Shown: one piece after another, positions 1 to 64,000 of the stretch | Position numbering within the stretch: the stretch's first letter is position 1 | Layout of the letters: each line of letters starts with the position of its first letter | Virus record (IMG/VR): IMGVR_UViG_3300025000_000053 | Span: 62,001 to 126,000 of that record | Reading direction: 5' to 3' (one strand) | DNA: 64,000 bases | DNA from: a virus | The notes under the pieces: generated by a model | What the model was told of the DNA's origin: nothing | What the model saw: only the letters and a program-made list of their open reading frames with translations | Database searches by the model: none | Position numbers and translations under genes: made by a program

Positions 1-44
1 TCTAATAAATTCTCAGCAGCTTTAATTATATTTTCATTTACCAT
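1..44 (-). CDS. Start of an unidentified gene, cut by the left edge
   Basis: An ATG at 44 is preceded by a G-rich Shine-Dalgarno stretch (GGGGG), and 14 codons (starting MVNENIIKAAENLL) run off the window. It follows the YopX-like gene closely, so it is probably in the same operon. Too short to identify. Confidence 0.5.
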   Translation of the reverse strand, partial: MVNENIIKAAENLL

Positions 45-53
45 GGTGACCCC

Positions 54-365
54 CTAATTTAAATTTAGTCTATTATTTTGATATATATTACCAACAATTT
101 CACAAATTGAATTAACATCTTTTAATTGATAGCCTGCATAAAAGATACCATCTTTAAAAGTCACTGGTTTAATAGTTTCTTCTTTTTCTGAAAAGAAATT
201 TTTATATTTCACTAAAAATCCACTATAAATTTTTTTACCATTTTTATCCCGTAATCCAGTATATAAAAGTTTCTTATGACTATCTGGGTTTAAAGTTAAA
301 CCTCTTCTTATATCAATAATTCTACCATCACAAGTTATTACACATTTATCTTTTTTCATATTCAT
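54..365 (-). CDS. YopX-like small protein
   Basis: The 103-aa product carries the pattern of phage/prophage YopX proteins: YTGLRDKNGKKIYSG near residues 35-49 and a C-terminal EIVGNIYQN. YopX proteins are common phage accessory proteins of unknown function. There is no Shine-Dalgarno directly before the ATG. The nearest AAAGGAGG lies about 50 nt upstream, in front of a TTG-started 18-codon frame that ends inside this gene, so translation may be coupled to that leader. Identification rests on motif recall. Confidence 0.75.
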   Translation of the reverse strand: MNMKKDKCVITCDGRIIDIRRGLTLNPDSHKKLLYTGLRDKNGKKIYSGFLVKYKNFFSEKEETIKPVTFKDGIFYAGYQLKDVNSICEIVGNIYQNNRLNLN

Positions 366-417
366 TTTTATTTATATACCAAATAAGGAATTCAATATTC
401 AAAATAAAGAACCTCCT

Positions 418-696
418 TTATTCAACCGGAATTAAAATTACTGCTGGTATACCTCTAGGTTTATCGGGACATAAATCTTTCTCAGAAAACCCCTGTGCAA
501 TTAACTTATCCGACAATTTTCTGATATATATCCCACCAGAAGTTTTAGTAGTTTTATCAGGTAAATAAATACATTTTTTTATTTTTTCCAGTGGTTTTAT
601 ATTCTCGGTACTTCTAGGATTGTTTCCTATGACAAGTATATCATTGTCATTGTAAGGTTTTAGTAATTTAATTAAATCTTTTTTTCTTATATACAT
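418..696 (-). CDS. Small protein of unknown function
   Basis: I do not recognise this 92-aa protein. ATG at 696 (MYIRKK) is preferred over the upstream in-frame ATG at 711, because GGGGG lies 8 nt before it. The gene sits directly after the 716-1150 gene and before the YopX-like gene, apparently co-transcribed. It is lysine-rich with no membrane segment. Confidence 0.7.
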   Translation of the reverse strand: MYIRKKDLIKLLKPYNDNDILVIGNNPRSTENIKPLEKIKKCIYLPDKTTKTSGGIYIRKLSDKLIAQGFSEKDLCPDKPRGIPAVILIPVE

Positions 697-715
697 ATTT
701 TTTACCCCCATAAAT

Positions 716-1150
716 TTATTTTATTGAACTATTATATATACTAAAAACCTCTTTTACAATTTTATCAACTGTAGGAGAATTAATTCTATTACAACTAAAT
801 TCAATTTCATATTCATCAGTAACTGGAATTTCTTTTAATTCTTTTTTATTACTGAAAATACTTAAAAATATGTTATGGTCTGTTCGTGTATTTTCTAAAA
901 TCATTGTATATCTTTTTGCATGATAAATATGTTTCTCTAAAAATCTACAAAAATATATTTTACTGGAAAAATAATCCCCTGTAGTAAAGTCTTTCATATT
1001 CTTTGCATATATAACTCTATTCTTTTCTAAATCTAAATACCAAAAATACTCAGTATTATCATTTAGAGGATAAATTCTCCAATCTTCTTTATAACCAAAA
1101 TATTTATATATTAATTCCTGTAACTTAAAATATTTATCAAGTAATTTCAT
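716..1150 (-). CDS. Protein of unknown function
   Basis: A 144-aa soluble protein rich in aromatic residues, not recognised. A GAGGAGG ribosome binding site precedes the ATG. It is the second gene of the unit that starts at 1321. Confidence 0.75.
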   Translation of the reverse strand: MKLLDKYFKLQELIYKYFGYKEDWRIYPLNDNTEYFWYLDLEKNRVIYAKNMKDFTTGDYFSSKIYFCRFLEKHIYHAKRYTMILENTRTDHNIFLSIFSNKKELKEIPVTDEYEIEFSCNRINSPTVDKIVKEVFSIYNSSIK

Positions 1151-1168
1151 TTTTCCTCCTCATTTAAC

Positions 1169-1321
1169 TTATATTTTAATATCAATAACTAAACCACCAT
1201 TACTATTTTCAGATGGTTTTTTATCCTTTTTTTTCTTTTTCTTTTCTACTTTCTTTTGAAACTTTTCTAACATATCAAATACATCATCAATACAGAAATT
1301 ATCAACGTCTATTTTAGCCAT
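1169..1321 (-). CDS. Small lysine-rich protein
   Basis: Fifty residues beginning MAKIDVDNF. This start is chosen because AAGGAG lies 9 nt upstream; longer in-frame starts would run into the promoter-like element. There is a run of lysines in the middle, and the C-terminus is GLVIDIKI, nearly the same as the last residues of the RNA polymerase beta C-half (19562). Function unknown. Confidence 0.65.
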   Translation of the reverse strand: MAKIDVDNFCIDDVFDMLEKFQKKVEKKKKKKDKKPSENSNGGLVIDIKI

Positions 1322-1353
1322 ATAAAACATCTCCTTTTTTATTTTATTTAAAT

Positions 1354-1366
1354 AATAATATATATT
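1354..1366 (-). promoter_or_regulatory. Early-type promoter element (TATATTATT)
   Basis: Read on the minus strand this is AATATATATTATT, about 30 nt before the gene starting at 1321 and just after the terminator of the preceding unit. The same element recurs before most minus-strand units here and resembles the early promoter reported for phiKZ and AR9. Confidence 0.55.
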
Positions 1367-1399
1367 CATATATGATTTTGTTGTTGAAATAATAAAAAA

Positions 1400-1425
1400 T
1401 AAAATCCAATAATTATTGGATTTTA
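1400..1425 (-). terminator. Hairpin terminator
   Basis: Perfect 11-bp stem (TAAAATCCAAT) with an AATT loop, directly after the stop of the gene at 1442. Confidence 0.75.
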
Positions 1426-1441
1426 TTATATAATAAAATAA

Positions 1442-2092
1442 TTAATATTTCTCTAATAACTTACTAAATTTATTAACTAATAATAAGGATAAATCTTCAT
1501 CCTTTAAGTTAATGTTATTAGCCTCTTTGCCAAATAAATAAATTAAACGTGTGATACCAAACTCAGAAACCAATGAAGTTATTTTTTCTTTACTTTTTAT
1601 TGATAAAGGAATTTTTATTTCTTTTTCAAATAAATTAAAAAATATCTCATCCTCTTTAGAAGGAGTATAGTACAGTCCATGAATTGCCCAGTTTCTAACT
1701 ATAGAAACAAAATAACCAAAAGTCTGTTTTTTCTCATCATCTTTTCTAGAAAATACATCTATGGCCGCTTCTAAATATTTAATAGGGTTAAGCTTACGTG
1801 AAGTAAGATAAAAATATAATTCTTTTATACCCTTAACTTCAATATCATGTTCATGAATATTTGGGGATATATTTTTCCTATAATAATTTATTAAATGGTC
1901 TATTTCAGTACCAACTTTATCAACTTTATTCTGAGTATTATTTTTTGTCTGCATTCTACTCCATGCTGACCTAACTGTAGTGATAAGTATATTCTTATCT
2001 TTTGAGAATTTCTTTAAACCATCCAATTTGTCATCTTCAACATATTTAATTAATTCATTTTTTAAATCATTCGTCCAATTAATACGTTTCAT
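1442..2092 (-). CDS. Putative Myb/SANT-like DNA-binding protein
   Basis: This 216-aa protein starts with a short tryptophan-containing helical module (INWTNDLKNELIKYV, then a second helix with SAWSRM near residues 42-47). It resembles Myb/SANT-like DNA-binding modules seen in some phage and Bacillus regulators. The remaining 150 residues are helical and unrecognised. It is transcribed alone, with an element at 2131-2144 and a terminator at 1400-1425. A regulatory role is an inference. Confidence 0.6.
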   Translation of the reverse strand: MKRINWTNDLKNELIKYVEDDKLDGLKKFSKDKNILITTVRSAWSRMQTKNNTQNKVDKVGTEIDHLINYYRKNISPNIHEHDIEVKGIKELYFYLTSRKLNPIKYLEAAIDVFSRKDDEKKQTFGYFVSIVRNWAIHGLYYTPSKEDEIFFNLFEKEIKIPLSIKSKEKITSLVSEFGITRLIYLFGKEANNINLKDEDLSLLLVNKFSKLLEKY

Positions 2093-2130
2093 TATCTACA
2101 TCTCCTATTGTATTTTTAAATGAATTATAT

Positions 2131-2144
2131 AAATAATATATATT
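2131..2144 (-). promoter_or_regulatory. Early-type promoter element (TATATTATT)
   Basis: On the minus strand AATATATATTATTT, about 40 nt before the ATG at 2092. About 25 nt downstream of the terminator of the preceding gene. Confidence 0.55.
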
Positions 2145-2177
2145 CATATATAATTTTGTTGTTGAAATAATAAAAAA

Positions 2178-2207
2178 ATAAATCTAAGAAATTAATCTTA
2201 GATTTAT
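2178..2207 (-). terminator. Hairpin terminator, duplicated sequence
   Basis: A 12-bp stem (ATAAATCTAAGA) after the gene at 2216. The whole hairpin, including its loop and flanks, is repeated at 2883-2912. Confidence 0.75.
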
Positions 2208-2215
2208 TAAATTAA

Positions 2216-2830
2216 TTATATTTTTTCATGAAATTCTAAAACGGGTCTCCAACCAATATCAATTGATGAATATGCTGGCGGACAATTAAAATAACCTAAG
2301 TTTTCACCATAACCATTAAATGAATATGTTGACCTTGGTTGAGAAAACATATTTGGTAACTTTTGACACCATGAATAAATATAAAGCCACTTTTTTAGTT
2401 CAGATTTATTAGAATTATTTTTTATAACTTCATCTATTTCAGGTATATTAAATTCATCAGGATCAAGTTTTTCACTACCATTCATCATTAGTCTAAGTTT
2501 AGAATGTGGTAATGCTGAGCTAATATTAATAATTTTTTCACCATATACTAATCCATGTTCATGAAGGGTATCTATTGATATATTGATTAAAATAACTCTA
2601 TCACATATTAAGATTTTTTTATAACCATTTTTAATAACATGCCATTTTAATTTATCCTGTTCATCAGACTCTAAGTTTCCAATTGTCCATTTAGACATAT
2701 CAGGTAATGTTAAAAAGTCTGATATATCACTCTCTTCCCCTTTTTCAATCCATGGTCTCTTTGGTAAAGGTTGAATAACACCATCTCTTAATAGTACACC
2801 TAAATTAGTAATTCCATGATATTCTAACAT
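2216..2830 (-). CDS. Protein of unknown function
   Basis: A 204-aa protein with ATG after AGGGGGTG. The C-terminal stretch (aromatic-rich, ending near GWRPVLEF) loosely resembles the end of DUF6273-type modules such as the one at 27699, but I cannot make a firm assignment. It lies between the two copies of an identical terminator. Confidence 0.7.
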   Translation of the reverse strand: MLEYHGITNLGVLLRDGVIQPLPKRPWIEKGEESDISDFLTLPDMSKWTIGNLESDEQDKLKWHVIKNGYKKILICDRVILINISIDTLHEHGLVYGEKIINISSALPHSKLRLMMNGSEKLDPDEFNIPEIDEVIKNNSNKSELKKWLYIYSWCQKLPNMFSQPRSTYSFNGYGENLGYFNCPPAYSSIDIGWRPVLEFHEKI

Positions 2831-2882
2831 TTTACACCCCCTAAATATTTTTTTATTATTTATGTTATTTAAATAATAAAAA

Positions 2883-2912
2883 ATAAATCTAAGAAATTAA
2901 TCTTAGATTTAT
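2883..2912 (-). terminator. Hairpin terminator, duplicated sequence
   Basis: Same 12-bp stem and loop as at 2178-2207, located after the gene at 2923. Confidence 0.75.
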
Positions 2913-2922
2913 TAAATATAAA

Positions 2923-3402
2923 TTAAGTAATTTTATTATTAGCCGCTAATAAATACATTATTACATTTGCAGTAATTTCAGGGTCTTCAATATTAAACCC
3001 AGTTATTAATTCTATAGTTTCCATATAGTTTTTAAAATAAAAGTATTCTAAAAACTTAATTGCTTTTTTAGTAAATTCTTCTTCATTTAATTTACTAACA
3101 TTTTTCCAATTACGAATAATAACTTCAACAGTACGTTCAGGTTGATAATTTTCTGTTCCGAACCCACCATACCAACCTGAAGTTAAATAAGCAACTAAAC
3201 CGGCAAATGAACTAGTTTTAATATTTTTAATTCCAGGATACTTTACAATTGAATAATAAAGAGCATTATTTAAAACAGAATTTCCATGTTCTTTATCTTC
3301 ATTAATATTAGTACATTCTTTAGAATTTAATAAATTCAATACTTTATTTTCTTCAGTGGGATTATCAAAATATTTTAAAATAATATCTTCATTTAATAAC
3401 AT
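2923..3402 (-). CDS. Protein of unknown function
   Basis: A 159-aa protein, mostly helical with an internal glycine-rich turn (SGWYGGFG, about residues 75-82). AAGGGG precedes the ATG. It sits downstream of the gene at 3423, with little space between them. No family recognised. Confidence 0.7.
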   Translation of the reverse strand: MLLNEDIILKYFDNPTEENKVLNLLNSKECTNINEDKEHGNSVLNNALYYSIVKYPGIKNIKTSSFAGLVAYLTSGWYGGFGTENYQPERTVEVIIRNWKNVSKLNEEEFTKKAIKFLEYFYFKNYMETIELITGFNIEDPEITANVIMYLLAANNKIT

Positions 3403-3422
3403 TATTAAAACAACCCCTTTTT

Positions 3423-3767
3423 TTAGTTTAAAGTACCTTTAATTTTTTCAATAAATATTTCAGCATCAACTAATAAGTCCTTTCTTAATTTAGCAAAAGA
3501 ATTATTACGACCTATATTATACATATTTAATAATTCAGCTATAATCACTTTTTCTGATCTGTTATCAATATTCAGATTTTTAACGGACTTTTCTAAATTA
3601 AGGAATAATTGGGAATATTCTGGATTATTTTTAAGTGTTACTTCAATATAATTTTTACTATTTAACTTCCCAATACAACCATCTAAATCATATTCATCAG
3701 GAATAAAGACATATAAGTATTCATCATTTTCATCAAATTCTTTATATAAAACCAATCCTTCCATCAT
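3423..3767 (-). CDS. Protein of unknown function
   Basis: About 114 aa. ATG at 3767 (MMEGLV) is favoured, since AAGGAG ends 5 nt before it; a longer frame begins with an alternative codon at 3782. It follows the PurA-family gene immediately, so the two are probably co-transcribed. Not recognised. Confidence 0.65.
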   Translation of the reverse strand: MMEGLVLYKEFDENDEYLYVFIPDEYDLDGCIGKLNSKNYIEVTLKNNPEYSQLFLNLEKSVKNLNIDNRSEKVIIAELLNMYNIGRNNSFAKLRKDLLVDAEIFIEKIKGTLN

Positions 3768-3785
3768 TAACACTCCTTTCATATA

Positions 3786-4799
3786 CTATAATTCAATTAA
3801 AGTTTTTTTACCTGTACCAATATAATTAATCTTACAATTTATTTGGATTTCAAATTTTTGTATATACCTTTTAATAATATCCGACACTACATCCGCCGAT
3901 TCATTACATGTATAATCAATATAATCTAAATGATTCATAACAACTATATTTGGTTTGTTTACCATTATTGCTCTCTTAACAAGATCTGCATCAAACTTAC
4001 CAACTCTTCTTTTTCTTAATGTAGCTGATGTATATTCAGTTAAATCAATGTCGGACCCATATATAGGTAGTCTTTCCCATGATATTTCATTTTCTAATGG
4101 ACCTGAATTACCTCCAACTCTTATTGGAAAAGCTCGAATAACCATAATAATATTTTCGACATCAAATGGACTCATTCCAGATTCCATTAAAAATCCTGCC
4201 GCAGTTGTATCTCTGCTAGTACAATATGGGTAATTTTTAGAATGAATTGGTGATAAGTCGAACCCCTGTGTACCCTCAATAATAACATGTTTACCTTCAT
4301 CTAAAAGGCCTCTTAAATATGTTTTTGTATCACAAATATATTTTTTTATACAAGCACAATCTTTAGCAAAAGTTATATTAGATGTTCTTTTCAACCTTTG
4401 GATAACGGCTTGTCCTGTCCCACTTTCAGTAGAACCAATACTAAGCTGTAATCTATCTTCTCTTTCACTTATTTTCATACATTCATCAATAATAACTGCA
4501 AATGGGTCTATTTTAAGATTATTGTTTTTAACCTGTGTTTTATTTATTTCTTGAAATAAAATACCCAAATCAATATACGAACCACTAGGCAGTATACTAA
4601 CAATATTTTCATCAATAGAAACAGTAGGTAAAATTCTTAATACAAACTCACCTTTATTTTCATCGACAACAATATGACCAGAGTTAGTCCCACCTACACG
4701 TACAACAGCAGAAGCTTTTAATTTCTGTGAGAAAAAATATGATACCTTTCCTTTACCCTCAGAACCATACTGCCCACCTACTATAATAGAGATTGGCAT
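3786..4799 (-). CDS. purA: Adenylosuccinate synthetase family enzyme, PurZ-like
   Basis: The 337-aa protein has the family's ordered motifs: a phosphate-binding loop (GGQYGSEGKGK, residues 8-18), VGGTNSGH, a GTGQ segment, EGTQGFDLSP followed by YPYCTSRDTTAAG, RVGG, and TLRKRRVGKFD near the C-terminus. PurA joins IMP and aspartate using GTP. At about 337 aa it is shorter than typical bacterial PurA (about 430 aa) and close to the archaeal/phage short form. The catalytic Asp of the bacterial GDEGKGK motif (Asp13 in E. coli) is Ser here. As I recall, loss of this Asp marks phage PurZ, which uses dGMP in the 2-aminoadenine (Z-DNA) pathway. Family membership is firm; the substrate is open. Confidence 0.92.
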   Translation of the reverse strand: MPISIIVGGQYGSEGKGKVSYFFSQKLKASAVVRVGGTNSGHIVVDENKGEFVLRILPTVSIDENIVSILPSGSYIDLGILFQEINKTQVKNNNLKIDPFAVIIDECMKISEREDRLQLSIGSTESGTGQAVIQRLKRTSNITFAKDCACIKKYICDTKTYLRGLLDEGKHVIIEGTQGFDLSPIHSKNYPYCTSRDTTAAGFLMESGMSPFDVENIIMVIRAFPIRVGGNSGPLENEISWERLPIYGSDIDLTEYTSATLRKRRVGKFDADLVKRAIMVNKPNIVVMNHLDYIDYTCNESADVVSDIIKRYIQKFEIQINCKINYIGTGKKTLIEL

Positions 4800-4829
4800 C
4801 TAGATACCTCCCTTTAATATATTAATACC

Positions 4830-4865
4830 TTTTAATACCATAAAAAATTTTATATGGTATTAAAA
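4830..4865 (-). terminator. Hairpin terminator
   Basis: A 13-bp perfect stem (TTTTAATACCATA) between the gene at 4878 and the PurA-family gene, ending the unit upstream of purA. Confidence 0.75.
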
Positions 4866-4877
4866 TATAAAAACATA

Positions 4878-5597
4878 TTATTTATTTTTTTCTTCTTTAT
4901 CCCATGTAAAATAATCTTTATATAATAAATCTACTTCTTCTTCACTTAATACTTCCCATCTACTTCTTTGTAATTTAGAAACCATGTTTCTATAACACTT
5001 ATCATTTTCTTTACACATATCGTCAGCTGTATCAATATCATCAATAATTTTCCATAAATGATATAGTTTTTCCCGATTATTAAGTGCTAAACAAATATCT
5101 TTAGCTTGATCAGGACTTTTACATTCGATTATTAAGTTATCATGTTCATCATAAATGTTATTAACATAATTCTTACCAACAACATATTTACAAATTTTAT
5201 TATCTATAAACCTTCCTTTACCTTTAATCAAATCTTTAATACATGTATACCTATAATTTAATTCTTTTCTTATTTCATAACATCTATTATTAATTTTAGA
5301 AAATATATCTTCCCACTTCTTATCGTACTCATATTTACTATTTTCATAACTATTTATAACTAAGGCGAGTTCACGTATAAGAAGTTGTATTTGTTCATTA
5401 GCTGGTATAATGGTATAAATATTTATTAAAGGAATTTTAGATTCATCATTTTCTTCAGGAAAAGTTGTATGTGCATAACAATATTTAAAACTATTTAAGG
5501 GTTCATTAACAAATTGAACAACTACATTAATATCAGGATACAATTCTGTCATAACCTTATTTACAGTTTCAAACGGGTCATTAACAATTTTTATCAT
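4878..5597 (-). CDS. Protein of unknown function
   Basis: 239 aa from ATG 5597 (MIKIVND), which has AAAGGAGG 9 nt upstream; longer in-frame starts lie inside the previous gene. The N-terminal 90 residues (extended strands, then LLIRELALVINSY) recall the layout of the HExxH protein at 42500 but lack the zinc-binding histidines. The similarity is weak and no function is assigned. It overlaps the end of the preceding gene by 17 nt. Confidence 0.7.
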   Translation of the reverse strand: MIKIVNDPFETVNKVMTELYPDINVVVQFVNEPLNSFKYCYAHTTFPEENDESKIPLINIYTIIPANEQIQLLIRELALVINSYENSKYEYDKKWEDIFSKINNRCYEIRKELNYRYTCIKDLIKGKGRFIDNKICKYVVGKNYVNNIYDEHDNLIIECKSPDQAKDICLALNNREKLYHLWKIIDDIDTADDMCKENDKCYRNMVSKLQRSRWEVLSEEEVDLLYKDYFTWDKEEKNK

Positions 5598-6522
5598 TAC
5601 AATTTCCTCCTTTATTTTTGTTATATTCATGAAGATACTTAGCATTGTTTTTAGTAAGAGAAATTAATTGTCTAAAATTTTCTTTAGCTTTAAGATAATT
5701 TTCTCTTAATAATTGAAGTCTTTTCCATTTATCTTCATTCCATCCAAACTTTTTATTAAATTCTTTAAAAAATTCTAATTCACTACATTCATCATCAGTA
5801 TCTTTACAATCCCAACCACAAATAATCCCATAAATCCAGGCATCCTCTTTACATTCACTAAAATCTTTAGAACTAAATGATATTGTACGCTCTAAAGATT
5901 CAAAAGGGTTTTCATTAAGAGTTAAATCATCAATAGAACTAGCAAGAATATTAAGTTCCTCAGGATACATTTTAACATCTCTCCTTATTACAGATATTTT
6001 AATTTTTTCTTCTGTTATTATACCGTCTTCTAAAAGATTATGCAGTTTATCAAGATCGACATCTTCTTTCTGAACTTTAACTTGAATCCAATTTGGTTCA
6101 TGTTTTCTATAGTCAAGAAAGGTTTTAGGCTCTTTACCTAAAACTTTTTTAAACATTTCTACAACCCTTTCACCAGCTGCCTTACATTTAACAAATCCAG
6201 CAAGATCATAGCCAACCCCTCTTGATGAAAACCATTCTCCACCATTTTCAGGAGGGTTATCAGGTCTTACATAAGGGTGTGAGGGTATACCTTTTCTTGG
6301 ATGTTCTTGTAAATTTGGATATATTGGTGGAGAACCGAAACCTATACAAGATTCTTTCACTCCGTCTGATAAAACTACAAAGAATCCATCACATTCACCA
6401 CATTTTACAGGATGTGAACCACCACCTGAAATAACAGTACCATAACAATACTCACATCCACAATGTACACAACCATATTGTTTAAAATTAGATGCACTTA
6501 CAGCAATAATTTCATTACTCAT
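5581..6522 (-). CDS. Zinc-ribbon protein of unknown function
   Basis: 313 aa from ATG 6522 (MSNEII), chosen because AAGGAG lies upstream. Near the N-terminus, CVHCGCEYC and CGEC form a likely zinc knuckle or ribbon. A proline/glycine-rich stretch follows, then a charged helical C-terminal half ending in a Cys-containing tail. Not recognised. It is followed by an overlapping gene, indicating translational coupling. Confidence 0.7.
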   Translation of the reverse strand: MSNEIIAVSASNFKQYGCVHCGCEYCYGTVISGGGSHPVKCGECDGFFVVLSDGVKESCIGFGSPPIYPNLQEHPRKGIPSHPYVRPDNPPENGGEWFSSRGVGYDLAGFVKCKAAGERVVEMFKKVLGKEPKTFLDYRKHEPNWIQVKVQKEDVDLDKLHNLLEDGIITEEKIKISVIRRDVKMYPEELNILASSIDDLTLNENPFESLERTISFSSKDFSECKEDAWIYGIICGWDCKDTDDECSELEFFKEFNKKFGWNEDKWKRLQLLRENYLKAKENFRQLISLTKNNAKYLHEYNKNKGGNCNDKNC

Positions 6523-6542
6523 TATATCCATCTCCTTAAATT

Positions 6543-6890
6543 TTATACATAATTTTTTCTTTTTAATTGTTTCTGTTTAGCAACATTTATTCCATTAACA
6601 TCATCCATCAGTAGTACTAATCCTAATATTCTAATTAGATTTCCAAGGTTTTCCCCTTTCCATAAATATAATCTAACATCATGTATTTTATTACTGTTAT
6701 CAGTTAATTTCATTTCAAGCTCTATATTTTCCGTAAAAAAGTTAAATATCTTGTTTAACTCAGAAATCGAATCAGTAACTAATAGATCATACTCCAATAA
6801 ACTTTCTAATTCCCCATGACCATAAATACCAGATAAGTTATGATAATTATCATTACACAAAACATTCTTATGATTAACACTATATAACAT
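6543..6890 (-). CDS. Protein of unknown function
   Basis: A 115-aa protein with AGAGG before the ATG; not recognised. It lies in an apparent operon 8546 to 4878. Confidence 0.65.
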   Translation of the reverse strand: MLYSVNHKNVLCNDNYHNLSGIYGHGELESLLEYDLLVTDSISELNKIFNFFTENIELEMKLTDNSNKIHDVRLYLWKGENLGNLIRILGLVLLMDDVNGINVAKQKQLKRKNYV

Positions 6891-6910
6891 TTTTATTACC
6901 TCTTTATAAA

Positions 6911-7498
6911 TTAATCAATAACTTTAAAATCATAAAACACAAGATATTTATCAATACAAGTTGTAAAATCAGTTTTAATAATTTTACCATATGACCATTC
7001 TAAACAAATGTGTTTATCCATTTCAATAAAACCTTTTACTTTACAAAAAATATGGCTTAGATACCTAATAAAATCATTAAAAAGATTTATTGGAGCATTA
7101 GGATGAGTATACTCAATCACTATTCCAGTACCAATAGATTTTTTTAATATTACATAAAAATCTGGATTAATAATAGGAAAAAAGTAAGGATGAGGATGGT
7201 CTCGTCCCTCAATAATAATTAACTTTTTAGATATATCTATAGTTCCATTAAAAATAGTTATAAAACAGGGGTAATAAATGATTTTAATATTTGGAATTTT
7301 AGAGAATTCCAAATATTTTAGTTTTGCTTCATGTGGAGTTAAAGCAATATCTAAACTAACAAATTTATTATTTTTGTCAACACAATTTATAGTATAAAAA
7401 GTATCGTCTAATATTGTTTCTTCTGTCATATATTTCATTGAAACTGGTCGTAGTCCTAATTCCTTAATTATACTAGTGTCTTGTTGAAAATTATACAT
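6911..7498 (-). CDS. Protein of unknown function
   Basis: A 195-aa, strand-rich protein with AAGGAGGTG before the ATG. No recognised motif. The stop codon of the upstream gene lies only a few bases away, indicating one transcript. Confidence 0.7.
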   Translation of the reverse strand: MYNFQQDTSIIKELGLRPVSMKYMTEETILDDTFYTINCVDKNNKFVSLDIALTPHEAKLKYLEFSKIPNIKIIYYPCFITIFNGTIDISKKLIIIEGRDHPHPYFFPIINPDFYVILKKSIGTGIVIEYTHPNAPINLFNDFIRYLSHIFCKVKGFIEMDKHICLEWSYGKIIKTDFTTCIDKYLVFYDFKVID

Positions 7499-7502
7499 TT
7501 AT

Positions 7503-7871
7503 TTACACCTCCTTGTTAGTCTTTCCTGTAATCTGTTCAAATATAATAGAAGTGCCAGTTATTTTAATAACAAATAAACTAAAAATTCTATTACCAAATT
7601 GAATTCTAATTACATCTCTAACATCTATTTTATCTCTATTTCTAATAGAAGTAATAAAATTCGGATTAAATATTTCTTGTATATCACCATTATCTTTTTT
7701 AACAAATAAAAGTTTATCTTTAAAATCTAATTCTTTAACTTCTTCATAAAAATCTATTACTTTTACAGCTCCACCACCTATACCACTACTTTTACAGGCT
7801 TCAGAAATAGAAGTACCTCTAATCATTTCTACTTTACCATCTTTCCAATGTAATCTATAAATATTCATCAT
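7503..7871 (-). CDS. Protein of unknown function
   Basis: A 122-aa protein beginning MMNIYRLHWKDGK, with GGAGA upstream; either of two adjacent ATGs may serve. It contains a GIGGGAVKVIDFYE turn. Not recognised. Confidence 0.7.
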   Translation of the reverse strand: MMNIYRLHWKDGKVEMIRGTSISEACKSSGIGGGAVKVIDFYEEVKELDFKDKLLFVKKDNGDIQEIFNPNFITSIRNRDKIDVRDVIRIQFGNRIFSLFVIKITGTSIIFEQITGKTNKEV

Positions 7872-7898
7872 TTTTATTAAATCTCCTCTATAATTTAT

Positions 7899-8546
7899 TT
7901 AAAAATCTTTACTATCAATAATTATACTTTCTTTTAATGGGTTCATTTTATCAACTCCACTATCAAATATTTCTAACCTCCAATCTATACCTAAAACTTC
8001 ACACCATATCTTAAAATTAGATACAGACATTTTAGTATTATTATTTAATCCAGATTTTCTATTATTAAGAGCATAGTTATCTAAGAACTTACTCTTATAA
8101 TTCTTTAAATTTATTTTCTTTTCAGTAATAATCTTTTTAACAGCCACTTTTAAAAAGTCATCTGTTGGTTTAATAGTTGGTGTATATGTTTCAGTATTAT
8201 TATTAATAATCTCAACATCATCGGGATTAGCAAAATTATCTTTATTTTCTTTTACTTTATCAAATAACCAATCAATATTTAATTCAGTGATATTATCTAT
8301 ACTATATATCTTTCTTTCTTTCTTACTTGGTTCAACAAATTTATATGTTCCGTTTTCTATATAAATACCTGGTTCTAAATCACTTTTAAGTTTATTAATC
8401 TTACCGTGAAATATATAAACTAAATCACCCTTTATATAAGCAAAACCAACTGTTAATTTATCATTATTAAAAAATGGTTTAACTTCATGTATTTCATCAT
8501 CTTTTGTAAAGATACATCTTCCTAAAAATACTTTTACTTTAGGCAT
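7899..8546 (-). CDS. Putative helix-turn-helix-containing protein
   Basis: A 215-aa protein with AAGGGG before the ATG. The N-terminal half is strand-rich. The C-terminal region, with TKMSVSNFKIWCEVLGIDWR (about residues 170-190), has the spacing of a phage XRE-like helix-turn-helix. That assignment is tentative. It is the first gene of the unit downstream of the element at 8579. Confidence 0.6.
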   Translation of the reverse strand: MPKVKVFLGRCIFTKDDEIHEVKPFFNNDKLTVGFAYIKGDLVYIFHGKINKLKSDLEPGIYIENGTYKFVEPSKKERKIYSIDNITELNIDWLFDKVKENKDNFANPDDVEIINNNTETYTPTIKPTDDFLKVAVKKIITEKKINLKNYKSKFLDNYALNNRKSGLNNNTKMSVSNFKIWCEVLGIDWRLEIFDSGVDKMNPLKESIIIDSKDF

Positions 8547-8578
8547 ATATTACAACCCCTTATTGGTTTTTGTTATAT

Positions 8579-8592
8579 AAATAATATATATT
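8579..8592 (-). promoter_or_regulatory. Early-type promoter element (TATATTATT)
   Basis: On the minus strand AAATATATATTATT, about 35 nt before the ATG at 8546. Confidence 0.55.
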
Positions 8593-8618
8593 TATATATT
8601 AGGTTATTATAAAAAAAT

Positions 8619-8643
8619 AAAAGGGTGTAAAAACTACCCTTTT
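8619..8643 (-). terminator. Hairpin terminator overlapping a stop codon
   Basis: Stem AAAAGGGT/ACCCTTTT. Its upstream arm contains the last codons of the gene at 8634. Confidence 0.7.
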
Positions 8644-8960
8644 AATAATATTTTTTCATCAGAAGCATACCAACAACCATTTTTAAACTCCAACCAAACT
8701 TTATTTGTCATAATTTCTCGTATAACATTTATTGGAATACGAGTTCCTGACACATATTTAGCAAAAGCTAAACAAAGAGTGACATAACCAGGTTTTTTCT
8801 CTATATTAGCTTCTGTTATACTTTTTAACAAACCCAGATTAATTACCAATCTGGCTTTTCTACCCCGCATTACTTCATAATTATGACTAGATACGATAGT
8901 ACTAGAAACAGTATCAAAACTATCATCACTAAGATTTTTAACAATGTTGATTAAATTCAT
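8634..8960 (-). CDS. Protein of unknown function
   Basis: 108 aa from ATG 8960 (MNLINIV), with GGAAGGTG upstream; an upstream in-frame GTG at 8969 is inside the ribosome binding site. Not recognised. Transcribed alone between a promoter element and a hairpin. Confidence 0.65.
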   Translation of the reverse strand: MNLINIVKNLSDDSFDTVSSTIVSSHNYEVMRGRKARLVINLGLLKSITEANIEKKPGYVTLCLAFAKYVSGTRIPINVIREIMTNKVWLEFKNGCWYASDEKILLKG

Positions 8961-8993
8961 ATTTTTCACCTTCCATAAATTTATTTATTTCTA

Positions 8994-9007
8994 AATAATA
9001 ATATATA
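8994..9007 (-). promoter_or_regulatory. Early-type promoter element (TATATTATT)
   Basis: On the minus strand GTATATATTATTAT, about 35 nt before the ATG at 8960. Confidence 0.5.
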
Positions 9008-9026
9008 CTTATAATTTATAAATATA

Positions 9027-9338
9027 CTAAAGTTTTATATAGTTATATTTATATGGAAGAGGATTAGAACTTTTTCTCTCGTTTTCTCTCAATATATTTA
9101 AAGCTTCATTAATTTCACTTACATTTAAAATATTTAAAATACGACGAGATAATTCCCAAAAATCACAATCGGTTAAAATAATTTTAGATTTAAGAAATTC
9201 GGAAAAATCATCGGAAATTCCGTAATAATCTATTTCATCTTTAAGAGTTGTTAAATCACAATTAGAACATTGATCTGAAAAAATACTACTGGGTGTATTA
9301 ATTTTATGATCACACCAACTACAAATAATATCACTCAC
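9027..9338 (-). CDS. Small zinc-ribbon protein
   Basis: 103 aa from a GTG start 10 nt after AAGGAG. CSWC at residues 6-9 and CSNC about 18 residues later form a four-cysteine zinc site. The rest is helical and unrecognised. It directly follows the gene at 9364 in one transcript. Confidence 0.65.
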   Translation of the reverse strand: MSDIICSWCDHKINTPSSIFSDQCSNCDLTTLKDEIDYYGISDDFSEFLKSKIILTDCDFWELSRRILNILNVSEINEALNILRENERKSSNPLPYKYNYIKL

Positions 9339-9363
9339 TAATAATCAACTCCTTTTTTATATT

Positions 9364-10089
9364 TTAAAAATTAAAGAATTCTTTATCTGATTTTGGTCTA
9401 TATACAAAGCCTTTAACTTCTTCTTTATCTTTATTATTAACATCTGAAATAGGATGATACTTTTTAGTACTAATAGTAATATTATTTAAATCTTCTCCCT
9501 TATCTAAACAACTCACATAATAATTTAATAATTGTTGTGAATATGTATATATATCAACTTTACTTAATGTATAAAATAATGATTCAAAAGCATCAATAGG
9601 TAATTCAATAAAATTATCACTATTATTTATATACATAATAACACCCTCATATGAAACTTCATTTTCATCATATATAATTGAAGGTTTTAATATCATTCTT
9701 TGATTTAAACCTAAGTTATAAATCTTTAATGTATATTTATCTACCATATCAGGATATATTACAATTTCTCCTTTAGAATTCATTGCAAATATTTCATCAC
9801 CATATAGATTAGTTAACATAGTTTTAAAATTCTTTATTAACTGATATATATTACGTTGAGTAATCATAATAGATCTACTCTTATCCCATTCTTCTTCTTT
9901 ATTATTAATATCTAATGATAAATAAACTGATGGATTTAAAGTAAGATATTTAACCTTATTAAATTCAAATTTTTTATGATAACTTTCTAACTTATTATTT
10001 TTTTCTTGATATAATTTAACATTAATTTTTAAATTAAAATTTTTAACTGGTTGTAAAATAACTCTACTAATTCTTTGTACTTTATTCAT
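9364..10089 (-). CDS. Protein of unknown function
   Basis: A 241-aa protein with AGGGTGAT before the ATG. The pattern of strands and helices is even, with no signal peptide or membrane segment. Not recognised. Confidence 0.7.
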   Translation of the reverse strand: MNKVQRISRVILQPVKNFNLKINVKLYQEKNNKLESYHKKFEFNKVKYLTLNPSVYLSLDINNKEEEWDKSRSIMITQRNIYQLIKNFKTMLTNLYGDEIFAMNSKGEIVIYPDMVDKYTLKIYNLGLNQRMILKPSIIYDENEVSYEGVIMYINNSDNFIELPIDAFESLFYTLSKVDIYTYSQQLLNYYVSCLDKGEDLNNITISTKKYHPISDVNNKDKEEVKGFVYRPKSDKEFFNF

Positions 10090-10147
10090 TATATCACCCT
10101 AACAAATAAAATGCTCTATTATTAAGTTGAGGATGAAATAAAAAAAT

Positions 10148-10184
10148 AATAAAGTGATAAATATAAATAATTTATCACTTTATT
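10148..10184 (-). terminator. Hairpin terminator
   Basis: A 15-bp stem (AATAAAGTGATAAAT) after the gene at 10197. Confidence 0.8.
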
Positions 10185-10196
10185 AATCAATATTAT

Positions 10197-10655
10197 TTAG
10201 TTGGAATATGTGGGGTATATTGAAGTAATTGGTATATTACACATATAAAAATAATTTGCTAATTCAGGTGACAGTTCATAAATTTTTTCTATTATTTTTT
10301 CACATACTTCAATATTTTCATCAGAATTAGCAGATACTCCAATAATACGTCGTTTTTTATTTTCAGTAATAAAAATTGTATTATTAATTTTTTCGTTGAA
10401 AATTATACTAATTCTTAATTCACCCAAAACCCAACTGTAACTTATCACAGGAACGTTTTTAAAATTACCACTTTCCTGTTTAGATGTATAAAAATCATTT
10501 AAGTCACATTTAATTAATTTATCCCAATCAGGTAAATTGATAACATTCTGAATACAACTATAATACTGTTTTAAGATATTATTATAGTCATCATCAGATA
10601 TTTCCTCACTAATTATGGGTCCATTTAAAAAGTTAAATTGTTTTTTATTTGCCAT
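10197..10655 (-). CDS. Protein of unknown function
   Basis: A 152-aa acidic protein with GGAGG before the ATG, transcribed alone. Not recognised. Confidence 0.7.
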   Translation of the reverse strand: MANKKQFNFLNGPIISEEISDDDYNNILKQYYSCIQNVINLPDWDKLIKCDLNDFYTSKQESGNFKNVPVISYSWVLGELRISIIFNEKINNTIFITENKKRRIIGVSANSDENIEVCEKIIEKIYELSPELANYFYMCNIPITSIYPTYSN

Positions 10656-10691
10656 TATAAAACCTCCAAATAAATTTATTTATTTCTAATT

Positions 10692-10704
10692 AATAATATA
10701 TATT
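10692..10704 (-). promoter_or_regulatory. Early-type promoter element (TATATTATT)
   Basis: On the minus strand AATATATATTATT, about 40 nt before the ATG at 10655. Confidence 0.55.
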
Positions 10705-10728
10705 TAATATACATATTAAATTATTATA

Positions 10729-13700
10729 TTAAATATCTTCTTCTATACCATTCATTTTAATCTTAATATAAAAAAGATTTGTATTTTCATTCTCCTTCCT
10801 TTTAACTTGAAATTTATTATTAATATCTCTTATAGATTTAATTCTATCTAAATATTCTTCTTTATTTTCATAATCAAGTGAAACAAAACATTTATTTGGT
10901 TCGTCTTCTTTACGATAACTAAATAAATCTTTTTCAAATAAACATTTAAAACTCTCTGGTTCTCTTGAATCATCAAAGAATAATCCATGAGTTTTACAGA
11001 ATGGTGTTACAATACCTGAAGTTCCCATAATGTTCATATAGATAGTTAATCTATACAGTTCTCCTATGAACTTCCCTAAGCTTTCCTTAGGATATCAGAC
11101 TATATCACCATCTCTATATAATAATATTTAATATAGAGAGTTACCTATTTCGATTTAAGGGATTTTCACCCACTCACTTGAGCCCTACTCCTAATGCTTA
11201 TTTCAAAGCTAAAGGATAGTCGTTGAACTTTATTCTTATATATAATAAGAATCTTAGCTGCGGATCACTCAATCTTTTACCTTGTTACCATACCCTAGAT
11301 AGTTAGTCTAAGCCATTATATTATTACTAATATAACTTGGTAGTAAAAGCTCTAAGAACTTCCCCGACAATTAAAGTAATTTTCATTATAGATTATTCCA
11401 TAATGTCCCAGATTTTACATTTCTAGGATCTGAATTGCCGCATACGTTAATATCGAGCTTCCCAATGTAAGATGGGTGAATATCACGATATTTTTTTGAT
11501 ATCCTATTATCATTCTTGTTCCCAACACTATTCGGTTTTTAATTCACATAGATCGTTAATCTATGCAGTTCTCTTATGAACTTCCTTATCTCTCGATAAG
11601 ATAATAGACTATATCTTCATCCATTATATAATCAGTATAATGGAGTTTCCTATTTCGATTTAAGGGATTCTCACCCACCTACTTAGGCCCTACTCCTATT
11701 GTGTATTCCAACACTAAAGGATAGTCGTTGAACTTTATTGTTATATTAAAAAGTATAGTTTTTTGATATATGCACCCATGAAATCCTTTTTTTTATTTTC
11801 CATATTAATCCATTGTATGCCATATTTATTTGTATATTTTTAGATAACATATTTAATTCCTCTTTTATTTCATAAGTGGAATATTTCTTTTCTAATAAAT
11901 TACATATATCATGAATTAATTTTGCTGAATATTTGTTATACACATGGGATTCACCCTTAGACGGATGTTGTAATCCTTTAATCCATGAATGTTCAATATT
12001 CTCTTTAGGAGTAACCCATTCTAAATTCTTATAATAATTATTACCTTTAAAAGTATCCTTATGATTAATTTGAATAATTTTTTCATTGAAAAATATTTTT
12101 AGTGGTAAAAAATAATATCCAACTAATCTGTGCACATAAAATTTTCTCCTTCTAGTATAAATAGCTACCAATGAACATCTTAAATATCCATCTTTATCAA
12201 CAAATGGTTTTATAAGTTTATCAGTTAGTTTATTTCTAACTCTACCATAATTACTAATTTCATATATGTCTTTTACATTATATTCTATAATGTCTTTCCA
12301 TTCTTCTTCATGGGTTTGAATGTGTATTATCATTTAAAACACCTCTTAATATAACAATCTTAGCTGCGGATTACTCAATCCTAAAACCTTTTTACCATAC
12401 CTTAGTTGATTAGACTAAGCCACTATATTGTTCCCAATATAGTTTGGTAGTTTTAGGCTATAAGAGATTTCCCGACAATTAAAGAAAACACAGGCCCTTA
12501 ATTGACCTTTAATAGTATATCTCAGTTTACTAAAAAAGTCCATATCATTTATTTTATCATCAAATCTCAATAGTCCTGAATCATGTAAATTCTGAATTAA
12601 TATATCGCCTGGGAATTTAAATATTTCTTCAATATTTTCTAAAGTCATTTTATTACCTAAACTTATAACTCTATTCATTCTTTTACTAAATGCTTTAGTT
12701 AATAAAGAAGCAATATATTCATTACATCTTAATCTTTTATTGTCTATAGATAAATTATCTTTCTTTCTTAATTCATCAAAATTTTGAATCATCCATCTGA
12801 TAACTGAATAAACATTCTTTCGATGTTCATAGTCTATCTTCAATATATTCTTAGTAGTTTCATCTATTAATCTATCAAAGAAAACTAAAGTATTTAATCC
12901 TTTTTCATAATAATTATAAGCCATAGTAGCACTTAAGCTACCGATACGTCCAACCCAATACTCTAAATCATTTAAAAATTCAAAACTTAATCTATTATTA
13001 GAAACATTTATAATCATGAAAACTATACTCTGTACATATAGATATTTGTTAAAGAAGAATCTATTTACTTTTATTAATATTTTCTTATTAATACGAAAAT
13101 ATATATATTTGTCTAAATCTACTTCTGTTTCAGTAAATTCTATAATAGAATCTAGTGAGAAATATTTAAGTGTTTTTTCAACACCCATTTTAGCAAAATA
13201 AAATAAAAGTACATCGACTTCTTTTCTAAACACAAATACCCCATAAGTATTAGCAGTATAAGTTTCTCCTTGAGTATCTGGATATTCCTTTTTATTTCTT
13301 TTTAAAGATAATGGCATTAATGATTTAAGAATTAAATTCTGTTTGGTTGTATAAGTTGAACTATCAACAAGTTGATATATTAAGAAATATTTTTTACCTT
13401 TAATAGTGTAATAACCATTTTCATCTGGAATTGGTATTAATAATTTCTTAGTAAATAATTTACTCTTATTCTTACAATTTAAATTAAATCTTAGTTTTAA
13501 TTCCCCATATCGACTATCTTGTAAATACATATATTTTTCTGAAACTTTTTTATTTCCTTCTTTAGTTTGTTTAACTTTCTGTCTTGTTGATATATAATCA
13601 TTGATATCAATCTTAGATTCATCATCAATGAATTCATATCCAAGAAATTTGATATTCTTAAGAATCTCTAATGATTTACAACTATTAGCAATATAATGAA

Positions 13701-13788
13701 TCAATTCATCATCATAATTATGATTAATTATATCATAGTTGATTCTTTCCTCATTTGGGTTATTATAATGAGTTATAAACTTCTTCAT
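10729..13788 (-). CDS. rpoB: RNA polymerase beta subunit, N-terminal half, spliced from three exons
   Basis: Exons are 13788-12505 (428 codons), 11532-11425 (36 codons) and 11025-10729; all junctions are in frame, giving 562 aa. Exon 1 ends with the phage-type NDMDFFSKLRYTIKG. Exon 2 carries YRDIHPSYIGKLD and ends CGNSDP. Exon 3 opens GTSGIVTPFC. Joined, NSDP-GTSG matches the rifampicin/fork region of RpoB. The protein ends before the HGNKG motif, which lies in the separate gene at 19562-22446, so the two would assemble as halves of one beta subunit, as in phiKZ and AR9 non-virion RNA polymerases. The start has a GGTGG Shine-Dalgarno sequence. Unspliced reading stops soon after each exon. Confidence 0.9.
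11026..11424 (-). ncRNA. Group I intron in rpoB N-half, second intron
   Basis: The minus strand shows the four conserved core elements: P (AATTGTCGGGG), Q (GAGTGATCCGCAGC), R (GTTCAACGACTA) and S (GATATAGTC). The 5' splice site follows the U of GATCCT, which pairs with a GGGA guide as U.G plus three Watson-Crick pairs. The 3' site follows the G before GGAACTTCAGG. Splicing restores NSDP-GTSG. 399 nt, no open frame. Confidence 0.88.
11533..12504 (-). ncRNA. Group I intron in rpoB N-half, first intron, carrying an HNH endonuclease gene
   Basis: 972 nt with P, Q, R and S elements. The 5' exon ends AAAGGU, which pairs with a GCCU guide. The 3' exon starts AATAGTGTTGGG. The open frame 12333-11746 lies between Q and R, that is in the P6 region, the same kind of peripheral loop that holds I-TevI in the T4 td intron. 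Boundaries come from the reading frame, the guide pairing and the RpoB motif order. Confidence 0.85.
11746..12333 (-). CDS. Intron-encoded HNH homing endonuclease (NUMOD4-HNH)
   Basis: A 195-aa protein. Residues about 10-50 resemble a NUMOD4 segment (EEEWKDIIEYNVKDIYEIS, YGRVRN). The HNH core follows, with VHRLVGYYFLP, then INHKDTFKGNN and LEWVTPKENIEHS. Such enzymes cut intronless alleles and drive intron homing. The gene has its own AGAGGTG ribosome binding site inside the intron. The C-terminal 60 residues probably contact DNA. It looks intact. Confidence 0.9.
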   Translation of the reverse strand: MIIHIQTHEEEWKDIIEYNVKDIYEISNYGRVRNKLTDKLIKPFVDKDGYLRCSLVAIYTRRRKFYVHRLVGYYFLPLKIFFNEKIIQINHKDTFKGNNYYKNLEWVTPKENIEHSWIKGLQHPSKGESHVYNKYSAKLIHDICNLLEKKYSTYEIKEELNMLSKNIQINMAYNGLIWKIKKRISWVHISKNYTF

Positions 13789-13840
13789 ATAATTTTTTAT
13801 ACCACCTTTCTAGAAAAATATAATACTATAAACAATTTTT

Positions 13841-13876
13841 ATCCAATAGGAAACCAATTAAGGCTTCCTATTGGAT
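13841..13876 (-). terminator. Hairpin terminator
   Basis: A 12-bp perfect stem (ATCCAATAGGAA) between the gene at 13889 and the start of rpoB N-half. Confidence 0.75.
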
Positions 13877-13888
13877 AATGTATATTTT

Positions 13889-14254
13889 TTATTCCTCTTC
13901 ATCCTCAGTGGTATTATCATCTTTAACCATGAGTTTAAATTCTTGACCAGGGATTAAGAACGGTGTGAAGTTACCTACTTTTTCACCTTCATCATTTTCC
14001 CTATAAGAAATACCCATGTCAAACAGCTGCATTAAATTGATAGAAATATCTTCCCCAGCAGTTTTCTTTTCATTTAGATAAGCAATTGATTGCTGTAAGA
14101 AACGATATGCAATCGTTGCAATTGCTGGTGCATGTGTAACATTAATGTTGTGTTCACTGATAAGAGCTTTATTTGCTCTTTCACAAATTTTAGTAATTTC
14201 CTTCTGATTCTCTCTGATTTCCAAAAATACTGCATCATCCTTATTACTTGCCAT
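13889..14254 (-). CDS. Small helical protein, single-repeat form
   Basis: 121 aa with GGGGAGG before the ATG. The segment EITKICERANKALISE, then HAPAIATIAYRFLQQSIAYL, occurs in related form twice in the neighbouring protein at 14306. The acidic C-terminus is TTEDEEE. Function unknown. Confidence 0.7.
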   Translation of the reverse strand: MASNKDDAVFLEIRENQKEITKICERANKALISEHNINVTHAPAIATIAYRFLQQSIAYLNEKKTAGEDISINLMQLFDMGISYRENDEGEKVGNFTPFLIPGQEFKLMVKDDNTTEDEEE

Positions 14255-14305
14255 AATAAATAACCTCCCCTTATTTTTTAATACTAATATTTTGTTATTA
14301 GCATA

Positions 14306-14851
14306 TTAGTTTTTAATTTTATTAAATTTAAAAATGATATCATGTAATTTCATAGTCATAAATTCATCTTCTTTTGAGTACAGTTTTTCACTAAATTTGT
14401 ATTCAAGAGCTTGACTTAAAAAAGCATGAACTATAGTGAAAATCGCATCAGATGAAGTGATATTGATATCAAATTTCATTAAAAGAATATCATTAGCCAT
14501 ATCACAAAGTTCATTATTCTTTTCATCAGTGTTTAATAAAATAGCAACTTCTGAATTAGTTTCCCGTTCAATATAATCATCATGAACAGGTTTTATTAAA
14601 TAAATAATGTCTTGAACTTTACTATTCATATAGCAAAAAAGATTAATATCATCTAACTGTATTCTACTTTCTTTATTCTTTTCTCTATCAATTAAACCAT
14701 GTAAAAAAGCATACACAATTGTAGCAACCGATGGATATAATAAAATATCTATATTATTTAATTCATATAATCTTTTAGATGTTCTCTTACAAATTTCTCT
14801 TTCAGAATCATTTATTTTTATTAACAAACAGTCCAGATCAATACTACTCAA
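14306..14851 (-). CDS. Small helical protein, tandem-repeat form
   Basis: 181 aa with TTG as the probable start after GGGGG. It contains two copies of the roughly 75-residue unit seen once in the gene at 13889: SEREICKRTSKRLYELN / PSVATIVYAFLHGLI and NNELCDMANDILLMKF / SDAIFTIVHAFLSQAL. It probably arose by internal duplication. Function unknown. It lies downstream of the ligase gene in the same transcript. Confidence 0.7.
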   Translation of the reverse strand: MSSIDLDCLLIKINDSEREICKRTSKRLYELNNIDILLYPSVATIVYAFLHGLIDREKNKESRIQLDDINLFCYMNSKVQDIIYLIKPVHDDYIERETNSEVAILLNTDEKNNELCDMANDILLMKFDINITSSDAIFTIVHAFLSQALEYKFSEKLYSKEDEFMTMKLHDIIFKFNKIKN

Positions 14852-14873
14852 CTGTCACAAAACCCCCTGTGTA

Positions 14874-17036
14874 TCAATTTTTTCTTTCATATTTAAATAT
14901 TTTGTAAGCATCCTCTAATGTTACAATAGGTATATAATCTTTTTTAGCTTTATCAACTTTAGATGATTGAACACCTAAATCTTTTACAACTACCATATCA
15001 ATCCCTTTATTATAATTATCAACAACTAGTATGTTTTTATCGTCAAGGAATTTTTCAAATTCCCTATCACGGATTTTAGTAAAACATACTTTACCAATAT
15101 ATTCACGCAAATCTTCTTTTATAACTAATTCGGAACATAAGAAATTTATAAGTTCAATATTACTATTTACTCCTTTAATTATCTTTTCAGCTGTTTTATT
15201 TTTTATTCCTCCTATCATAGTTAATTTTTTTACATCATTATTTAAACATATATCTTTTAATTCATTCAAATAATATATATTTAAAATACGTTTAAATATT
15301 TTTCTCCCTATATCGGGTATCCCCAAAGAACCTAATAATTCATAGTTATAAACAGTTTTACGACTTTTAATACTATCAACTATTTTATTAAATATTTTTT
15401 CACCAAATCCTTTAAATAATAGGATTGTTTGTTTATGATCTTTAATAAAGTATAAATCTTTAATACTTTTTACAACACCTAATTCATATAATAATGTGAT
15501 AATACCACTAGAAATATTAGGTATAGATATCTTTTCAGCATAATTTATAATTTTACCTATTTTTCTAGAATCACAATTTTCATTAACACATTTTAATATA
15601 GGATCTTTAACTAATGGTTGTTTACAATAACGACATTCTGTTGGAGTTTTAAATAGTTTACCTTTTTCATTTCTTTTACAAGTTTCATCTATAATTAAAT
15701 ATGGAATTACATCATACTTAATTATAACTTCATCACCTTTTCTTAATTTACGTTCTTCAAATGTATCTATAGAACCTAAAGAAATATTAGTTATTGTATT
15801 ACCATTTATTTTAACTGGTTCAATTATAGCAACAGGTGCTATTGAACCTAAAATACCAGTTGACATTATAACATCTTTAATTATAGTTCTTTTTTGTTCA
15901 GGTGGTAACTTATATGCAACTTCAAATTTATTAATATTATTTTCTCTCCCAAGTTGTTTAATGGTATTTTCATTTGCAAGAGTTATAACAACACCATCAA
16001 TCGGGATACCATCTTTTCTAACTGAACGAACCATAGTTTCTATAACTCGTTCAATATAATCAAAGTCAGTAATATCTTCAATTAAACTAAATCCTATTCT
16101 ACTATTTAAAATTGATGTAGCAAATTCATCACTTATTCTCTGATATTGAAGAGGTATTATTGTTAGATATTTTAAAAGATTTTTATTTATATCTTTACTT
16201 GTATTAAGAATTGATGAAACTGCACTTCTTGAACTTTTTAATATTCTTTCATTCTTACAAAATTCTTCAAAATCAAAATCCTTCATAATAATTTCTGTTT
16301 TTACACCATAGTCCTCATTAAATATCATAAACTCATATTTATTATCGTCACACATCATAACCTCTTTATAATATTTAATATCTACAAGACCAAAATTAAA
16401 TTTGATTCCATTAAATAAATCAGTTATATCTATTGCTTCATTATTATCAACATCACCTCTAGTTAAAACTTTGTCAGCTGTTTTTAAATTAGATTTAAAT
16501 TCAAAAATACCAGATATACCATCATATTTTGGTGTCATTCTAGCAACTTTCTCAACATTATTTAACTTTCTCCCTAATTTATTTTCAATACCTTTTATCC
16601 AATCTTCTAAAGATTTTCTATTATCCTTTCCCTTATCTTTCTTTCTAATAAAATGAATTTTATCTAAAGTACCTCTTAAAGCTGGATAACTGTGATAACC
16701 TATTTTTCTATCTTTAACTTTATTAATAGGAGCACCAACAATTTCTTTCATTTGTAAGTCTTTGTTCAGTTCATATAATCTATCATAATCTTCATCACTA
16801 ACAGGAGAATCAACTTCACTATTATTATAAATATCTTGCAGTATCTTTATTATTAATTCAATAATAATTAAATCATCTGAATTATAATTTTCAGTCCCAC
16901 TTAATAAAATATTTATAATTCTATTAATTCCAATGGTATTTAATTTTTCTACAATCACTTCATAATCATCAAAAATATCTAATCTTTCAACAAAAATAAC
17001 TGATAATGAATCAATAATATTTTTTTTGTCTAACAT
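14874..17036 (-). CDS. ligA: NAD+-dependent DNA ligase
   Basis: 720 aa, a full-length LigA. An N-terminal Ia-like segment (SPVSDEDYDRLY, residues 77-88) binds NMN. The adenylation domain has KYDG with the nucleophilic Lys170. An OB fold follows, then a four-Cys zinc finger (CRYCKQP, CVNENCD), helix-hairpin-helix repeats and a C-terminal BRCT-like domain ending near VTLEDAYKIF. It seals nicks using NAD+. AGGAGG precedes the ATG. It is the first gene of the unit 17036-13889. Confidence 0.95.
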   Translation of the reverse strand: MLDKKNIIDSLSVIFVERLDIFDDYEVIVEKLNTIGINRIINILLSGTENYNSDDLIIIELIIKILQDIYNNSEVDSPVSDEDYDRLYELNKDLQMKEIVGAPINKVKDRKIGYHSYPALRGTLDKIHFIRKKDKGKDNRKSLEDWIKGIENKLGRKLNNVEKVARMTPKYDGISGIFEFKSNLKTADKVLTRGDVDNNEAIDITDLFNGIKFNFGLVDIKYYKEVMMCDDNKYEFMIFNEDYGVKTEIIMKDFDFEEFCKNERILKSSRSAVSSILNTSKDINKNLLKYLTIIPLQYQRISDEFATSILNSRIGFSLIEDITDFDYIERVIETMVRSVRKDGIPIDGVVITLANENTIKQLGRENNINKFEVAYKLPPEQKRTIIKDVIMSTGILGSIAPVAIIEPVKINGNTITNISLGSIDTFEERKLRKGDEVIIKYDVIPYLIIDETCKRNEKGKLFKTPTECRYCKQPLVKDPILKCVNENCDSRKIGKIINYAEKISIPNISSGIITLLYELGVVKSIKDLYFIKDHKQTILLFKGFGEKIFNKIVDSIKSRKTVYNYELLGSLGIPDIGRKIFKRILNIYYLNELKDICLNNDVKKLTMIGGIKNKTAEKIIKGVNSNIELINFLCSELVIKEDLREYIGKVCFTKIRDREFEKFLDDKNILVVDNYNKGIDMVVVKDLGVQSSKVDKAKKDYIPIVTLEDAYKIFKYERKN

Positions 17037-17073
17037 ATTAAAGCCTCCTAAAGTTTTTATATTATGTTAAATA

Positions 17074-17086
17074 TATAATATATAAA
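17074..17086 (-). promoter_or_regulatory. Early-type promoter element
   Basis: On the minus strand ATTTATATATTAT, about 40 nt before the ligase ATG. Confidence 0.5.
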
Positions 17087-17095
17087 TAAAAAATA

Positions 17096-17115
17096 AAGGT
17101 TATTATTTTAACCTT
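17096..17115 (-). terminator. Hairpin terminator
   Basis: A 7-bp stem AAGGTTA/TAACCTT after the gene at 17130. Confidence 0.6.
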
Positions 17116-17129
17116 CATTTTATTTGTTT

Positions 17130-18137
17130 TTAATATCCTTGGTATCCTTCTTCAATTTTTTCTATAAAATTAATTTCATACTTGTTAAGTTTAAAGGTTT
17201 GTATTCCAATCCATGAAGAATAAGTTGGATAAATTTCTCCTTTGTGTTTAAATGCAGGAAACCTAAACCCTGTTTTAGTTATAACTGTTAATAATTTACT
17301 ATTTCTTTTTGTACTTTCATTTTTAATACTAGGGTATCCACCTTCATACAAAGAATATCCATCTACTACAATATAGTCCTTATATTTAAGTTGTTTTGTA
17401 GTATAATATACTCTCATTAATAAACCAGAAACCAATTTAGCTTTAGTAGAAGATTTATATCTATCATAATGGTAATCCTTGGTTTTTCTATGAAGAACAA
17501 GTTTCTTTCCATTATCCATATAAGAAACAAATTCTCCATTTTCAAGTACAAATAATCTAATTTCATATTGTCTATTAGGATTTACAGTAAATCTTGGGGT
17601 GGAACCAAAAATAATATGTGTATTTATAATTTTTCTATTAATAAAATCTAAAACAAAATTATATTTACCATATTTTTTATTACAATTAAAATCAAATTTT
17701 GCAATATTTATTAAGGTGATTTTACAAGTTTTGTTTGCATAAAACATAAAACGGTCTGTTAAATTACTGACGGATTCAACTCTATGAATAAAAACTTGCG
17801 GAAATTCATTTAAACTATTAATTTCTGTTATATTATATTTAAAAATTATTATATGATAACCTGGTTTAATCATAACTTTGGCTTGTTCATATTGATTAAT
17901 TTTTTTTGTATTATTAATGTATTCAGTATCACTATATCCATCACGGGTTATACCAATTGGTCTATTAAACTTTTCATCTGTTATTACCATAGCATATTCA
18001 TTTGGTTTTACAAATTCAGTTAAAAAACAATTTTTTAATTTATTTTCGAAATAAATATTGTATTTTTTATTAACTTCTGTTGTATCAAGTTCATATAAAT
18101 TTAAATCAATAGGTTCATCAAGTGTATCAACAATCAC
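17130..18137 (-). CDS. Protein of unknown function
   Basis: 335 aa from a GTG start after GGAGA. The sequence is strand-rich with many Tyr and Lys residues and no recognised motif. Transcribed alone, with an element at 18192 and a hairpin at 17096. Confidence 0.7.
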   Translation of the reverse strand: MIVDTLDEPIDLNLYELDTTEVNKKYNIYFENKLKNCFLTEFVKPNEYAMVITDEKFNRPIGITRDGYSDTEYINNTKKINQYEQAKVMIKPGYHIIIFKYNITEINSLNEFPQVFIHRVESVSNLTDRFMFYANKTCKITLINIAKFDFNCNKKYGKYNFVLDFINRKIINTHIIFGSTPRFTVNPNRQYEIRLFVLENGEFVSYMDNGKKLVLHRKTKDYHYDRYKSSTKAKLVSGLLMRVYYTTKQLKYKDYIVVDGYSLYEGGYPSIKNESTKRNSKLLTVITKTGFRFPAFKHKGEIYPTYSSWIGIQTFKLNKYEINFIEKIEEGYQGY

Positions 18138-18191
18138 AAAAACATCTCCTTTATTTTTATAAACTTTTCAAAATTGTTTATTTGTTATTAT

Positions 18192-18205
18192 AATAATATA
18201 TAAAT
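18192..18205 (-). promoter_or_regulatory. Early-type promoter element
   Basis: On the minus strand ATTTATATATTATT, about 55 nt before the GTG at 18137. Confidence 0.5.
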
Positions 18206-18213
18206 GAAAAAAA

Positions 18214-18233
18214 TGAGGATTTAAGTATCCTCA
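18214..18233 (-). terminator. Hairpin terminator
   Basis: A 7-bp stem TGAGGAT/ATCCTCA after the gene at 18242. Confidence 0.6.
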
Positions 18234-18241
18234 ATGATTTT

Positions 18242-19396
18242 TTAAAATCTAGCACCTTTAAATAAAAGCTTTAAATAATCTTCAGAAACAAAAACATCAC
18301 CAATATCTTTCATTTTTGGTATTTCTTTTTCTGGTTTAGGTTCAGAAGGTTGAATGGGAGTGAGAATGTCTAACGATTTTTTATTTTCAGCTTTTTTCTT
18401 TTTAAACTTATTGTATTCCATTATAAAAATATCAGGTAGTCCTGATATACATGTATCATTAAACTTGGTTCTAACTGTAGCATACCAAGTTAATGCCTCA
18501 TTGTGTAAACTTTGAACAGTATTAGCATTAAATAAATTTTTATTTACTTTAAAGAAATTTAATAATTGTAATTGGTCAATTTCTTTTGAATTACTTAAAA
18601 AATCATTTATATATTTTTTAAGTAATTTTATATTACCTTCATTACAAATAATCAAAGGATTATTCTGTTTCTTAAAAGAAATTACATCCTCAAGAATAAT
18701 CCTTTTCATAATCATTAATACTGTTTTTTCTGATAAGCCATTAAACAATTTTTTTACATCTTCATCATCCGCAATATCACTAAACGACTTTAATTTATCA
18801 TTAACCGTTTTAATAACTTCGACATCATCCAATAATGACAATGATTTTATTAAATCATTATATTCGGTGCCCAGTTCAATCTTAAGTGCTACGCCTATAT
18901 TTTTAATAAAGAAAGTTATCAATTCGTCTTTTACTAAATCTAGTGAGCAATTATTTAAAATTTCTTTTTCAATAAGGTTAACTTCTGGTTTTGTTGGTTC
19001 TATAACAGTAACAACGATTTTATCAACTTCGGTGGTATCTTGGGCTGAAGTTGTTGTTTCTTTTTTTTCATCACCGGTTTTTAATACAAAACCAGTAGAT
19101 AAATCATTGATTATATCATCGGTCTCAATAACAAGACCTTTAACATGTTCATTGACAAGTTCACTCATATTTTTAAACTCATCAATGATATTGTTTTCAT
19201 CTGAAAAATTTTCTTTCAAAAAAGTAATAACATTATCTTTTTCCCAAATTCCTCCAGGAACATGAATGTCATTAAGATAGGATTCATGTTCCTCAATAAA
19301 TTTTTTAAATTCACCCTCTGTATTAACATCTGTTGGAAGATTGTCAAAAAGTTCTTTTAAAATCTCCATTTTTTTCTTACCTAGATCACCAGCCAT
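18242..19396 (-). CDS. Acidic helical protein of unknown function
   Basis: 384 aa with AAGGAGG before the ATG. Highly charged and helical throughout, with a threonine/glutamate-rich linker around residues 108-130 and a proline-rich stretch before the C-terminus. Not recognised. Its own promoter element and hairpin flank it. Confidence 0.7.
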   Translation of the reverse strand: MAGDLGKKKMEILKELFDNLPTDVNTEGEFKKFIEEHESYLNDIHVPGGIWEKDNVITFLKENFSDENNIIDEFKNMSELVNEHVKGLVIETDDIINDLSTGFVLKTGDEKKETTTSAQDTTEVDKIVVTVIEPTKPEVNLIEKEILNNCSLDLVKDELITFFIKNIGVALKIELGTEYNDLIKSLSLLDDVEVIKTVNDKLKSFSDIADDEDVKKLFNGLSEKTVLMIMKRIILEDVISFKKQNNPLIICNEGNIKLLKKYINDFLSNSKEIDQLQLLNFFKVNKNLFNANTVQSLHNEALTWYATVRTKFNDTCISGLPDIFIMEYNKFKKKKAENKKSLDILTPIQPSEPKPEKEIPKMKDIGDVFVSEDYLKLLFKGARF

Positions 19397-19485
19397 ACAT
19401 TTTACCTCCTTAAATTTATATTTTTTTTATAATATTTACATAAGAATGGAACATAGATAAATTGAATCTTTTATTTATCTATAGT

Positions 19486-19499
19486 AATAATATATATTT
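19486..19499 (-). promoter_or_regulatory. Early-type promoter element (TATATTATT)
   Basis: On the minus strand AAATATATATTATT, about 90 nt before the ATG at 19396, leaving a longer leader than usual. Confidence 0.5.
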
Positions 19500-19523
19500 G
19501 TAATGATGGAAATACGGAAAATC

Positions 19524-19555
19524 AATATACCGACATAATATTATGTCGGTATATT
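19524..19555 (-). terminator. Hairpin terminator
   Basis: A 15-bp perfect stem (AATATACCGACATAA) with a two-base loop, just after the rpoB C-half stop. Confidence 0.85.
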
Positions 19556-19561
19556 TTATTA

Positions 19562-22446
19562 TTATATTTTAATATCAATAACAAATTTTCCTTCATTAAA
19601 TTTCCTTTTTTCAATCTCATCATCTATAAGTTTTTCAAAATCTCTTTTAGTTCCAACAAATACTTTATTTTCTTTATATTCATTAGTAATGTCAATTCTT
19701 CTTTTAATATCTTCAAATTTTTTATTATCAGTTAAGAAGAACTTTCCATTATAAAATTTACCTTCAAGATGTCCAGTATTAATCTTTATATCAAATAGGT
19801 CATTATTAAATTCTATACCTAATCCCATTGATTTTAAAAATACCGATAATATTTCAATATTTCTATTTTTAAAATTTGCTTTATACTTAAAATCTTTTAT
19901 AGGATTTAATCTTGTCATTAAATTTTTACCTAAATCACGTCTACCTATAACTGATGACCTATAGAATAGATGTAGTTGAGCTATTAGTTCAGTTGGAACC
20001 CCTATATTAGTATTAAGATTTTCATCAATACCTATTCTTATAGGAGTTTTAGAATAAAGTTCCTGGTGAGTTTTAGCTTTATTAGATTTTTCAGGTAATC
20101 CTTTTCTTGATAAAGTTCCAGTTGATCTAGCTGAAAAACCTTTCTTAGCTGTTTGCATTAATTTCATTACATACATATCTCCAACTATTAATTTCTTCAT
20201 CATTTTAATCTTTCTACCAAATCTATTTACATAAACATCATATTGTTCAATCCAATCATGTTCTTCATATAATTTAATAAGTTTATCAAATAAGAATTCC
20301 TCTTCCCATAAAGGAGGTATATGAATAAATATACCTTCTTCAACTAAATTATTGAAAAATTCTTCCTTACCAATGATACTCAATTTTCTTAAATATTCTC
20401 TTAACTTTTCTTCCTGGTCTTTATTAAAATAACTTATTATATTAAGAAACAAATCTTCTTTTTCTTTCATATTAGTCAGTGTTTGAATACGGTCCACTGT
20501 TCTATTGCATATAAACGTAATTGATTGTTCAAAAAGCTGGTATGAGTTTACAATTGTTTTAGACCATATCTTCAGTCCTATAAAGAACTGCCTCCCGTTT
20601 CGGGTTTCCCCTACTCTACTCGCTTCTTCAGTTATAGATAAATTATAACTTATGCTTTCGATGGCCGTTGAGCACATTTCAAATATTACTATTTGAAACT
20701 TCGCTGCGGATTACTCAATTTTAAACCTTTTTACCATATCTGAGTAGTTACTTCAGCCCTTATCTATGTCACCATGATAAGTTGGTAGTTTAAAATTATC
20801 GAACTTTCCCGCAATTAGAGAGGTTTTAGATCGCCTAAACCTTACCAGTCCAGCGATTGATTACAGATATTGAATTAAATAGAATATCAACACGCTCTCC
20901 AGTTTCTAAGAATGGCATTTCATTATCAGGTAATATTTTTGATATAACACCTTTATTACCATATCTCGTTAAATTCACATAGATCGTTAATCTATGCAGT
21001 TCTCTTATGAACTTCCCTAAGTTTCCTTAGGATACTAGACTATCTCTTCATCTCTATAAAATAATATAGAGAGTTACCCACTTCGATTTAAGGGGATTTC
21101 ACCCACTCACTTGAGCCCTACTCCTAATGCTTATTTCAAAGCTAAAGGATAGTCGTTGAACTTTATTCCTCATTATAAGGAATCTTAGCTGCGGATTACT
21201 CAATCTTTTTATTATATAATAAAAAGCTCTAAGAGCTTCCCCGACAATTAAAGTAATTTTCTATATATGTTACCATATATAGGGGCTAAGCTACATAACC
21301 CGTTATTTTTTGCCCTACTTCTAAATAAGCATTTTTTTCAACTAAAAATTCTATTACTATATTAGAAAATACCGAGTTATTTTCTTCTCTCCACTTATAC
21401 TTTTCATCTAATATATTCTTAGCTTTTCTCATATAAAAACTAACTTCTCTAGAATATTTAGAACCAGAATCAATTATCTGTTTACATCTTTTAAATATCT
21501 TCTCATAATAAACTAATTGCATTTTATAATATTTCATTATTTGTCTATTAAAATCATTTTCTTCTAATTCATCTAAAGTTTTATTACAATAGATATCTAT
21601 ATCAATAATTTTACCTTTACCCTCAATAAAGAATAATACATCTGAAGTAAAATCAATCTTTCTAAGATTAGATTTCTTTAAATCATATAACAATTGATTG
21701 TTATGAATTCTTCTCTTAGCACAAATTACCTTATCTTTAACATATTCATTTATATCAGGAAAAGTTTTATAATTATTACTATTGCCATAAATATTACAAA
21801 ATATATCATTATCATTTAAAGAAACTTTAACTCTTTCAACTTCTGTTGAAACCATTCTTTTTGATAATGACTCAGAACAAACAATAGCATCTTCAATAGT
21901 ATTATTTTCTAAAAGGTACATAAATTTAACATTAGTACCATAACAATAATTCATATCATCATCATAAGATGTACTCTTATAAAGAACTTCGCCTTTATTT
22001 ATTGAATTACCAACTTCTTTATTATCAATATTATTGGTATTATACTTAAAACCATATCTTTCTGTTAAGTCTTCTACAGATTTCTTTTCTATAATATCAT
22101 ATTTATCATTTTCTTTATCATATACAAATAATAAATAAAATTGTTCTTCATTTTTATCATCTGTAAATTTACTTATTTTATCAATAATAACACAATTATT
22201 TTTAACCTTTTTGAAACCAGTAGAATTCTTACCTACTATATTCTCATAATTAGTAAAAATTCTTGGAAACTCAGGTTCATTTAAAGTAACACATTGTTTC
22301 AAATGAGCAGTAAACATAACATTCCTTGATGAACTAATATATCCTGGATTAGTTAATAACGTCATCCCAAATATATCATCTTTACCTTTAAATTCTTTTT
22401 CTTTCTCTTGTAGTATCTCTTTTAGTGACATTGTGGTTTTATACAA
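19562..22446 (-). CDS. rpoB: RNA polymerase beta subunit, C-terminal half, spliced from three exons
   Basis: Exons are 22446-21298 (383 codons), 20966-20852 (115 nt) and 20550-19562; the sum is 751 codons, so 750 aa. Exon 1 ends VGQKITG and exon 2 begins [13 protein letters not shown]. Together they give the RpoB active-site motif G(R)HGNKG, with Lys388 matching a universally conserved lysine. Exon 2 ends in NR and exon 3 continues [10 protein letters not shown], the NRLNxxQLxEQ motif. The C-terminal region holds FSARSTG-like clamp contacts. It complements the N-half gene at 10729. TTG is the likely start, 8 nt after AAGGAGG. The last residues, KFVIDIKI, are shared with the small protein at 1169. 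Confidence 0.92.
20551..20851 (-). ncRNA. Group I intron, divergent type, in rpoB C-half
   Basis: 301 nt. The P (AATTGCGGGAA), Q (GAGTAATCCGCAGC), R (CTCAACGGCC) and S (AAGATATGGTCT) elements are all present. The P7 helix differs from the other introns by paired changes (GGCCA with TGGTC instead of GACTA with TAGTC), so base pairing is kept. The 5' exon end AATCGCU pairs with a GGCGAU guide over six pairs. The splice interrupts a Leu codon, T then TA. Confidence 0.85.
20967..21297 (-). ncRNA. Group I intron in rpoB C-half, at the GNKG motif
   Basis: 331 nt with standard P, Q, R and S elements. The 5' exon ends ACGGGU, paired by a GCCC guide. Splicing joins VGQKITG to RYGNKGV. Sequence and guide are nearly the same as the intron at 30086, which sits in another gene. 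Confidence 0.9.
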
Positions 22447-22476
22447 TAACTTTACCTCCTTATTTAAAAATTATTA

Positions 22477-22519
22477 TAGAGAATGTATATTCATATAATA
22501 TATAAATACACATTCTCTA
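22477..22519 (-). terminator. Hairpin enclosing a promoter element
   Basis: The arms TAGAGAATGTATATT and AATACACATTCTCTA pair with one mismatch. The loop contains the TATATTAT element (22493-22507) for the downstream rpoB C-half. The hairpin may end recA transcription; it is less clearly a terminator than the others. Confidence 0.5.
22493..22507 (-). promoter_or_regulatory. Early-type promoter element
   Basis: On the minus strand ATTTATATATTATAT, about 50 nt before the TTG start of rpoB C-half. Confidence 0.5.
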
Positions 22520-22536
22520 GTTTTTATTATAAAAGT

Positions 22537-24491
22537 TTATGCCGCTTCTTTAAATTGTTTATCTTGTGATTTTTCTAATCTATCGCATAATTCAAAAATA
22601 TTTAACAATTGACCATTTTCTTCTGGTTCAACATGTGATAATTGTTTTTCCAATATAGGTAATGATCTATTAAATAATTCATATCTTAATTTTTCATTAG
22701 TAAGAAATTCTTTTCTAAATTTCCTACTATCAAATTTAATATCTTTTACTCCTTCAATATATTTATAAGGATTACGTCCAGCAATTAACTCATTATCTTC
22801 AGCAAATCTTAATTGAGTTAAAATTGGATCAAATCCAGTAGACTGATCATATATAAGATTTACAAATTGACCAGCTTTATTTGTTCTAGATTTTAAAAAT
22901 TCAGCTCTTACACCAAAACCATCAAAACCATGTTCATCTTTTTTAAATTTTTCTGAACCTATAGCTATGAAGTTTATTAATAAATTAGCATAATAAATCG
23001 TATATTCACATTAGTCGTCAGCCAATGCAGTTCTCTTCTCTTATGAACTTCCTTATCTTTCGATAAGATACTAGACTATATCTTCATCCTTAATAAATTA
23101 TTTATTAAGGAGTTACCCATTTCGTAAAGAACTTTTTAAGTTCACCCTACCATTATTGACTTGTAGGTCTACTCCTCAGTCTAAATTAGACTTCATCAGA
23201 TAGTCGTTGAACCTTTCTCATAGTAATAATATGAGACTTGGCTGCGGATTACTCAATCTTTTTATTATATAATAAAAAGCTCTAAGAGCTTCCCCGACAA
23301 TTAAAGTAATACTAACATAATATTACTATTATGCCACCCTAAATTTAGGTGCATTCCCACCCGTAAAGTTCACATAGGTCGTTAGTCTATGCAGTTCTCT
23401 TATGAACTTCCTTATCTTTCAATAAGATACCAGACTATATCATTAACCTAATAATTTCTTATTGGGCTACTTCCTATTTCGATTTAAGGGATTTTCACCC
23501 ACTCACTTGAGCCCTACTCCTAATGATCATTTCAGATCCACTGGGATAGTCGTTGAACTTTATTCTAATAATTTACTAGAATCTTAGCTGCGGATTACTC
23601 AATCCTAAAACCTTGTTATTAATATAATTTAGTAGTTTTAGGCTCTAAGAGCTTCCCCGACAATTAAAGAAGTTTTCAACATACATTTCTGTATGAGGCC
23701 CCACAAATCTCTAGTTTAGGGATACTCTGGTCCATCTTCATATATAATAATTGTGGTTGTGTTTTATGCATCGGATTTATTTCCATCTTTTGATTAATGT
23801 GGTTTATAGCAATAACATTTATATTATATGCTTTTATAATTGGCATTAATCTTTTATAGAATTGAGCTAATGCTTTAGCAACTCTATTGGCATATGTCCC
23901 ACCTTCCATTTCATTAGAAGTATCTTTTGAAGCAACTGTTGGTATTGAATCAATAATCATTACAGTTGGAACAAATGCCTTTATTGGTCTATTAAATTCA
24001 TCAACTAATCCAGTATTATACATATAATCTTTTCTATTAGCTTCTTTTTCTTGAGCTATTTCTACTATACTATTAAAAATATCTTCAATATAATTTTTTT
24101 CTTGCTTTAAAATATATTTATCATCAAGTTCTTGTTGAGTCATAGATGTTACATTTTTTATTCTAGTATATGATAAAACTTGTTCTAAATCAAAATGTTG
24201 AACAAATGCATTGTCACTGAATCGTCTAACAATATTAGCTGCAATCTGAATAGCAAAAGTAGTTTTGGCAGTACCAGACTTACCTATAATTGTCATAAAT
24301 GTGCCACCCACTATACCAATAGATGAATAAGTTGTTATGAGTTCCTCATCCAAATTCCTAACTTCAATCATATATCCATTTCTATAGTCAAATGGTACAA
24401 ATCCTGTTGGATAACAAATAGAAGTTTGTGTTGCATTAAATAATCCTTTTTTATCCTTTTCTCTTAATCTTGAAAGCATTTTATTAGCCAT
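22537..24491 (-). CDS. recA: RecA/UvsX-type recombinase, spliced from three exons including a 15-nt micro-exon
   Basis: Exons are 24491-23718 (258 codons), 23361-23347 (5 codons, GGNAP) and 22998-22537; total 416 aa. Walker A is GKSGTAKTT (residues 70-78) and Walker B is VMIIDS (177-182), followed by IAINHINQK. Exon 1 ends MDQSIP. Joined to GGNAP and then IYYANLL it rebuilds the RecA loop L2 region (compare GGKALKFYA). The C-terminal 100 residues are charged and helical. The protein pairs and exchanges DNA strands in phage recombination. A GGGGG ribosome binding site precedes the ATG. Without splicing the frame stops shortly after each exon. Confidence 0.88.
22999..23346 (-). ncRNA. Group I intron in recA, second intron
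   Basis: 348 nt with P, Q, R and S elements. The upstream exon end GCACCU pairs with a GGGUG guide over five pairs, placing the 5' splice after the GGNAP codons. The 3' site follows the G of ATATACG. The exon then reads IYYANLL in frame. Confidence 0.85.
23347..23361 (-). other. recA: 15-nt micro-exon of recA (GGNAP)
   Basis: Five codons lie between two complete group I introns. They supply the Gly-Gly-Asn-Ala of RecA loop L2. The right end is set by the upstream intron's terminal G, and the left end by guide pairing of the downstream intron and by the RecA motif. Reading on past CCT gives five more codons (KFRVA) and then TAA. Confidence 0.82.
23362..23717 (-). ncRNA. Group I intron in recA, first intron
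   Basis: 356 nt with P, Q, R and S elements. The 5' exon ends AUCCCU, paired with a GGGG guide. The 3' site is after the G of CTTTACG. It joins MDQSIP to GGNAP. Confidence 0.87.
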
Positions 24492-24570
24492 TTTTTTTAT
24501 TTCAATCCCCCTTATTAACTTTATTTATATGATAGTTGTTCTAAAGATAAAATTTTAAAAAATATAAAAA

Positions 24571-24603
24571 AAATAAAGAATGGAATTTAACCATTCTTTA
24601 TTT
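24571..24603 (-). terminator. Hairpin terminator
   Basis: A 13-bp stem (AAATAAAGAATGG) after the gene at 24614, upstream of recA. Confidence 0.8.
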
Positions 24604-24613
24604 TTTATTAGGT

Positions 24614-25540
24614 TTAGTACTTTAGTTTTAAAATCTTACCATTATTCAACATAATAAAGAATAGTTTAAAGTTATGCTCTAATTGAGATAGAGCTTTTGA
24701 ATAAAATTTCTTAGCCCTGTTGTTAAGATATTCGGAATCAATAAATAATGTTACCGCACTAAATCTTTCTCCTTTTATTTTTTCAATAATAGAAGGTAAT
24801 TCCATGTTATTGAATTCAACAATGTTGAAAGCAGTTTCATTACTATATTTCGAATGTAATTGATGCAGCTGATTTTTTTCTGACCTAAGTGTGAAAATAG
24901 TGTGAGTTGGTCTATTGGGCCTAAAATTAGATACAATAAACGGTGTATATTTATCCCCATTTTTAGACTCAACTATTTTCTTAGAAAATAGTAATTCTCT
25001 AACTTTATTAGTTACTTCGATTTCCTCACCATTAACTTCTGTTATACCTCCAACATTATTTTCAACAATACTAAAGGTATAAATCATATCGGATTTAGTG
25101 TGTTTATCATAAATCCTAATTTCCAATGGTTTGTCCTTATTATTTAAGGCCGCAATAAAAGTTAATTCTCCATCAAGAGAATAATTTTCCAATAAACATA
25201 TAAAATCTTTACTAATATTGACAAGCATACGCTTACCAATATTTAAAGTAACTAACACAATGTCAGTATTGTTATCAACTCTTTTATTCTCAATTATAAA
25301 CGGGTTAAAATCTTTTTTCCCGTAAATAAGACTTGTTAATGCATTATTTAAAATAACAGGTTCCTTCATTTTAATAAGTTTTGATAAAACATCATTTGAA
25401 GGAATAAGATGTTTCATAGCACGAATAAAACAATGCATATCAAATACAGGTGAATCCTTTCTCTTAAAAAACGCACCAGTTTTGTCATTCAATTCATTAT
25501 TGCTCCAGGATCTTGTACTTTCATTAAAAAGTATTATCAT
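24614..25540 (-). CDS. Protein of unknown function, paralogue of the next gene
   Basis: 308 aa with GGGAGAGATG before the ATG. It shares organisation with the product of 25579: the start MI(I/F)L(F/L)NE, an internal YGKKDFNPFII segment, NxRPxRPTxIxxxxS, a SAVTLFIDSE segment, and a C-terminal LNNGKILK-type end. The pair is an old duplication. No known family recognised. Confidence 0.75.
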   Translation of the reverse strand: MIILFNESTRSWSNNELNDKTGAFFKRKDSPVFDMHCFIRAMKHLIPSNDVLSKLIKMKEPVILNNALTSLIYGKKDFNPFIIENKRVDNNTDIVLVTLNIGKRMLVNISKDFICLLENYSLDGELTFIAALNNKDKPLEIRIYDKHTKSDMIYTFSIVENNVGGITEVNGEEIEVTNKVRELLFSKKIVESKNGDKYTPFIVSNFRPNRPTHTIFTLRSEKNQLHQLHSKYSNETAFNIVEFNNMELPSIIEKIKGERFSAVTLFIDSEYLNNRAKKFYSKALSQLEHNFKLFFIMLNNGKILKLKY

Positions 25541-25564
25541 ATTATCATCTCTCCCCTATTTTAT

Positions 25565-25600
25565 TTTAATACAAGTTTTTAAAACTTATATTGTATTAAA
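25565..25600 (-). terminator. Weak hairpin, candidate terminator
   Basis: The arms TTTAATACAA and TTGTATTAAA enclose 16 bases, and the right arm lies inside the last codons of the gene at 25579. Confidence 0.4.
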
Positions 25601-26499
25601 GAACAGTTGTTCAATAAAATATACACCACTTTGAATTTTGTTGTGAGTTCTCTTAGAACTACTTTATATTTTTCTTTAATAATATCAATTGATTCGTTAG
25701 AATCAATAAATAAAGTAATAACACTGTAATTGAGCTGTTTTACTTCATCAATAAGTTTTATTAAATCTTCCGTTTCATTACCATTCTCATTGAAATAAGT
25801 ATATAAAGTATAATATATAATATTATCCTTAACAACCTTTTTCATGGTACTTTCCATTTTTTGATAACTATCACCGGAACATATAACTATCTGTGTAGGT
25901 CTTTTGGGTCTAGTATTTTCTATCTTTAAAGCAGGTGGGGTAAATGCTCTCACCACTTTTTCTATCTGTTTCTTATAAACTAAATTACCATTTTGATCAT
26001 ACTCAACATTATAACGAATAATATCTTTTTCTTTCTTATCAAATGCATAAATTGTAAATTTAGACTTAAGATTAGAATCCATTGAAATGATTAAATTCAA
26101 CTCATCGGCATTATTGATATGCTCAATGATGAAATTTTTACCCATTTCTAAATTATAAATAACTTTATCCCTAATATCTAAATTCATAAGAAGTACGTTT
26201 CTATTATTCCCATTTCTTGATTGTATAATGAAAGGATTTAAATCTTTATATCCAAACAAAACACTTGTATCATCACTACATACTTTAACAATTTCTGTGG
26301 TTTTAGTTACACTTTCAATATCATTTTTAACTTTGTTTAAAAAATCTTGATTTGCAGATGTTAAAAATAATCTACAATTAAGATAATGAATCTCTCTGTC
26401 TTTCCCTATGACTTCACAGTTCTTACTTATCTTTAAGAAATTCTTTCTTCTATCTGGGGTTTCCCATTTTTTCTCTGTCTCATTTAATAAAAATATCAT
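25579..26499 (-). CDS. Protein of unknown function, paralogue of the previous gene
   Basis: 306 aa with AGGAGG before the ATG. Shared blocks with 24614 are GYKDLNPFIIQ, NTRPKRPTQIV, SVITLFIDSN and YILLNNCSLI. The C-terminal third alternates strands and helices like a small alpha/beta domain. Function unknown. Confidence 0.75.
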   Translation of the reverse strand: MIFLLNETEKKWETPDRRKNFLKISKNCEVIGKDREIHYLNCRLFLTSANQDFLNKVKNDIESVTKTTEIVKVCSDDTSVLFGYKDLNPFIIQSRNGNNRNVLLMNLDIRDKVIYNLEMGKNFIIEHINNADELNLIISMDSNLKSKFTIYAFDKKEKDIIRYNVEYDQNGNLVYKKQIEKVVRAFTPPALKIENTRPKRPTQIVICSGDSYQKMESTMKKVVKDNIIYYTLYTYFNENGNETEDLIKLIDEVKQLNYSVITLFIDSNESIDIIKEKYKVVLRELTTKFKVVYILLNNCSLIQYKF

Positions 26500-26612
26500 C
26501 CCTCATAACCTCCTAATCATTTTTTACCAATCTTTTCTATTTAATAAATTTGTTTCTTTATAAATTATTTTTAATCAAGTGAAAATTTTTAACATGAAGA
26601 CAATAAGAATTC

Positions 26613-26646
26613 AATATGAGGTTGAAATTTTAATCAACCTCATATT
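26613..26646 (-). terminator. Hairpin terminator
   Basis: A 13-bp perfect stem (AATATGAGGTTGA) after the gene at 26658. Confidence 0.8.
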
Positions 26647-26657
26647 AACATATATTT

Positions 26658-27506
26658 CTATAAAAATTTCTTATTCTTCATATCGGAAATAACTTCTGAT
26701 ACTTTTGGATATGTTTCAGAACTTATCTGAGTGAATTGAATTCTTCTAGCACTATCTTTACCTCTTTTATCGTCCTTTTCACGACGATCAATATAATAAC
26801 TGAGTCTTTGCTTTATTTCTTTCTTCTTCATTTCTTCAAGATAAGAAAGAACAAAGTTAGTTAAGATATTCCAAACTACCATTTGTTTATCATCTAAATG
26901 GCGAATTACATCCTTTCTTTCAAGAGAAATCTCCATAACAACAGTATTTATAAAATCTTCATTAAATAATGACATAAAAAGTTTCTTTAAAGTTTTATTG
27001 TCAAGTTTTAATTCAGATTCTTTACTCAAGGCATAAAGTTTACGAATGATTCTTTGGACATAAATCCCAACAATTCTTTCATTCTCAACCATGGCTTTGT
27101 CCGGCATAATGGCTAATAATTCCTTAATCGTACTTTCATCTAAATCAGTTATTTTCTTTCTTAACTTTTTAACCTTTTTCTTAAGTAAATCGTCAATGAT
27201 TCCACAATAAATATCATTAACATCAGAGTCAATCTTCCCATGATTTCTTTCCAAGAAATTATACAATAAAACAACTACGGTTAGGTCATTGTTATCACCA
27301 TTATCTTTAATGACCTTTTTCAAGGTTTTAGCAAATTTCAAGTCCATCATTTTCTCAAATATAACAGTTACAATATCTTGCTCCTTAAAACCCCTACGAA
27401 TATAAAAGGTTGTAAGGTCTGAAAGGTTATCCGAAATAACTCGAATCCTTTCATCTTTATCCATTTTCTTAGGTTTCCATTCTTTTAACAAATCTTTTAC
27501 TGACAT
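26658..27506 (-). CDS. Helical protein of unknown function
   Basis: 282 aa, almost entirely helical and rich in Lys and Asp, with GGAGG before the ATG. The C-terminal end is basic, with a KRGKDSARR cluster. Not recognised. Flanked by its own promoter element and terminator. Confidence 0.7.
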   Translation of the reverse strand: MSVKDLLKEWKPKKMDKDERIRVISDNLSDLTTFYIRRGFKEQDIVTVIFEKMMDLKFAKTLKKVIKDNGDNNDLTVVVLLYNFLERNHGKIDSDVNDIYCGIIDDLLKKKVKKLRKKITDLDESTIKELLAIMPDKAMVENERIVGIYVQRIIRKLYALSKESELKLDNKTLKKLFMSLFNEDFINTVVMEISLERKDVIRHLDDKQMVVWNILTNFVLSYLEEMKKKEIKQRLSYYIDRREKDDKRGKDSARRIQFTQISSETYPKVSEVISDMKNKKFL

Positions 27507-27603
27507 TACATATTACCTCCTCTAAATTTATATAATAGTTTTTCAATATTAATTTGTTGTTTATTTACAAATTAATTTTTAAACTATTGACTTATACTTT
27601 AAA

Positions 27604-27617
27604 AATAATATATATTT
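27604..27617 (-). promoter_or_regulatory. Early-type promoter element (TATATTATT)
   Basis: On the minus strand AAATATATATTATT, about 100 nt before the ATG at 27506. Confidence 0.45.
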
Positions 27618-27652
27618 ATAAATTAAATATAATTTTTTATAAACTAATAAAA

Positions 27653-27691
27653 AAATAAAACATTGATAGAATCATAATCAATGTTTTATTT
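27653..27691 (-). terminator. Hairpin terminator
   Basis: A 15-bp stem (AAATAAAACATTGAT) after the gene at 27699. Confidence 0.8.
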
Positions 27692-27698
27692 CTTAATA

Positions 27699-28439
27699 CT
27701 AATTAGAACAATCTAGAGTATAAATTCCATCAATATCCGGTTGATTGAATAATAATGGTGTTTCATCCGATATATTTAAAGCTGGACGAACACCATCACC
27801 TGAAAAATACACACTATTATCATCTAATTTACCATATGCATTTACTATTCTAACACCACATGGGTACCTAATATTAAATGAAGTTCTTAACCACCAATCC
27901 CAATAATTAACATTAATATTCCCATATTTTATAAATTGTTTAGATACATTTACCATAAGATTATTAGTATCGTTAAATAATTCTATTAAATTTCCTTCCT
28001 TTTTATTACTATCATGTATTAATCCAACCTCTGTAACTGATAATAAAAATATTTTATCTATTAAATTTTCTATTTTGTTTTCATTTTGATTATTTACAAA
28101 TATTTCAATACTAGTATCTAAAATCTTAGAAAATTCATTAGTATTAAAATGACTTAAAAATCCTGAGACTGTATTTAACCAATGTCGTATATTAGATAAG
28201 CCGTAGTTGTTACATTCTTTATCATCTAGGTCAACCTTTGCTTCATTAATTGATTTTAAATTAAAAGGACGTAAATCAATAATTTTATCTGTTAATAAAG
28301 TTATTGAATTTTCAGGATAACCTGGATGGTTTTTAGCTGCAATACTCCAAATAATAGGTGATATTTCACTATCACCAACTTTATAACTACCAAATCTAAC
28401 CTTATCACTAATATTTAAGTCTTTAACTAATTTAGACAT
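27699..28439 (-). CDS. DUF6273-like domain protein
   Basis: 246 aa with GGAGGAA before the ATG. The early segment KVRFGSYKVGDSEISPIIWS, LTDKIIDLRPFN, the middle NIRHWLN and KIFLLSVTEV, and the late YWDWWLRTSFN with DGVRPALNI match the pattern of DUF6273 domains of gut Firmicutes, which are thought to adopt a C-type-lectin/FGE-like fold. A ligand- or surface-binding role is possible but not shown. It is the third gene of the unit 29582-27699. Confidence 0.75.
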   Translation of the reverse strand: MSKLVKDLNISDKVRFGSYKVGDSEISPIIWSIAAKNHPGYPENSITLLTDKIIDLRPFNLKSINEAKVDLDDKECNNYGLSNIRHWLNTVSGFLSHFNTNEFSKILDTSIEIFVNNQNENKIENLIDKIFLLSVTEVGLIHDSNKKEGNLIELFNDTNNLMVNVSKQFIKYGNINVNYWDWWLRTSFNIRYPCGVRIVNAYGKLDDNSVYFSGDGVRPALNISDETPLLFNQPDIDGIYTLDCSN

Positions 28440-28457
28440 TAATAAATTCCTCCATTG

Positions 28458-28889
28458 CTATAGTATTAATCCAGTTATTTGGACTAGTTCAGCCCGCTCA
28501 GAATAATAACCATTAGAAGTTCCATACCATCTGATTGTTACATATCCTTTTATTGTTGCAAGTTTATAAAATGTCCATGTGTAGTGTGTTTCTCCTTCAT
28601 CTTTATCTCCTGAATTACTTGTTTCTTCAGCCATTAAAATGGGGGAATCAATTAAATCATCAATATTTCCAATTATTTCTTCTATATATACACATTCACA
28701 ACACAGCTGGTCATGAAACATAGAATAAATAGTTCCATCTGAACAATAAAAATTTATTTTCCCATATTCCTTATCAATATTAATCTTAATTAAAGTTTTA
28801 TTAACAAGATTACTAAATTCAACAAATTTGTAATCTTCTATACCTTTAATAACTATTCCTTTATTTTTCTTTTTTTTATTCTTTTTCAT
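28458..28889 (-). CDS. Protein of unknown function
   Basis: 143 aa beginning with a lysine-rich stretch (MKKNKKKKNKG). The rest is strand-rich, with a CCECVYIEEIIG segment and a WTFYKLATIKGYVTIRWYG strand region. Not recognised. Sits between 28926 and the DUF6273-like gene. Confidence 0.7.
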   Translation of the reverse strand: MKKNKKKKNKGIVIKGIEDYKFVEFSNLVNKTLIKINIDKEYGKINFYCSDGTIYSMFHDQLCCECVYIEEIIGNIDDLIDSPILMAEETSNSGDKDEGETHYTWTFYKLATIKGYVTIRWYGTSNGYYSERAELVQITGLIL

Positions 28890-28925
28890 TTTTTAATCCC
28901 CCCTTAAACATTTTTATTCATTTAA

Positions 28926-29582
28926 TTAACCCAATCTAGTTGATATATTCCATACTTCCTTTCTTACATCTGTTTCAGTTATTTCTAGTTTGGTAGATCT
29001 ATCAACTGATATACAAGCTAATGCTAATATTTGAGCATGGTTGATTTCTGATATTTTAATTCCTTTAGACATAATATCAAAACCATTATCATTTTCAATA
29101 AAAGTTATTGTTTCTTTTTGACTTTCAATATCAGATTTTGTTTCATTTTTAGATTCATCATTATCCTTATTAGATTTTATTGAAATAACAAAACTATTAT
29201 TTTCTTTATTAGGTTTAACTGTTGTATAATTATTTTTTAGATTTCCTTTAAATGATATTAACTCACTATATTCATTATTAAGACATTTATTTAAATCTAT
29301 TGAGTTATCGGTACAATATTTATTCGGCATTAAAACAGTAATTCTTTTATCACTAACATCTAAATCCAATTCAATAAGTGGATGTTTTTGACTTTCAATA
29401 TCACATTTTGGTTTTTTATTTACTTGTGTATCAATATTTACTCCATTATCATAATAATTTTCAACAAGATCTTTTGTAGTATTAAAATATAAATTTTTTG
29501 GTATAAACAATATTCCACCATTTTTGTTAAATTTAGCAAACAATTCGCTTAGTTTATCACCTTTTTTAACGGATAATCTCAT
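28926..29582 (-). CDS. Protein of unknown function
   Basis: 218 aa with GGGGG before the ATG. A central low-complexity, Asn/Lys/Glu-rich linker (about residues 115-160) separates a strand-rich N-terminus from a C-terminal block. The phrase CDIESQK occurs twice in related form. Function unknown. Confidence 0.7.
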   Translation of the reverse strand: MRLSVKKGDKLSELFAKFNKNGGILFIPKNLYFNTTKDLVENYYDNGVNIDTQVNKKPKCDIESQKHPLIELDLDVSDKRITVLMPNKYCTDNSIDLNKCLNNEYSELISFKGNLKNNYTTVKPNKENNSFVISIKSNKDNDESKNETKSDIESQKETITFIENDNGFDIMSKGIKISEINHAQILALACISVDRSTKLEITETDVRKEVWNISTRLG

Positions 29583-29615
29583 AATAGTATCCCCCTTATT
29601 TTTTTATTTCTTATT

Positions 29616-29630
29616 AAATAATATATAAAT
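29616..29630 (-). promoter_or_regulatory. Early-type promoter element
   Basis: On the minus strand ATTTATATATTATTT, about 35 nt before the ATG at 29582. Confidence 0.5.
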
Positions 29631-29665
29631 ATAAATTTGTTATTCTTTTGTTACCAATCATATAA

Positions 29666-29711
29666 AAATATAATAAGATGTGTATTTTTATTATACACAT
29701 CTTATTATATT
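29666..29711 (-). terminator. Long hairpin terminator
   Basis: A 19-bp stem around TAATAAGATGTGTA, ending the unit that contains the beta-like gene at 29888. Confidence 0.85.
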
Positions 29712-29872
29712 TATTTACTTAAATTATCTAGATTGGTTTTTACAGATGACTCAATTAATGCTTCTAATTCATCCTTTTTTTTAACTTTTTTCTTTGTTGG
29801 GTCCTCGATATCCAATTGACCAAAGATACCCACTTCAGTTATTATACATAATTCTTCATTCTTTTCTAACAT
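29711..29872 (-). CDS. Small acidic protein of unknown function
   Basis: 53 aa from ATG 29872 with AGGAGGTG upstream. Starts MLEKNEELCIITEVG and has a lysine cluster at residues 28-34. It follows the stop of the beta-like gene at 29888 by a few bases, so the two are co-expressed. Confidence 0.65.
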   Translation of the reverse strand: MLEKNEELCIITEVGIFGQLDIEDPTKKKVKKKDELEALIESSVKTNLDNLSK

Positions 29873-29887
29873 ATTTATCACCTCCTG

Positions 29888-30933
29888 TTATTTTAAAGAT
29901 TTTTTAACCAATAAACCTTTTGTAACTAGATCACTAGAAATTCCCATTGATATTAAATGCACATCAATTAAATTTAATGTTACCTTATTTTCAACATTAT
30001 TAGTTAAACTATCTAAAGAAACAAATCCTTTTTGGGCTATAAAGGCATACATTTCATTTTTCATAACCATATCATCTGCTCTAGGCGTAAAAGTTCATAT
30101 TGTTTGTTAAACAATACAGTTCTCTTATGAACTTCCCTAACTTTCATTAGGATACCAGACTATATCATTAACCTAATAATTTCTTATTGGGCTACTTCCT
30201 ATTTCGATTTAAGGGATTTTCACCCACTCACTTGAGCCCTACTCCTGTTGCTTATTTCAAAGCTAAAGGATAGTCGTTGAACCTTTCTCTAATATATTAG
30301 AGACTTAGCTGCGGATCACTCAATCTTTTTATTATATAATAAAAAGCTCTAAGAGCTTCCCCGACAATTAAAGAAGTTTTCTATATATGTTACCACATAT
30401 AGGGGCTAAGCTATGTAACCCATGAGTTCTCGTAATGCATCATTAGCTCCAACAGATAATAAAGAAAAGTTTTCTTGATCTGATTCCCTAGCATTTTTAT
30501 CTTCACCAACAACCTGACCAGTCATTGCAGAACGACTTGAACTCTTTGTTGATAAAGTATTTTTTTTACTTAAGAATTGTTGCATTCTTTTAATATGGAC
30601 ATAACCAACAGGTACTTCATATTTAGTAATAATTGGATTATCAATACTGTTATTGACAAAAGGTACTACAACTCTTTCAAATAAAGGTATATCTAATACT
30701 TTTGCAGCTTTTGTTATATTTTCAATATTTAATTCTCTTTCATAATCAATCATATCTAAAATAAGATATTGCTCAATATCTTTAAAAAATTCTTTAAAAA
30801 ATATATCAAATTGATTATCAGACATTGATTGAAACATGTCTTTATATTTTTTAGTATTCGCATCTGTTGGGTCTAATGCACTAAATGTATCATAAATCAA
30901 TTTTTCCATTTTTTTTCTTTTGTCTTTAGTCAT
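29888..30933 (-). CDS. Second RNA polymerase beta C-terminal subunit, spliced from two exons
   Basis: Exons are 30933-30418 (172 codons) and 30085-29888 (66 codons with stop), giving 237 aa. The VPVGYVHIKRMQQF stretch, SSRSAMTGQVVGEDK and ELMG-PRADD (the last formed by splicing) match the C-terminal module of phage beta subunits. The gene at 19562 already has its own version of this region, so this one probably belongs to a different polymerase. An AACA-N6-TA late-type promoter lies upstream, fitting a virion-packaged RNA polymerase expressed late. The rest of that beta would lie outside the window. Confidence 0.8.
30086..30417 (-). ncRNA. Group I intron in the second beta C-terminal gene
   Basis: 332 nt with P, Q, R and S elements. 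The 5' exon ends ATGGGU, paired by a GCCC guide. Splicing gives ELMG-PRADD. Its first 70 nt are nearly identical to those of the intron at 20967. Confidence 0.9.
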
Positions 30934-30970
30934 TTTTATCCTCCTTTACTAAAAATCACATCTATATTCT

Positions 30971-30982
30971 TAAAATTTTGTT
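30971..30982 (-). promoter_or_regulatory. Late-type promoter (AACA-N6-TA)
   Basis: On the minus strand AACAAAATTTTA, about 40 nt before the second beta C-terminal gene. It is back to back with the one at 30998. Confidence 0.5.
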
Positions 30983-30997
30983 CTGTAAATATGAAAA

Positions 30998-31009
30998 AAC
31001 AATTATTTA
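30998..31009 (+). promoter_or_regulatory. Late-type promoter (AACA-N6-TA)
   Basis: AACAATTATTTA, about 28 nt before the ATG at 31037. Confidence 0.5.
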
Positions 31010-31036
31010 AAATAAAAAAGAAGGGATGATTTTAAT

Positions 31037-31513
31037 ATGAAGAAAAATATTCTTATTATTAAAAGGGAACTTAATATAATAAAATTAGATTATTTAGATG
31101 AAAATAAAAATGTTATAGATAGAATAACTTATCAAATAAAAAATATGGGATATGAGGCATTTGATGATTTTAAAACTACTATAGTACCTTTTTTTAAAAA
31201 GTATTTTAAAAACTCTGAAATAATTTTTTTAAATGAGCGCCATTTATTAACTTTATTTGTAAAACTATTAAAAATCTGTATTAAAGATGGTAAGGTACCT
31301 CCAATAAGAGCTAATATCAATGAGAAAAAAAGACATTTTTTTATAAATATATTAAAAGATATTGATACTTCAATAATTGAATCAAATAAAACTATGACTT
31401 TTAATTTATTTAGATATTTTGATTATTTAGTATTAAAATATTGCTGGTTAGATATAGGGAAAAAAATAATAAATAATTACAATTTAAAAGATATTGATTT
31501 AATAAATAAATAA
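31037..31513 (+). CDS. Protein of unknown function
   Basis: 158 aa, basic and rich in Ile, Lys and Phe, with AAGGGATG before the ATG. It is a lone plus-strand gene between minus-strand units, preceded by a late-type promoter and ended by a shared hairpin. Not recognised. Confidence 0.7.
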   Translation: MKKNILIIKRELNIIKLDYLDENKNVIDRITYQIKNMGYEAFDDFKTTIVPFFKKYFKNSEIIFLNERHLLTLFVKLLKICIKDGKVPPIRANINEKKRHFFINILKDIDTSIIESNKTMTFNLFRYFDYLVLKYCWLDIGKKIINNYNLKDIDLINK

Positions 31514-31515
31514 TA

Positions 31516-31554
31516 AAATTTACTAATGTGGTTTTATTCCACATTAGTAAATTT
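31516..31554. terminator. Bidirectional hairpin terminator
   Basis: A 16-bp perfect stem (AAATTTACTAATGTGG) between the convergent genes at 31037 and 31562. Confidence 0.85.
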
Positions 31555-31561
31555 ATTTGTA

Positions 31562-32461
31562 TTAGAACAATTGAACATTAATATTTGTAGATGCACCTTG
31601 ACCAGCAATCTTATTAACAAGAAGTTTTAATCCAACTGCTGATTTTACATCAATATTTAAAGTTTGCTTTGGTGATTGTCCTGTTACACCAGCAAGAACA
31701 TTAATTGTTTGTAAAGGTCCTTGATACCATTTAACACCATCACTAAACCAAGGAATAATTTCTAATGATGGTAAACTTCGTAAATCAGTAAATGAAAAAT
31801 CAATTCCGATTATAGCACTAATTTTTCCTGTGCAATCAATAGTAGCAATCCCAGCTGCTTCTGGTGTATATGCATTGTTTACTACAAAAGGTACTGCTGT
31901 TGAAGCTATTCCAGTACCTACAACTTGAACATTAACTTTACCAGCAGAACCACCAACACCTATAGTAGCAACTGCTGTTACAGCACAACCAGCTAATCTT
32001 TGAGCTTCAGTTATTCTTGCAACCCAAAGAGGAGCGGCCTCAGCTGTTGATAATAATATATCATAATAAGTAGCTCCCACAACTTGCGGAATAGTTATAT
32101 CAATTGATTTGTCAGCAGTTGGTGTTACTGTAACTAATGCAGATACTCCAGCAGTTCCATAAATATTTCCTGGTGCGACCCCTATACCATGAACAGCATT
32201 AGTTAATGAACCTCCAACTTCGGCTTGGTCAACAGCAGTAATAGTTGGAACTATGAGTTTATCCACAGCAGTTATATTAACACGATGGGGTATTACATCA
32301 CTTCTACTACCAACTATTTTACTTAATAGTGTACCATCAATATCATGTCTTTGAGGTGTAATTAATCCAGATGGTAACATTGAATAAGGAATTTGCTGTA
32401 TAGCCATATCACCATCATGGTCTGTATAAAATATTTTCTTGGGTAATCCAAACATCAACAT
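31562..32461 (-). CDS. Putative virion structural protein
   Basis: 299 aa with GGGG before the ATG. Compared with its neighbours it is rich in Ala, Gly, Val and Thr, typical of phage capsid or decoration proteins. Its N-terminal 45 residues (IQQIPYSMLPSGLITPQ and HDIDGTLL) match the start of the product of 39496. The centre is a strand-rich repeat region. Location in the virion is inferred. Confidence 0.7.
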   Translation of the reverse strand: MLMFGLPKKIFYTDHDGDMAIQQIPYSMLPSGLITPQRHDIDGTLLSKIVGSRSDVIPHRVNITAVDKLIVPTITAVDQAEVGGSLTNAVHGIGVAPGNIYGTAGVSALVTVTPTADKSIDITIPQVVGATYYDILLSTAEAAPLWVARITEAQRLAGCAVTAVATIGVGGSAGKVNVQVVGTGIASTAVPFVVNNAYTPEAAGIATIDCTGKISAIIGIDFSFTDLRSLPSLEIIPWFSDGVKWYQGPLQTINVLAGVTGQSPKQTLNIDVKSAVGLKLLVNKIAGQGASTNINVQLF

Positions 32462-32489
32462 ATTTTTTATCCCCTTTCTTTTATTTTAT

Positions 32490-33644
32490 TTAGTTGTTCC
32501 GTTGAATACTTGCTACAAAAAATGTAAATAAAGCTCTTCTAAAATTATTTATAGTAGCTAATCTTTGAGTTTTTTTATATGTTCCTAGTTCTTCTAACCA
32601 ACCATCAAGAACTTTTTTAATCTTAATAATATTTTTATCAGATGTATTGGATTTTTTATATAATTCTAGACAATATACTAAAAATTCATTACTACCAATT
32701 TGCTGAATTGTATTTTGTGAATCAAATAAAAATAGAAATAGTATACTATCAATAATAGTTCTTATCTCTTCTCTTTTTTCTTGTACTAATAAATTTTCAA
32801 TATAATTTCTTAATTCACTTACACTAACTTGACATAATTTAGCTGATAATGTAATTGAATTTATATTAGGACCATTAACAATTAGTTTAAGAACTACTGC
32901 ATTAGTAATTCTTTCTATAGCATATATGTTACTATCAGATTCATGATAATTACCTTCTTCAAAATTATCACTTTCTAAATTCATATATTTTTTGTCTTTG
33001 TGATTATCATAAAACTCATTAGCAATTTTTCTCATTAACATATTTAAACGGGTTTTTATAGCCTGAATATAATCAACTATTTCTTTGTCACTACCATGAA
33101 TTAATTCATCACTATATTTTTTATCACTAACAAAGGAAGTATCTATTAAAGCATTATGTATAGTGCCAGTTTGTTTAATTTTAAATTTATTAGATAAATT
33201 ATTAATAGTATAGTTCATAATATTTTCATTAGGTTCAAATTCAAAGAATTTATGATGTAAAGAAGGATACATTGATAATGTTAAATATATTAAAACTATA
33301 TCGGCCATATCATTCATTTTTTTTATTTTAAAATATCTAATAGCTAAACAACAAGCTGAATTGAATGGATTATTCATTATTTGCCACTGAGTTTTAATTG
33401 TAGGTGAATTTTTAATAATTTCTTTAATCTTTAGTGGATCGACTTCTATAGCTTTATATACTTCATTCATATCATCTTCTGAAAATATGGTTCTATGAAT
33501 AGGGCCGATAGTAGATAATTTATTACTATTTATATCTATATATCTTCCAACGGCTTTTTTTAAATTTAAAACATTTTCTTTTTTTGATAACCCTTTCTCT
33601 ATTAAAGGATAAAGTTCAGTAATTAATACTTTATCATTAGGCAA
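32490..33644 (-). CDS. Putative virion-associated protein
   Basis: 384 aa, largely helical, starting MPNDKVLITELYPLIEKG. It shares a transcript with the virion-type gene at 31562 and has a late-type promoter at 33676-33687, so a structural or packaged role is likely. No family recognised. Confidence 0.65.
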   Translation of the reverse strand: MPNDKVLITELYPLIEKGLSKKENVLNLKKAVGRYIDINSNKLSTIGPIHRTIFSEDDMNEVYKAIEVDPLKIKEIIKNSPTIKTQWQIMNNPFNSACCLAIRYFKIKKMNDMADIVLIYLTLSMYPSLHHKFFEFEPNENIMNYTINNLSNKFKIKQTGTIHNALIDTSFVSDKKYSDELIHGSDKEIVDYIQAIKTRLNMLMRKIANEFYDNHKDKKYMNLESDNFEEGNYHESDSNIYAIERITNAVVLKLIVNGPNINSITLSAKLCQVSVSELRNYIENLLVQEKREEIRTIIDSILFLFLFDSQNTIQQIGSNEFLVYCLELYKKSNTSDKNIIKIKKVLDGWLEELGTYKKTQRLATINNFRRALFTFFVASIQRNN

Positions 33645-33675
33645 TTTTAATCACAACCTTTTATATTTTTATCGT

Positions 33676-33687
33676 TATTATTATGTT
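33676..33687 (-). promoter_or_regulatory. Late-type promoter (AACA-N6-TA)
   Basis: On the minus strand AACATAATAATA, about 30 nt before the ATG at 33644. Back to back with the promoter at 33692. Confidence 0.5.
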
Positions 33688-33691
33688 AAAG

Positions 33692-33703
33692 AACAAAGTT
33701 ATA
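33692..33703 (+). promoter_or_regulatory. Late-type promoter (AACA-N6-TA)
   Basis: AACAAAGTTATA. It falls inside the longest reading frame of the peptidase gene, which supports starting that gene at 33734. Confidence 0.5.
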
Positions 33704-33733
33704 ATAGGAAAAAGAAAGGTCGGTGTATTTTTT

Positions 33734-34924
33734 ATGAGTATTCTACTAGGTAACAAATGTATTAAACACATCATACCTGTTAAAGAAACATATTATGGTA
33801 AATCTAAAGAATTTATTAAGATTGAGAATGAATTAAAAAAAATAATAGATATGGTGAGAGATGATGAAAAAAAAAGTATATTTAAATCCAGGACTGATAT
33901 TGATAACTCTTCACCTAATCAAAATATACAAGATATCTTTACAAAATACTTTAAAATAAAAGGTATAAAAATTCATTGGTCTGATAATGTACCTAATGCA
34001 TATACTATAATAGTTTCACTACCTATTATGTATTTAGTTAATCAGCAAAAATTACAAGAAAATAAAAAATTTATAAATGATGAACTTAGTATATATATCT
34101 TTTTATCAACCACTTTAATTTCAACTTGTGATTTAAATGAAAAGGAATTACTAGCTATAATTCTCCATGAAATAGGTCATAATTTTACAATAACCCCATT
34201 TTATTTTATATCGACATTGCCTTTATTAATGGTAGCACCATTTGGTTGGTTATTATCACCATTAATTCAAACAGGTATATCGGAATTAATGATAGCCATA
34301 GGTAATTTTTTTAAAAAACATTTACCATTTATATATAATTTTAAAAATATGTTAGAAAACTTTCTAAGTAGTATTTCTGGTGCATTAGTAGTAAGTCCAG
34401 AAAAATTATTTAGAATAGTTCAACTTTTACCTGTTTATATGTTTGAAATGATTCCAGGTTATTATGAAGAGAAATTTTCTGATACATTCGCAGCTTCTTA
34501 TGGATATGGTAAAGATTTGTCATCAGCTCTATATAAATTATCTAATCAAAAAAAATCTTTATATAATAAAGTCATAGTTGAAACCCCTATTATAAATTTA
34601 GTTGCTGATTTTTATAAAATTATAATTGATTGTGTTATATCATTTATAGATCCACATCCTAATGTTCAAACAAGAATTGTTGTAATGATAGATAAATTAA
34701 AAAGAGATTTAGATGACCCTAATATACCTAAAGATTTAAAAATAGAACTAAAAAATAATATTAAATATATTGAGGACTATTATAATGAATTTTATTTAAA
34801 TGACCCATATACTAAAAAACACAAAGTGTTTACTCAAATGACATTAAAATTATATGATAAAATATTAGGAACTAAAGATTGGAGAAGTGGAATGAGTAAT
34901 TTCTTTAAAAATTATGAAGCATAA
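33734..34924 (+). CDS. M48-like zinc metallopeptidase with hydrophobic segments
   Basis: 396 aa from ATG 33734 (MSILLGN), which has AAAGG upstream and a late-type promoter at 33692. HEIGH at residues 145-149 is the HExxH zinc and catalytic motif. Two hydrophobic stretches follow (FYFISTLPLLMVAPFGWLL and the next 15 residues), as in membrane M48 peptidases. A later EEKFSDTFAASYGYG segment probably supplies the third zinc ligand. In related giant phages such proteins may process virion proteins or act at the host envelope; the role here is open. Confidence 0.8.
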   Translation: MSILLGNKCIKHIIPVKETYYGKSKEFIKIENELKKIIDMVRDDEKKSIFKSRTDIDNSSPNQNIQDIFTKYFKIKGIKIHWSDNVPNAYTIIVSLPIMYLVNQQKLQENKKFINDELSIYIFLSTTLISTCDLNEKELLAIILHEIGHNFTITPFYFISTLPLLMVAPFGWLLSPLIQTGISELMIAIGNFFKKHLPFIYNFKNMLENFLSSISGALVVSPEKLFRIVQLLPVYMFEMIPGYYEEKFSDTFAASYGYGKDLSSALYKLSNQKKSLYNKVIVETPIINLVADFYKIIIDCVISFIDPHPNVQTRIVVMIDKLKRDLDDPNIPKDLKIELKNNIKYIEDYYNEFYLNDPYTKKHKVFTQMTLKLYDKILGTKDWRSGMSNFFKNYEA

Positions 34925-34961
34925 AAAAATAAGAGTTGTATAATATACAACTCTTATTTTT
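34925..34961. terminator. Bidirectional hairpin terminator
   Basis: An 18-bp perfect stem (AAAAATAAGAGTTGTATA) with a one-base loop between convergent genes. Confidence 0.85.
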
Positions 34962-35391
34962 AATCTTTTATAAATCTTATAAAAGATTCAATAAACTCCC
35001 TAGATAGTAAATATCTATATGTGCCATTTATAGTAATAAATGTATTTTTGTCAACATCAATCCAACAACCACGTATACTTGTACCCCAACTAATCCAATC
35101 ATTCATATTTAAAATATTACATACAATAATAAATTTTTTGTAATTATCTTTATTTTCGGTATATTCAAAATTTTTTCTATTATAAATAACCTCAATAATA
35201 TTAAATATATCTTTACCAAATTCAATGTCCAAATCTAAATCATATGTTACTAAATCAAATATAGAACTAGCTAAAAATGCAAATTTTTTATCTTGATTAG
35301 ATATATTTTCATCAAATTTTTCTTGTTCTTCTCCCCAACTTTCTTTTTCACATTCATACCAATCACTATATAATTTTTGAATTCTTTCCAT
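34960..35391 (-). CDS. Protein of unknown function
   Basis: 143 aa, Trp-rich (WYECEKESWGEEQ, ISWGTSIRGCWID), acidic at the N-terminus. Not recognised. It follows a hairpin-ended CSD-like gene and has no clear early element of its own. Confidence 0.7.
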   Translation of the reverse strand: MERIQKLYSDWYECEKESWGEEQEKFDENISNQDKKFAFLASSIFDLVTYDLDLDIEFGKDIFNIIEVIYNRKNFEYTENKDNYKKFIIVCNILNMNDWISWGTSIRGCWIDVDKNTFITINGTYRYLLSREFIESFIRFIKD

Positions 35392-35413
35392 TATATTAAA
35401 ACCTCCTTATAAA

Positions 35414-35450
35414 AAATAAAGTTACGTGGATTATTCACGTAACTTTATTT
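35414..35450 (-). terminator. Hairpin terminator, similar to the one at 35893
   Basis: A 15-bp stem (AAATAAAGTTACGTG) with loop GATTATT, after the gene at 35459. The loop and much of the stem recur at 35893. Confidence 0.85.
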
Positions 35451-35458
35451 TTATTAAA

Positions 35459-35806
35459 TTAAGCTGATATATTTTCCTCAGAAACACAAATTAAATCAAT
35501 ACCAATTTCTTTGTTATTTTCATTGATGATAATATCAAATTTAACAACATCCCCAACTTTCATTGCTGGACAAATTAAATTTGAGTATACATCAGGTAAC
35601 TTACCTTGTTCCCTTTCAATAAATCCATAACCTTTCTTTATAGACTTAATAACGCCGATACAGTTTTCTTCTGATATTTCTCCTGGTAAATAGTAAGTTT
35701 CTTGTTTAAAAACTTTATCAGTAACTTTAATACTGTTACTAGTTTTACTTATAATTCCCTCATTAAAAACCTTTTTTGACTTTCTGTTATTTTTATGTTT
35801 TGACAT
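35459..35806 (-). CDS. Cold-shock/S1-like RNA-binding protein
   Basis: 115 aa. Two short beta-barrel-like stretches can be seen. The second (CIGVIKSIKKGYGFIEREQG, about residues 50-70, with VGDVVKFDI later) has the GxIKxxxxGYGFI pattern of cold-shock domains. Such proteins bind single-stranded RNA or DNA and act as RNA chaperones or antiterminators. The N-terminal half looks like a degenerate copy. Its own promoter element is at 35844. Confidence 0.75.
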   Translation of the reverse strand: MSKHKNNRKSKKVFNEGIISKTSNSIKVTDKVFKQETYYLPGEISEENCIGVIKSIKKGYGFIEREQGKLPDVYSNLICPAMKVGDVVKFDIIINENNKEIGIDLICVSEENISA

Positions 35807-35843
35807 TAAAACAACCTCCCTTAAAATATTGTATTATCTATTT

Positions 35844-35857
35844 AATAATATATACAT
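35844..35857 (-). promoter_or_regulatory. Early-type promoter element (TATATTATT)
   Basis: On the minus strand ATGTATATATTATT, about 40 nt before the ATG at 35806. Confidence 0.5.
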
Positions 35858-35892
35858 AAAAATTTCTTTAAAAAATATGATGACATACAAAA

Positions 35893-35931
35893 AAATAAAG
35901 TCTACATGGATTATTCACGTAGACTTTATTT
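35893..35931 (-). terminator. Hairpin terminator, similar to the one at 35414
   Basis: A 16-bp stem with one mismatch around AATAAAGTCTAC, after the gene at 35938. Shares the loop and flanks with 35414. Confidence 0.8.
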
Positions 35932-35937
35932 CATATA

Positions 35938-36408
35938 TTAAAAATCATCACCCATTAATTTCATCATATCATTTTCAAAATCATCATCCATTTCTCTTGC
36001 AACATCTTTCCAATACTGATTTGAATAATCTTCATTACTTTTTCTTTCATATTCAAGTCTTTTCTGTTCTTTTTTTGTCATACTCCTTACTTTTACAATT
36101 TTCATATTTTTACCATCAGTGGATTTTATTTTTATTTCTGAATTTGTAATCCACTCAAATTTATCACCTTCATAAAATACCATTGCACAACTTCCTTTAA
36201 AAGTGACAAGTATCATTGGCTTTTGTTCACTGAAAAGTTTAGAACCAATCAGATGATGTCTTGATACCCTTGCCTGCAATTCATTTCCTAAAAATATTTC
36301 TTTTCCTTCACGGACTGTATATCTCCCAAAATGTGACAATTCCATCACATTTCTTAATGCGGTTAAAACAGAATTTAAGGTTAACATATTCAAAGTTACT
36401 TTAATCAT
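35938..36408 (-). CDS. Protein of unknown function
   Basis: 156 aa with GGAGGAAA before the ATG. The N-terminal 100 residues are strand-rich and the C-terminal 45 are highly charged and helical (KKEQKRLEYERKS and DDDFENDMM). Not recognised. Confidence 0.7.
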   Translation of the reverse strand: MIKVTLNMLTLNSVLTALRNVMELSHFGRYTVREGKEIFLGNELQARVSRHHLIGSKLFSEQKPMILVTFKGSCAMVFYEGDKFEWITNSEIKIKSTDGKNMKIVKVRSMTKKEQKRLEYERKSNEDYSNQYWKDVAREMDDDFENDMMKLMGDDF

Positions 36409-36480
36409 AATTTCCTCCTTAATAATCTAATAAGTATATTTATTTCCCCTTATTAGTGGGAATAATTATTTATTCATTTA

Positions 36481-36494
36481 AATAATATATATTT
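36481..36494 (-). promoter_or_regulatory. Early-type promoter element (TATATTATT)
   Basis: On the minus strand AAATATATATTATT, about 70 nt before the ATG at 36408. Confidence 0.5.
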
Positions 36495-36515
36495 ATTTAA
36501 TATAAATATACTAAA

Positions 36516-36554
36516 AAAATAATATCTATATATTCGGAACATAGATATTATTTT
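36516..36554 (-). terminator. Hairpin terminator
   Basis: A 14-bp stem (AAAATAATATCTAT) after the gene at 36562. Confidence 0.75.
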
Positions 36555-36561
36555 TTATTTA

Positions 36562-37221
36562 TTAATTTATATTAATTTGTTGTTTATTTTGAGGTAATAA
36601 TTTAATAATTGTATCTTTAAAGTTGGTAAGATCAATTTCTAGTTGTTCGATATTATTTATAATAATATTATCATTTAATAATAACTTTTCAATTTCAATA
36701 AATTTAATGTATTCTCTTAACTTATCCCCTTCACATCTAAATATAAAATTATCTTTTAAATTATTATATCTTAATCTATACATACTACACATTATACATT
36801 CTTTTTTAACACCAGTATTACGACATATTGAATGGATAGAATTAGTCCAATATTGTTTAAACCATATTCCATTATCAGATAAAATTAAATCATAACCTTT
36901 TTGTTCATTTACCTTCCCCCTATAATTTATCACTCGTATTTTCTTTAATTGTCCCTGTGTTATTATAACATCTTTATTTGTTTTAGAAGTTATATGAGTA
37001 AAATTTATTATTAAATTATTAGACACACTAAATGCAGGATACATTGATGAAACTCTATATATCGCTTCAGTTATATTTTTGATATTATTTAATAGTGGAA
37101 TACTAAAATCATTTATAAAAACTTTTGAAAATAATGGTGCAAAATAAAAATTATACTTTACATTCATTGATAAATCAAGTTCACCTATTTTATAAGCCCA
37201 ACTACTAACTACTTTAGACAT
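36562..37221 (-). CDS. Protein of unknown function
   Basis: 219 aa from ATG 37221 (MSKVVSSW), since AAAGGAG lies just upstream; a longer frame begins at 37239. CRNTGVKKECIMC in the middle could bind a metal. Not recognised. Confidence 0.65.
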   Translation of the reverse strand: MSKVVSSWAYKIGELDLSMNVKYNFYFAPLFSKVFINDFSIPLLNNIKNITEAIYRVSSMYPAFSVSNNLIINFTHITSKTNKDVIITQGQLKKIRVINYRGKVNEQKGYDLILSDNGIWFKQYWTNSIHSICRNTGVKKECIMCSMYRLRYNNLKDNFIFRCEGDKLREYIKFIEIEKLLLNDNIIINNIEQLEIDLTNFKDTIIKLLPQNKQQININ

Positions 37222-37318
37222 AATTTCTCCTTTTAACAATATATATCCAGTATGGATTATATTATCCCAATAGTATATTTATTTCCTCCATTGGTAGGAA
37301 TAATATTTATTTCTAAAA

Positions 37319-37334
37319 GATAATATATATATAA
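37319..37334 (-). promoter_or_regulatory. Early-type promoter element
   Basis: On the minus strand ATTTATATATATTATC, about 100 nt before the start at 37221. A weaker match than the others. Confidence 0.4.
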
Positions 37335-37358
37335 ATTTTTTAATTATACTAGATAAAA

Positions 37359-37400
37359 AATTTATATAGATAATGTTATATAACATTATCTATATAAATT
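37359..37400 (-). terminator. Long hairpin terminator
   Basis: A perfect 20-bp stem (AATTTATATAGATAATGTTA) with a two-base loop, after the gene at 37405. Confidence 0.85.
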
Positions 37401-37404
37401 AGGT

Positions 37405-37731
37405 TTAATACATATATAAAATAAAATTAATTACTAAATGTAATATTTGATCAACGAATAAATAAACTTTTGGATTTTTATGTCCATTTTTAGCTTTATC
37501 AAAGTCTATAATCATATGTGATATAATTAAAACTAAAGCTTTCCATACCATATAGACACCTAAAAATTTAAAACATAAAGAAATTGTTAAACCATAAATT
37601 ACACTATGGGCTAACAAACTAGAAAAATATTTCCCTTTAGTTTCTGAAAGAAAAGGACCTTGTAATGGATAATCCGCAAGATAATGAGCAAATAATATCC
37701 ATAATAAATTTTCCATAATTATATTATTCAT
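37405..37731 (-). CDS. DUF3307 membrane protein
   Basis: 108 aa with three or four hydrophobic segments. The LWILFAHYLADYPLQG start, FLSETKGK, LLAHSVIYG, HMIIDFDKAKNG and VDQILHLVIN follow the pattern of DUF3307 proteins, which are small integral membrane proteins of phages and prophages with conserved Asp and His residues. Function unknown. The start is uncertain: GGAGG is adjacent to the first ATG, and a second ATG lies five codons in. Confidence 0.8.
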   Translation of the reverse strand: MNNIIMENLLWILFAHYLADYPLQGPFLSETKGKYFSSLLAHSVIYGLTISLCFKFLGVYMVWKALVLIISHMIIDFDKAKNGHKNPKVYLFVDQILHLVINFILYMY

Positions 37732-37773
37732 CCTCCGTTTTTCTATAATATGGATAAATTATCCATAAATATT

Positions 37774-38175
37774 TTAATTAAAAAAATCTTGAATTAAGTC
37801 CTTTATTTGTTCAATAGAAATATAAATTATTTTCTGTATTGAATCTGTTTCACTGATTTCTTCTTTTTTTAAATCTTTCTCATAATTTATTAAAAATTCG
37901 TCAATCCATTTTAATAATAATTCTGTTGTTATTTGTCCTTTATGTTCAGGTTCTTTTTTACCTGATATATTATTTAAAAATTTTCTCATATTTTCATGAT
38001 ATGAATCAAAAATGAGTTTTTTTTCACGACATTCTCGAAGTATTCTATAATATGAAGCTTTACCAATAATCATAGTTTCACATATAATTATTCTAATATC
38101 ACTAAGTTTTCTATTTTTATTTTTTAAGTTATTATATAAAATAGAAAACTCATTAAGTTTACCTATATCATTCAT
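37774..38175 (-). CDS. Helical protein of unknown function
   Basis: About 133 aa from ATG 38175 (MNDIGK); a GTG five codons upstream is the alternative. It contains RRLKKK-like basic helices and an acidic C-terminus. A late-type promoter lies upstream at 38211. Not recognised. Confidence 0.65.
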   Translation of the reverse strand: MNDIGKLNEFSILYNNLKNKNRKLSDIRIIICETMIIGKASYYRILRECREKKLIFDSYHENMRKFLNNISGKKEPEHKGQITTELLLKWIDEFLINYEKDLKKEEISETDSIQKIIYISIEQIKDLIQDFFN

Positions 38176-38210
38176 ATATGAAATTAACACCTCCTTTATT
38201 TTAAAGTATT

Positions 38211-38222
38211 TATTTAATTGTT
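38211..38222 (-). promoter_or_regulatory. Late-type promoter (AACA-N6-TA)
   Basis: On the minus strand AACAATTAAATA. It is a mirror copy of the promoter at 38294, within a larger inverted repeat. Confidence 0.5.
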
Positions 38223-38293
38223 TAATTGACTGTAATAAATTAATTTATTACTTAAATAAAGTAAATTCTTTTTACTTAAACATTTTTTAAATA

Positions 38294-38305
38294 AACAATT
38301 AAATA
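38294..38305 (+). promoter_or_regulatory. Late-type promoter (AACA-N6-TA)
   Basis: AACAATTAAATA, about 33 nt before the ATG at 38338. Confidence 0.55.
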
Positions 38306-38337
38306 AAAAATACTTATCTAAAAGGAGGAGTTATTAA

Positions 38338-38676
38338 ATGCTAACTAAACCGAAAGTTATATATCGGGGTCAGCCTGGTGCAACAGAAACAAAATTATAT
38401 ACTGTTCCGGAAGGAAAAAATCTAGTAAAAATTACAGAAATCATTATTAGTAATACAACAGCAGTAGCCGCAACAATAAGTTTATCTGTTGTTCCTCTTG
38501 GTGGTACCGCCGGAGTTACTAACAGAATTAAGGTTGCTGAAGAAATAGCAGCTAATAAGTCTGAAGTTGTTGAAGTTGAAATTCCGATGCAAGTTGGAGA
38601 TTTTATAAGTGCATTGCAAGGTACTGCCGGTTCATTAACTTTAACTATTTCAGGTGAAGAAATTATGGCTTATTAA
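38338..38676 (+). CDS. Putative virion protein, paralogue of 39136
   Basis: 112 aa with AAAGGAGG before the ATG. Ala/Thr/Val-rich strands typical of a beta-sandwich virion protein. Shares YRGxxGxxExxxYTVP, an AATISLSVVP block and MQVGDFISALQGT with the gene at 39136. It may be a head- or tail-surface protein. Inferred from composition, pairing and promoter type. Confidence 0.75.
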   Translation: MLTKPKVIYRGQPGATETKLYTVPEGKNLVKITEIIISNTTAVAATISLSVVPLGGTAGVTNRIKVAEEIAANKSEVVEVEIPMQVGDFISALQGTAGSLTLTISGEEIMAY

Positions 38677-38685
38677 AACAAATAT

Positions 38686-38725
38686 ATTTTCATTATTATC
38701 ATATTAATATGATAATAATGAAAAT
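38686..38725 (+). terminator. Long hairpin terminator
   Basis: A perfect 20-bp palindrome (ATTTTCATTATTATCATATT and its complement) after the gene at 38338. Confidence 0.85.
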
Positions 38726-38753
38726 TATTTTTATTAATCCATTAAATTATTAA

Positions 38754-38765
38754 AACAAATATTTA
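38754..38765 (+). promoter_or_regulatory. Late-type promoter (AACA-N6-TA)
   Basis: AACAAATATTTA, about 30 nt before the ATG at 38795. Confidence 0.5.
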
Positions 38766-38794
38766 AAAGTATTGAAAGGAAGTGATATATTATT

Positions 38795-39136
38795 ATGAGC
38801 TATCTAGTTATAAATGAAGATGATATTATAACTAATTGGGAAAGTGTTGATCCGGTATTATTAAATAAAGTTGTTGGAATCGAGGTCAATGATGACAATA
38901 ATATTAAAATCAGAATAGGTAATGATATTGATGTGTTTAGTGACTTACATGTAATGTGGTCTGGTACTAAAACAGAATTTGAAAGTATTTTCACTAAAAT
39001 AAGTGAAAAAGTACAAAATGTGATAGACACAAATATTTCTATTAGTGCAGCAATAAAAAATGTTACGGACATATCTACACAAATGTCCGTTTTTAATGAA
39101 CATAAAATAAGACAAATAATGGGGGTTGATTTATAA
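38795..39136 (+). CDS. Putative virion-associated protein
   Basis: 113 aa with GAAAGGAAGTG before the ATG. First gene of the three-gene plus-strand unit. It has alternating strands and a helical C-terminus and ends in MGVDL; its stop overlaps the ATG of the next gene (TAATG), so the two are translationally coupled. Not recognised. Confidence 0.7.
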   Translation: MSYLVINEDDIITNWESVDPVLLNKVVGIEVNDDNNIKIRIGNDIDVFSDLHVMWSGTKTEFESIFTKISEKVQNVIDTNISISAAIKNVTDISTQMSVFNEHKIRQIMGVDL

Positions 39137-39468
39137 TGCCAACTTTAGCTAAAGTTTTATACAGAGGATTAATAGGTACGGTAGAAGAAACAGTTTACAC
39201 AGTTCCAGCAGCCACTACAACTATTATAACTGGAATGGTTGTATGTAATAATACTGCTTTGGCCGCTACGTTAACACTATCGGTTGTACCCGATGAAGGG
39301 GCAGCAGATTTACCTAATCGTATAATGAATACTGAAGAAATAGATGGTAGGGAATCTACAAGTCTTAAATATACTCTACCTATGCAAACAGGTGATTTTA
39401 TCAGTGGTCTACAAGGAACTGAAAATGCCCTGACTGTAACTATATATGGCGTAGAAATAACTCAATAA
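39136..39468 (+). CDS. Putative virion protein, paralogue of 38338
   Basis: 110 aa. Shares the YRG, YTVP, TLSVVPxxGAAxLPNRI and MQTGDFISGLQGT blocks with the gene at 38338, showing a local duplication. Strand-rich and low in charge. Likely part of the virion surface. Confidence 0.75.
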   Translation: MPTLAKVLYRGLIGTVEETVYTVPAATTTIITGMVVCNNTALAATLTLSVVPDEGAADLPNRIMNTEEIDGRESTSLKYTLPMQTGDFISGLQGTENALTVTIYGVEITQ

Positions 39469-39495
39469 ATAGTAAAGAGAAAGGAGTTGTGAACT

Positions 39496-39999
39496 TTGTT
39501 AAATACTAAAATACCCAATAAAGTATTATATAAAGATGCAAATGCTGTTAGTGCTATAAAACAAGTTCCTTATGCAATGTTACCTTCCGGTTTATTATTA
39601 CCTCAAAAACATGATAGAGATGGTATATTACTTACTCAAGTAACCAGTAATAATACAGAGCTGGTATCAGAAACTACAATTACTTGGAATGGAATAAAAT
39701 TATTCGATTCAGTTGAAATACCTGTTACATTAAAAGATGGTATTATGATAAGTATTGACAATAGTGATACTGCATCGGAATTAACTGCTACTTTAGAAGT
39801 TGAGTTTGCAGCTGATGATTGGCGACAATTATATACTGATGCTGGTACTGCTGTTTCATTTACTGTACCTGCCAGTAAAAAATATATTTATGGTCCATTT
39901 GAAAAGTTTCCTCGATATTTAAGTGGTAGAATTGTATTAACTGCCGCTGTTGAACCTACCGACACTAAATTAACTAAAGTACAGGTTCAGGAAGTGTGA
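39496..39999 (+). CDS. Putative virion structural protein
   Basis: 167 aa from a TTG start 9 nt after AAGGAG. Its first 45 residues (KQVPYAMLPSGLLLPQ and HDRDGILLTQ) resemble the N-terminus of the minus-strand virion protein at 31562. The remainder is strand-rich and hydrophilic. A shared assembly module is likely. Confidence 0.7.
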   Translation: MLNTKIPNKVLYKDANAVSAIKQVPYAMLPSGLLLPQKHDRDGILLTQVTSNNTELVSETTITWNGIKLFDSVEIPVTLKDGIMISIDNSDTASELTATLEVEFAADDWRQLYTDAGTAVSFTVPASKKYIYGPFEKFPRYLSGRIVLTAAVEPTDTKLTKVQVQEV

Positions 40000-40011
40000 T
40001 TTTTAAATAAA

Positions 40012-40045
40012 AAAATAATGATACTTTTTAAAGTATCATTATTTT
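40012..40045. terminator. Bidirectional hairpin terminator
   Basis: A 16-bp stem (AAAATAATGATACTTT) with a two-base loop between the convergent genes at 39496 and 40049. Confidence 0.85.
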
Positions 40046-40048
40046 ATT

Positions 40049-42412
40049 TTATCTTACATCAATAATAACCTCACCCTTACGAACAGATATAAGTTTCCTT
40101 CCTTTAGATAATCTTGGTAATTCAATAACATCCTTTATTTTAATTTCTTCAACAGTATTTTTCAAATATGCTTTAAAAGTTTCATTACCTTTAACAGTTT
40201 TAATCATCATAACATACTCATCATCTTCTAATGAAATAATTCTTAAAGGTTTACTATTTCTATCCATAGTTTTAAATTCTTTTAAAGTACATTTTTTACC
40301 TGTACCTTTATTAGTTAAAGCGAATAAATACTTATCCTTTTCATTTACAATATCCATTCCAATAACTTCTTCATCTTCAGTTAATTCAATTGCTTTAATT
40401 CCAATAGACATTCTAGAAGTTTCTCTAATTTCAGATGAAGATATTCTAACACCAAAACCTTTATTAGTATAAATAACAATATCTTTATCACCAGCTAATA
40501 ATTTAACTGATTTTAATTTATCATTATCTTTAATAATTAATCCAACCAACTCACTTTTAATATTCATATAATATTTAATTAGTGTTTTTTTAATAACACC
40601 ATTCTTTGTAATCATTAAGAAAAATATTGGTGTTTTAATACTAGTTAATGAGTCAGTTGTAGGTTTAGGAAATATTGTATTAATATTTCCATTTATACTA
40701 CAATATTTATTAAGTTTTTCACCATTACTATTAATAATACTATTTTCTAACATATGAACAGGTAATCTTGAAACTTTACCTGTTTGATCAAAAATCAATA
40801 AATCTGTTGTGTTTCGACTTTCTATTATTTCAATAGGATAATCACCTTGAGATATATTTCCTATAGAAGTACTTTTATCAGATAATTTCTTCACATAACC
40901 GTTAAAAGTAAAGACCACTAAATGGTTAGTATCTTGTATTTTAGTTTCACCTTCAATAGAAATAACTCTACTCTTTCTGTCTTCACCAAATAATTTTATT
41001 CCTTCTTCTAATTCACTTTTAATTATTTTATCAATTTTCTTAATTGATTTAACAATTTTTTCATACTTTTCAATTTTCTCATTAATATCTATCATTTCTT
41101 TCTTATATTTCTTATATGATTCTTTAGAAAAAGCATTCATTTTCATCTCAGATATATTTTCAGCCTGTAATGAAGTTATACCAAAGGCTGACATTAATCT
41201 GTTAACTATTTCAGATTTATTTTCAGACTTTTTAATAATTCTTAAAGTCTTCTCACCATTTTCTTCATTTAAGATAAATAGTAGTATTTTCAGTATGTGT
41301 TGTCTTTCTCTTACTTTAGTTATTTTATGATTATAAATTCTTCTTTTAGTATCTCTTCTAAAATCAATCCAAGATAACAATAACATTCTAATATTAAAGT
41401 CTCTATCTTCATAATCATCAATTAGTTTAAAATTAACTGGATAGGTTTTTTCTAAATCAGTTTTTCTATATAAAGTATGAATAATAGAAATTGGGTCAAC
41501 TTCTTTTTTAAGAAATAGCTTTAATTTAATACCATTTTTTTTAGAATAATCATCTTCAATATCTTTTAGTCCAGGTAGTTTACCTTCACGGAACAAAGAA
41601 ATTATTTGATCTTTTAATATATCTTTTAAATGAACTCTTAGTGGAGAAGTTGTAACTGTAATAATATTATTAACTTCATCTAAATCAAAACTTGCTCTCA
41701 TTTTAAATTTACCTTTACCAGTTTCAGATAATTCTTTAAAATTATTTTCATCAACTATAAGAGCACCAGTTGGACTATCCGGTATTAATGTAATATCTTC
41801 ATAATCTGGATCATCCATTAATTTTAAAGTTAACTCGCAAACTTCTCTAAAATTATAAGTTGGTAATGAACAACTAATACCATATCCTATACCAAATGAA
41901 TCATTAATCAATACATTTGGATATTTAGCTGGTAAATATTCTGGTTCTAATAAATCACCAGAATAATTAGGTTTCATATCTACAATATTTTTATTAAATT
42001 CTTCAAAGAAACATTTGTAAGAATAAAAACTTAAACGAGCTTCAATATAACGCTGAGCTGCTGCTGAGTCACCTATAGGATTCCCAAAGTTCCCACTACC
42101 TTCAATAAAACATTGAATATTATTCCAAGGTTGAGCAAGTTTTACTAATGTATCATAAACTGGTTTATCACCATGAGGGTGATATGCTAAAACCTGACCT
42201 ACAATTGTAGATACTTTTTTAAATCTATCGTTGTAAGAACACCCCAACTCATATAATGTATATAATATTCTTCTTTCACCTATCTTTAAACCATCTTCAG
42301 CAAATGGAATATGTCTCATAAGATTTGTATTAGCACCATAAATTTGCATATATTGTGTACATATATCACCAATATTCTCTATTTTAACATTTTTATCAAA
42401 CAAATAATTCAT
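40049..42412 (-). CDS. gyrA: DNA gyrase/topoisomerase IV subunit A
   Basis: 787 aa, close to cellular GyrA/ParC length. The winged-helix region has AYHPHGDKPVYDT, and AAQRYIEARL includes the catalytic Tyr122. A coiled-coil tower follows (about residues 330-490) and then a beta-pinwheel C-terminal domain of six or so repeats. It cuts and rejoins DNA with the GyrB-type protein at 44265. The position matching E. coli GyrA Ser83 is Lys. The first ATG touches the GGGGG ribosome binding site, so the TTG three codons in (42403) may be the real start. Topo IV rather than gyrase function cannot be excluded. Confidence 0.93.
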   Translation of the reverse strand: MNYLFDKNVKIENIGDICTQYMQIYGANTNLMRHIPFAEDGLKIGERRILYTLYELGCSYNDRFKKVSTIVGQVLAYHPHGDKPVYDTLVKLAQPWNNIQCFIEGSGNFGNPIGDSAAAQRYIEARLSFYSYKCFFEEFNKNIVDMKPNYSGDLLEPEYLPAKYPNVLINDSFGIGYGISCSLPTYNFREVCELTLKLMDDPDYEDITLIPDSPTGALIVDENNFKELSETGKGKFKMRASFDLDEVNNIITVTTSPLRVHLKDILKDQIISLFREGKLPGLKDIEDDYSKKNGIKLKLFLKKEVDPISIIHTLYRKTDLEKTYPVNFKLIDDYEDRDFNIRMLLLSWIDFRRDTKRRIYNHKITKVRERQHILKILLFILNEENGEKTLRIIKKSENKSEIVNRLMSAFGITSLQAENISEMKMNAFSKESYKKYKKEMIDINEKIEKYEKIVKSIKKIDKIIKSELEEGIKLFGEDRKSRVISIEGETKIQDTNHLVVFTFNGYVKKLSDKSTSIGNISQGDYPIEIIESRNTTDLLIFDQTGKVSRLPVHMLENSIINSNGEKLNKYCSINGNINTIFPKPTTDSLTSIKTPIFFLMITKNGVIKKTLIKYYMNIKSELVGLIIKDNDKLKSVKLLAGDKDIVIYTNKGFGVRISSSEIRETSRMSIGIKAIELTEDEEVIGMDIVNEKDKYLFALTNKGTGKKCTLKEFKTMDRNSKPLRIISLEDDEYVMMIKTVKGNETFKAYLKNTVEEIKIKDVIELPRLSKGRKLISVRKGEVIIDVR

Positions 42413-42436
42413 CCCCCTATATTTTGTATTATAGAT

Positions 42437-42452
42437 TAATAATATATAAATA
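42437..42452 (-). promoter_or_regulatory. Early-type promoter element
   Basis: On the minus strand ATTTATATATTATTAA, about 30 nt before the gyrA-type start. Confidence 0.55.
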
Positions 42453-42460
42453 AAAAAATA

Positions 42461-42486
42461 ATAAGGGTTTAAATTTAAACCCTTAT
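42461..42486 (-). terminator. Hairpin terminator
   Basis: A perfect 13-bp palindrome (ATAAGGGTTTAAA and complement) after the gene at 42500. Confidence 0.8.
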
Positions 42487-42499
42487 AATAATTTACTTT

Positions 42500-43093
42500 T
42501 TAAAAATAACCCACTTTTATTTTTACAACTTTTCCCATGATATAATTAAAATATTTAAAAGCAAAATTATCAGCATATAATTCACTAGAATCGAACAACC
42601 TAATTAATTCGTTAATTTCATCATCTTCCATATTATCAAAGTTAAATAAAAGATCAAGTGATTGTATGTTTTGCCTATCTAGTGCTAATTTATTACTCAA
42701 AGTTTTATTATAACTAAAAATTTTATTTAATTGATCAACATGTCCGTATTCATGTAATAAACAAACAAGAAAATGGGTCTCCTTGTTTAATTCAAATCCA
42801 TTATATTTTAAAAAATCACCAAAACGTTGTTTAACTACTTTATAAATGTCAGGGTTCTTTTCAATGAAATACATAGTATCTTCTTTAATATGTATCTCAG
42901 CAATGAATTTTTTTGTTTGTTCATTATTTTTTAAACTATATAGAACAAAAGCAGGTTGTTGATTGTATGGGTCACTATTATAATAACTGTCATCCATATC
43001 CTGTTCTTTTTTCACTAATTGTATTTTAACTTTACCATTTTTAAAACGAAATTGATTTTTTACAATATAAATACAATCTTCATAAAATGACAT
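42500..43093 (-). CDS. HExxH metallopeptidase-like protein
   Basis: 197 aa from ATG 43093 (MSFYEDC), which has TAGGAGGT upstream. HEYGH at residues 114-118 is a zinc-binding HExxH; ELYADNFA about 55 residues later has the ExxAD shape of a third ligand, so a small gluzincin-like fold is likely. It has no signal peptide. Its upstream neighbour is a paralogue that has lost these residues. Substrate unknown. Confidence 0.7.
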   Translation of the reverse strand: MSFYEDCIYIVKNQFRFKNGKVKIQLVKKEQDMDDSYYNSDPYNQQPAFVLYSLKNNEQTKKFIAEIHIKEDTMYFIEKNPDIYKVVKQRFGDFLKYNGFELNKETHFLVCLLHEYGHVDQLNKIFSYNKTLSNKLALDRQNIQSLDLLFNFDNMEDDEINELIRLFDSSELYADNFAFKYFNYIMGKVVKIKVGYF

Positions 43094-43128
43094 TATATTA
43101 CCTCCTATTAATTTATTCACATTAATAA

Positions 43129-43740
43129 TTATATAAAGTGTTTAACTTTATTCCATATTAACATAAAGTTTTCCATTGCATATTTAATACAATAAAGTTT
43201 ACTTGGATGAGAAAAACTATTTATTATCTCACTTTCTTCCTCATCGTATACATTATCAAAATCAAATAAAAGATTTAACATTATATAATAAGACTCAGTA
43301 ATATCCATGACCCTGTTAAAAGATTTACCGAAGTAATTAAATTTATCTAAATATTCATTATATCCATATTCACTCAATAGCTTTATAATGAAATAGGTCT
43401 CTTCTGTTAATTCTATTCCCATAGAATTTAAAAATTTACCATAAGTTTTAACTATATTTTTATAATATTCTTTATAATTACTTTTTCTTAAAAATTCTAA
43501 TCCATTTAATCTAATAAATATTTCATTTTTAAAAGAATAAGAATTATCACCACTATCAATTGTGGTAGTATTAGCTAAAGTAAATGCAATTGGTGGATAA
43601 GGGAAACTATTACAAACTTTTGAAAACACTTCTTTAATTAATTCCTCTTCTGATATTAATCTTACTGATGAAATTTTACCAAACTTGAAATTATTTAATT
43701 CATCATTTACAACTTTAATACATTCTTCATAAAATGTCAT
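43129..43740 (-). CDS. Inactive paralogue of the HExxH protein
   Basis: 203 aa starting MTFYEECI, with GGAGGTAA before the ATG. It aligns along its length with the product of 42500: the same opening, an IFIRLNGLEF strand region and a GIELTEETYFIIKLL helix. In place of HEYGH it has SEYGY, and the ELYAD block has become KLYCIK. The zinc site is therefore lost. It may regulate or pair with the active copy. Confidence 0.7.
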   Translation of the reverse strand: MTFYEECIKVVNDELNNFKFGKISSVRLISEEELIKEVFSKVCNSFPYPPIAFTLANTTTIDSGDNSYSFKNEIFIRLNGLEFLRKSNYKEYYKNIVKTYGKFLNSMGIELTEETYFIIKLLSEYGYNEYLDKFNYFGKSFNRVMDITESYYIMLNLLFDFDNVYDEEESEIINSFSHPSKLYCIKYAMENFMLIWNKVKHFI

Positions 43741-43772
43741 TAAAATTACCTCCTATAAATTATATTCACATT

Positions 43773-43786
43773 AATAATATATATTT
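43773..43786 (-). promoter_or_regulatory. Early-type promoter element (TATATTATT)
   Basis: On the minus strand AAATATATATTATT, about 35 nt before the ATG at 43740. Lies next to the end of the NADAR pseudogene. Confidence 0.55.
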
Positions 43787-43791
43787 GAAAA

Positions 43792-44265
43792 TTATTCCCA
43801 TATTAATCTTTGTTGAAATTGAAATTCAGAACGAACTTTCACTAATATTAATCCTAACTTATTCTTTCCTACAATATTTTTACATTTATCACAATAACAA
43901 TCACCCCAGTAATTATCATGCCAATAATTACCTTCAATTAATTTTTCATTACCAGTAAGAGTTAACTTTCTTCTTAAATTTAAATTACGAGTAAATTTAA
44001 ATTACGAGTAAATTTATCTCTTATTATTTCCTCCATTATATCATCTTTAACTTCATCCCAGTCTTTTCTGGGATGAAGTTCTTCACCTTTTCTCTAGCTT
44101 CTTTAGGAGTTAAACTACAAAATTTTTTCTTATTTTATCATTAAGAGTTTTAGCAGATTAATATGCTGCTTCAGAACTATCGAATTCTAATCCACCATAA
44201 TACACAATACAAATATAAAAATTTCTTAGAAAATAAGATTTACCATTAAATATTTCGATGACCAT
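43792..44265 (-). pseudogene. NADAR-family N-glycosidase, decayed
   Basis: Translation in patches gives the family's blocks in order: FLRNFY, YYGGLEFDSSEAAY, an AKTL helix, TPKEAREKVKNF, WDEVKDDIMEEIIRDKFTRNL, LTLTGNEKLIEGNYWHDNYWG and the end GKNKLGLILVKVRSE. NADAR proteins remove ADP-ribose from nucleobases and appear in phage defence and counter-defence. A TAA interrupts codon 36 (expected CAA), at least one frameshift follows, and a 17-bp tandem duplication near 43980-44010 shifts the frame. Its ATG overlaps the gyrB stop (TAATG). Family assignment by pattern recall. Confidence 0.78.
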
Positions 44266-46628
44266 TAGTTATCCAAATCCTCTCTGTCTATCTTGAAGTT
44301 TTTCATAAGTTGTTTTCTTTCATTAATAGCATCAGTTCCTTCACCATGAATAATTCTAAATTTTTCAACTTCTTTTTCAACATCTTTCATTGTTAATTGT
44401 ATTAATATTCTTTTATTTGGGTCCATTGTTGTTTCCCATAAATCATCAGATTTTAATTCACCTAATCCTTTAAATCTAGTTTTTATCTTAGGTTTATATT
44501 TCTGACATAATATGAAAAATTCAGCTAAAGACATAACTTTTCTATAATCATTTTCAACAATAACTTCATAATACATTTTTTTATTATTAACTTTGTCAAT
44601 AAATGATTTTAAACTACCTATTCTCTTTCTAAATAAGTCATCTAAAATTATTATTTGGAACTTACCTTCAACAATTCCAGATATTACATTGTCTTCTTTA
44701 CTCATTTCTGGAAAAATTATTTTTAAATCATTTAAAACCTTTTCATCGTCAATATGAATAATAATAAATTCCATTAAAATAGGATGTATATTAAAATGAT
44801 TAGCAACTCTATATAACTCATCTAAATACATTCTATTCTTTAATAAAAATTCTTTCATTTCATCATTAGTTAATATTCTCTCACTATCTTTAATTTTAAT
44901 CTTATCTCTAATTCTACGTTCAAATACCTCAATATATTCTTTTTTATCTAGTATAAAAGGTTTTTGTTTATCGTGTATTTCATATAGTGGTGAGATAGCT
45001 TTATACAATAAACCCTGTTTAATTATTTCAGGTAAATGTATTAGAAAAAATACACATACTAAAGAAACGATACGATAACCATCAACATCAGAATCAGCCA
45101 TTATAATTATTTTTTTATAATGTAATTTTTTAATATCAAATCTACTACCAATATTACATTTTAATCTTTTAACTAATTCTTGAAATTCTATATTTAATAA
45201 TACTTTATCTAGTTCTAAATTAAAACTATTTAATGGTACACCAAATATTGAAAATAGAGCTTGAGTATTAGTATCCCTTCCTTGTCTAGCTGTACCTAAA
45301 GCTGAGTCACCTTCAATAATAAATAGTTCTCTATATTTATCACCTTTATTATTAGCTTTAACAAAGTTCTTTAAAGCATGATCTGAAAAAGCCTCACTAT
45401 CACCTTTAATAACAGCATTGCGAACTTTATTAGCTTGAGTTCTAGCTCTAGCTATAAGTTTAATAAAATCAGTAATTTTCTTTAATTCTTTTGGATTATT
45501 TTTAAAATATTCAACTAATGCTTTATATGTCATATCTCTTAACGGTTTAAAGAAAGAATTATTAGTTACCTTTTCTTTTACTTGTCCAGAAAACTCTAAC
45601 CGCATATCAGTACTTAAAAATAAAGTAAGAACTAAATTAGATGTAATATCATTATATACAATGTCAATATTTTTTAAATCTCTTTGACTTAAACTTTCTC
45701 TTGTCTGTTTACTTAAATATTGAATAATACCTTGTTTAACAGCATCAACATGAACACCGTTTTCAATTGTATTAACAAAATTACAAAATGAATCAACTAA
45801 CATTTCACTATTAGTATTTTTAGAATCAAATGTAAATGCTGCTTCTAAACCAATAAATCTATCATACTCTTTTCCTTTATCCAATTCTTTTATTTTTAAT
45901 GATTGGAAAAAATGAATTGGATCAACTAATGGTTCTTTACATAGTTTTTTCATATAGTCATATAAACCATTTTTATTTCTATATTTCTTTTGTATAGTAG
46001 ACTCTTTACCTTTTTTTATAACACTAACATTGATCTTTATATCAGGTGTAACTAAATATATTATCTTTTCAATCCAATTCAATAAATCTTCAGTTATTAT
46101 ATTACATTCTTCCCCCATAAAAAATGGTGAAGGTTTAAAAAAGATACATGTACCATGTTTATCTTTATTTGATATTTTTGTTATTTTTTCTTCTATTTTT
46201 TTACCACTATTAAATTTTATAATAAATTTTTCACCATATCTAGTTGAACTGATTTCAAATAATTCCGACAATGAATTAACACAAGACAATCCAACACCAT
46301 TTTCTCCCGCACTTTGTTTAGATTGTTCTCTAGTAAATTTACTACCAGATTGTAATGTGGTACATACTAATTCCAATTTATCAAATGAAATACCTCTACC
46401 ATTATCTAAAATTTTAATTGTATTCTCAACTTCATCTAAATAAATATCAATTTCATTTCCTGGTGAATTAGTATTAATACATTCATCTATAGAGTTATTA
46501 ATAACTTCTTTTGTTAAATGGAGGGAACCCTTTTGACCTAAATAACCTATATAAACATTTGGTTTACATTGAATTTTCTCAATATCACTTTCTTTATGGT
46601 CAATAATATCATCAATAAATTTAGACAT
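44265..46628 (-). CDS. gyrB: DNA gyrase/topoisomerase IV subunit B
   Basis: 787 aa from ATG 46628 (MSKFIDD), which has AAGGGG upstream. The GHKL ATPase shows E41VINNSID, D75NGRGI and the GENGVG lid. The transducer follows, then the TOPRIM domain with EGDSA and DSDVDG, and a C-terminal FKGLGEL segment. It supplies the ATP-driven strand passage for the GyrA-type protein at 40049. A late-type promoter sequence lies upstream at 46652. The stop overlaps the NADAR pseudogene start. Confidence 0.94.
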   Translation of the reverse strand: MSKFIDDIIDHKESDIEKIQCKPNVYIGYLGQKGSLHLTKEVINNSIDECINTNSPGNEIDIYLDEVENTIKILDNGRGISFDKLELVCTTLQSGSKFTREQSKQSAGENGVGLSCVNSLSELFEISSTRYGEKFIIKFNSGKKIEEKITKISNKDKHGTCIFFKPSPFFMGEECNIITEDLLNWIEKIIYLVTPDIKINVSVIKKGKESTIQKKYRNKNGLYDYMKKLCKEPLVDPIHFFQSLKIKELDKGKEYDRFIGLEAAFTFDSKNTNSEMLVDSFCNFVNTIENGVHVDAVKQGIIQYLSKQTRESLSQRDLKNIDIVYNDITSNLVLTLFLSTDMRLEFSGQVKEKVTNNSFFKPLRDMTYKALVEYFKNNPKELKKITDFIKLIARARTQANKVRNAVIKGDSEAFSDHALKNFVKANNKGDKYRELFIIEGDSALGTARQGRDTNTQALFSIFGVPLNSFNLELDKVLLNIEFQELVKRLKCNIGSRFDIKKLHYKKIIIMADSDVDGYRIVSLVCVFFLIHLPEIIKQGLLYKAISPLYEIHDKQKPFILDKKEYIEVFERRIRDKIKIKDSERILTNDEMKEFLLKNRMYLDELYRVANHFNIHPILMEFIIIHIDDEKVLNDLKIIFPEMSKEDNVISGIVEGKFQIIILDDLFRKRIGSLKSFIDKVNNKKMYYEVIVENDYRKVMSLAEFFILCQKYKPKIKTRFKGLGELKSDDLWETTMDPNKRILIQLTMKDVEKEVEKFRIIHGEGTDAINERKQLMKNFKIDREDLDN

Positions 46629-46651
46629 ATACTCCACCCCTTATTCTTATA

Positions 46652-46663
46652 TATGTAAATGTT
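46652..46663 (-). promoter_or_regulatory. AACA-N6-TA promoter upstream of gyrB
   Basis: On the minus strand AACATTTACATA, followed by TATAAG, 25-35 nt before the start. It is a late-type match before a replication gene, so it could be chance. Confidence 0.4.
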
Positions 46664-46708
46664 CTCGTATTAATAAAAAAGCAATATATTATAGAAAGAG
46701 CGACATAT

Positions 46709-46750
46709 AAAAAAATAGATGTGATAATAAAATATCACATCTATTTTTTT
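46709..46750 (-). terminator. Long hairpin terminator
   Basis: An 18-bp stem around AAAATAGATGTGATA, after the gene at 46755. Confidence 0.85.
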
Positions 46751-46754
46751 ATAT

Positions 46755-47225
46755 TTATTTCTTTTTACCACCAATAAAAGAAATTGAACCAACACCATAA
46801 GAACCAATATCATCCTTATCATTTTTCTTCTTATTTCTTTTACCATAGATATCAGCATATCTTTCATACAGTTCTTTTGCTTCATTCAGATTATAATCTA
46901 ATTCACCCAGCAACATAATGATTTTATCATCTTTATCACAGTCGGCAAAAGATCTAATTTGCTGAATTGCATTGTGTAATGTATTTATAGCATCTTTTAA
47001 GTCTTCCTTACTGATATGATTCATATTAAAAATTGTTCTACAATACTTACACTGATAATCACCAGCTTTACCTTTTTCATAAGGATAAATTTTTAATTTA
47101 CCTTTTTCATTCTGGTGACAACAATGAATGGCTATTTTCTTTTTCTCTTTATGAAAATCTCTTTCCATTCCTTCGAGTCTTTCAAGTTTCCCAATAATAC
47201 GTTTTCTGTCTTTGTCTTTACTCAT
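46755..47225 (-). CDS. Putative zinc-binding protein of unknown function
   Basis: 156 aa from ATG 47225 (MSKDKDR) after AGGAGG. IAIHCCHQ and CKYCRTIF form a likely zinc site in the first half. The rest is helical, with a basic, glycine-rich C-terminus (FIGGKKK). It may be nucleic-acid-binding. Not recognised as a family. Confidence 0.65.
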   Translation of the reverse strand: MSKDKDRKRIIGKLERLEGMERDFHKEKKKIAIHCCHQNEKGKLKIYPYEKGKAGDYQCKYCRTIFNMNHISKEDLKDAINTLHNAIQQIRSFADCDKDDKIIMLLGELDYNLNEAKELYERYADIYGKRNKKKNDKDDIGSYGVGSISFIGGKKK

Positions 47226-47276
47226 TAATTCCAACCTCCTATTTTCTATAATTTAATTATTTTATTACATCTTGCA

Positions 47277-47291
47277 TAATAATATATAATT
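47277..47291 (-). promoter_or_regulatory. Early-type promoter element
   Basis: On the minus strand AATTATATATTATTA, about 55 nt before the ATG at 47225. Confidence 0.5.
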
Positions 47292-47351
47292 AAAAAATCA
47301 ATCAAATTTAAATTTATGTTTATACGGTATTATTTTCTTACACAATTTAAA

Positions 47352-47392
47352 ATATAATAAAGTATAAAATACTAATTTATACTTTATTATAT
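47352..47392 (-). terminator. Hairpin terminator
   Basis: A 17-bp stem (ATATAATAAAGTATAAA) after the gene at 47400. Confidence 0.8.
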
Positions 47393-47399
47393 AAAATTA

Positions 47400-47690
47400 T
47401 TAAGCAAATGTATATCTTCTATCAATTCTATTAATATCTTCTGAATCGTTAACTGTTAAAACAGCTTGTATTGTTTCTACGTGCTTATATACAAAATATT
47501 CAATTCCTTTCTGATCCTTCTCCCCCATTTTAATAACTTCGCTTCCATTGCCGAAGTCTATAAAAGCATTTTCAAAAACAAATTCACCTTTTTCATATAA
47601 TTTTTTTGAAATGTTGTCAAATATAAAGCCTAATACTACACTATCTCCACCCGCATTATTAATAATATTTCGAACATCAGTAAGTGTCAT
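47400..47690 (-). CDS. Protein of unknown function
   Basis: 96 aa, with the ATG overlapping the stop of the small upstream gene (ATGA). Mixed strands and helices. Not recognised. Third gene of the helicase unit. Confidence 0.65.
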   Translation of the reverse strand: MTLTDVRNIINNAGGDSVVLGFIFDNISKKLYEKGEFVFENAFIDFGNGSEVIKMGEKDQKGIEYFVYKHVETIQAVLTVNDSEDINRIDRRYTFA

Positions 47691-47833
47691 TTATTTTTCC
47701 CTCTTTTCTTATTATTTTTTCTTCCTTTACCATGAGATAAAGAAAAATATTCTTTTAGTCTTTTAATTTTTTGTTCTTTAGATTCACATATTACATTTTT
47801 ATTATTTAAAATAGGTAATAATAATTTTTCCAT
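47687..47833 (-). CDS. Small basic protein, helicase operon
   Basis: 48 aa from ATG 47833, ending in a strongly basic tail (GKGRKNNKKRGKNK). A good AGGAGG lies too far from this ATG but is well placed for an in-frame ATT at 47848, which may be the true start and would add five residues. The stop overlaps the next ATG (ATGA), and the gene follows the helicase stop by about 15-30 nt. Possibly binds nucleic acid. Too short for a family call. Confidence 0.55.
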   Translation of the reverse strand: MEKLLLPILNNKNVICESKEQKIKRLKEYFSLSHGKGRKNNKKRGKNK

Positions 47834-47863
47834 ATCTTTAAGAGAAATTTTAACAGCCTCCTA

Positions 47864-49063
47864 TTATACAGCTATAATCAATCCACTAATAGCTCTAGTT
47901 ATAGATGTATATAGCCATTTAAAATAATATTCTGAATTACCCATTCTTTCATCATAAACTAATATATTATTATATTGTGAGCCTTGTGATAAATGTGCTG
48001 TTATTGCATGAGCAAATTCAAATTTATTTACATAACTTCTTTTACTTTGTTTTCTTTCTTCATAATTTTTAAATAAATAGTTATGATCAATTGGAATTCT
48101 TCTAAAAAATTCATCTGTTAAAAATTCTGGTCTGAAATCAATACAAACTGATTTTTTACTATATGTATCTAGATGAATATCTTTAACATATCCAACTAAA
48201 CCATTAACAAGTGAAATATTATCTAAAACAGATAATGACCAATTGTTTTGTCTACATATAATTTTATCACCAATAATAGGAAAAGGTTTATTTATTTTAT
48301 TAATACTTTCTCTCACATATTTATTTATATTATCTCTAGTTCTATTCTTACCACAAATAACTATATCATTATCAACTAACATATTGTCGGTAATATCTTC
48401 TTTATTAATAACAAAACATTTATCACCGTATCTACCAACTTTTAATAATTTATGGTTTATTGCTTGTTGACTTAAATGTATGATAGGGTCATTTTCTTTT
48501 TGTCTTCTTATTTTGGTTAAAATAACATCTGGATTATTTAAAAAGTATGGTTTACCAAAAATTGGTGGTAACTGATTTAAATCCCCTAATACTAAAACAG
48601 GTAATCCAAAACTTAAAATGTCAGAACCAATTTTACCATCAACCATTGAACCCTCATCAACAACTAAAAGTTCAATATTATCAGGTAATTTATCCTTTTT
48701 AACAAATGCTGGAGAAGTTAATATTCTTCCATTTTTTCTTATAAAATTATTATTTTCATCTAATCTAGGTATATCAATTAAATCATATATAACACTATGT
48801 ATAGTCTGTGCTTTAATACCTTGTCGCATTAAAGCCATTGTTGCTTTACCTACATACGCCATAAATATAACATTTTCAAAAGGTATGCGTAATTTATTTA
48901 TAATAAAATACACAATAAAAGTTTTCCCTGAACCAGCAGGACCAGATACTTCAAAAACTTGTTTGTTTCTTTTATTTCTCCATAATATAACTTCATTAGC
49001 GGCATGATTTTGTTGACCCTCTAATATAATACCCATATATTTATTACTTATCACCTCTTCCAT
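47864..49063 (-). CDS. Dda/RecD-like SF1 helicase
   Basis: 399 aa. Motif I is GPAGSGKTF (residues about 40-48), motif II is VDEGSM, motif III is GDLNQLPP, and the late ITAHLSQGSQ and YTSITRA match motifs V and VI of the RecD/Pif1/Dda group. These unwind DNA 5' to 3'; in T4, Dda helps start origin replication. Two small genes follow in the same unit. The start is uncertain: a second ATG nine codons in (49036) has a slightly better ribosome binding site. Confidence 0.85.
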   Translation of the reverse strand: MEEVISNKYMGIILEGQQNHAANEVILWRNKRNKQVFEVSGPAGSGKTFIVYFIINKLRIPFENVIFMAYVGKATMALMRQGIKAQTIHSVIYDLIDIPRLDENNNFIRKNGRILTSPAFVKKDKLPDNIELLVVDEGSMVDGKIGSDILSFGLPVLVLGDLNQLPPIFGKPYFLNNPDVILTKIRRQKENDPIIHLSQQAINHKLLKVGRYGDKCFVINKEDITDNMLVDNDIVICGKNRTRDNINKYVRESINKINKPFPIIGDKIICRQNNWSLSVLDNISLVNGLVGYVKDIHLDTYSKKSVCIDFRPEFLTDEFFRRIPIDHNYLFKNYEERKQSKRSYVNKFEFAHAITAHLSQGSQYNNILVYDERMGNSEYYFKWLYTSITRAISGLIIAV

Positions 49064-49095
49064 TAAAGTAAGGAAGTTAAATTCATAACCTTTTA

Positions 49096-49107
49096 TATGA
49101 TTGTGTA
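49096..49107 (-). promoter_or_regulatory. TACA-N6-TA promoter, late-like
   Basis: On the minus strand TACACAATCATA, followed by TAAAAGG, about 35 nt before the helicase start. First base differs from AACA. Confidence 0.4.
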
Positions 49108-49126
49108 TTAATTATTAAAATTCAAT

Positions 49127-49138
49127 TACAAATATATA
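49127..49138 (+). promoter_or_regulatory. TACA-N6-TA promoter, late-like
   Basis: TACAAATATATA, about 37 nt before the ATG at 49175. The same sequence precedes the gene at 50312. Confidence 0.4.
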
Positions 49139-49174
49139 AATAGATTTTATAAAAGATTGGAGGTAAGTTCTAAT

Positions 49175-49822
49175 ATGATTAAAAGTTTAGAGAATCTTGG
49201 AGTTAAAGCTGATGAATATTGTTTTTTATTAGAAGAATCTGATCAATATAATAAATCTTTCAAAGTTAATATACCTAAATTCATGCCAATGTTTTCAATA
49301 GATGAAATTCCTAAAAGTAATAATATAGTTTTTGATACTAATATTTTTTCTAATGATGATTCGTGTAAACCTATTGTAAATAAATCAATATTAACACAGA
49401 ACTATGTATCTTTAGAAAGATTTAGAAATACTAATTTTAGATTTCATCCTTCTAATATACATAAAAAAACTAGATTCATTTGTAAAATAGTTGACGGTAA
49501 TTTAAGAAATATGGGTATTACTGATGATGAATTAAATTTAGATCAAGTAGATAGTAATAGTAAGATTTTTATTAGAAACCCTTTACATGAAATAATAGAT
49601 AGAATAAAAGTAGGTGATGAAGTTAAATTTGCAGATGGTGTGGGTGGAGCTGATAATTCTTATTCTATTTTAACAGGAAATGTTGCTCAAATAAATGATT
49701 GGGGTGTTATAGTTACATTGCCACCAGTACATGATGTTCCTTATGGTGTGCTATCAAGTCATATTATTGGTGTTTATACAACTACAGGAACATACAAAAA
49801 TAATATAAGAGGTGATTACTAA
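49175..49822 (+). CDS. Protein of unknown function
   Basis: 215 aa from ATG 49175 (MIKSLENLG) after GGAGG; the longest frame uses a TTG inside that site. The C-terminal half is strand-rich (VGDEVKFADGVGG, NDWGVIVTLPP). Not recognised. Its stop overlaps the next ATG (TAATG). Confidence 0.7.
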   Translation: MIKSLENLGVKADEYCFLLEESDQYNKSFKVNIPKFMPMFSIDEIPKSNNIVFDTNIFSNDDSCKPIVNKSILTQNYVSLERFRNTNFRFHPSNIHKKTRFICKIVDGNLRNMGITDDELNLDQVDSNSKIFIRNPLHEIIDRIKVGDEVKFADGVGGADNSYSILTGNVAQINDWGVIVTLPPVHDVPYGVLSSHIIGVYTTTGTYKNNIRGDY

Positions 49823-50253
49823 TGATAACTAGTATATACGAATGTAATACAATAGAAGACCTTATAAAATATGGTAACTCTTTAGATATATCTCATGATA
49901 AATTACATTTAAAAGCTTCATTTTCAGATAATTCTAATAATCTTATAATTTTTAATTATAATTCTTTAATTGAAAAATATAAGTATTTTTTAGAAAAATA
50001 TATAAAAACTATTGAATTTAATGATACTGAATATGAAAAATATAAATTTAAACCAAAAAGTTTAAGTATGGATTTATATGGAACTACTGAACTATGGTCA
50101 GCTATTTTAAGAATAAATGATATAATAAGTATTAGTGAATTTTCATTAAAAAAAATAAGATTATTTACAACTGATATATTATCTGTACTAAATGAAGTAT
50201 TAATTCTTGAGGAGGGTAATATAAAAGAAAATAAAAGTAATAATAGTATATAA
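49822..50253 (+). CDS. Protein of unknown function
   Basis: 143 aa, its ATG overlapping the previous stop, so the two are translationally coupled. Helical, rich in Ile, Asn and Lys. Not recognised. Confidence 0.7.
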   Translation: MITSIYECNTIEDLIKYGNSLDISHDKLHLKASFSDNSNNLIIFNYNSLIEKYKYFLEKYIKTIEFNDTEYEKYKFKPKSLSMDLYGTTELWSAILRINDIISISEFSLKKIRLFTTDILSVLNEVLILEEGNIKENKSNNSI

Positions 50254-50259
50254 TACTAT

Positions 50260-50271
50260 TACAAATATATA
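50260..50271 (+). promoter_or_regulatory. TACA-N6-TA promoter, late-like
   Basis: TACAAATATATA, about 40 nt before the ATG at 50312. Confidence 0.4.
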
Positions 50272-50311
50272 TTATATTAATAGAATAGATAAAGAAAGAG
50301 GTTGATATTTA

Positions 50312-50926
50312 ATGAAAAAAAGTATAAAATTAACAATTGAAAATGAGGAAAAAATATTTTTTGACACGGTTATGAGTAAGAAGGGTCTTCCATGTCTATG
50401 GGAGCTTGGAGCTTTTTATGGTAAAATAGGCCACTCGTTAATAATAACTGATGATAAATTTAAGAAAACTGGTGCAATATTTGTAAAAAATGATTTACAT
50501 GCACAGGAAGAACAGGCTTTAATTCCAGTAACAGAAGGATTTTATGTATTTAAAAGTATTTTTCACAAACCGGATTATACTACATATTTATACAGAATTA
50601 CTGAAGTATCCGGTATATTAATCGTAGCTAGTTTAGTTGGATATTCTATATTAACAACAAATGATACAGATTTTTTAAATAAAAATTACAAAAATAAAAA
50701 TTTCATATCAGCTTTTGATATATCGTTGGATAAGGCTGAAGGTGAGAAAACTCTGTATTGTTATCCCCCAACATCCAAGAAGATTAGAGATAAAAAAGTA
50801 CATTATGTGTGTTCACCTAAAAAAGTTATTCATCACAAGGAAAAGGTAAGACGTAATGATATAAGTAAAATAGAGATAATAGGTGATGTCATTATAGGAC
50901 AGCTCGGTGGTTTTGAATATGATTAA
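50312..50926 (+). CDS. Protein of unknown function, paralogue of the next gene
   Basis: 204 aa with AAAGAGG before the ATG. Shares with the product of 50919 a run of features: PCLWExG near the N-terminus, a QALIPVxxGFY-type strand in the middle, and a basic C-terminal tail. Function unknown. Confidence 0.7.
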   Translation: MKKSIKLTIENEEKIFFDTVMSKKGLPCLWELGAFYGKIGHSLIITDDKFKKTGAIFVKNDLHAQEEQALIPVTEGFYVFKSIFHKPDYTTYLYRITEVSGILIVASLVGYSILTTNDTDFLNKNYKNKNFISAFDISLDKAEGEKTLYCYPPTSKKIRDKKVHYVCSPKKVIHHKEKVRRNDISKIEIIGDVIIGQLGGFEYD

Positions 50927-51404
50927 TATATTAAATCATAAAAACTTTGACCTAATTCTCAGTAATAAAAAAACACCATGCCTATGGGAATCTGGTGGTG
51001 CTTTTATGACTAATGATGGTTTAGCTATGATAATATGTGGTAAAAAATTTGAACAATTAAAAGCTGTTTATATTGTTCCCCAATCTAAATCTACTATATG
51101 TGGAAATCATGCACTCATTCCCATAAAAATAGGTTATCATATTATTGAAGTAATACAGTCTTATATAACAATATATAAAATAATTGGAATATATACGAAA
51201 TCATATACAGTTAAAACTGTATTATTAGGTAATTTTGATTTAAAAAATATCACAATTCAATATAATGAGTTATTAAATAATCCCTTGTTTAAAATTGCTC
51301 AAGCATCTGCTATAAGAAAGTCACAAACTCTTTTATGTATAAAACCTTTTTATGTAATAAAACCAAAGAAAAATAAAAAGAAAGGAAAAATAATAGTGAG
51401 TTAA
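50919..51404 (+). CDS. Protein of unknown function, paralogue of the previous gene
   Basis: 161 aa; the ATG at 50919 overlaps the preceding stop. TPCLWESGGAF and ALIPIKIGYHIIEV align with the neighbour. The C-terminus is strongly basic (KPKKNKKKGKI). A bidirectional hairpin follows. Confidence 0.7.
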   Translation: MINILNHKNFDLILSNKKTPCLWESGGAFMTNDGLAMIICGKKFEQLKAVYIVPQSKSTICGNHALIPIKIGYHIIEVIQSYITIYKIIGIYTKSYTVKTVLLGNFDLKNITIQYNELLNNPLFKIAQASAIRKSQTLLCIKPFYVIKPKKNKKKGKIIVS

Positions 51405-51420
51405 TCTCACTATTATTTTT
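51386..51420. terminator. Bidirectional hairpin terminator
   Basis: A 15-bp stem (AAAAATAATAGTGAG) between convergent genes; the stop codons lie in or near the arms. Confidence 0.8.
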
Positions 51421-53077
51421 TTTTATTTAATGCTGATGAAAAATCAAATAAATCTTCTTCTTTATCTTCTTTAATTACTTTTCTTTCTACTGCATTTCTT
51501 TTACCTTTTTTATCTATATTTAAATCTACACCTTCAAAATCTGTAGATAAACTTTCTTCAGATAATGAATGATTTAAATGAATATCATCAATAAGCCTAA
51601 TTCTATTACCTATTTCAAATGGATGATTGAAATAAGATAATTCATAAGTATCTCTATATCTTATTTTAATACGTTTAAATGTTAGATAATAATTATTAAT
51701 ATTATTTTTCTTTTTCTCTATATTAATAATACAACTCCAATCTGAATTTTCCATTATTTCCCAGGCAGTACCAACATTACCACGTCCAAGAAATCTCGCT
51801 AAATCTTCTTTATTGGCCATTAATGCACTATCCACTGAAATTGCCCCAGACCTATTTAATTGATGGGCTGTAATTACAGGTATAACTTTATCAACGGCTA
51901 AATTTTTTAATTCGTTAGTTATATTTTTCAGCTCTTCTTTTTCATCTTTAGCTTTTTCATATGGTCTAATTCTTTTAATATAATCTAAAATTAAAGCTAT
52001 TACTTCTTTACCATCATCAGATAAATCATCTATTATTGTGTATAAATCGGCAGTTGATTTTTCTCTATTTGGGTAATATTTAATAATAATGTCAATATTA
52101 TTATCATCAGATAAAATTAATTCACCATCTTCTGTTAATTTCTTTATTACTTGTTTAGCAGTAAAACTTCTGATATCATCTGAAGTTACTACCATATTAA
52201 ATAATCTTTCAACACTCTCTTGAATTGTATTCTCCATTGTTACCAATAATACACAAGGTTTTTTACCAGGTTTTTTAACTTTTATACCTTTATTATATTT
52301 CTTTATATCTATCGCTGTTTTTAAAAGAATTCCTGATTTAAATCCAGCAGGTAATCCTAAATATGTATATAAGCATTTACTCATATAACCTGGTGATAGT
52401 ATATGATTTAGTTTTTGTATACCGGTTCTTAATATATGTGCAGGGTCTTTTAACTCATTAACTATATCTGTTACAACATCTTTAAATACATCCTCTTCTA
52501 AACTAAAAGTTTGTGTATTATCAACAGTTGAAACTTTTCTCGTATGATTTAATATTCTGCTACAAATTTCAGTTAATTCATCATTAACTTCTTGAAAACT
52601 GTTATACTCACCTGAGTCTAATTTTTCTATAGAATTATATAGTCTGTCTTTATAATTAAATAAATAAGCATATTTTAATCTATCAACAATAGCTTTATTA
52701 ATATATTTAATCTCTTCATAATTTATTTTCTTATATATAATTAGAGATTTTATAATCCCTTCTATTTCTTTATTGAAAGTATCTGTTCTACAATAATTAA
52801 CTATCGCATCTTCATTTTCAAACCCTCTATCTAAACGAGCTTCTAAAGCTCGTTTAATAAAATACATTCTTGATTCTATCTTTTCATTACCTTCATATAT
52901 TCTTTCATCTATAATCTCAAATAAATTCTTTAAATTAGTTAAAGATTTCCTTGATACTTGTGAAGAATTTTTAAATATAAATCCTATTAACATATTCAAC
53001 ATAGTAATATCAAATTTTAAACTTATTTTTTTTACTTCACTCTCAACCACCTTAAATAATTTTTTTCTACTTACCAT
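51413..53077 (-). CDS. dnaB: DnaB-type replicative helicase
   Basis: 554 aa. The first 200 residues form a helical N-terminal domain unlike bacterial DnaB. The RecA-like core has GLPAGFKSG (a variant P-loop), then VTMENTIQESVERLF, LILDYIKRIRP as Walker B, and VITAHQLNRSGA. Motif order matches SF4 helicases such as DnaB and T4 gp41. It would unwind DNA at the fork. It overlaps the end of the SbcD-like gene, so the two are translationally coupled. The C-terminal 40 residues are lysine-rich and may be disordered. Confidence 0.87.
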   Translation of the reverse strand: MVSRKKLFKVVESEVKKISLKFDITMLNMLIGFIFKNSSQVSRKSLTNLKNLFEIIDERIYEGNEKIESRMYFIKRALEARLDRGFENEDAIVNYCRTDTFNKEIEGIIKSLIIYKKINYEEIKYINKAIVDRLKYAYLFNYKDRLYNSIEKLDSGEYNSFQEVNDELTEICSRILNHTRKVSTVDNTQTFSLEEDVFKDVVTDIVNELKDPAHILRTGIQKLNHILSPGYMSKCLYTYLGLPAGFKSGILLKTAIDIKKYNKGIKVKKPGKKPCVLLVTMENTIQESVERLFNMVVTSDDIRSFTAKQVIKKLTEDGELILSDDNNIDIIIKYYPNREKSTADLYTIIDDLSDDGKEVIALILDYIKRIRPYEKAKDEKEELKNITNELKNLAVDKVIPVITAHQLNRSGAISVDSALMANKEDLARFLGRGNVGTAWEIMENSDWSCIINIEKKKNNINNYYLTFKRIKIRYRDTYELSYFNHPFEIGNRIRLIDDIHLNHSLSEESLSTDFEGVDLNIDKKGKRNAVERKVIKEDKEEDLFDFSSALNKKK

Positions 53078-54260
53078 TAAAAGATACCCTCCTTTGTATC
53101 TGTTGATACAAATAATATCTAATCTTATCTACTGTAATGTCTTTATTATATTTCATTTTTATAAAATTAGAAATCTTTTCTTCTGGACAAATATTTTTAT
53201 TAAATATAAAGCCATATTTTTCTAATAATAAATTTATCTTTTCTTCTGTTTCTTTTTTTTGTCTTAATTTATTATTGTTATTAATAATAACTTTTACATT
53301 TGAGTATTTATTAAATACTTCATTTATCATATTAGTTAATAATAAAGTATTAGGAAAATCTTCTGGTATATTTATTATTAACCTAATATAATCTATTATT
53401 AAACTATTTACTAATTGTATTAAATAATCTATTTGTTGTTTTTCATTATTATTAAAGAAAGATTTATTATTATAATCTATAACAATGGTATCATATCTTT
53501 TAGCTAATTTATTAACTATAAATTCAGTATTATAGTTTTTATTAATAGGTGAATATGAAAATAAATAAAAGCCTTTATTATTTTCTTCTCCAAAACACCA
53601 TCTAGAATAAGAACCTGTATAAAATATGCGTTCCTTTATTATTTGTGATTCATGTATATGACCAAACAATATTAACCCATCAGTTATATTTAATAAAACA
53701 TCTGAATTAAATATAGGTGCTTTACTCATAGTCATTTCACTTTCCTGTTTATTAGCAACAAATACGACTTCACCAAATAAACCATGACCAAATATCATGT
53801 CATATCTAGAACTAAAATATTCTTTATAATATTCATCTTTATTCTCAACATATTCTTCCGGTAGATATAATACTTTTAAATCATCAAATAATAATTCACT
53901 TTCAACATTATAAATTATTTTAAAATCATATTTATTATTTTTAGTATATATTTCTAATGTTTCTAATTGTTTATTATCATGTGATTCAGTTCCTTTTATT
54001 AATCTAATTTTAATATTTTTTCTATAAGCTATTTCTAGTAATCTAAAAATAAATTGTAAAGAATATTTAGCGTGTTCTGAATTCATTGATATTTTTGTAT
54101 TATAAAAGTCACCAACTATAACTATGAAATCTATTACTTTTAGTTTTTCAATATAATCTAAAAAACCTTCTTGTAATTGATAATATAAATCTTTTGATTT
54201 AATAGATGAACCAAAATGTATATCACCTATAGCAATTCCAACATAAACTTTATTATTCAA
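53067..54260 (-). CDS. sbcD: SbcD/Mre11-like nuclease
   Basis: 397 aa from a TTG start at 54260, seven bases after GGGGG. Metallophosphatase motifs in order: GDIHFG (residues 12-17), VGDFYN, KGTESHDN, GHGLFG and FGHIHES. SbcD/Mre11 partners with an SbcC/Rad50 ATPase (T4 gp47 with gp46) to process DNA ends. The C-terminal half is helical. No SbcC partner is in this window. The gene overlaps both neighbours. Confidence 0.88.
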   Translation of the reverse strand: MNNKVYVGIAIGDIHFGSSIKSKDLYYQLQEGFLDYIEKLKVIDFIVIVGDFYNTKISMNSEHAKYSLQFIFRLLEIAYRKNIKIRLIKGTESHDNKQLETLEIYTKNNKYDFKIIYNVESELLFDDLKVLYLPEEYVENKDEYYKEYFSSRYDMIFGHGLFGEVVFVANKQESEMTMSKAPIFNSDVLLNITDGLILFGHIHESQIIKERIFYTGSYSRWCFGEENNKGFYLFSYSPINKNYNTEFIVNKLAKRYDTIVIDYNNKSFFNNNEKQQIDYLIQLVNSLIIDYIRLIINIPEDFPNTLLLTNMINEVFNKYSNVKVIINNNNKLRQKKETEEKINLLLEKYGFIFNKNICPEEKISNFIKMKYNKDITVDKIRYYLYQQIQRRVSFNGK

Positions 54261-54930
54261 GTATATTCCCCCATTCATCAGTATAATTTAAATCATACCA
54301 TGAATGAAATAAAGTTAATAGATGTTTAAAAACTTTTATATAACTATTTAATTTTCCTCTTGTAAAAATCCTTTCCTTATACCCAGAATTATTAACAATT
54401 AAAATTCCTACATTATCAACCTTTAATCCTTTTTCTTCAATTAACATACAGTAACCAGCTAATTGTAAAAACATTGTTGAATAAAAGTTTTTAGAAGTTT
54501 TAAAATCTAGTATTGTCAATTTATTATCTATTTTTCCATAAAAATCTATAGTTCCTCCGAATTTATCTGATACTAAAGATTCTTCTAAATATATTGGTTT
54601 TATTGTATGTAAATCTTTCCATATATTAAATGCTTTAATATGTAGAAAATTAGAACTTATTATATGATATAAATTACTATATTTTTTATTAATTAGGTCT
54701 TTATCAACTGGTTGATTAGATAAAATACAATTAATAATATAATGAACTAAAGTGCCAATATCTGAATATTCTTGTAAAACCATATCATAGTTTTGTCTTT
54801 TAAATCCTAGATAATTAGACCATTTTAATAACTTAGGTTTATTTAATAATTGCAATATAGTAGTAACACTTGGAACTTCTTCATCTTTGTCATTTGTATA
54901 AATATTGTGATTTTTATTATATTTACCCAT
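54253..54930 (-). CDS. PD-(D/E)XK nuclease (RecB/Cas4-like fold)
   Basis: 225 aa with GAGAGGGT before the ATG. It opens with SVTTILQLLNKPKLLKWSN, typical of RecB-family phage exonucleases. The catalytic core is GGTIDFYG, then ILDFKTSK, and QLAGYCML follows, matching the D-xn-DxK-Q(x)xxY arrangement. No iron-sulfur cysteines, so not a true Cas4. Sits at the head of the nuclease-helicase operon. Confidence 0.85.
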   Translation of the reverse strand: MGKYNKNHNIYTNDKDEEVPSVTTILQLLNKPKLLKWSNYLGFKRQNYDMVLQEYSDIGTLVHYIINCILSNQPVDKDLINKKYSNLYHIISSNFLHIKAFNIWKDLHTIKPIYLEESLVSDKFGGTIDFYGKIDNKLTILDFKTSKNFYSTMFLQLAGYCMLIEEKGLKVDNVGILIVNNSGYKERIFTRGKLNSYIKVFKHLLTLFHSWYDLNYTDEWGNILE

Positions 54931-55007
54931 ATTTTAATTACCCTCTCTAATAAATTTTCTTTATTTAATAGTTGAATGAAAAATAATTTATGAAAAACGT
55001 ATTATAA

Positions 55008-55019
55008 AACATACTAATA
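55008..55019 (+). promoter_or_regulatory. Late-type promoter (AACA-N6-TA)
   Basis: AACATACTAATA, about 30 nt before the TTG start at 55048. Confidence 0.5.
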
Positions 55020-55047
55020 AATACAAAAATGTAAAGGGTGTGATCTA

Positions 55048-55992
55048 TTGGCTTTCAAATCATTAGAAGATACTTTTGTTTATAAAAATCTAAATAAAGG
55101 TGATATTATATCAACTAATATCAGTAAAATATTTAGAGAAGGTGAAATACTTGGACAAAAAAATTTAGAAGAAGCTTTTATTATCATCAATAAGAATTTT
55201 AAGTTTCCTCTAAAATATAAAGTAATGGAAGATTTTCAAAAAGGTGGATTAGTTTTAATGTATTCACCAGCTCATGTTAAATTACCAACATCAATGCCTT
55301 TCTTTTTAACAAGAAATTCTAAAGATGAAGTAGTTGCAATAATATTGGTTGATTTATATGGAAGTATGAATAAAGAAACTAGAAATGTTAATATAGATGT
55401 TAAGAAATTATATTGTATTATGGAATCTGCTTATATAGCTAAATTATGTTTTTTAAATGCTAATACAATCAACGTATCTAGTACAGTAATGTCATATGGT
55501 TCTATAATATATGCAAATATGTTTACAAGAGTTCTAAATAAAAAATATGCTTTAAATGTAGATAGAAATAAATTTAATAAAGTTATTTTCTTATCTAGTA
55601 AATTCTTTTTAATTAATATGCTTAATAAATCTGATAATGAAATGATTTTCAATTATTGTTTAAAAAATTGTGTTGAGGGTAATAAGTTTATTCTTAGTGA
55701 AGTTAATGATATATTTAAAAATGAGGATTTTACCGATTTATCATTATTTATTAATGGATTAATTAGATCAGAATTAGGATTAAATTTTAAGGATTTATCT
55801 GTTAGGAATTATCTTGAATCATTCATTAATATGTATGATGGTTCAGCTTTATTAGCATTAGAATCTTTTCCTTATTTTATGTATAATATATTAGCTGTAA
55901 TTAATGGAGCATATTTAAATAATCAATATATTTTAGAAGACATTGTACAAACTAATGGTACTAAGCTTTATCAATATTTTTTAAATTTATAG
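55048..55992 (+). CDS. Protein of unknown function, probably virion-related
   Basis: 314 aa from a TTG start after GGGTGTGAT. Helical C-terminal half; the middle contains ILVDLYGSMN. It has a late-type promoter and precedes the tail-spike gene by about 50 nt, so a structural or assembly role is likely. No family recognised. Confidence 0.7.
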   Translation: MAFKSLEDTFVYKNLNKGDIISTNISKIFREGEILGQKNLEEAFIIINKNFKFPLKYKVMEDFQKGGLVLMYSPAHVKLPTSMPFFLTRNSKDEVVAIILVDLYGSMNKETRNVNIDVKKLYCIMESAYIAKLCFLNANTINVSSTVMSYGSIIYANMFTRVLNKKYALNVDRNKFNKVIFLSSKFFLINMLNKSDNEMIFNYCLKNCVEGNKFILSEVNDIFKNEDFTDLSLFINGLIRSELGLNFKDLSVRNYLESFINMYDGSALLALESFPYFMYNILAVINGAYLNNQYILEDIVQTNGTKLYQYFLNL

Positions 55993-56040
55993 AATAATAG
56001 ATTGTTAATATAAATTTTTTAAAGGAGGTTTATTATTTGT

Positions 56041-57924
56041 ATGGAATCATTTAGCCGTATTCAACATAGAAGAGATACTACAGCTAATTGGGAATTAAAT
56101 AACCCTATATTACCGGATGGTGAATTAGGTATAGAATTTCGTATTGATGGAACAATTGGGCTTAAAACAGGTAATGGTGTAGATACATGGAATGATTTAC
56201 CTTATTTAAGTGGAGAGGGTATTACTCCTGAAACATTAATAGCATTAAATGATTTAGCAGGAACGGGTAGAACTACTGAAACTATTAAAGGCATATATGA
56301 TTTATTTAATATACATTTAATTGAAACTATAACTGGACTAGTGAATGTAAAAAGTTATGGCGCTAAAGGTGATGGTGTAACTGATGATTTAAATGCTTTA
56401 ATTGAAGCCAGAGATGATGCATTAATTAATAATAAAACTTTTTATATACCAGAAGATTTTAATTGTTATATTAGTGGTGATTTAGATTTAAGTGGTATTA
56501 AAAACGTAGAAATTAGAGGGATTATAACTGGTCCATCATTAACTAATATTTTAACTTTAGGTTATAATTCCGTTACTGCAAAGCCAACTAATTATTATAT
56601 AAATGAAGTTAATGATTTAAAAATTAAAATTCATGGAATTAGAAATGCTAATGTTATAGTAAATTTCTCAGAGTATTTTTTAATATATGCTGATGGTAAT
56701 AATGATACTAAATATGCAGTAGATTATTCAAAGTTTTATTTAGGAAATATTGATACATTAGAATTTTCTTCAGTGGCCGGAGCACAACCTGCCCATATTA
56801 ATGAAAATAAATTTTTTGGAGGAAGAATTCATAATTTAATAATAGGAGGTTCATATCCTCATAATAATAATATTTTCTATGGTCCTATGTTTGAAAATTT
56901 TACAGCTAATATTACTGATGGTAGTAGTAGTAATTATTTTTATGATTGTCGATTAGAGGGTACTATTGATATTACTTTTGGTGCGGAAACATCAAATAAT
57001 TATTTCTTTCGCTCACATTTCCCACTTTGGCACACATATTTAAAGAATCTAGATACTTATGATATGACAATAACAAATAATGGATATGATAATGGGGTTA
57101 TAGCAATCCCAGATATCGCTCATAAAAAAGAATGTATTTTTGAATTAAATATAAAATCAAAAAATTTTGATACTGATGATTTTGTAAGAAACCAATATAA
57201 CATTGAGGCTGGTGGATCATATAGAACATTTTTTGATAGTGGTATAATACCATTAACAAACCCTTTAAGTTTAGTTTTAATATCTGATCAAAATTTATTT
57301 GAGATATTCTTATATGCATATGATGTTGATAAAAATTTATTAACTACGGAACAAACCGGATTTACTAGTTTACCAGCATTTGATAATGTAAACTATCGTT
57401 ATAATCATGATGCATTAAAAGGCACTTTTAATACTGGTGTCCCTATAATACCAACATCTATTGTAAAATATTTTAGATATGAAGTTAGAACTGGTGCTGT
57501 AATTGGACAAACATTTGATTATGCAAAAATAATACAAATACAACAAAATAATCATTGGACACAAATAATTCCAGTCAGTAAGAAATATAATTATACAAAG
57601 AATGGACCAACAAGACCGACTAAAGGTTATTGGTATAAAGGTGACTATGTAGAAAATACTAATAAAGAAAAACTAGATATTGATAGCACAACCCAATATG
57701 TAGTAAAAGGTTGGATAAGACTTAGAGATGGTACAACTTATGTTAATAATGTTGATTGGGTTGAGGATAGGGCATATTATTCTAATAAAATTGACGAAAA
57801 TGGTCCTACTACAAGTAGACCTTCTACTCCAGTAACAGGACAACGATATTTTGATACAACATTAAATAAACCAATATGGTATAATGGTACAGCTTGGGTT
57901 GAAGCTACTGGTGCAACCGTCTAA
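56041..57924 (+). CDS. Tail spike, pectate-lyase-like beta-helix
   Basis: 627 aa. The N-terminal 60 residues (RRDTTANWELNNPILPDGEL, then GNGVDTWNDLPY) are the tail-attachment module also present in the gene at 58394. The spike proper starts NVKSYGAKGDGVTDD, the usual opening of pectate-lyase-type right-handed beta-helices, and runs to about residue 400. The end, VTGQRYFDTTLNKPIWYN, is a common C-terminal trimer/attachment motif. It would bind or cut host surface glycans. AAAGGAGG precedes the ATG. Confidence 0.88.
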   Translation: MESFSRIQHRRDTTANWELNNPILPDGELGIEFRIDGTIGLKTGNGVDTWNDLPYLSGEGITPETLIALNDLAGTGRTTETIKGIYDLFNIHLIETITGLVNVKSYGAKGDGVTDDLNALIEARDDALINNKTFYIPEDFNCYISGDLDLSGIKNVEIRGIITGPSLTNILTLGYNSVTAKPTNYYINEVNDLKIKIHGIRNANVIVNFSEYFLIYADGNNDTKYAVDYSKFYLGNIDTLEFSSVAGAQPAHINENKFFGGRIHNLIIGGSYPHNNNIFYGPMFENFTANITDGSSSNYFYDCRLEGTIDITFGAETSNNYFFRSHFPLWHTYLKNLDTYDMTITNNGYDNGVIAIPDIAHKKECIFELNIKSKNFDTDDFVRNQYNIEAGGSYRTFFDSGIIPLTNPLSLVLISDQNLFEIFLYAYDVDKNLLTTEQTGFTSLPAFDNVNYRYNHDALKGTFNTGVPIIPTSIVKYFRYEVRTGAVIGQTFDYAKIIQIQQNNHWTQIIPVSKKYNYTKNGPTRPTKGYWYKGDYVENTNKEKLDIDSTTQYVVKGWIRLRDGTTYVNNVDWVEDRAYYSNKIDENGPTTSRPSTPVTGQRYFDTTLNKPIWYNGTAWVEATGATV

Positions 57925-57949
57925 TAATTTTAAAAAAGGAGAGATATAC

Positions 57950-58222
57950 ATGGCTTTACAAATGACTGTTGAAACAAAGTCAGGTGTTTTAATAGATAAT
58001 TGTTATATCAGAATAGATGAAATTGGAGGAACTAAGGAACAATTAAATATACGTGTAAGACTTTATATTTCTAAAGAAAAAAGAGAAAATGGAGTTAATG
58101 CTTTAGAAGAAAATATTTTTTCTTTTACTCCATCTATAGAAATTAGTGCTCTTAATTTTATTATGCAAGGATATTTATATTTAAAATCATTACCTGAATT
58201 TATAAATGCTATAGATAATTAA
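57950..58222 (+). CDS. Small tail-spike-associated protein, paralogue of 60293
   Basis: 90 aa from ATG 57950 (MALQMTVE) after AAAGGAG. Strand-rich, with NCYIRIDEIGG and GYLYLKSLPEF; the latter block recurs in 60293 as GYEYLKTLPEF. Each follows a spike gene, so it may be a chaperone or a tail partner. Confidence 0.75.
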   Translation: MALQMTVETKSGVLIDNCYIRIDEIGGTKEQLNIRVRLYISKEKRENGVNALEENIFSFTPSIEISALNFIMQGYLYLKSLPEFINAIDN

Positions 58223-58235
58223 GTTAATAAACAAT

Positions 58236-58269
58236 AACAAAATACTGATATAGTAATCAGTATTTTGTT
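58236..58269 (+). terminator. Hairpin terminator
   Basis: A perfect 14-bp stem (AACAAAATACTGAT) after the first spike cassette. Confidence 0.85.
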
Positions 58270-58316
58270 AAATATTTTTTATTATAAGTATAAATAACAG
58301 ATTTTATAAAAAATAA

Positions 58317-58328
58317 AACAAATATATA
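58317..58328 (+). promoter_or_regulatory. Late-type promoter (AACA-N6-TA)
   Basis: AACAAATATATA, about 65 nt before the second spike gene. Second candidate at 58350 (AACAAGTTGATT). Confidence 0.45.
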
Positions 58329-58393
58329 AAAAATATCAATAAATAATAAAACAAGTTGATTTTTAATATATTAAAGGAGGGATTTGTTATTTT

Positions 58394-60271
58394 ATGCCTA
58401 ATTTAATTAAGCAACGAAGAGATACTACAGCTAATTGGGTATTAGTCAATCCTATATTGGCTGAAGGTGAAATAGGGATTGAATTTCGTACTAATGGAAG
58501 TATAGGTATTAAAACAGGTAATGGTGTAGATACATGGAATGATTTACCTTATTTAAGTGGAGAGGGTATAACAGTAGAAACACAGGAAGTTATTGATGTA
58601 ATAAATGAAGATATTGGACAACGAAGTATAAATATTAAGATGCTTGGTGCTATAGGAGATGGTTTGTCTCATCCTTTATCTGAAAAATTTAATTCTTTAG
58701 CTGAAGCTCAAGTTGTATACCCCCAGGCGATAAACATTACAGATGAAATAGACGGATTGACTATATTAAAAGCTTTAAATGAATATGATGAAAGTTTTTG
58801 TCCTAAAGGTGAATATCTTACATCTAATTCTATAGTCATACCCGAAGGTAAACGATTAAAATTATCAAAGAAAGCAATAATTAAACCGGTCAGTGATATT
58901 AATGTTGTTGAATTAGGAAAGAGTTCAAATATTGAGGGTGGTGTTATATTATGCTCTCTCAGTAATTTTACAAAAGCCTTAATATTTGTTAATGGTGTGA
59001 ATAGAATTGGAAGTTTATCTGATGTAACTTTTGCAAAGGATTTAACATTAAAGGGTAATGTTGATATAACCAGTATGAATAATAAAGGAATTCATCTTTA
59101 TGCAGATGGAGATAATCATAGTTTAGCTTGGTTAAAATTTGATAATATAAATATTATTCAAATGGGAGAAGCTGTAACTCTCGAAACAATAACTCCCCCT
59201 AGCGGTATGTGTTGGATTAATAGTAATATTTTTAGTAAAATAGGAATATCTTTTTGTCGTCAAGGTATATCTATTAAATCTGGTGTTGTATCTGCTGCTA
59301 TATCTGGAAATATATTTGATTTTATATTTCAAACATCGTCATTTAGTGAACGTGCTCTAATTTGTAATGGTGCTTTTAATTTATTTACATCAACTATATG
59401 GGATTGGAACACTGCCTCATCATTAATAGCAATTGAAATGGAAAGTTCAGCCACACAAAATAAAAACGAAACCACTATTTTAAGAGATCAATATTTAGAT
59501 AATGGTATTGATAATGTTTTTTTTAGTAGGAGATTTGTATATACTGGTACAATAAATATTTATGTTGATCCTGTAAATGGAAATGATGTTAATTCAGGTT
59601 CACTAACCCAACCATTAAAAACAATTGGTAATGCTATATCTAAAATTCCAAAAGAATTCCACAATTCAATTCAAATTAATTTACAGGCCGGTGATTATAC
59701 TGTTTTAGAGGGAACACAATTGACAATTCAAGATTTATATGGATTTGGTAGTTTATTAATTAAAGGTGTTACCTCAGATAAATCATTATATAAAATTCCA
59801 GCTATTAAACTTCAGAGAATATATTTAGGTGTTCTTATTCAATATTTAAATGTTGATGGAAAGGGAACTAACAATGGAATTGATGTTAGGATGAGTCCGA
59901 ATATAGAGATAAATAATTGCACTATATCTAATTGCATTGATGCTGTTTATAGTTATAAAGCAAATTTAGAATTAACTAGTTGTGATGGTGTAAATAATAG
60001 TGTAGCGTATCATGCATATCATGGTAAAATAGGATTAGCTACTTCAACAATAAGTGCAATAACTAAATATTCTTCAACAGCAGGAGGTATTATAATTGAT
60101 GAAAAAATATCTCCTATGGTTAAAATGAGTTCATCACCAGCGAGTGGTACATGGGGATTAGGAGATGTTGTTGAAAATTCTAACCCAATAGCAGGTGGTT
60201 ATAAATGTTGGATATGTATAACTGCTGGGACTCCAGGAGTGTGGAAAGGTTCTGGATTAATTGAGGTATAA
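58394..60271 (+). CDS. Tail spike, second copy, different beta-helix
   Basis: 625 aa. The first 60 residues match the spike at 56041, and 59 bases coding for residues 40-59 are identical. The body is different: after a helical link, a signature IYVDPVNGNDVNSGS typical of right-handed beta-helices begins the second half, and repeats follow. The end is W-rich (GVWKGSGLIEV). It likely recognises a different host glycan. AAAGGAGGG precedes the ATG. Confidence 0.85.
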   Translation: MPNLIKQRRDTTANWVLVNPILAEGEIGIEFRTNGSIGIKTGNGVDTWNDLPYLSGEGITVETQEVIDVINEDIGQRSINIKMLGAIGDGLSHPLSEKFNSLAEAQVVYPQAINITDEIDGLTILKALNEYDESFCPKGEYLTSNSIVIPEGKRLKLSKKAIIKPVSDINVVELGKSSNIEGGVILCSLSNFTKALIFVNGVNRIGSLSDVTFAKDLTLKGNVDITSMNNKGIHLYADGDNHSLAWLKFDNINIIQMGEAVTLETITPPSGMCWINSNIFSKIGISFCRQGISIKSGVVSAAISGNIFDFIFQTSSFSERALICNGAFNLFTSTIWDWNTASSLIAIEMESSATQNKNETTILRDQYLDNGIDNVFFSRRFVYTGTINIYVDPVNGNDVNSGSLTQPLKTIGNAISKIPKEFHNSIQINLQAGDYTVLEGTQLTIQDLYGFGSLLIKGVTSDKSLYKIPAIKLQRIYLGVLIQYLNVDGKGTNNGIDVRMSPNIEINNCTISNCIDAVYSYKANLELTSCDGVNNSVAYHAYHGKIGLATSTISAITKYSSTAGGIIIDEKISPMVKMSSSPASGTWGLGDVVENSNPIAGGYKCWICITAGTPGVWKGSGLIEV

Positions 60272-60292
60272 AAAATAAAAGGAGTGTTAATA

Positions 60293-60568
60293 ATGGCTTT
60301 AAGTATATCTATAAATTTAAATAATAGTTTAATTATCAATAATGCTTATGTTAGAATTGATACTATTAATGGATATAAAGGTGAATTGACAATATCTGTT
60401 AACTCATATGTAAGTCAAGAGTCATTTATTGAAGGTGATGATTACTTAGGATTAACAAGATTTTATAAATTCATTCCAATTCTTGAAGACAATTCTCCAA
60501 ATTTTATTAAACAAGGCTATGAATATCTTAAAACTCTACCTGAGTTTGAAAATGCAACTGATTGTTAA
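60293..60568 (+). CDS. Small tail-spike-associated protein, paralogue of 57950
   Basis: 91 aa from ATG 60293 (MALSISIN) after AAGGAGTG. Same size, opening and closing motifs as the protein at 57950 (NAYVRIDTING, GYEYLKTLPEFEN). It follows the second spike as 57950 follows the first. Confidence 0.75.
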   Translation: MALSISINLNNSLIINNAYVRIDTINGYKGELTISVNSYVSQESFIEGDDYLGLTRFYKFIPILEDNSPNFIKQGYEYLKTLPEFENATDC

Positions 60569-60618
60569 AAAATCAATTAACTTAAAAGTAGTATATATTT
60601 ATTGGAAGGGGTGATAAT

Positions 60619-60885
60619 ATGCCAGATTTACAAGTGGCAGCGGTTCAACGTGTAAAATTACCAGATGGAACATACGCTATTGTTTATCCAGTTAATACAG
60701 TAGAAGAAGTGTTTTTAGATACAACTAAAAAAGTGAATTTAGCTCAAGCAATGAATGTGAGAAAAAAACCTATTGATTGTGGAACAAGTGTGCCAGCTAA
60801 TATTGTAACTACTGAAGATGGTGGTAATGCAGATTCTCTTTATTCGATGCATATGATTATTGATGGTGGTAGTGCTGGATTCTAA
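60619..60885 (+). CDS. Small putative virion protein
   Basis: 88 aa with GGAAGGGGTG before the ATG. Strand-rich, starts MPDLQVAAVQRVKLPDGTY. It lies between the second spike cassette and the amidase gene, sharing their orientation. Not recognised. Confidence 0.7.
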   Translation: MPDLQVAAVQRVKLPDGTYAIVYPVNTVEEVFLDTTKKVNLAQAMNVRKKPIDCGTSVPANIVTTEDGGNADSLYSMHMIIDGGSAGF

Positions 60886-60914
60886 TTTTTTAACAATAAG
60901 GGAGGAATAATGAT

Positions 60915-61685
60915 ATGGATTTATCAAAAAAGTGGTACTTGGATGTTGGACATGGTGGAAGTGATTCTGGAGCAATAAATGCATACATTAAAGAAAAAGA
61001 CATAAATTTAATCGTGGCCCTTGAAGTCGGTAGAATTCTTCAATTAAATCAACAGATTGTTAAATATTCAAGAGATACTGATGTTGCCGTTGATCTAATT
61101 CAAAGGCCATTATTGGCAAATTCATGGGGAGCTGATTATTTTATTTCAATTCACCATAATGCTGGTGGTGGAAATGGATTAGAAGTAATCCATTCTATCA
61201 ATGGCGGACCAGGTAAACAATTAGCGGAATATATAGCTCCTATTATATCAGAGGGAACTGGACAAAATATTCGTAGAGTGTTTTCAAAAAAAGGAAATAA
61301 TGGGGACTATTATGCAGTAATTAAACATAGTTCAATGCCTGCAATTATTATTGAATATGGATTTTTAGATAATGCTGAAGACTATAAATTATTTGATACT
61401 AAACCAGAATTATTACTTGAAGCTAGATATATAGCAAAGGGTATTCTTAATTTTATTGGAATTAATCATATTAAAGACTGTGAAGAAATTACTCCCAAAC
61501 CTGAATTAATTAAAAAAAGTAAATATTTCTCGGATATACCTGACAATCATTGGTCTATTGACAATCTTGATAGAGCTAAAGAAATTGGTCTTATTTTTGG
61601 AACAGGTAAAGGTGAGATTGGTTTTTCTGAAGAATTAGCAAGAACAATAACATTTATACTTAGAGGTATTGATCTTAAAAAATAA
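60915..61685 (+). CDS. Endolysin: N-acetylmuramoyl-L-alanine amidase with SLH-like tail
   Basis: 256 aa with GGGAGGA before the ATG. Amidase_3 core: DVGHGGSDSG (first zinc His), a Glu in IKEKDINL, SIHHNAGGGNG (second zinc His) and IIIEYGFLDN (catalytic Glu) at about residue 150. It hydrolyses the bond between MurNAc and L-Ala. The C-terminal 60 residues, with YFSDIPDNHWSIDNLDRA and GLIFGTGKGEIGF, have the shape of an S-layer homology module that could bind the wall. It is the only lysis gene in view. Confidence 0.9.
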   Translation: MDLSKKWYLDVGHGGSDSGAINAYIKEKDINLIVALEVGRILQLNQQIVKYSRDTDVAVDLIQRPLLANSWGADYFISIHHNAGGGNGLEVIHSINGGPGKQLAEYIAPIISEGTGQNIRRVFSKKGNNGDYYAVIKHSSMPAIIIEYGFLDNAEDYKLFDTKPELLLEARYIAKGILNFIGINHIKDCEEITPKPELIKKSKYFSDIPDNHWSIDNLDRAKEIGLIFGTGKGEIGFSEELARTITFILRGIDLKK

Positions 61686-61689
61686 TAAA

Positions 61690-61722
61690 TATAATAGGTT
61701 GATTTTTTATCAACCTATTATA
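61690..61722 (+). terminator. Hairpin terminator
   Basis: A perfect 14-bp stem (TATAATAGGTTGAT) after the amidase gene. Confidence 0.85.
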
Positions 61723-61788
61723 TTTTTTTATCATATAATCAAAAACTATTATATAAAGACTTTTAAAAGGGAGTGTGAATTTTTTATT

Positions 61789-64000
61789 ATGATTGATCCA
61801 TTACAACTAATTTATAATAAAAATACTGTAAACTTAGAATCCATTGAAAAAACTTTAGTTGAAATAAAACAAAATTCTTTTAATCATTTATATAAAATAC
61901 AATTAGATTCAACTGGTTATAAAAGATTTGATTTAAAAATGAGTGATTTAAAGTTAATGAATACTATTGATAAAACAATCACTTATTATCCTAGAAAATA
62001 TATTGGTTTTATTAAAGAAGATTTTATAGATGAAAGATATAGATTATTGTATAAGAGGTCTGAATTTTTTAATAAAGAATTATCTCTTTTTGATATAGCA
62101 AATAATTCAAAAATTTTTATGAAAACCTTTATGGTGTTTATTAATGGTAAATTTTTTGATAATACTAAATTATTATGTAAGGGTGATACAACATATATTA
62201 TTTTTGATATAGCTGAGATAAATAACACTAATGGTATTCCTTATGAATATTTTGAAGAATTATTAACTATGGATGCCGATATTAGTATTATTATTATACC
62301 AAACTGTGAATATGGTATATATAATACCAATATCAATGTATTACGAGCTAATTCAAATGAATTGGCTTTAAGTAGATTTAATTTAGTTAATAGTTTAGAT
62401 ACTGAAAGTCAATATATTACTTTTGTTAATAATAATTCTTTCTTATTTTCCTCTGTTATAACGGATAGTGAAAATTCAGAAAGTCTTTTAAGATTTTATG
62501 ATAATACTTTTAGTAATTTTGATAGTGTATTAATTCATATTAATATATTTGGTTTTAGACATTTATTAGACCAAATTGATTTAATCGGAACTGATAAATA
62601 CTTCCAAATACCAATTCAAAATATGCCAATACCAATAGAAAACATAATGATTTTTAGAAATATTGATGGTAAAAAGTATTTTGCACATGATATCCAGTTA
62701 AAGTTGTATTATCCTAATATTTATGAAGTTCTTAATAATTATAATGATAATGATTTAACATTATATGTATTTTATTCAAATAATACATTTACTTCTGAAA
62801 AATATAAAAATGAATTAGAATTATATCATCAGTTGACAGATAATGTTTTAAATAAATATAAAGATAATTCTATTTCAGATATTATTAAAAACTTTCAACC
62901 TGATACTCTTGTATATGATTTAAATGATTTTAAAGAATTATCTTCAACACCAACAGAATATAAAATGAACACTTTAGATGAATGGGTTAAACAAAATGCT
63001 AATTTATTACAAAGTTATTTAAATAACCAAGCTAAAAAATCTGATGGCTATTATTTAGATATATCAAAAATTGATTTATCTACTAGATATAGGGAGAATA
63101 ATTATACTGAGATTATTGATGATAATTTAAGAGAGGTTTTTAATGAGCCACGTTATGTATTTATTTTTAGAAATGAATTTAATTCTGAATCTCTTAATTT
63201 AAGATTTTTTATTGATGGTATATTATATATACCCGATAAAGTTTATAAAACCGATAAATATGAATTTTTTTATATTCCTATAACTCTAATTAATGCAAAT
63301 TCTATAGTAGAAATAGAAAAAGTAAATAAAATATTTTTTAATCAAGTAATTAATATAAGTTCAATTGATGATTACATTGAATTAAATTTTCCAATAGAAA
63401 TTTCAGCCAATGATGTTTTTATTATTGATAATAATACTAATGTTTATATAGATAGAGATAAATTTTCTTTATACATCAAAGATGATGAAAATAATTATAA
63501 TGAAATAGTAAATAAATCATTTATTTCGTCAGCTGTATTTTATGTTAAACTAAAAGATGAGAACTTATTATTACAAAATTTATCATTAAATGTTATAAAA
63601 AATAGTTTAATTTATACTTGGTCTATTTTAACAGAAGAAGATAAAACTAGTTCATACACTATAAATAATAGTTTAATAAATGATAGAAGACAATTTAGAA
63701 TATTTAAAAATGAGGTATATATATTACCTAATTATAGCTATAATATAACCTTTGTTGATATTAATACTGTGATAGTTGATATTATCATGATAAAAAATAT
63801 AGGTGATGTTTTTACAATAGAAATTTCTCCAGATAAATTTAAAATGGTTTATGAACAAGATGAAATTGAAAGTAGTGGATTGGTTGATTTAACTGGGTTG
63901 ATATATAAACCTTTAGATTTAAATTGGTATGATATTTTTTTAAATGGTATTAAATTAAATAAAAATAATATAGAAATTTTATCACCAACTAAAATGATTA
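61789..64000 (+). CDS. Large putative virion protein, open at the right edge
   Basis: Open frame of 737 codons with no stop to the end of the window. The ATG at 61789 follows AAAAGGGAGTG by about 10 nt. Rich in Asn, Ile, Phe and Tyr, with repeated strand-helix patterns and no membrane segment. Sits after the endolysin in the virion-type block, so probably a tail or baseplate component. No family recognised. Confidence 0.7.
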   Translation, partial: MIDPLQLIYNKNTVNLESIEKTLVEIKQNSFNHLYKIQLDSTGYKRFDLKMSDLKLMNTIDKTITYYPRKYIGFIKEDFIDERYRLLYKRSEFFNKELSLFDIANNSKIFMKTFMVFINGKFFDNTKLLCKGDTTYIIFDIAEINNTNGIPYEYFEELLTMDADISIIIIPNCEYGIYNTNINVLRANSNELALSRFNLVNSLDTESQYITFVNNNSFLFSSVITDSENSESLLRFYDNTFSNFDSVLIHINIFGFRHLLDQIDLIGTDKYFQIPIQNMPIPIENIMIFRNIDGKKYFAHDIQLKLYYPNIYEVLNNYNDNDLTLYVFYSNNTFTSEKYKNELELYHQLTDNVLNKYKDNSISDIIKNFQPDTLVYDLNDFKELSSTPTEYKMNTLDEWVKQNANLLQSYLNNQAKKSDGYYLDISKIDLSTRYRENNYTEIIDDNLREVFNEPRYVFIFRNEFNSESLNLRFFIDGILYIPDKVYKTDKYEFFYIPITLINANSIVEIEKVNKIFFNQVINISSIDDYIELNFPIEISANDVFIIDNNTNVYIDRDKFSLYIKDDENNYNEIVNKSFISSAVFYVKLKDENLLLQNLSLNVIKNSLIYTWSILTEEDKTSSYTINNSLINDRRQFRIFKNEVYILPNYSYNITFVDINTVIVDIIMIKNIGDVFTIEISPDKFKMVYEQDEIESSGLVDLTGLIYKPLDLNWYDIFLNGIKLNKNNIEILSPTKMI

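What the first reader, a model, noticed from the sequence alone, without database searches (positions are those of the whole stretch)
3786..4799. PurA-family enzyme with the catalytic Asp replaced by Ser, as in PurZ
The P-loop reads QYGSEGKGK instead of QWGDEGKGK. This Asp is the general base of PurA; as I recall, phage PurZ lacks it and uses dGMP to make the 2-aminoadenine precursor. The short length (337 aa) also fits. If the enzyme makes dZMP, the genome might contain 2-aminoadenine, which would be remarkable in an AR9-like phage (AR9 and PBS1 replace T with U). No DatZ, MazZ or DpoZ gene is seen here, but the window is partial.
Basis: partly seen in the sequence, partly recalled or inferred. 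Interest (0 to 1): 0.75.

Follow-up and report, generated by a model that had tools for sequence, protein, structure and literature searches.

The report
Bacterial PurZ-like enzyme in jumbo phage
A giant AR9-like phage carries a purine-nucleotide enzyme of the type that phages use to make the rare base 2-aminoadenine, but its closest kin are not phage genes: it comes from a little-known gene cluster scattered through bacteria and archaea, so it does not by itself show that the phage has unusual DNA, and it points to an unstudied cellular nucleotide pathway.

Summary
In detail: window 3786-4799(-) encodes an intact 337-aa PurA-superfamily protein with Ser where PurA has its catalytic Asp. The PurZ reading is half right. 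All Ser-bearing proteins (phage PurZ, phage PurZ0, this one) form one clade apart from PurA, and the protein has other PurZ-type pocket features (Ser131, Thr273, a 'GNSG' insertion; S-2L numbering) with a PurA/PurZ0-type Asp in the donor-base pocket. But it does not belong to PurZ or PurZ0 (AU test p=0.0003). It nests, at 57-61% identity, among chromosomal proteins of Clostridia and Fibrobacterota. That cellular family spans 18 phyla, archaea included, and sits in a conserved operon: nuclease-kinase fusion, PurZ-like, dCTP-deaminase/dUTPase-fold protein, often a deoxynucleoside kinase. I found no description of this operon in the papers available.

The phage is AR9-like and essentially complete. 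It has no DatZ, MazZ, DutZ, DmtZ or family-A polymerase, and it carries ThyX and thymidylate kinase instead of U-DNA genes. The gene lies in an 8-kb accessory island absent from a syntenic relative. Best reading: a captured cellular dGMP-to-succinyl-aminodeoxyadenylate synthetase, probably an accessory or counter-defence gene. A fully Z-substituted genome is unlikely.

The parts
3786..4799 (-). PurZ-like (Ser-type) adenylosuccinate-synthetase-superfamily gene, 337 aa
4746..4778 (-). P-loop GGQYGSEGKGK (residues 8-18); Ser13 codon at 4761-4763 replaces the PurA Asp
4674..4685 (-). NSGH motif (residues 39-42): Ser at S-2L position 50, specific to the cellular-operon clade (PurA, PurZ0 and most PurZ have NAGH)
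   Evidence: S in 33 of 33 cellular and 6 of 6 related viral proteins
4077..4115 (-). PurZ-type loop insertion GGNSGPLENEISW after the Val next to the ribose C2' (residues 229-241); absent from PurA
   Evidence: against the structural description in PMC8342488
4005..4031 (-). Asp-binding loop tip TSATLRKRR (residues 257-265); Thr at S-2L position 273 (Gly in PurA)
   Evidence: PMC8342488
3924..3935 (-). NHLD (residues 289-292): Asp at S-2L position 308, as in PurA and PurZ0 (guanine-nucleotide pocket); Asn/Gln in PurZ
1..7898 (.). window part of an 8.26-kb accessory island of about 15 small genes holding the PurZ-like gene (G000:61,639-69,898; begins 362 bases before the window). In the syntenic relative G027 the flanking genes lie 0.8 kb apart

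Best explanation
The gene encodes a dGMP-type succinyl-aminodeoxyadenylate synthetase (PurZ chemistry: dGMP + Asp + NTP, probably GTP, to N6-succino-2-amino-dAMP). The phage captured it from a cellular (clostridial or fibrobacterial-type) copy of a widespread PurZ-like operon, and keeps it as an accessory gene in a variable island. Shown: the Ser and the other PurZ-type pocket residues, the AlphaFold fold, the phylogenetic origin, the accessory position, and the absence of the known Z-pathway partners and of the operon partners. Inferred: the substrate and donor; that host PurB and kinases turn the product into dZTP; and the role, which I think is partial 2-aminoadenine labelling of phage DNA, or supply of a nucleotide that neutralises the host operon (counter-defence), rather than complete A-to-Z replacement.
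For: PurZ-side placement: 100/100 against PurA, with the query inside the cellular-operon clade next to L110-L112 (99/96). 61, 58 and 57% identity to those cellular proteins, against 34% to the best Z-phage proteins over the full length and up to 38% over shorter stretches. Pocket residues S23, S131, T273 and the loop insertion as in PurZ; Asp308 as in PurA/PurZ0. AF2 mean pLDDT 95.4; best structures 5k7x (archaeal PurA, Z 45.3) and 7vf6 (PurZ0, Z 44.8), a tie. Cellular operon conserved in 68 of 80 loci, with c2 directly upstream in 64 and c1 directly downstream in 56. Accessory island; no PF00709 match in the 218-kb and 234-kb relatives. purZ G+C 30.8% against 25.0% for the window (s.d. 2.9% per kb), weakly suggesting import.
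Against: I found no assay of any member of the cellular clade. That clade has its own Ser at position 50 and mostly His at 306 in the substrate pockets, so its substrate may differ from dGMP. The query has Ile where nearly all relatives have Thr/Ser at position 53 (donor phosphate contact). Known Z phages carry partners that this genome lacks. The NCBIfam PurZ model scores 219 bits, under its cut-off of 300.
Confidence: 0.55

Rival explanations
1. The phage has a 2-aminoadenine (Z) genome: its PurZ-like enzyme and unrecognised partners replace A by Z completely, copied by the phage's family-B polymerase.
For: PurZ-type active site. S-2L manages with a PrimPol that does not discriminate (PMC8065100 abstract), so DpoZ is not strictly needed. 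The genome holds a DUF5662 protein and a CYTH protein of unknown substrate.
Against: None of the partner genes found in Z phages: 55 of 80 viral PurZ-family loci had Dut/DmtZ-type partners within 10 kb, but none of the 10 in the query's clade, and none in the whole genome. The gene is in an accessory island and missing from relatives, unlike a core replication trait.
Confidence: 0.1
2. It is a functional PurA variant that uses IMP and boosts AMP/dAMP supply during infection.
For: Best NCBIfam score is the archaeal-type PurA model (260 bits, below its cut-off). Closest fold is archaeal PurA, tied with PurZ0. Asp308 is kept.
Against: The general-base Asp of PurA is Ser; Ser131 and Thr273 are PurZ-type; the loop that crowds the ribose 2' position is present. 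PurA is monophyletic without it. Cells with this paralogue also keep a normal PurA (14 of 15 genomes; the other is an incomplete MAG).
Confidence: 0.12
3. It makes another purine deoxynucleotide specific to the cellular operon (not dZMP), and the phage uses it to match or disarm that host system.
For: Invariant Ser50 in the base pocket and His306 set the clade apart from PurZ and PurZ0. The operon has its own kinases and a DCD-fold protein. Some operon flanks hold restriction-modification and HipA genes. The jumbo-phage copies lack all other operon genes in the stretches read.
Against: The rest of the dGMP pocket is PurZ-like. Defence by the operon is inferred only from neighbours, without a control set.
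Confidence: 0.23

Closest known systems
PurZ0 of Gordonia phage Archimedes (7VF6) and relatives (Wayne, Ghobes, Keanu, Zanella)
   Same: Ser for Asp, Ser131, Thr273, GNSG loop, Asp308 in the donor pocket; fold Z 44.8
   Different: 34-38% identity; separate clade (AU p=0.0003); NAGH instead of NSGH; these phages carry dutZ/dmtZ beside purZ, this phage does not
PurZ of phiVC8 and S-2L (6FM1, 7ODX)
   Same: Ser for Asp, Thr273, loop insertion after Val241
   Different: 28-30% identity; PurZ has Asn/Gln at 308 (ATP/dATP donor); DatZ/MazZ/DpoZ partners absent here
Archaeal-type PurA (P. horikoshii PH0438, 2D7U/5K7X)
   Same: Short form of the fold; Z 45.3; Asp308
   Different: Asp, Thr, Gly at positions 23, 131, 273 and no loop insertion; other side of a 100/100 branch
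Cellular PurZ-like operon proteins (L110-L112 and others), found here; no description in the papers available
   Same: 57-61% identity, same NSGH, same clade (99/96)
   Different: In cells the gene sits with a nuclease-kinase fusion, a DCD-fold protein and often a dNK; the phage has the synthetase alone

Membership tests
PurZ-side (Ser-type) clade of the PurA superfamily | Ser (or Gly) at the PurA Asp13 position and grouping apart from PurA | tested here: met
   (100/100); definition from PMC12884076
PurZ / PurZ0 of Z phages | Falls inside the phage PurZ or PurZ0 clade | tested here: not met
   Nests in the cellular clade; AU test against grouping with PurZ/PurZ0, p=0.0003
PurZ / PurZ0 of Z phages | Genome encodes nucleotide-pool partners (DatZ, MazZ/DUF550/DUF5664, DutZ, DmtZ) | tested here: not met
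   positive control
PurZ / PurZ0 of Z phages | Converts dGMP to dSMP | not testable with these tools
   Active-site residues are compatible; no assay
PurZ / PurZ0 of Z phages | 2-aminoadenine in virion DNA | not testable with these tools
   Needs mass spectrometry
PurA (EC 6.3.4.4) | Catalytic Asp13 | tested here: not met
   Ser13
Cellular PurZ-like operon family | Sequence clade with NSGH | tested here: met
Cellular PurZ-like operon family | Operon partners c1 (DCD fold), c2 (nuclease-kinase), c3 (dNK) alongside | tested here: not met
   No hit of their HMMs in the phage at E 0.01: a lone captured gene
AR9/PBS1-like jumbo phages | Shared core genes (split RNA polymerases, PolB, gyrase, portal, sheath) | tested here: met
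   78 ORFs match AR9 by tblastn; PolB closest to AR9/PBS1 group
U-DNA phages of the PBS1 type | dTMP phosphatase (Dtm), UGI and a PBS1-type Dcd | tested here: not met
   No Dtm or UGI homologue at E 1; a dCMP-deaminase fusion is present but beside ThyX and Tmk (PMC12697855)

The most novel reading that the evidence does not exclude
Bacteria and archaea of many phyla carry a mobile operon that makes a non-standard purine deoxynucleotide (2-aminoadenine deoxynucleotide or a close relative) with its own PurZ-like synthetase, DutZ-like hydrolase and kinases, used to mark DNA or to fight phages; jumbo phages have repeatedly captured the synthetase to evade it.
Probability: 0.22. Interest if true: 0.88.

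Novelty: new variant of a known kind. Interest (0 to 1): 0.6.

Why it matters
Published work, as far as the papers available here show, treats Ser-type PurZ as a phage enzyme with a few archaeal sequences at its base (PMC12884076). Here the Ser-type enzyme is found as a third, large cellular clade in a conserved nucleotide-metabolism operon across 18 phyla, and jumbo phages of several kinds carry strays from it. If the enzymes make dSMP, 2-aminoadenine nucleotides would be a cellular product, and the origin of Z genomes could be tested directly. It also warns against calling Z genomes from a Ser-type PurZ homologue alone.

Tried and rejected
1) Z genome from the gene alone: rejected as the default reading because partners are absent and the gene is accessory. 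2) U-DNA phage carrying Z as well (ZUGC): not supported by the gene set. 3) Jumbo-phage 'PurZ' hits in the phage collection: OR844989 is a Staphylococcus chromosome contig with an ordinary PurA, and I set the small unannotated Listeria records aside for the same reason without examining them. 4) Single-sequence scan of IMG/VR found only the twin contig; the alignment-based scan was needed. 5) The Ser in all genome-contig hits is partly by construction, since the search pattern required GS. An unconstrained search of 297 genomes of one order gave 4 further hits, and all 4 have Ser. 6) Absence from relative G028 (187 kb) is uninformative because its contig lacks that region. 7) Operon partners in the phage: none. 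9) Literature on the operon: no description found in the held papers; the 2023 PurZ0 paper is not held. 10) A defence role of the operon rests on neighbours only, with no random-locus control, so it is stated as a hypothesis. 11) A second AlphaFold job on operon proteins was not used.

Full report
Observation. The ORF at 3786-4799 (minus strand, 337 aa, ATG, good ribosome-binding site) is intact and is the only PF00709 gene in the 249,853-base virus record, of which the window is bases 62,001-126,000. Its P-loop is GGQYGSEGKGK: Ser replaces the Asp that is the general base of PurA (established knowledge). An independent contig carries the identical protein. NCBIfam scores are 260 bits for archaeal-type PurA and 219 bits for PurZ, both under their cut-offs; PHROGs gives phrog_1211, the synthetase of Z phages, at 5.6e-69. 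The known databases therefore do not place it.

The phage. 78 ORFs match Bacillus phage AR9 by tblastn at roughly 23-47% identity, including both RNA polymerases, family-B DNA polymerase, gyrase, portal and sheath, and the polymerase is closest to the AR9/PBS1 group. The last 21.6 kb of the record are colinear with its first 21 kb at 76-89% nucleotide identity. The contig thus closes on itself but ends in a related strain; the unit genome is about 228 kb and nearly complete, which makes absences meaningful. It carries anaerobic ribonucleotide reductase, ThyX, a dCMP-deaminase fusion and thymidylate kinase (the last three adjacent), and no homologue of the PBS1 uracil-DNA genes UGI or dTMP phosphatase (gene roles from PMC12697855). 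The gene set is that of a thymidine-making phage, not of a U-DNA phage.

Z-pathway partners. PMC12884076 reports that every PurZ0 genome has dutZ, and that PurZ genomes mostly have datZ with mazZ or DUF550. I searched all ORFs with DatZ, MazZ, DutZ, DmtZ and both DpoZ types and scanned 171 of the 172 proteins without an AR9 match, plus the dCMP-deaminase fusion, with Pfam (the PurZ-like protein itself). None was found: no MazG, dUTPase, NDT, DUF550, DUF5664, YfbR-type HD or family-A polymerase. The test works, since the same queries find Dut/DmtZ-type partners within 10 kb in 55 of 80 viral PurZ-family loci; yet they find none in the ten loci of the query's own clade.

Where the protein belongs. 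A scan of 84,980 prokaryote genomes returned at least 287 relatives; the best are 61, 58 and 57% identical to the phage protein, from a Fibrobacteria, a Lachnospiraceae and an Oscillospiraceae genome. Phage PurZ/PurZ0 enzymes are at most 38% identical. In trees all Ser-type proteins separate from PurA (100/100), and the phage protein falls with those three cellular proteins (99/96). Forcing it to join PurZ/PurZ0 is rejected (AU p=0.0003) (larger tree). Several other large viral contigs (81-312 kb) carry members at scattered places in the cellular part of the tree, so capture by large phages happened more than once. Fourteen of 15 cellular genomes checked also carry an ordinary PurA; the fifteenth is an incomplete MAG.

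The cellular operon. Around the cellular genes a conserved array recurs. c2 (about 690 or 920 aa) has an RNase_H_2 exonuclease domain, or PHP plus HHH_8, then a central domain with weak PADLOC PDC-S44 similarity, and a C-terminal nucleotide-kinase-like P-loop domain. Then come the PurZ-like gene and c1 (about 350 aa; dCTP-deaminase/dUTPase fold, best PDB profile matches dCTP deaminases, C-terminal membrane segment by eye). Often a 200-aa deoxynucleoside kinase follows (c3; 20 of 80 loci). Both c1 and c2 are present in 68 of 80 loci; the 80 loci span 18 named phyla including two archaeal ones; c2 ends directly upstream in 64 and c1 starts directly downstream in 56. c1 is distantly similar to the DutZ of Z phages. 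The c2 kinase domain is also fused to a PurZ-like protein in some phages (E down to 1e-19) and in three alphaproteobacterial genomes. The same kinds of enzymes thus travel with Ser-type synthetases in phages and in cells. The operon is rare and patchy (PurZ-like matches in 5 of 297 and 1 of 295 genomes in two orders), and some flanks hold type I restriction-modification, MmeI, HipA and RmrA genes. No paper found in the available library describes it.

Active site. With S-2L PurZ numbering (PMC8342488), the query has Ser23, Ser131 and Thr273 where PurA has Asp, Thr and Gly, and it has the loop insertion after Val241 that brings the valine closer to the ribose 2' position: all PurZ-type. It has Asp308, like PurA and PurZ0, where PurZ has Asn/Gln, which suggests a guanine-nucleotide donor (that PurZ0 uses GTP is from memory of the 2023 PurZ0 paper, which is not held). 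The cellular clade adds an invariant Ser50 (NSGH) in the base pocket and mostly His306. The query has Ile at 53, where all but one of the 33 cellular proteins have Thr or Ser. AlphaFold2 gives mean pLDDT 95.4, and the model is equally close to archaeal PurA (Z 45.3) and PurZ0 (Z 44.8). The residue pattern favours dGMP over IMP but does not prove it.

Role in the phage. In the syntenic 234-kb relative G027 the genes on either side of the island lie 0.8 kb apart, against 8.3 kb here. No PurA-family gene is found in that record or in a 218-kb relative; both are distant cousins (65-69% capsid identity). The operon partners are absent. The gene is therefore an accessory capture. I infer that it feeds a 2-amino-dA precursor into the host pathway, giving partial DNA labelling or interfering with the host operon; which of these is not decided by the data.

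Verdict. Ser-type synthetase confirmed; PurZ-like chemistry likely (about 0.55); membership of the phage PurZ/PurZ0 lineage rejected; fully Z-substituted genome unlikely (about 0.1). The unexpected result is the cellular operon, which makes a cellular 2-aminoadenine-type nucleotide pathway a testable idea.

Noticed in passing
L110-L189 (cellular loci), for example L122:3917-8718: Conserved operon of nuclease-kinase fusion (c2), PurZ-like synthetase, DCD-fold protein with C-terminal membrane segment (c1) and often dNK (c3), c1 and c2 in 68 of 80 loci across many phyla; uncharacterised in the papers available.
   Followed up: partly
L043, L050, L060, L085 (viral); L274-L276 (alphaproteobacteria): Single-chain fusions of an N-terminal nucleotide-kinase-like domain to a Ser-type PurZ-like synthetase; the viral ones form their own branch.
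   Followed up: partly
G000:1-21181 against G000:228254-249853: Contig ends are colinear at 76-89% nucleotide identity: the assembly closes the genome but runs on into a related strain, so the record is a partial chimera with unit length of about 228 kb.
   Followed up: yes
window 20541-20882, 21015-21307, 23051-23357, 23410-23727 (and repeats near 11033-11739, 30086-30421): Four group I introns by Rfam on the minus strand in the window, and related 200-350-base repeats dispersed through the genome.
   Followed up: partly
G000:129694-131820 (outside the window, L009:15694-17820): Complete polyphosphate kinase (PPK1, all four Pfam domains) encoded by a jumbo phage.
   Followed up: no
G000:162550-166077 (outside the window): Adjacent ThyX-like (444 aa, its RHR motif followed by non-standard residues), dCMP-deaminase fusion (456 aa) and thymidylate kinase genes: a dTMP module; ThyX and thymidylate kinase are not annotated in AR9.
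   Followed up: partly
G000:151773-153085 (outside the window): Neighbouring DUF5662 and CYTH-domain genes; CYTH proteins act on triphosphates, so these could be nucleotide hydrolases of unknown substrate.
   Followed up: no
OR844989.1 (L030): Public 'Staphylococcus phage SA 1306 Kay' record of 282 kb holds host chromosome genes (hutH, serS, dnaC, purA, walRK by eye) in the stretch read, so it looks mislabelled.
   Followed up: yes

Follow-up and report, generated by a model that had tools for sequence, protein, structure and literature searches.

How can a recombinase gene yield an intact protein when two complete introns leave five codons between them? The locus that raises this question lies in a 64-kb window, the whole stretch of DNA analysed here (positions 62001–126000 of a 249,853-bp virus record, G000), and the kin of this virus are the jumbo phages AR9/PBS1 and MarsHill. 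Two complete group I introns interrupt a recA/uvsX-like gene at 24491–22537 on the minus strand. An initial annotation had placed a 15-nt exon encoding GGNAP between them, and this layout was recovered by a splice solver, by homologs and by an identical exon in a diverged relative (G005). The features, all on the minus strand, are as follows.

23718–24491 (-): exon 1, recA/uvsX-like, 774 nt, 258 codons, C-terminal QSIP (splice solver, relatives)
23718–23721 (-): 5′ exon strand of intron 1 P1, CCCU (ACCU in G005)
23362–23717 (-): group I intron 1, 356 nt, terminal G at 23362 (RF00028, solver, family alignment)
23699–23702 (-): guide (IGS) of intron 1, GGGG (GGGU in G005)
23347–23361 (-): micro-exon 2, 15 nt, GGTGGGAATGCACCT, GGNAP (same letters in G005 and G009)
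23347–23351 (-): 5′ exon strand of intron 2 P1, within the micro-exon, CACCU
22999–23346 (-): group I intron 2, 348 nt, terminal G at 22999 (RF00028, solver, family alignment)
23335–23339 (-): guide (IGS) of intron 2, GGGUG
22537–22998 (-): exon 3, 462 nt, IYYANLL to the stop
Predicted recA junctions with the micro-exon included, coding RNA of 1251 nt: AGTATCCCT/GGTGGGAATGCACCT/ATTTATTATGC
Predicted recA junction with the micro-exon skipped, coding RNA of 1236 nt: AGTATCCCT/ATTTATTATGC

Two group I introns and their predicted splice sites

Both introns match the full length of RF00028 (model positions 1–253) above its gathering score of 50, with 68.3 bits for intron 1 (E 3.4e-15, 23410–23727) and 67.9 bits for intron 2 (E 4.3e-15, 23051–23357). 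The covariance model places a catalytic core, P3–P8, in each, and the list of open reading frames holds none of 60 aa or more inside either intron. Both 5′ splice sites follow a U paired with G in P1, and the guide pairing described earlier holds at both, with four pairs for intron 1 (CCCU/GGGG) and five for intron 2 (CACCU/GGGUG), the latter formed with exon letters inside the 15 nt.

Splice sites were chosen by a solver that admits a 5′ site if its P1 has four or more pairs, the last of them U.G or C.A, that requires a G at the intron end, and that ranks solutions by scoring the joined peptide against the protein of an intronless relative (G002). The splicing of the initial annotation came out on top of 8,466 combinations in the window, with a score of 169 (runner-up 153), and the same splicing ranked first among 17,856 combinations when G005 was solved separately. 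Since about 5% of positions in the G000 genome allow a P1 that ends in U.G, has four pairs or more and closes a loop no longer than 22 nt, P1 alone is weak evidence; the weight for the predicted recA sites rests on frame, intron ends and homologs. The 3′ ends of both introns (TGTGAAN..ACG) match those of other introns in the same family, and in an alignment of 17 family introns from three phages most carry the tail TGTGAA...ACG, with both-side changes in 37 of the 57 consensus pairs. Judged by eye, P10 of intron 1 with the micro-exon seems a weak pairing. Taken alone, the micro-exon can fold a GGUG/CACC hairpin (-5.6 kcal/mol), which competes with P1 of intron 2. Some other G000 introns, for example at 82541–82882 and 228152–228443, were left by the solver without a splice solution.

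The joined gene predicts a complete recombinase

All three exon frames agree, as had been claimed, and joining 774, 15 and 462 nt gives a stop-free protein of 416 aa. Without splicing, the exon 1 frame enters intron 1 and ends at 23676; retention of intron 1 places a stop after residue 271, and retention of intron 2 places one after residue 268. In a family profile search the joined protein matches phrog_97, a UvsX-like family (E 1.1e-35), and it scores 20.7 bits against Pfam RecA, under the cutoff of 27. Joining also restores the RecA L2-loop motif, the GGNA of the spliced protein aligning with GGNA in Escherichia coli RecA. The closest named relatives of the protein belong to AR9, PBS1, BpSp and the MarsHill group of jumbo phages, at 33–36% identity and with the gene unbroken in all.

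The micro-exon is conserved in relatives

Alignment with intronless relatives, which the initial annotation had proposed as a check, finds the GGNAP codons present and contiguous in four of them (L030, L031, L033 and L037), the closest reading SIP-GGNAP-IYYA. Variants at this position are GGFAP in L035 and L036 and CGHAA in L032. Of the outcomes that the initial annotation had named as refuting, the one open to a check on sequence, an intact intronless RecA without these codons in a close relative, did not occur. Both recA introns and the identical 15-nt exon occur in G005, and the identical micro-exon recurs in G009, a near-identical partial copy. The recA exons of G005 and G000 are 91% identical, and the codon changes between them, 80 silent against 19 replacement, indicate that the spliced recA protein is under selection. 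Orthologous introns are 84.5% (intron 1) and 85.7% (intron 2) identical, against 68% between introns 1 and 2, so the pair has been retained through divergence; at 68% the two introns are related members of one family rather than a recent duplication. P1 of intron 1 has also undergone a compensatory change: exon 1 ends in ATC CCT in the window and in ATA CCT in G005, and the guide follows suit, with GGGG in the window and GGGU in G005, giving CCCU/GGGG and ACCU/GGGU, respectively.

No recA with just one of the two introns was found among the viral contigs, and no recA relative was found in the genome contigs. In the recA of another phage (L129 3282–4530), one intron lies upstream of site 1 by a few bases and contains an ORF that looks HNH-like by eye; no 3′ end for this intron was found that has a terminal G and is in frame without extra residues.

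Proposed origin and splicing of the interrupted gene

We consider it highly probable (roughly 0.9) that two separate, ORF-less introns of one family sit 15 nt apart in the GGNA codons of the L2 loop and that each guides its own splicing. Each would use its own guide to find the 5′ splice site, on CCCU or CACCU, and end at its terminal G, and ordinary two-step splicing of each would give exon 1-GGNAP-exon 3 and the full-length 416-aa recombinase. The micro-exon would then be what was left between two introns that had inserted independently in the same conserved stretch, and not a designed element. We infer that recA RNA splices, that this splicing would be autocatalytic and that the two insertions would have occurred by homing at different times. 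Stepwise insertion is suggested by analogy with an RNA polymerase (RNAP) beta locus described below; recA itself is seen with none or both of the introns.

Judged from their pairing, the two introns most likely splice by themselves and independently. The suggestion in the initial annotation that their order of splicing may matter found no support: P1 of intron 2 would take just the last five exon nt, with exon 1 uninvolved, and intron 1 would still have 10 nt available at its 3′ end, so that neither order should be required. An obligatory order was rejected on the same ground, P1 of intron 2 lying wholly in the micro-exon and needing nothing from exon 1. Also rejected was a single composite intron with no exon; such a unit keeps the frame but would discard GGNAP, and each intron is complete at its ends.

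A more real consequence of this layout than a required order is possible exon skipping. Carried further, the two introns might act as one large unit, spliced mostly from 5′ site 1 to 3′ site 2; the RecA made mainly, or under regulation, would then be without GGNAP. There are precedents: skipping accompanies short exons in Twort orf142 and Coxiella 23S rRNA, as related in PMC10136302, and the phage SIOphi skips an exon (PMC11878797). Loss of the recA micro-exon would moreover stay in frame. It would, however, remove GGNA from an L2 motif in which GGNAP is kept by most relatives, and it would require the intron 2 guide to use 5′ site 1, with which that guide makes three pairs in the window against five with its own site. 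In G005 that guide can make five pairs with the intron 1 site, and guide pairing thus predicts that skipping, which is possible, would be weak in the window and stronger in G005. Similar exons of 7 and 20 nt, described below, would shift the frame if skipped, and there is therefore no sign that alternative splicing is the reason why exons of this kind are retained. As the main or regulated outcome, skipping is improbable. Still less probable is a layout due to chance or artefact, in which the gene is broken and at least one of the introns is inactive or wrongly assembled. The records are metagenomic and splicing is predicted from sequence, but the same arrangement occurs in three records, including one with 9% divergence; silent changes outnumber replacements 80:19 and the intron cores are complete. 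Independent splicing of two introns remains our preferred reading.

Further predicted micro-exons in the phage and its relatives

The recA exon has counterparts. In the RNAP-beta gene of G000 (reference G002_92232), a 20-nt exon, GATAGCATAAGAACAGCGAT, lies between two introns (L025 17373–18136, equal to G000 177373–178136). Another contig, L174, 89.5% identical there, has intron 1 and an uninterrupted second site (GCGAT/GAGTGT), a natural intron-2-free allele; in G008 the second site alone holds an intron, and G002, G004 and G007 have none. The occurrence of neither, either one or both introns at this gene shows that the two arrived separately.

Three shorter or equally short exons are predicted in G003, with one record behind each. 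The DnaB-like helicase gene has a 7-nt exon, GGGAAGT (L087 18067–18656, equal to G003 38067–38656), the solver's best of 13,020 solutions, with junctions GCCT/GGGAAGT/ACTTG and a join, SA-WEV-LENSDW, that matches SAWEVVENSDW. The RNAP beta′ gene has a 9-nt exon, TTCGACGGC (FDG), within the catalytic motif NADFDGD (L088 18100–19413, equal to G003 58100–59413). This is the best stop-free solution, with junctions GCGGAT/TTCGACGGC/GATATATTG, and its second 5′ splice site would have a C.A pair instead of U.G. An ORF in the first intron at this locus is GIY-YIG-like by eye. Another RNAP subunit gene has a predicted 15-nt exon, ATACGAATTGGAGAT.

Introns are dense in these genomes. Default cmscan filters missed introns seen by the genome profile search, and vice versa, so all counts are lower bounds: at least 13 RF00028 matches above the cutoff in G000, at least 22 of any score in 100 kb of G003 and at least 23 in 152 kb of G012, many of those in G003 (L086–L090) and G012 (L175–L180) in tandem. 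Within the window, an RNAP subunit gene at 19562–22446 has two more group I introns in 20541–21307, of which one was resolved (20967–21297), and a group I intron at 30086–30417 (78.2 bits), missed by cmscan, lies in a gene that resembles the one for the viral RNAP beta subunit of Machias. Intron ORFs are usually sense. Two homologous ORFs of 114 and 118 aa (L174 3487–3831 and L007 2673–3029; 47% identical) each lie within a group I intron and run antisense to the interrupted gene, and neither has a family match in Pfam or PHROG.

From these predictions it is likely that repeated insertion into conserved motifs in an intron-dense clade of jumbo phages has produced many micro-exons of 7–20 nt (7 in DnaB-like helicase, 9 in RNAP beta′, 15 in recA and an RNAP subunit, 20 in RNAP beta), all accurately spliced. 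If so, no shorter exon between self-splicing introns would be known from a virus or a bacterium.

Comparison with known systems

Short exons between group I introns are already known; recA appears to add to that kind, and the predicted exons of 7–20 nt are the shortest phage cases found. The initial annotation had called so small an exon very rare. A limited search of the open literature found no phage or bacterial exon below 23 nt between group I introns. Set beside the relatives, the recA exon is not unusually small: exons of 7, 9, 15 and 20 nt are predicted in this phage and its relatives, and exons of 1 nt are published for mitochondria (PMC5436844). The recA case extends to viruses something known mainly from mitochondria. 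Together these loci make up a naturally occurring series of tandem ribozymes whose exons range from 7 to 51 nt, and close relatives carry alleles with one intron or none. In this series one can ask how ribozymes that share few exon nucleotides avoid skipping, and at what exon length guide pairing gives out. Gene-calling programs will split phage genes of this type; here they would report RecA as a truncated protein of 271 aa.

AR9, BpSp, Machias and MarsHill belong to the same wider phage group and are intron-rich (18 RF00028 matches in AR9 and 12 in BpSp), with genes annotated as joins of 3–6 pieces each; unlike in G000, their recA is unbroken. The shortest exon that alignment suggests in those jumbo phages, approximate in length, is one of about 39 nt in BpSp RNAP-beta. 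A link of AR9/PBS1-like phages to nucleus-forming phages is speculation, no paper in the literature searched connecting AR9/PBS1 with chimallin.

In placozoan mitochondrial cox1, a one-base exon between two group IB introns is supported by RNA (PMC5436844), and single-nucleotide exons are reported from fungal mitochondria (PMC12308204). The likeness is a micro-exon made by a second group I intron inserted beside a first; those cases are mitochondrial and 1 nt long, whereas ours are in phage DNA and seen in sequence. Coxiella burnetii 23S rRNA is a bacterial case in which a short exon separates tandem group I introns (cited in PMC10136302), and differs in being rRNA with introns of two different subgroups and a longer exon (34 nt). 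In phage phiNIT1, cDNA sequencing revealed a small exon of unstated length flanked by two introns in the gene for the large subunit of ribonucleotide reductase (PMC11878797); like G000 recA this is a small exon between phage introns, in another gene and another phage group. Twort orf142, by the account of Landthaler and Shub (1999) in PMC10136302, likewise is a phage gene with a very short exon, of 23 nt and subject to skipping, between two similar group I introns (2 and 3). Orf142 is a tail gene; the exon described here is in recA/uvsX, is 15 nt long (7–20 nt across the set) and is flanked in the window by introns whose guides are distinct.
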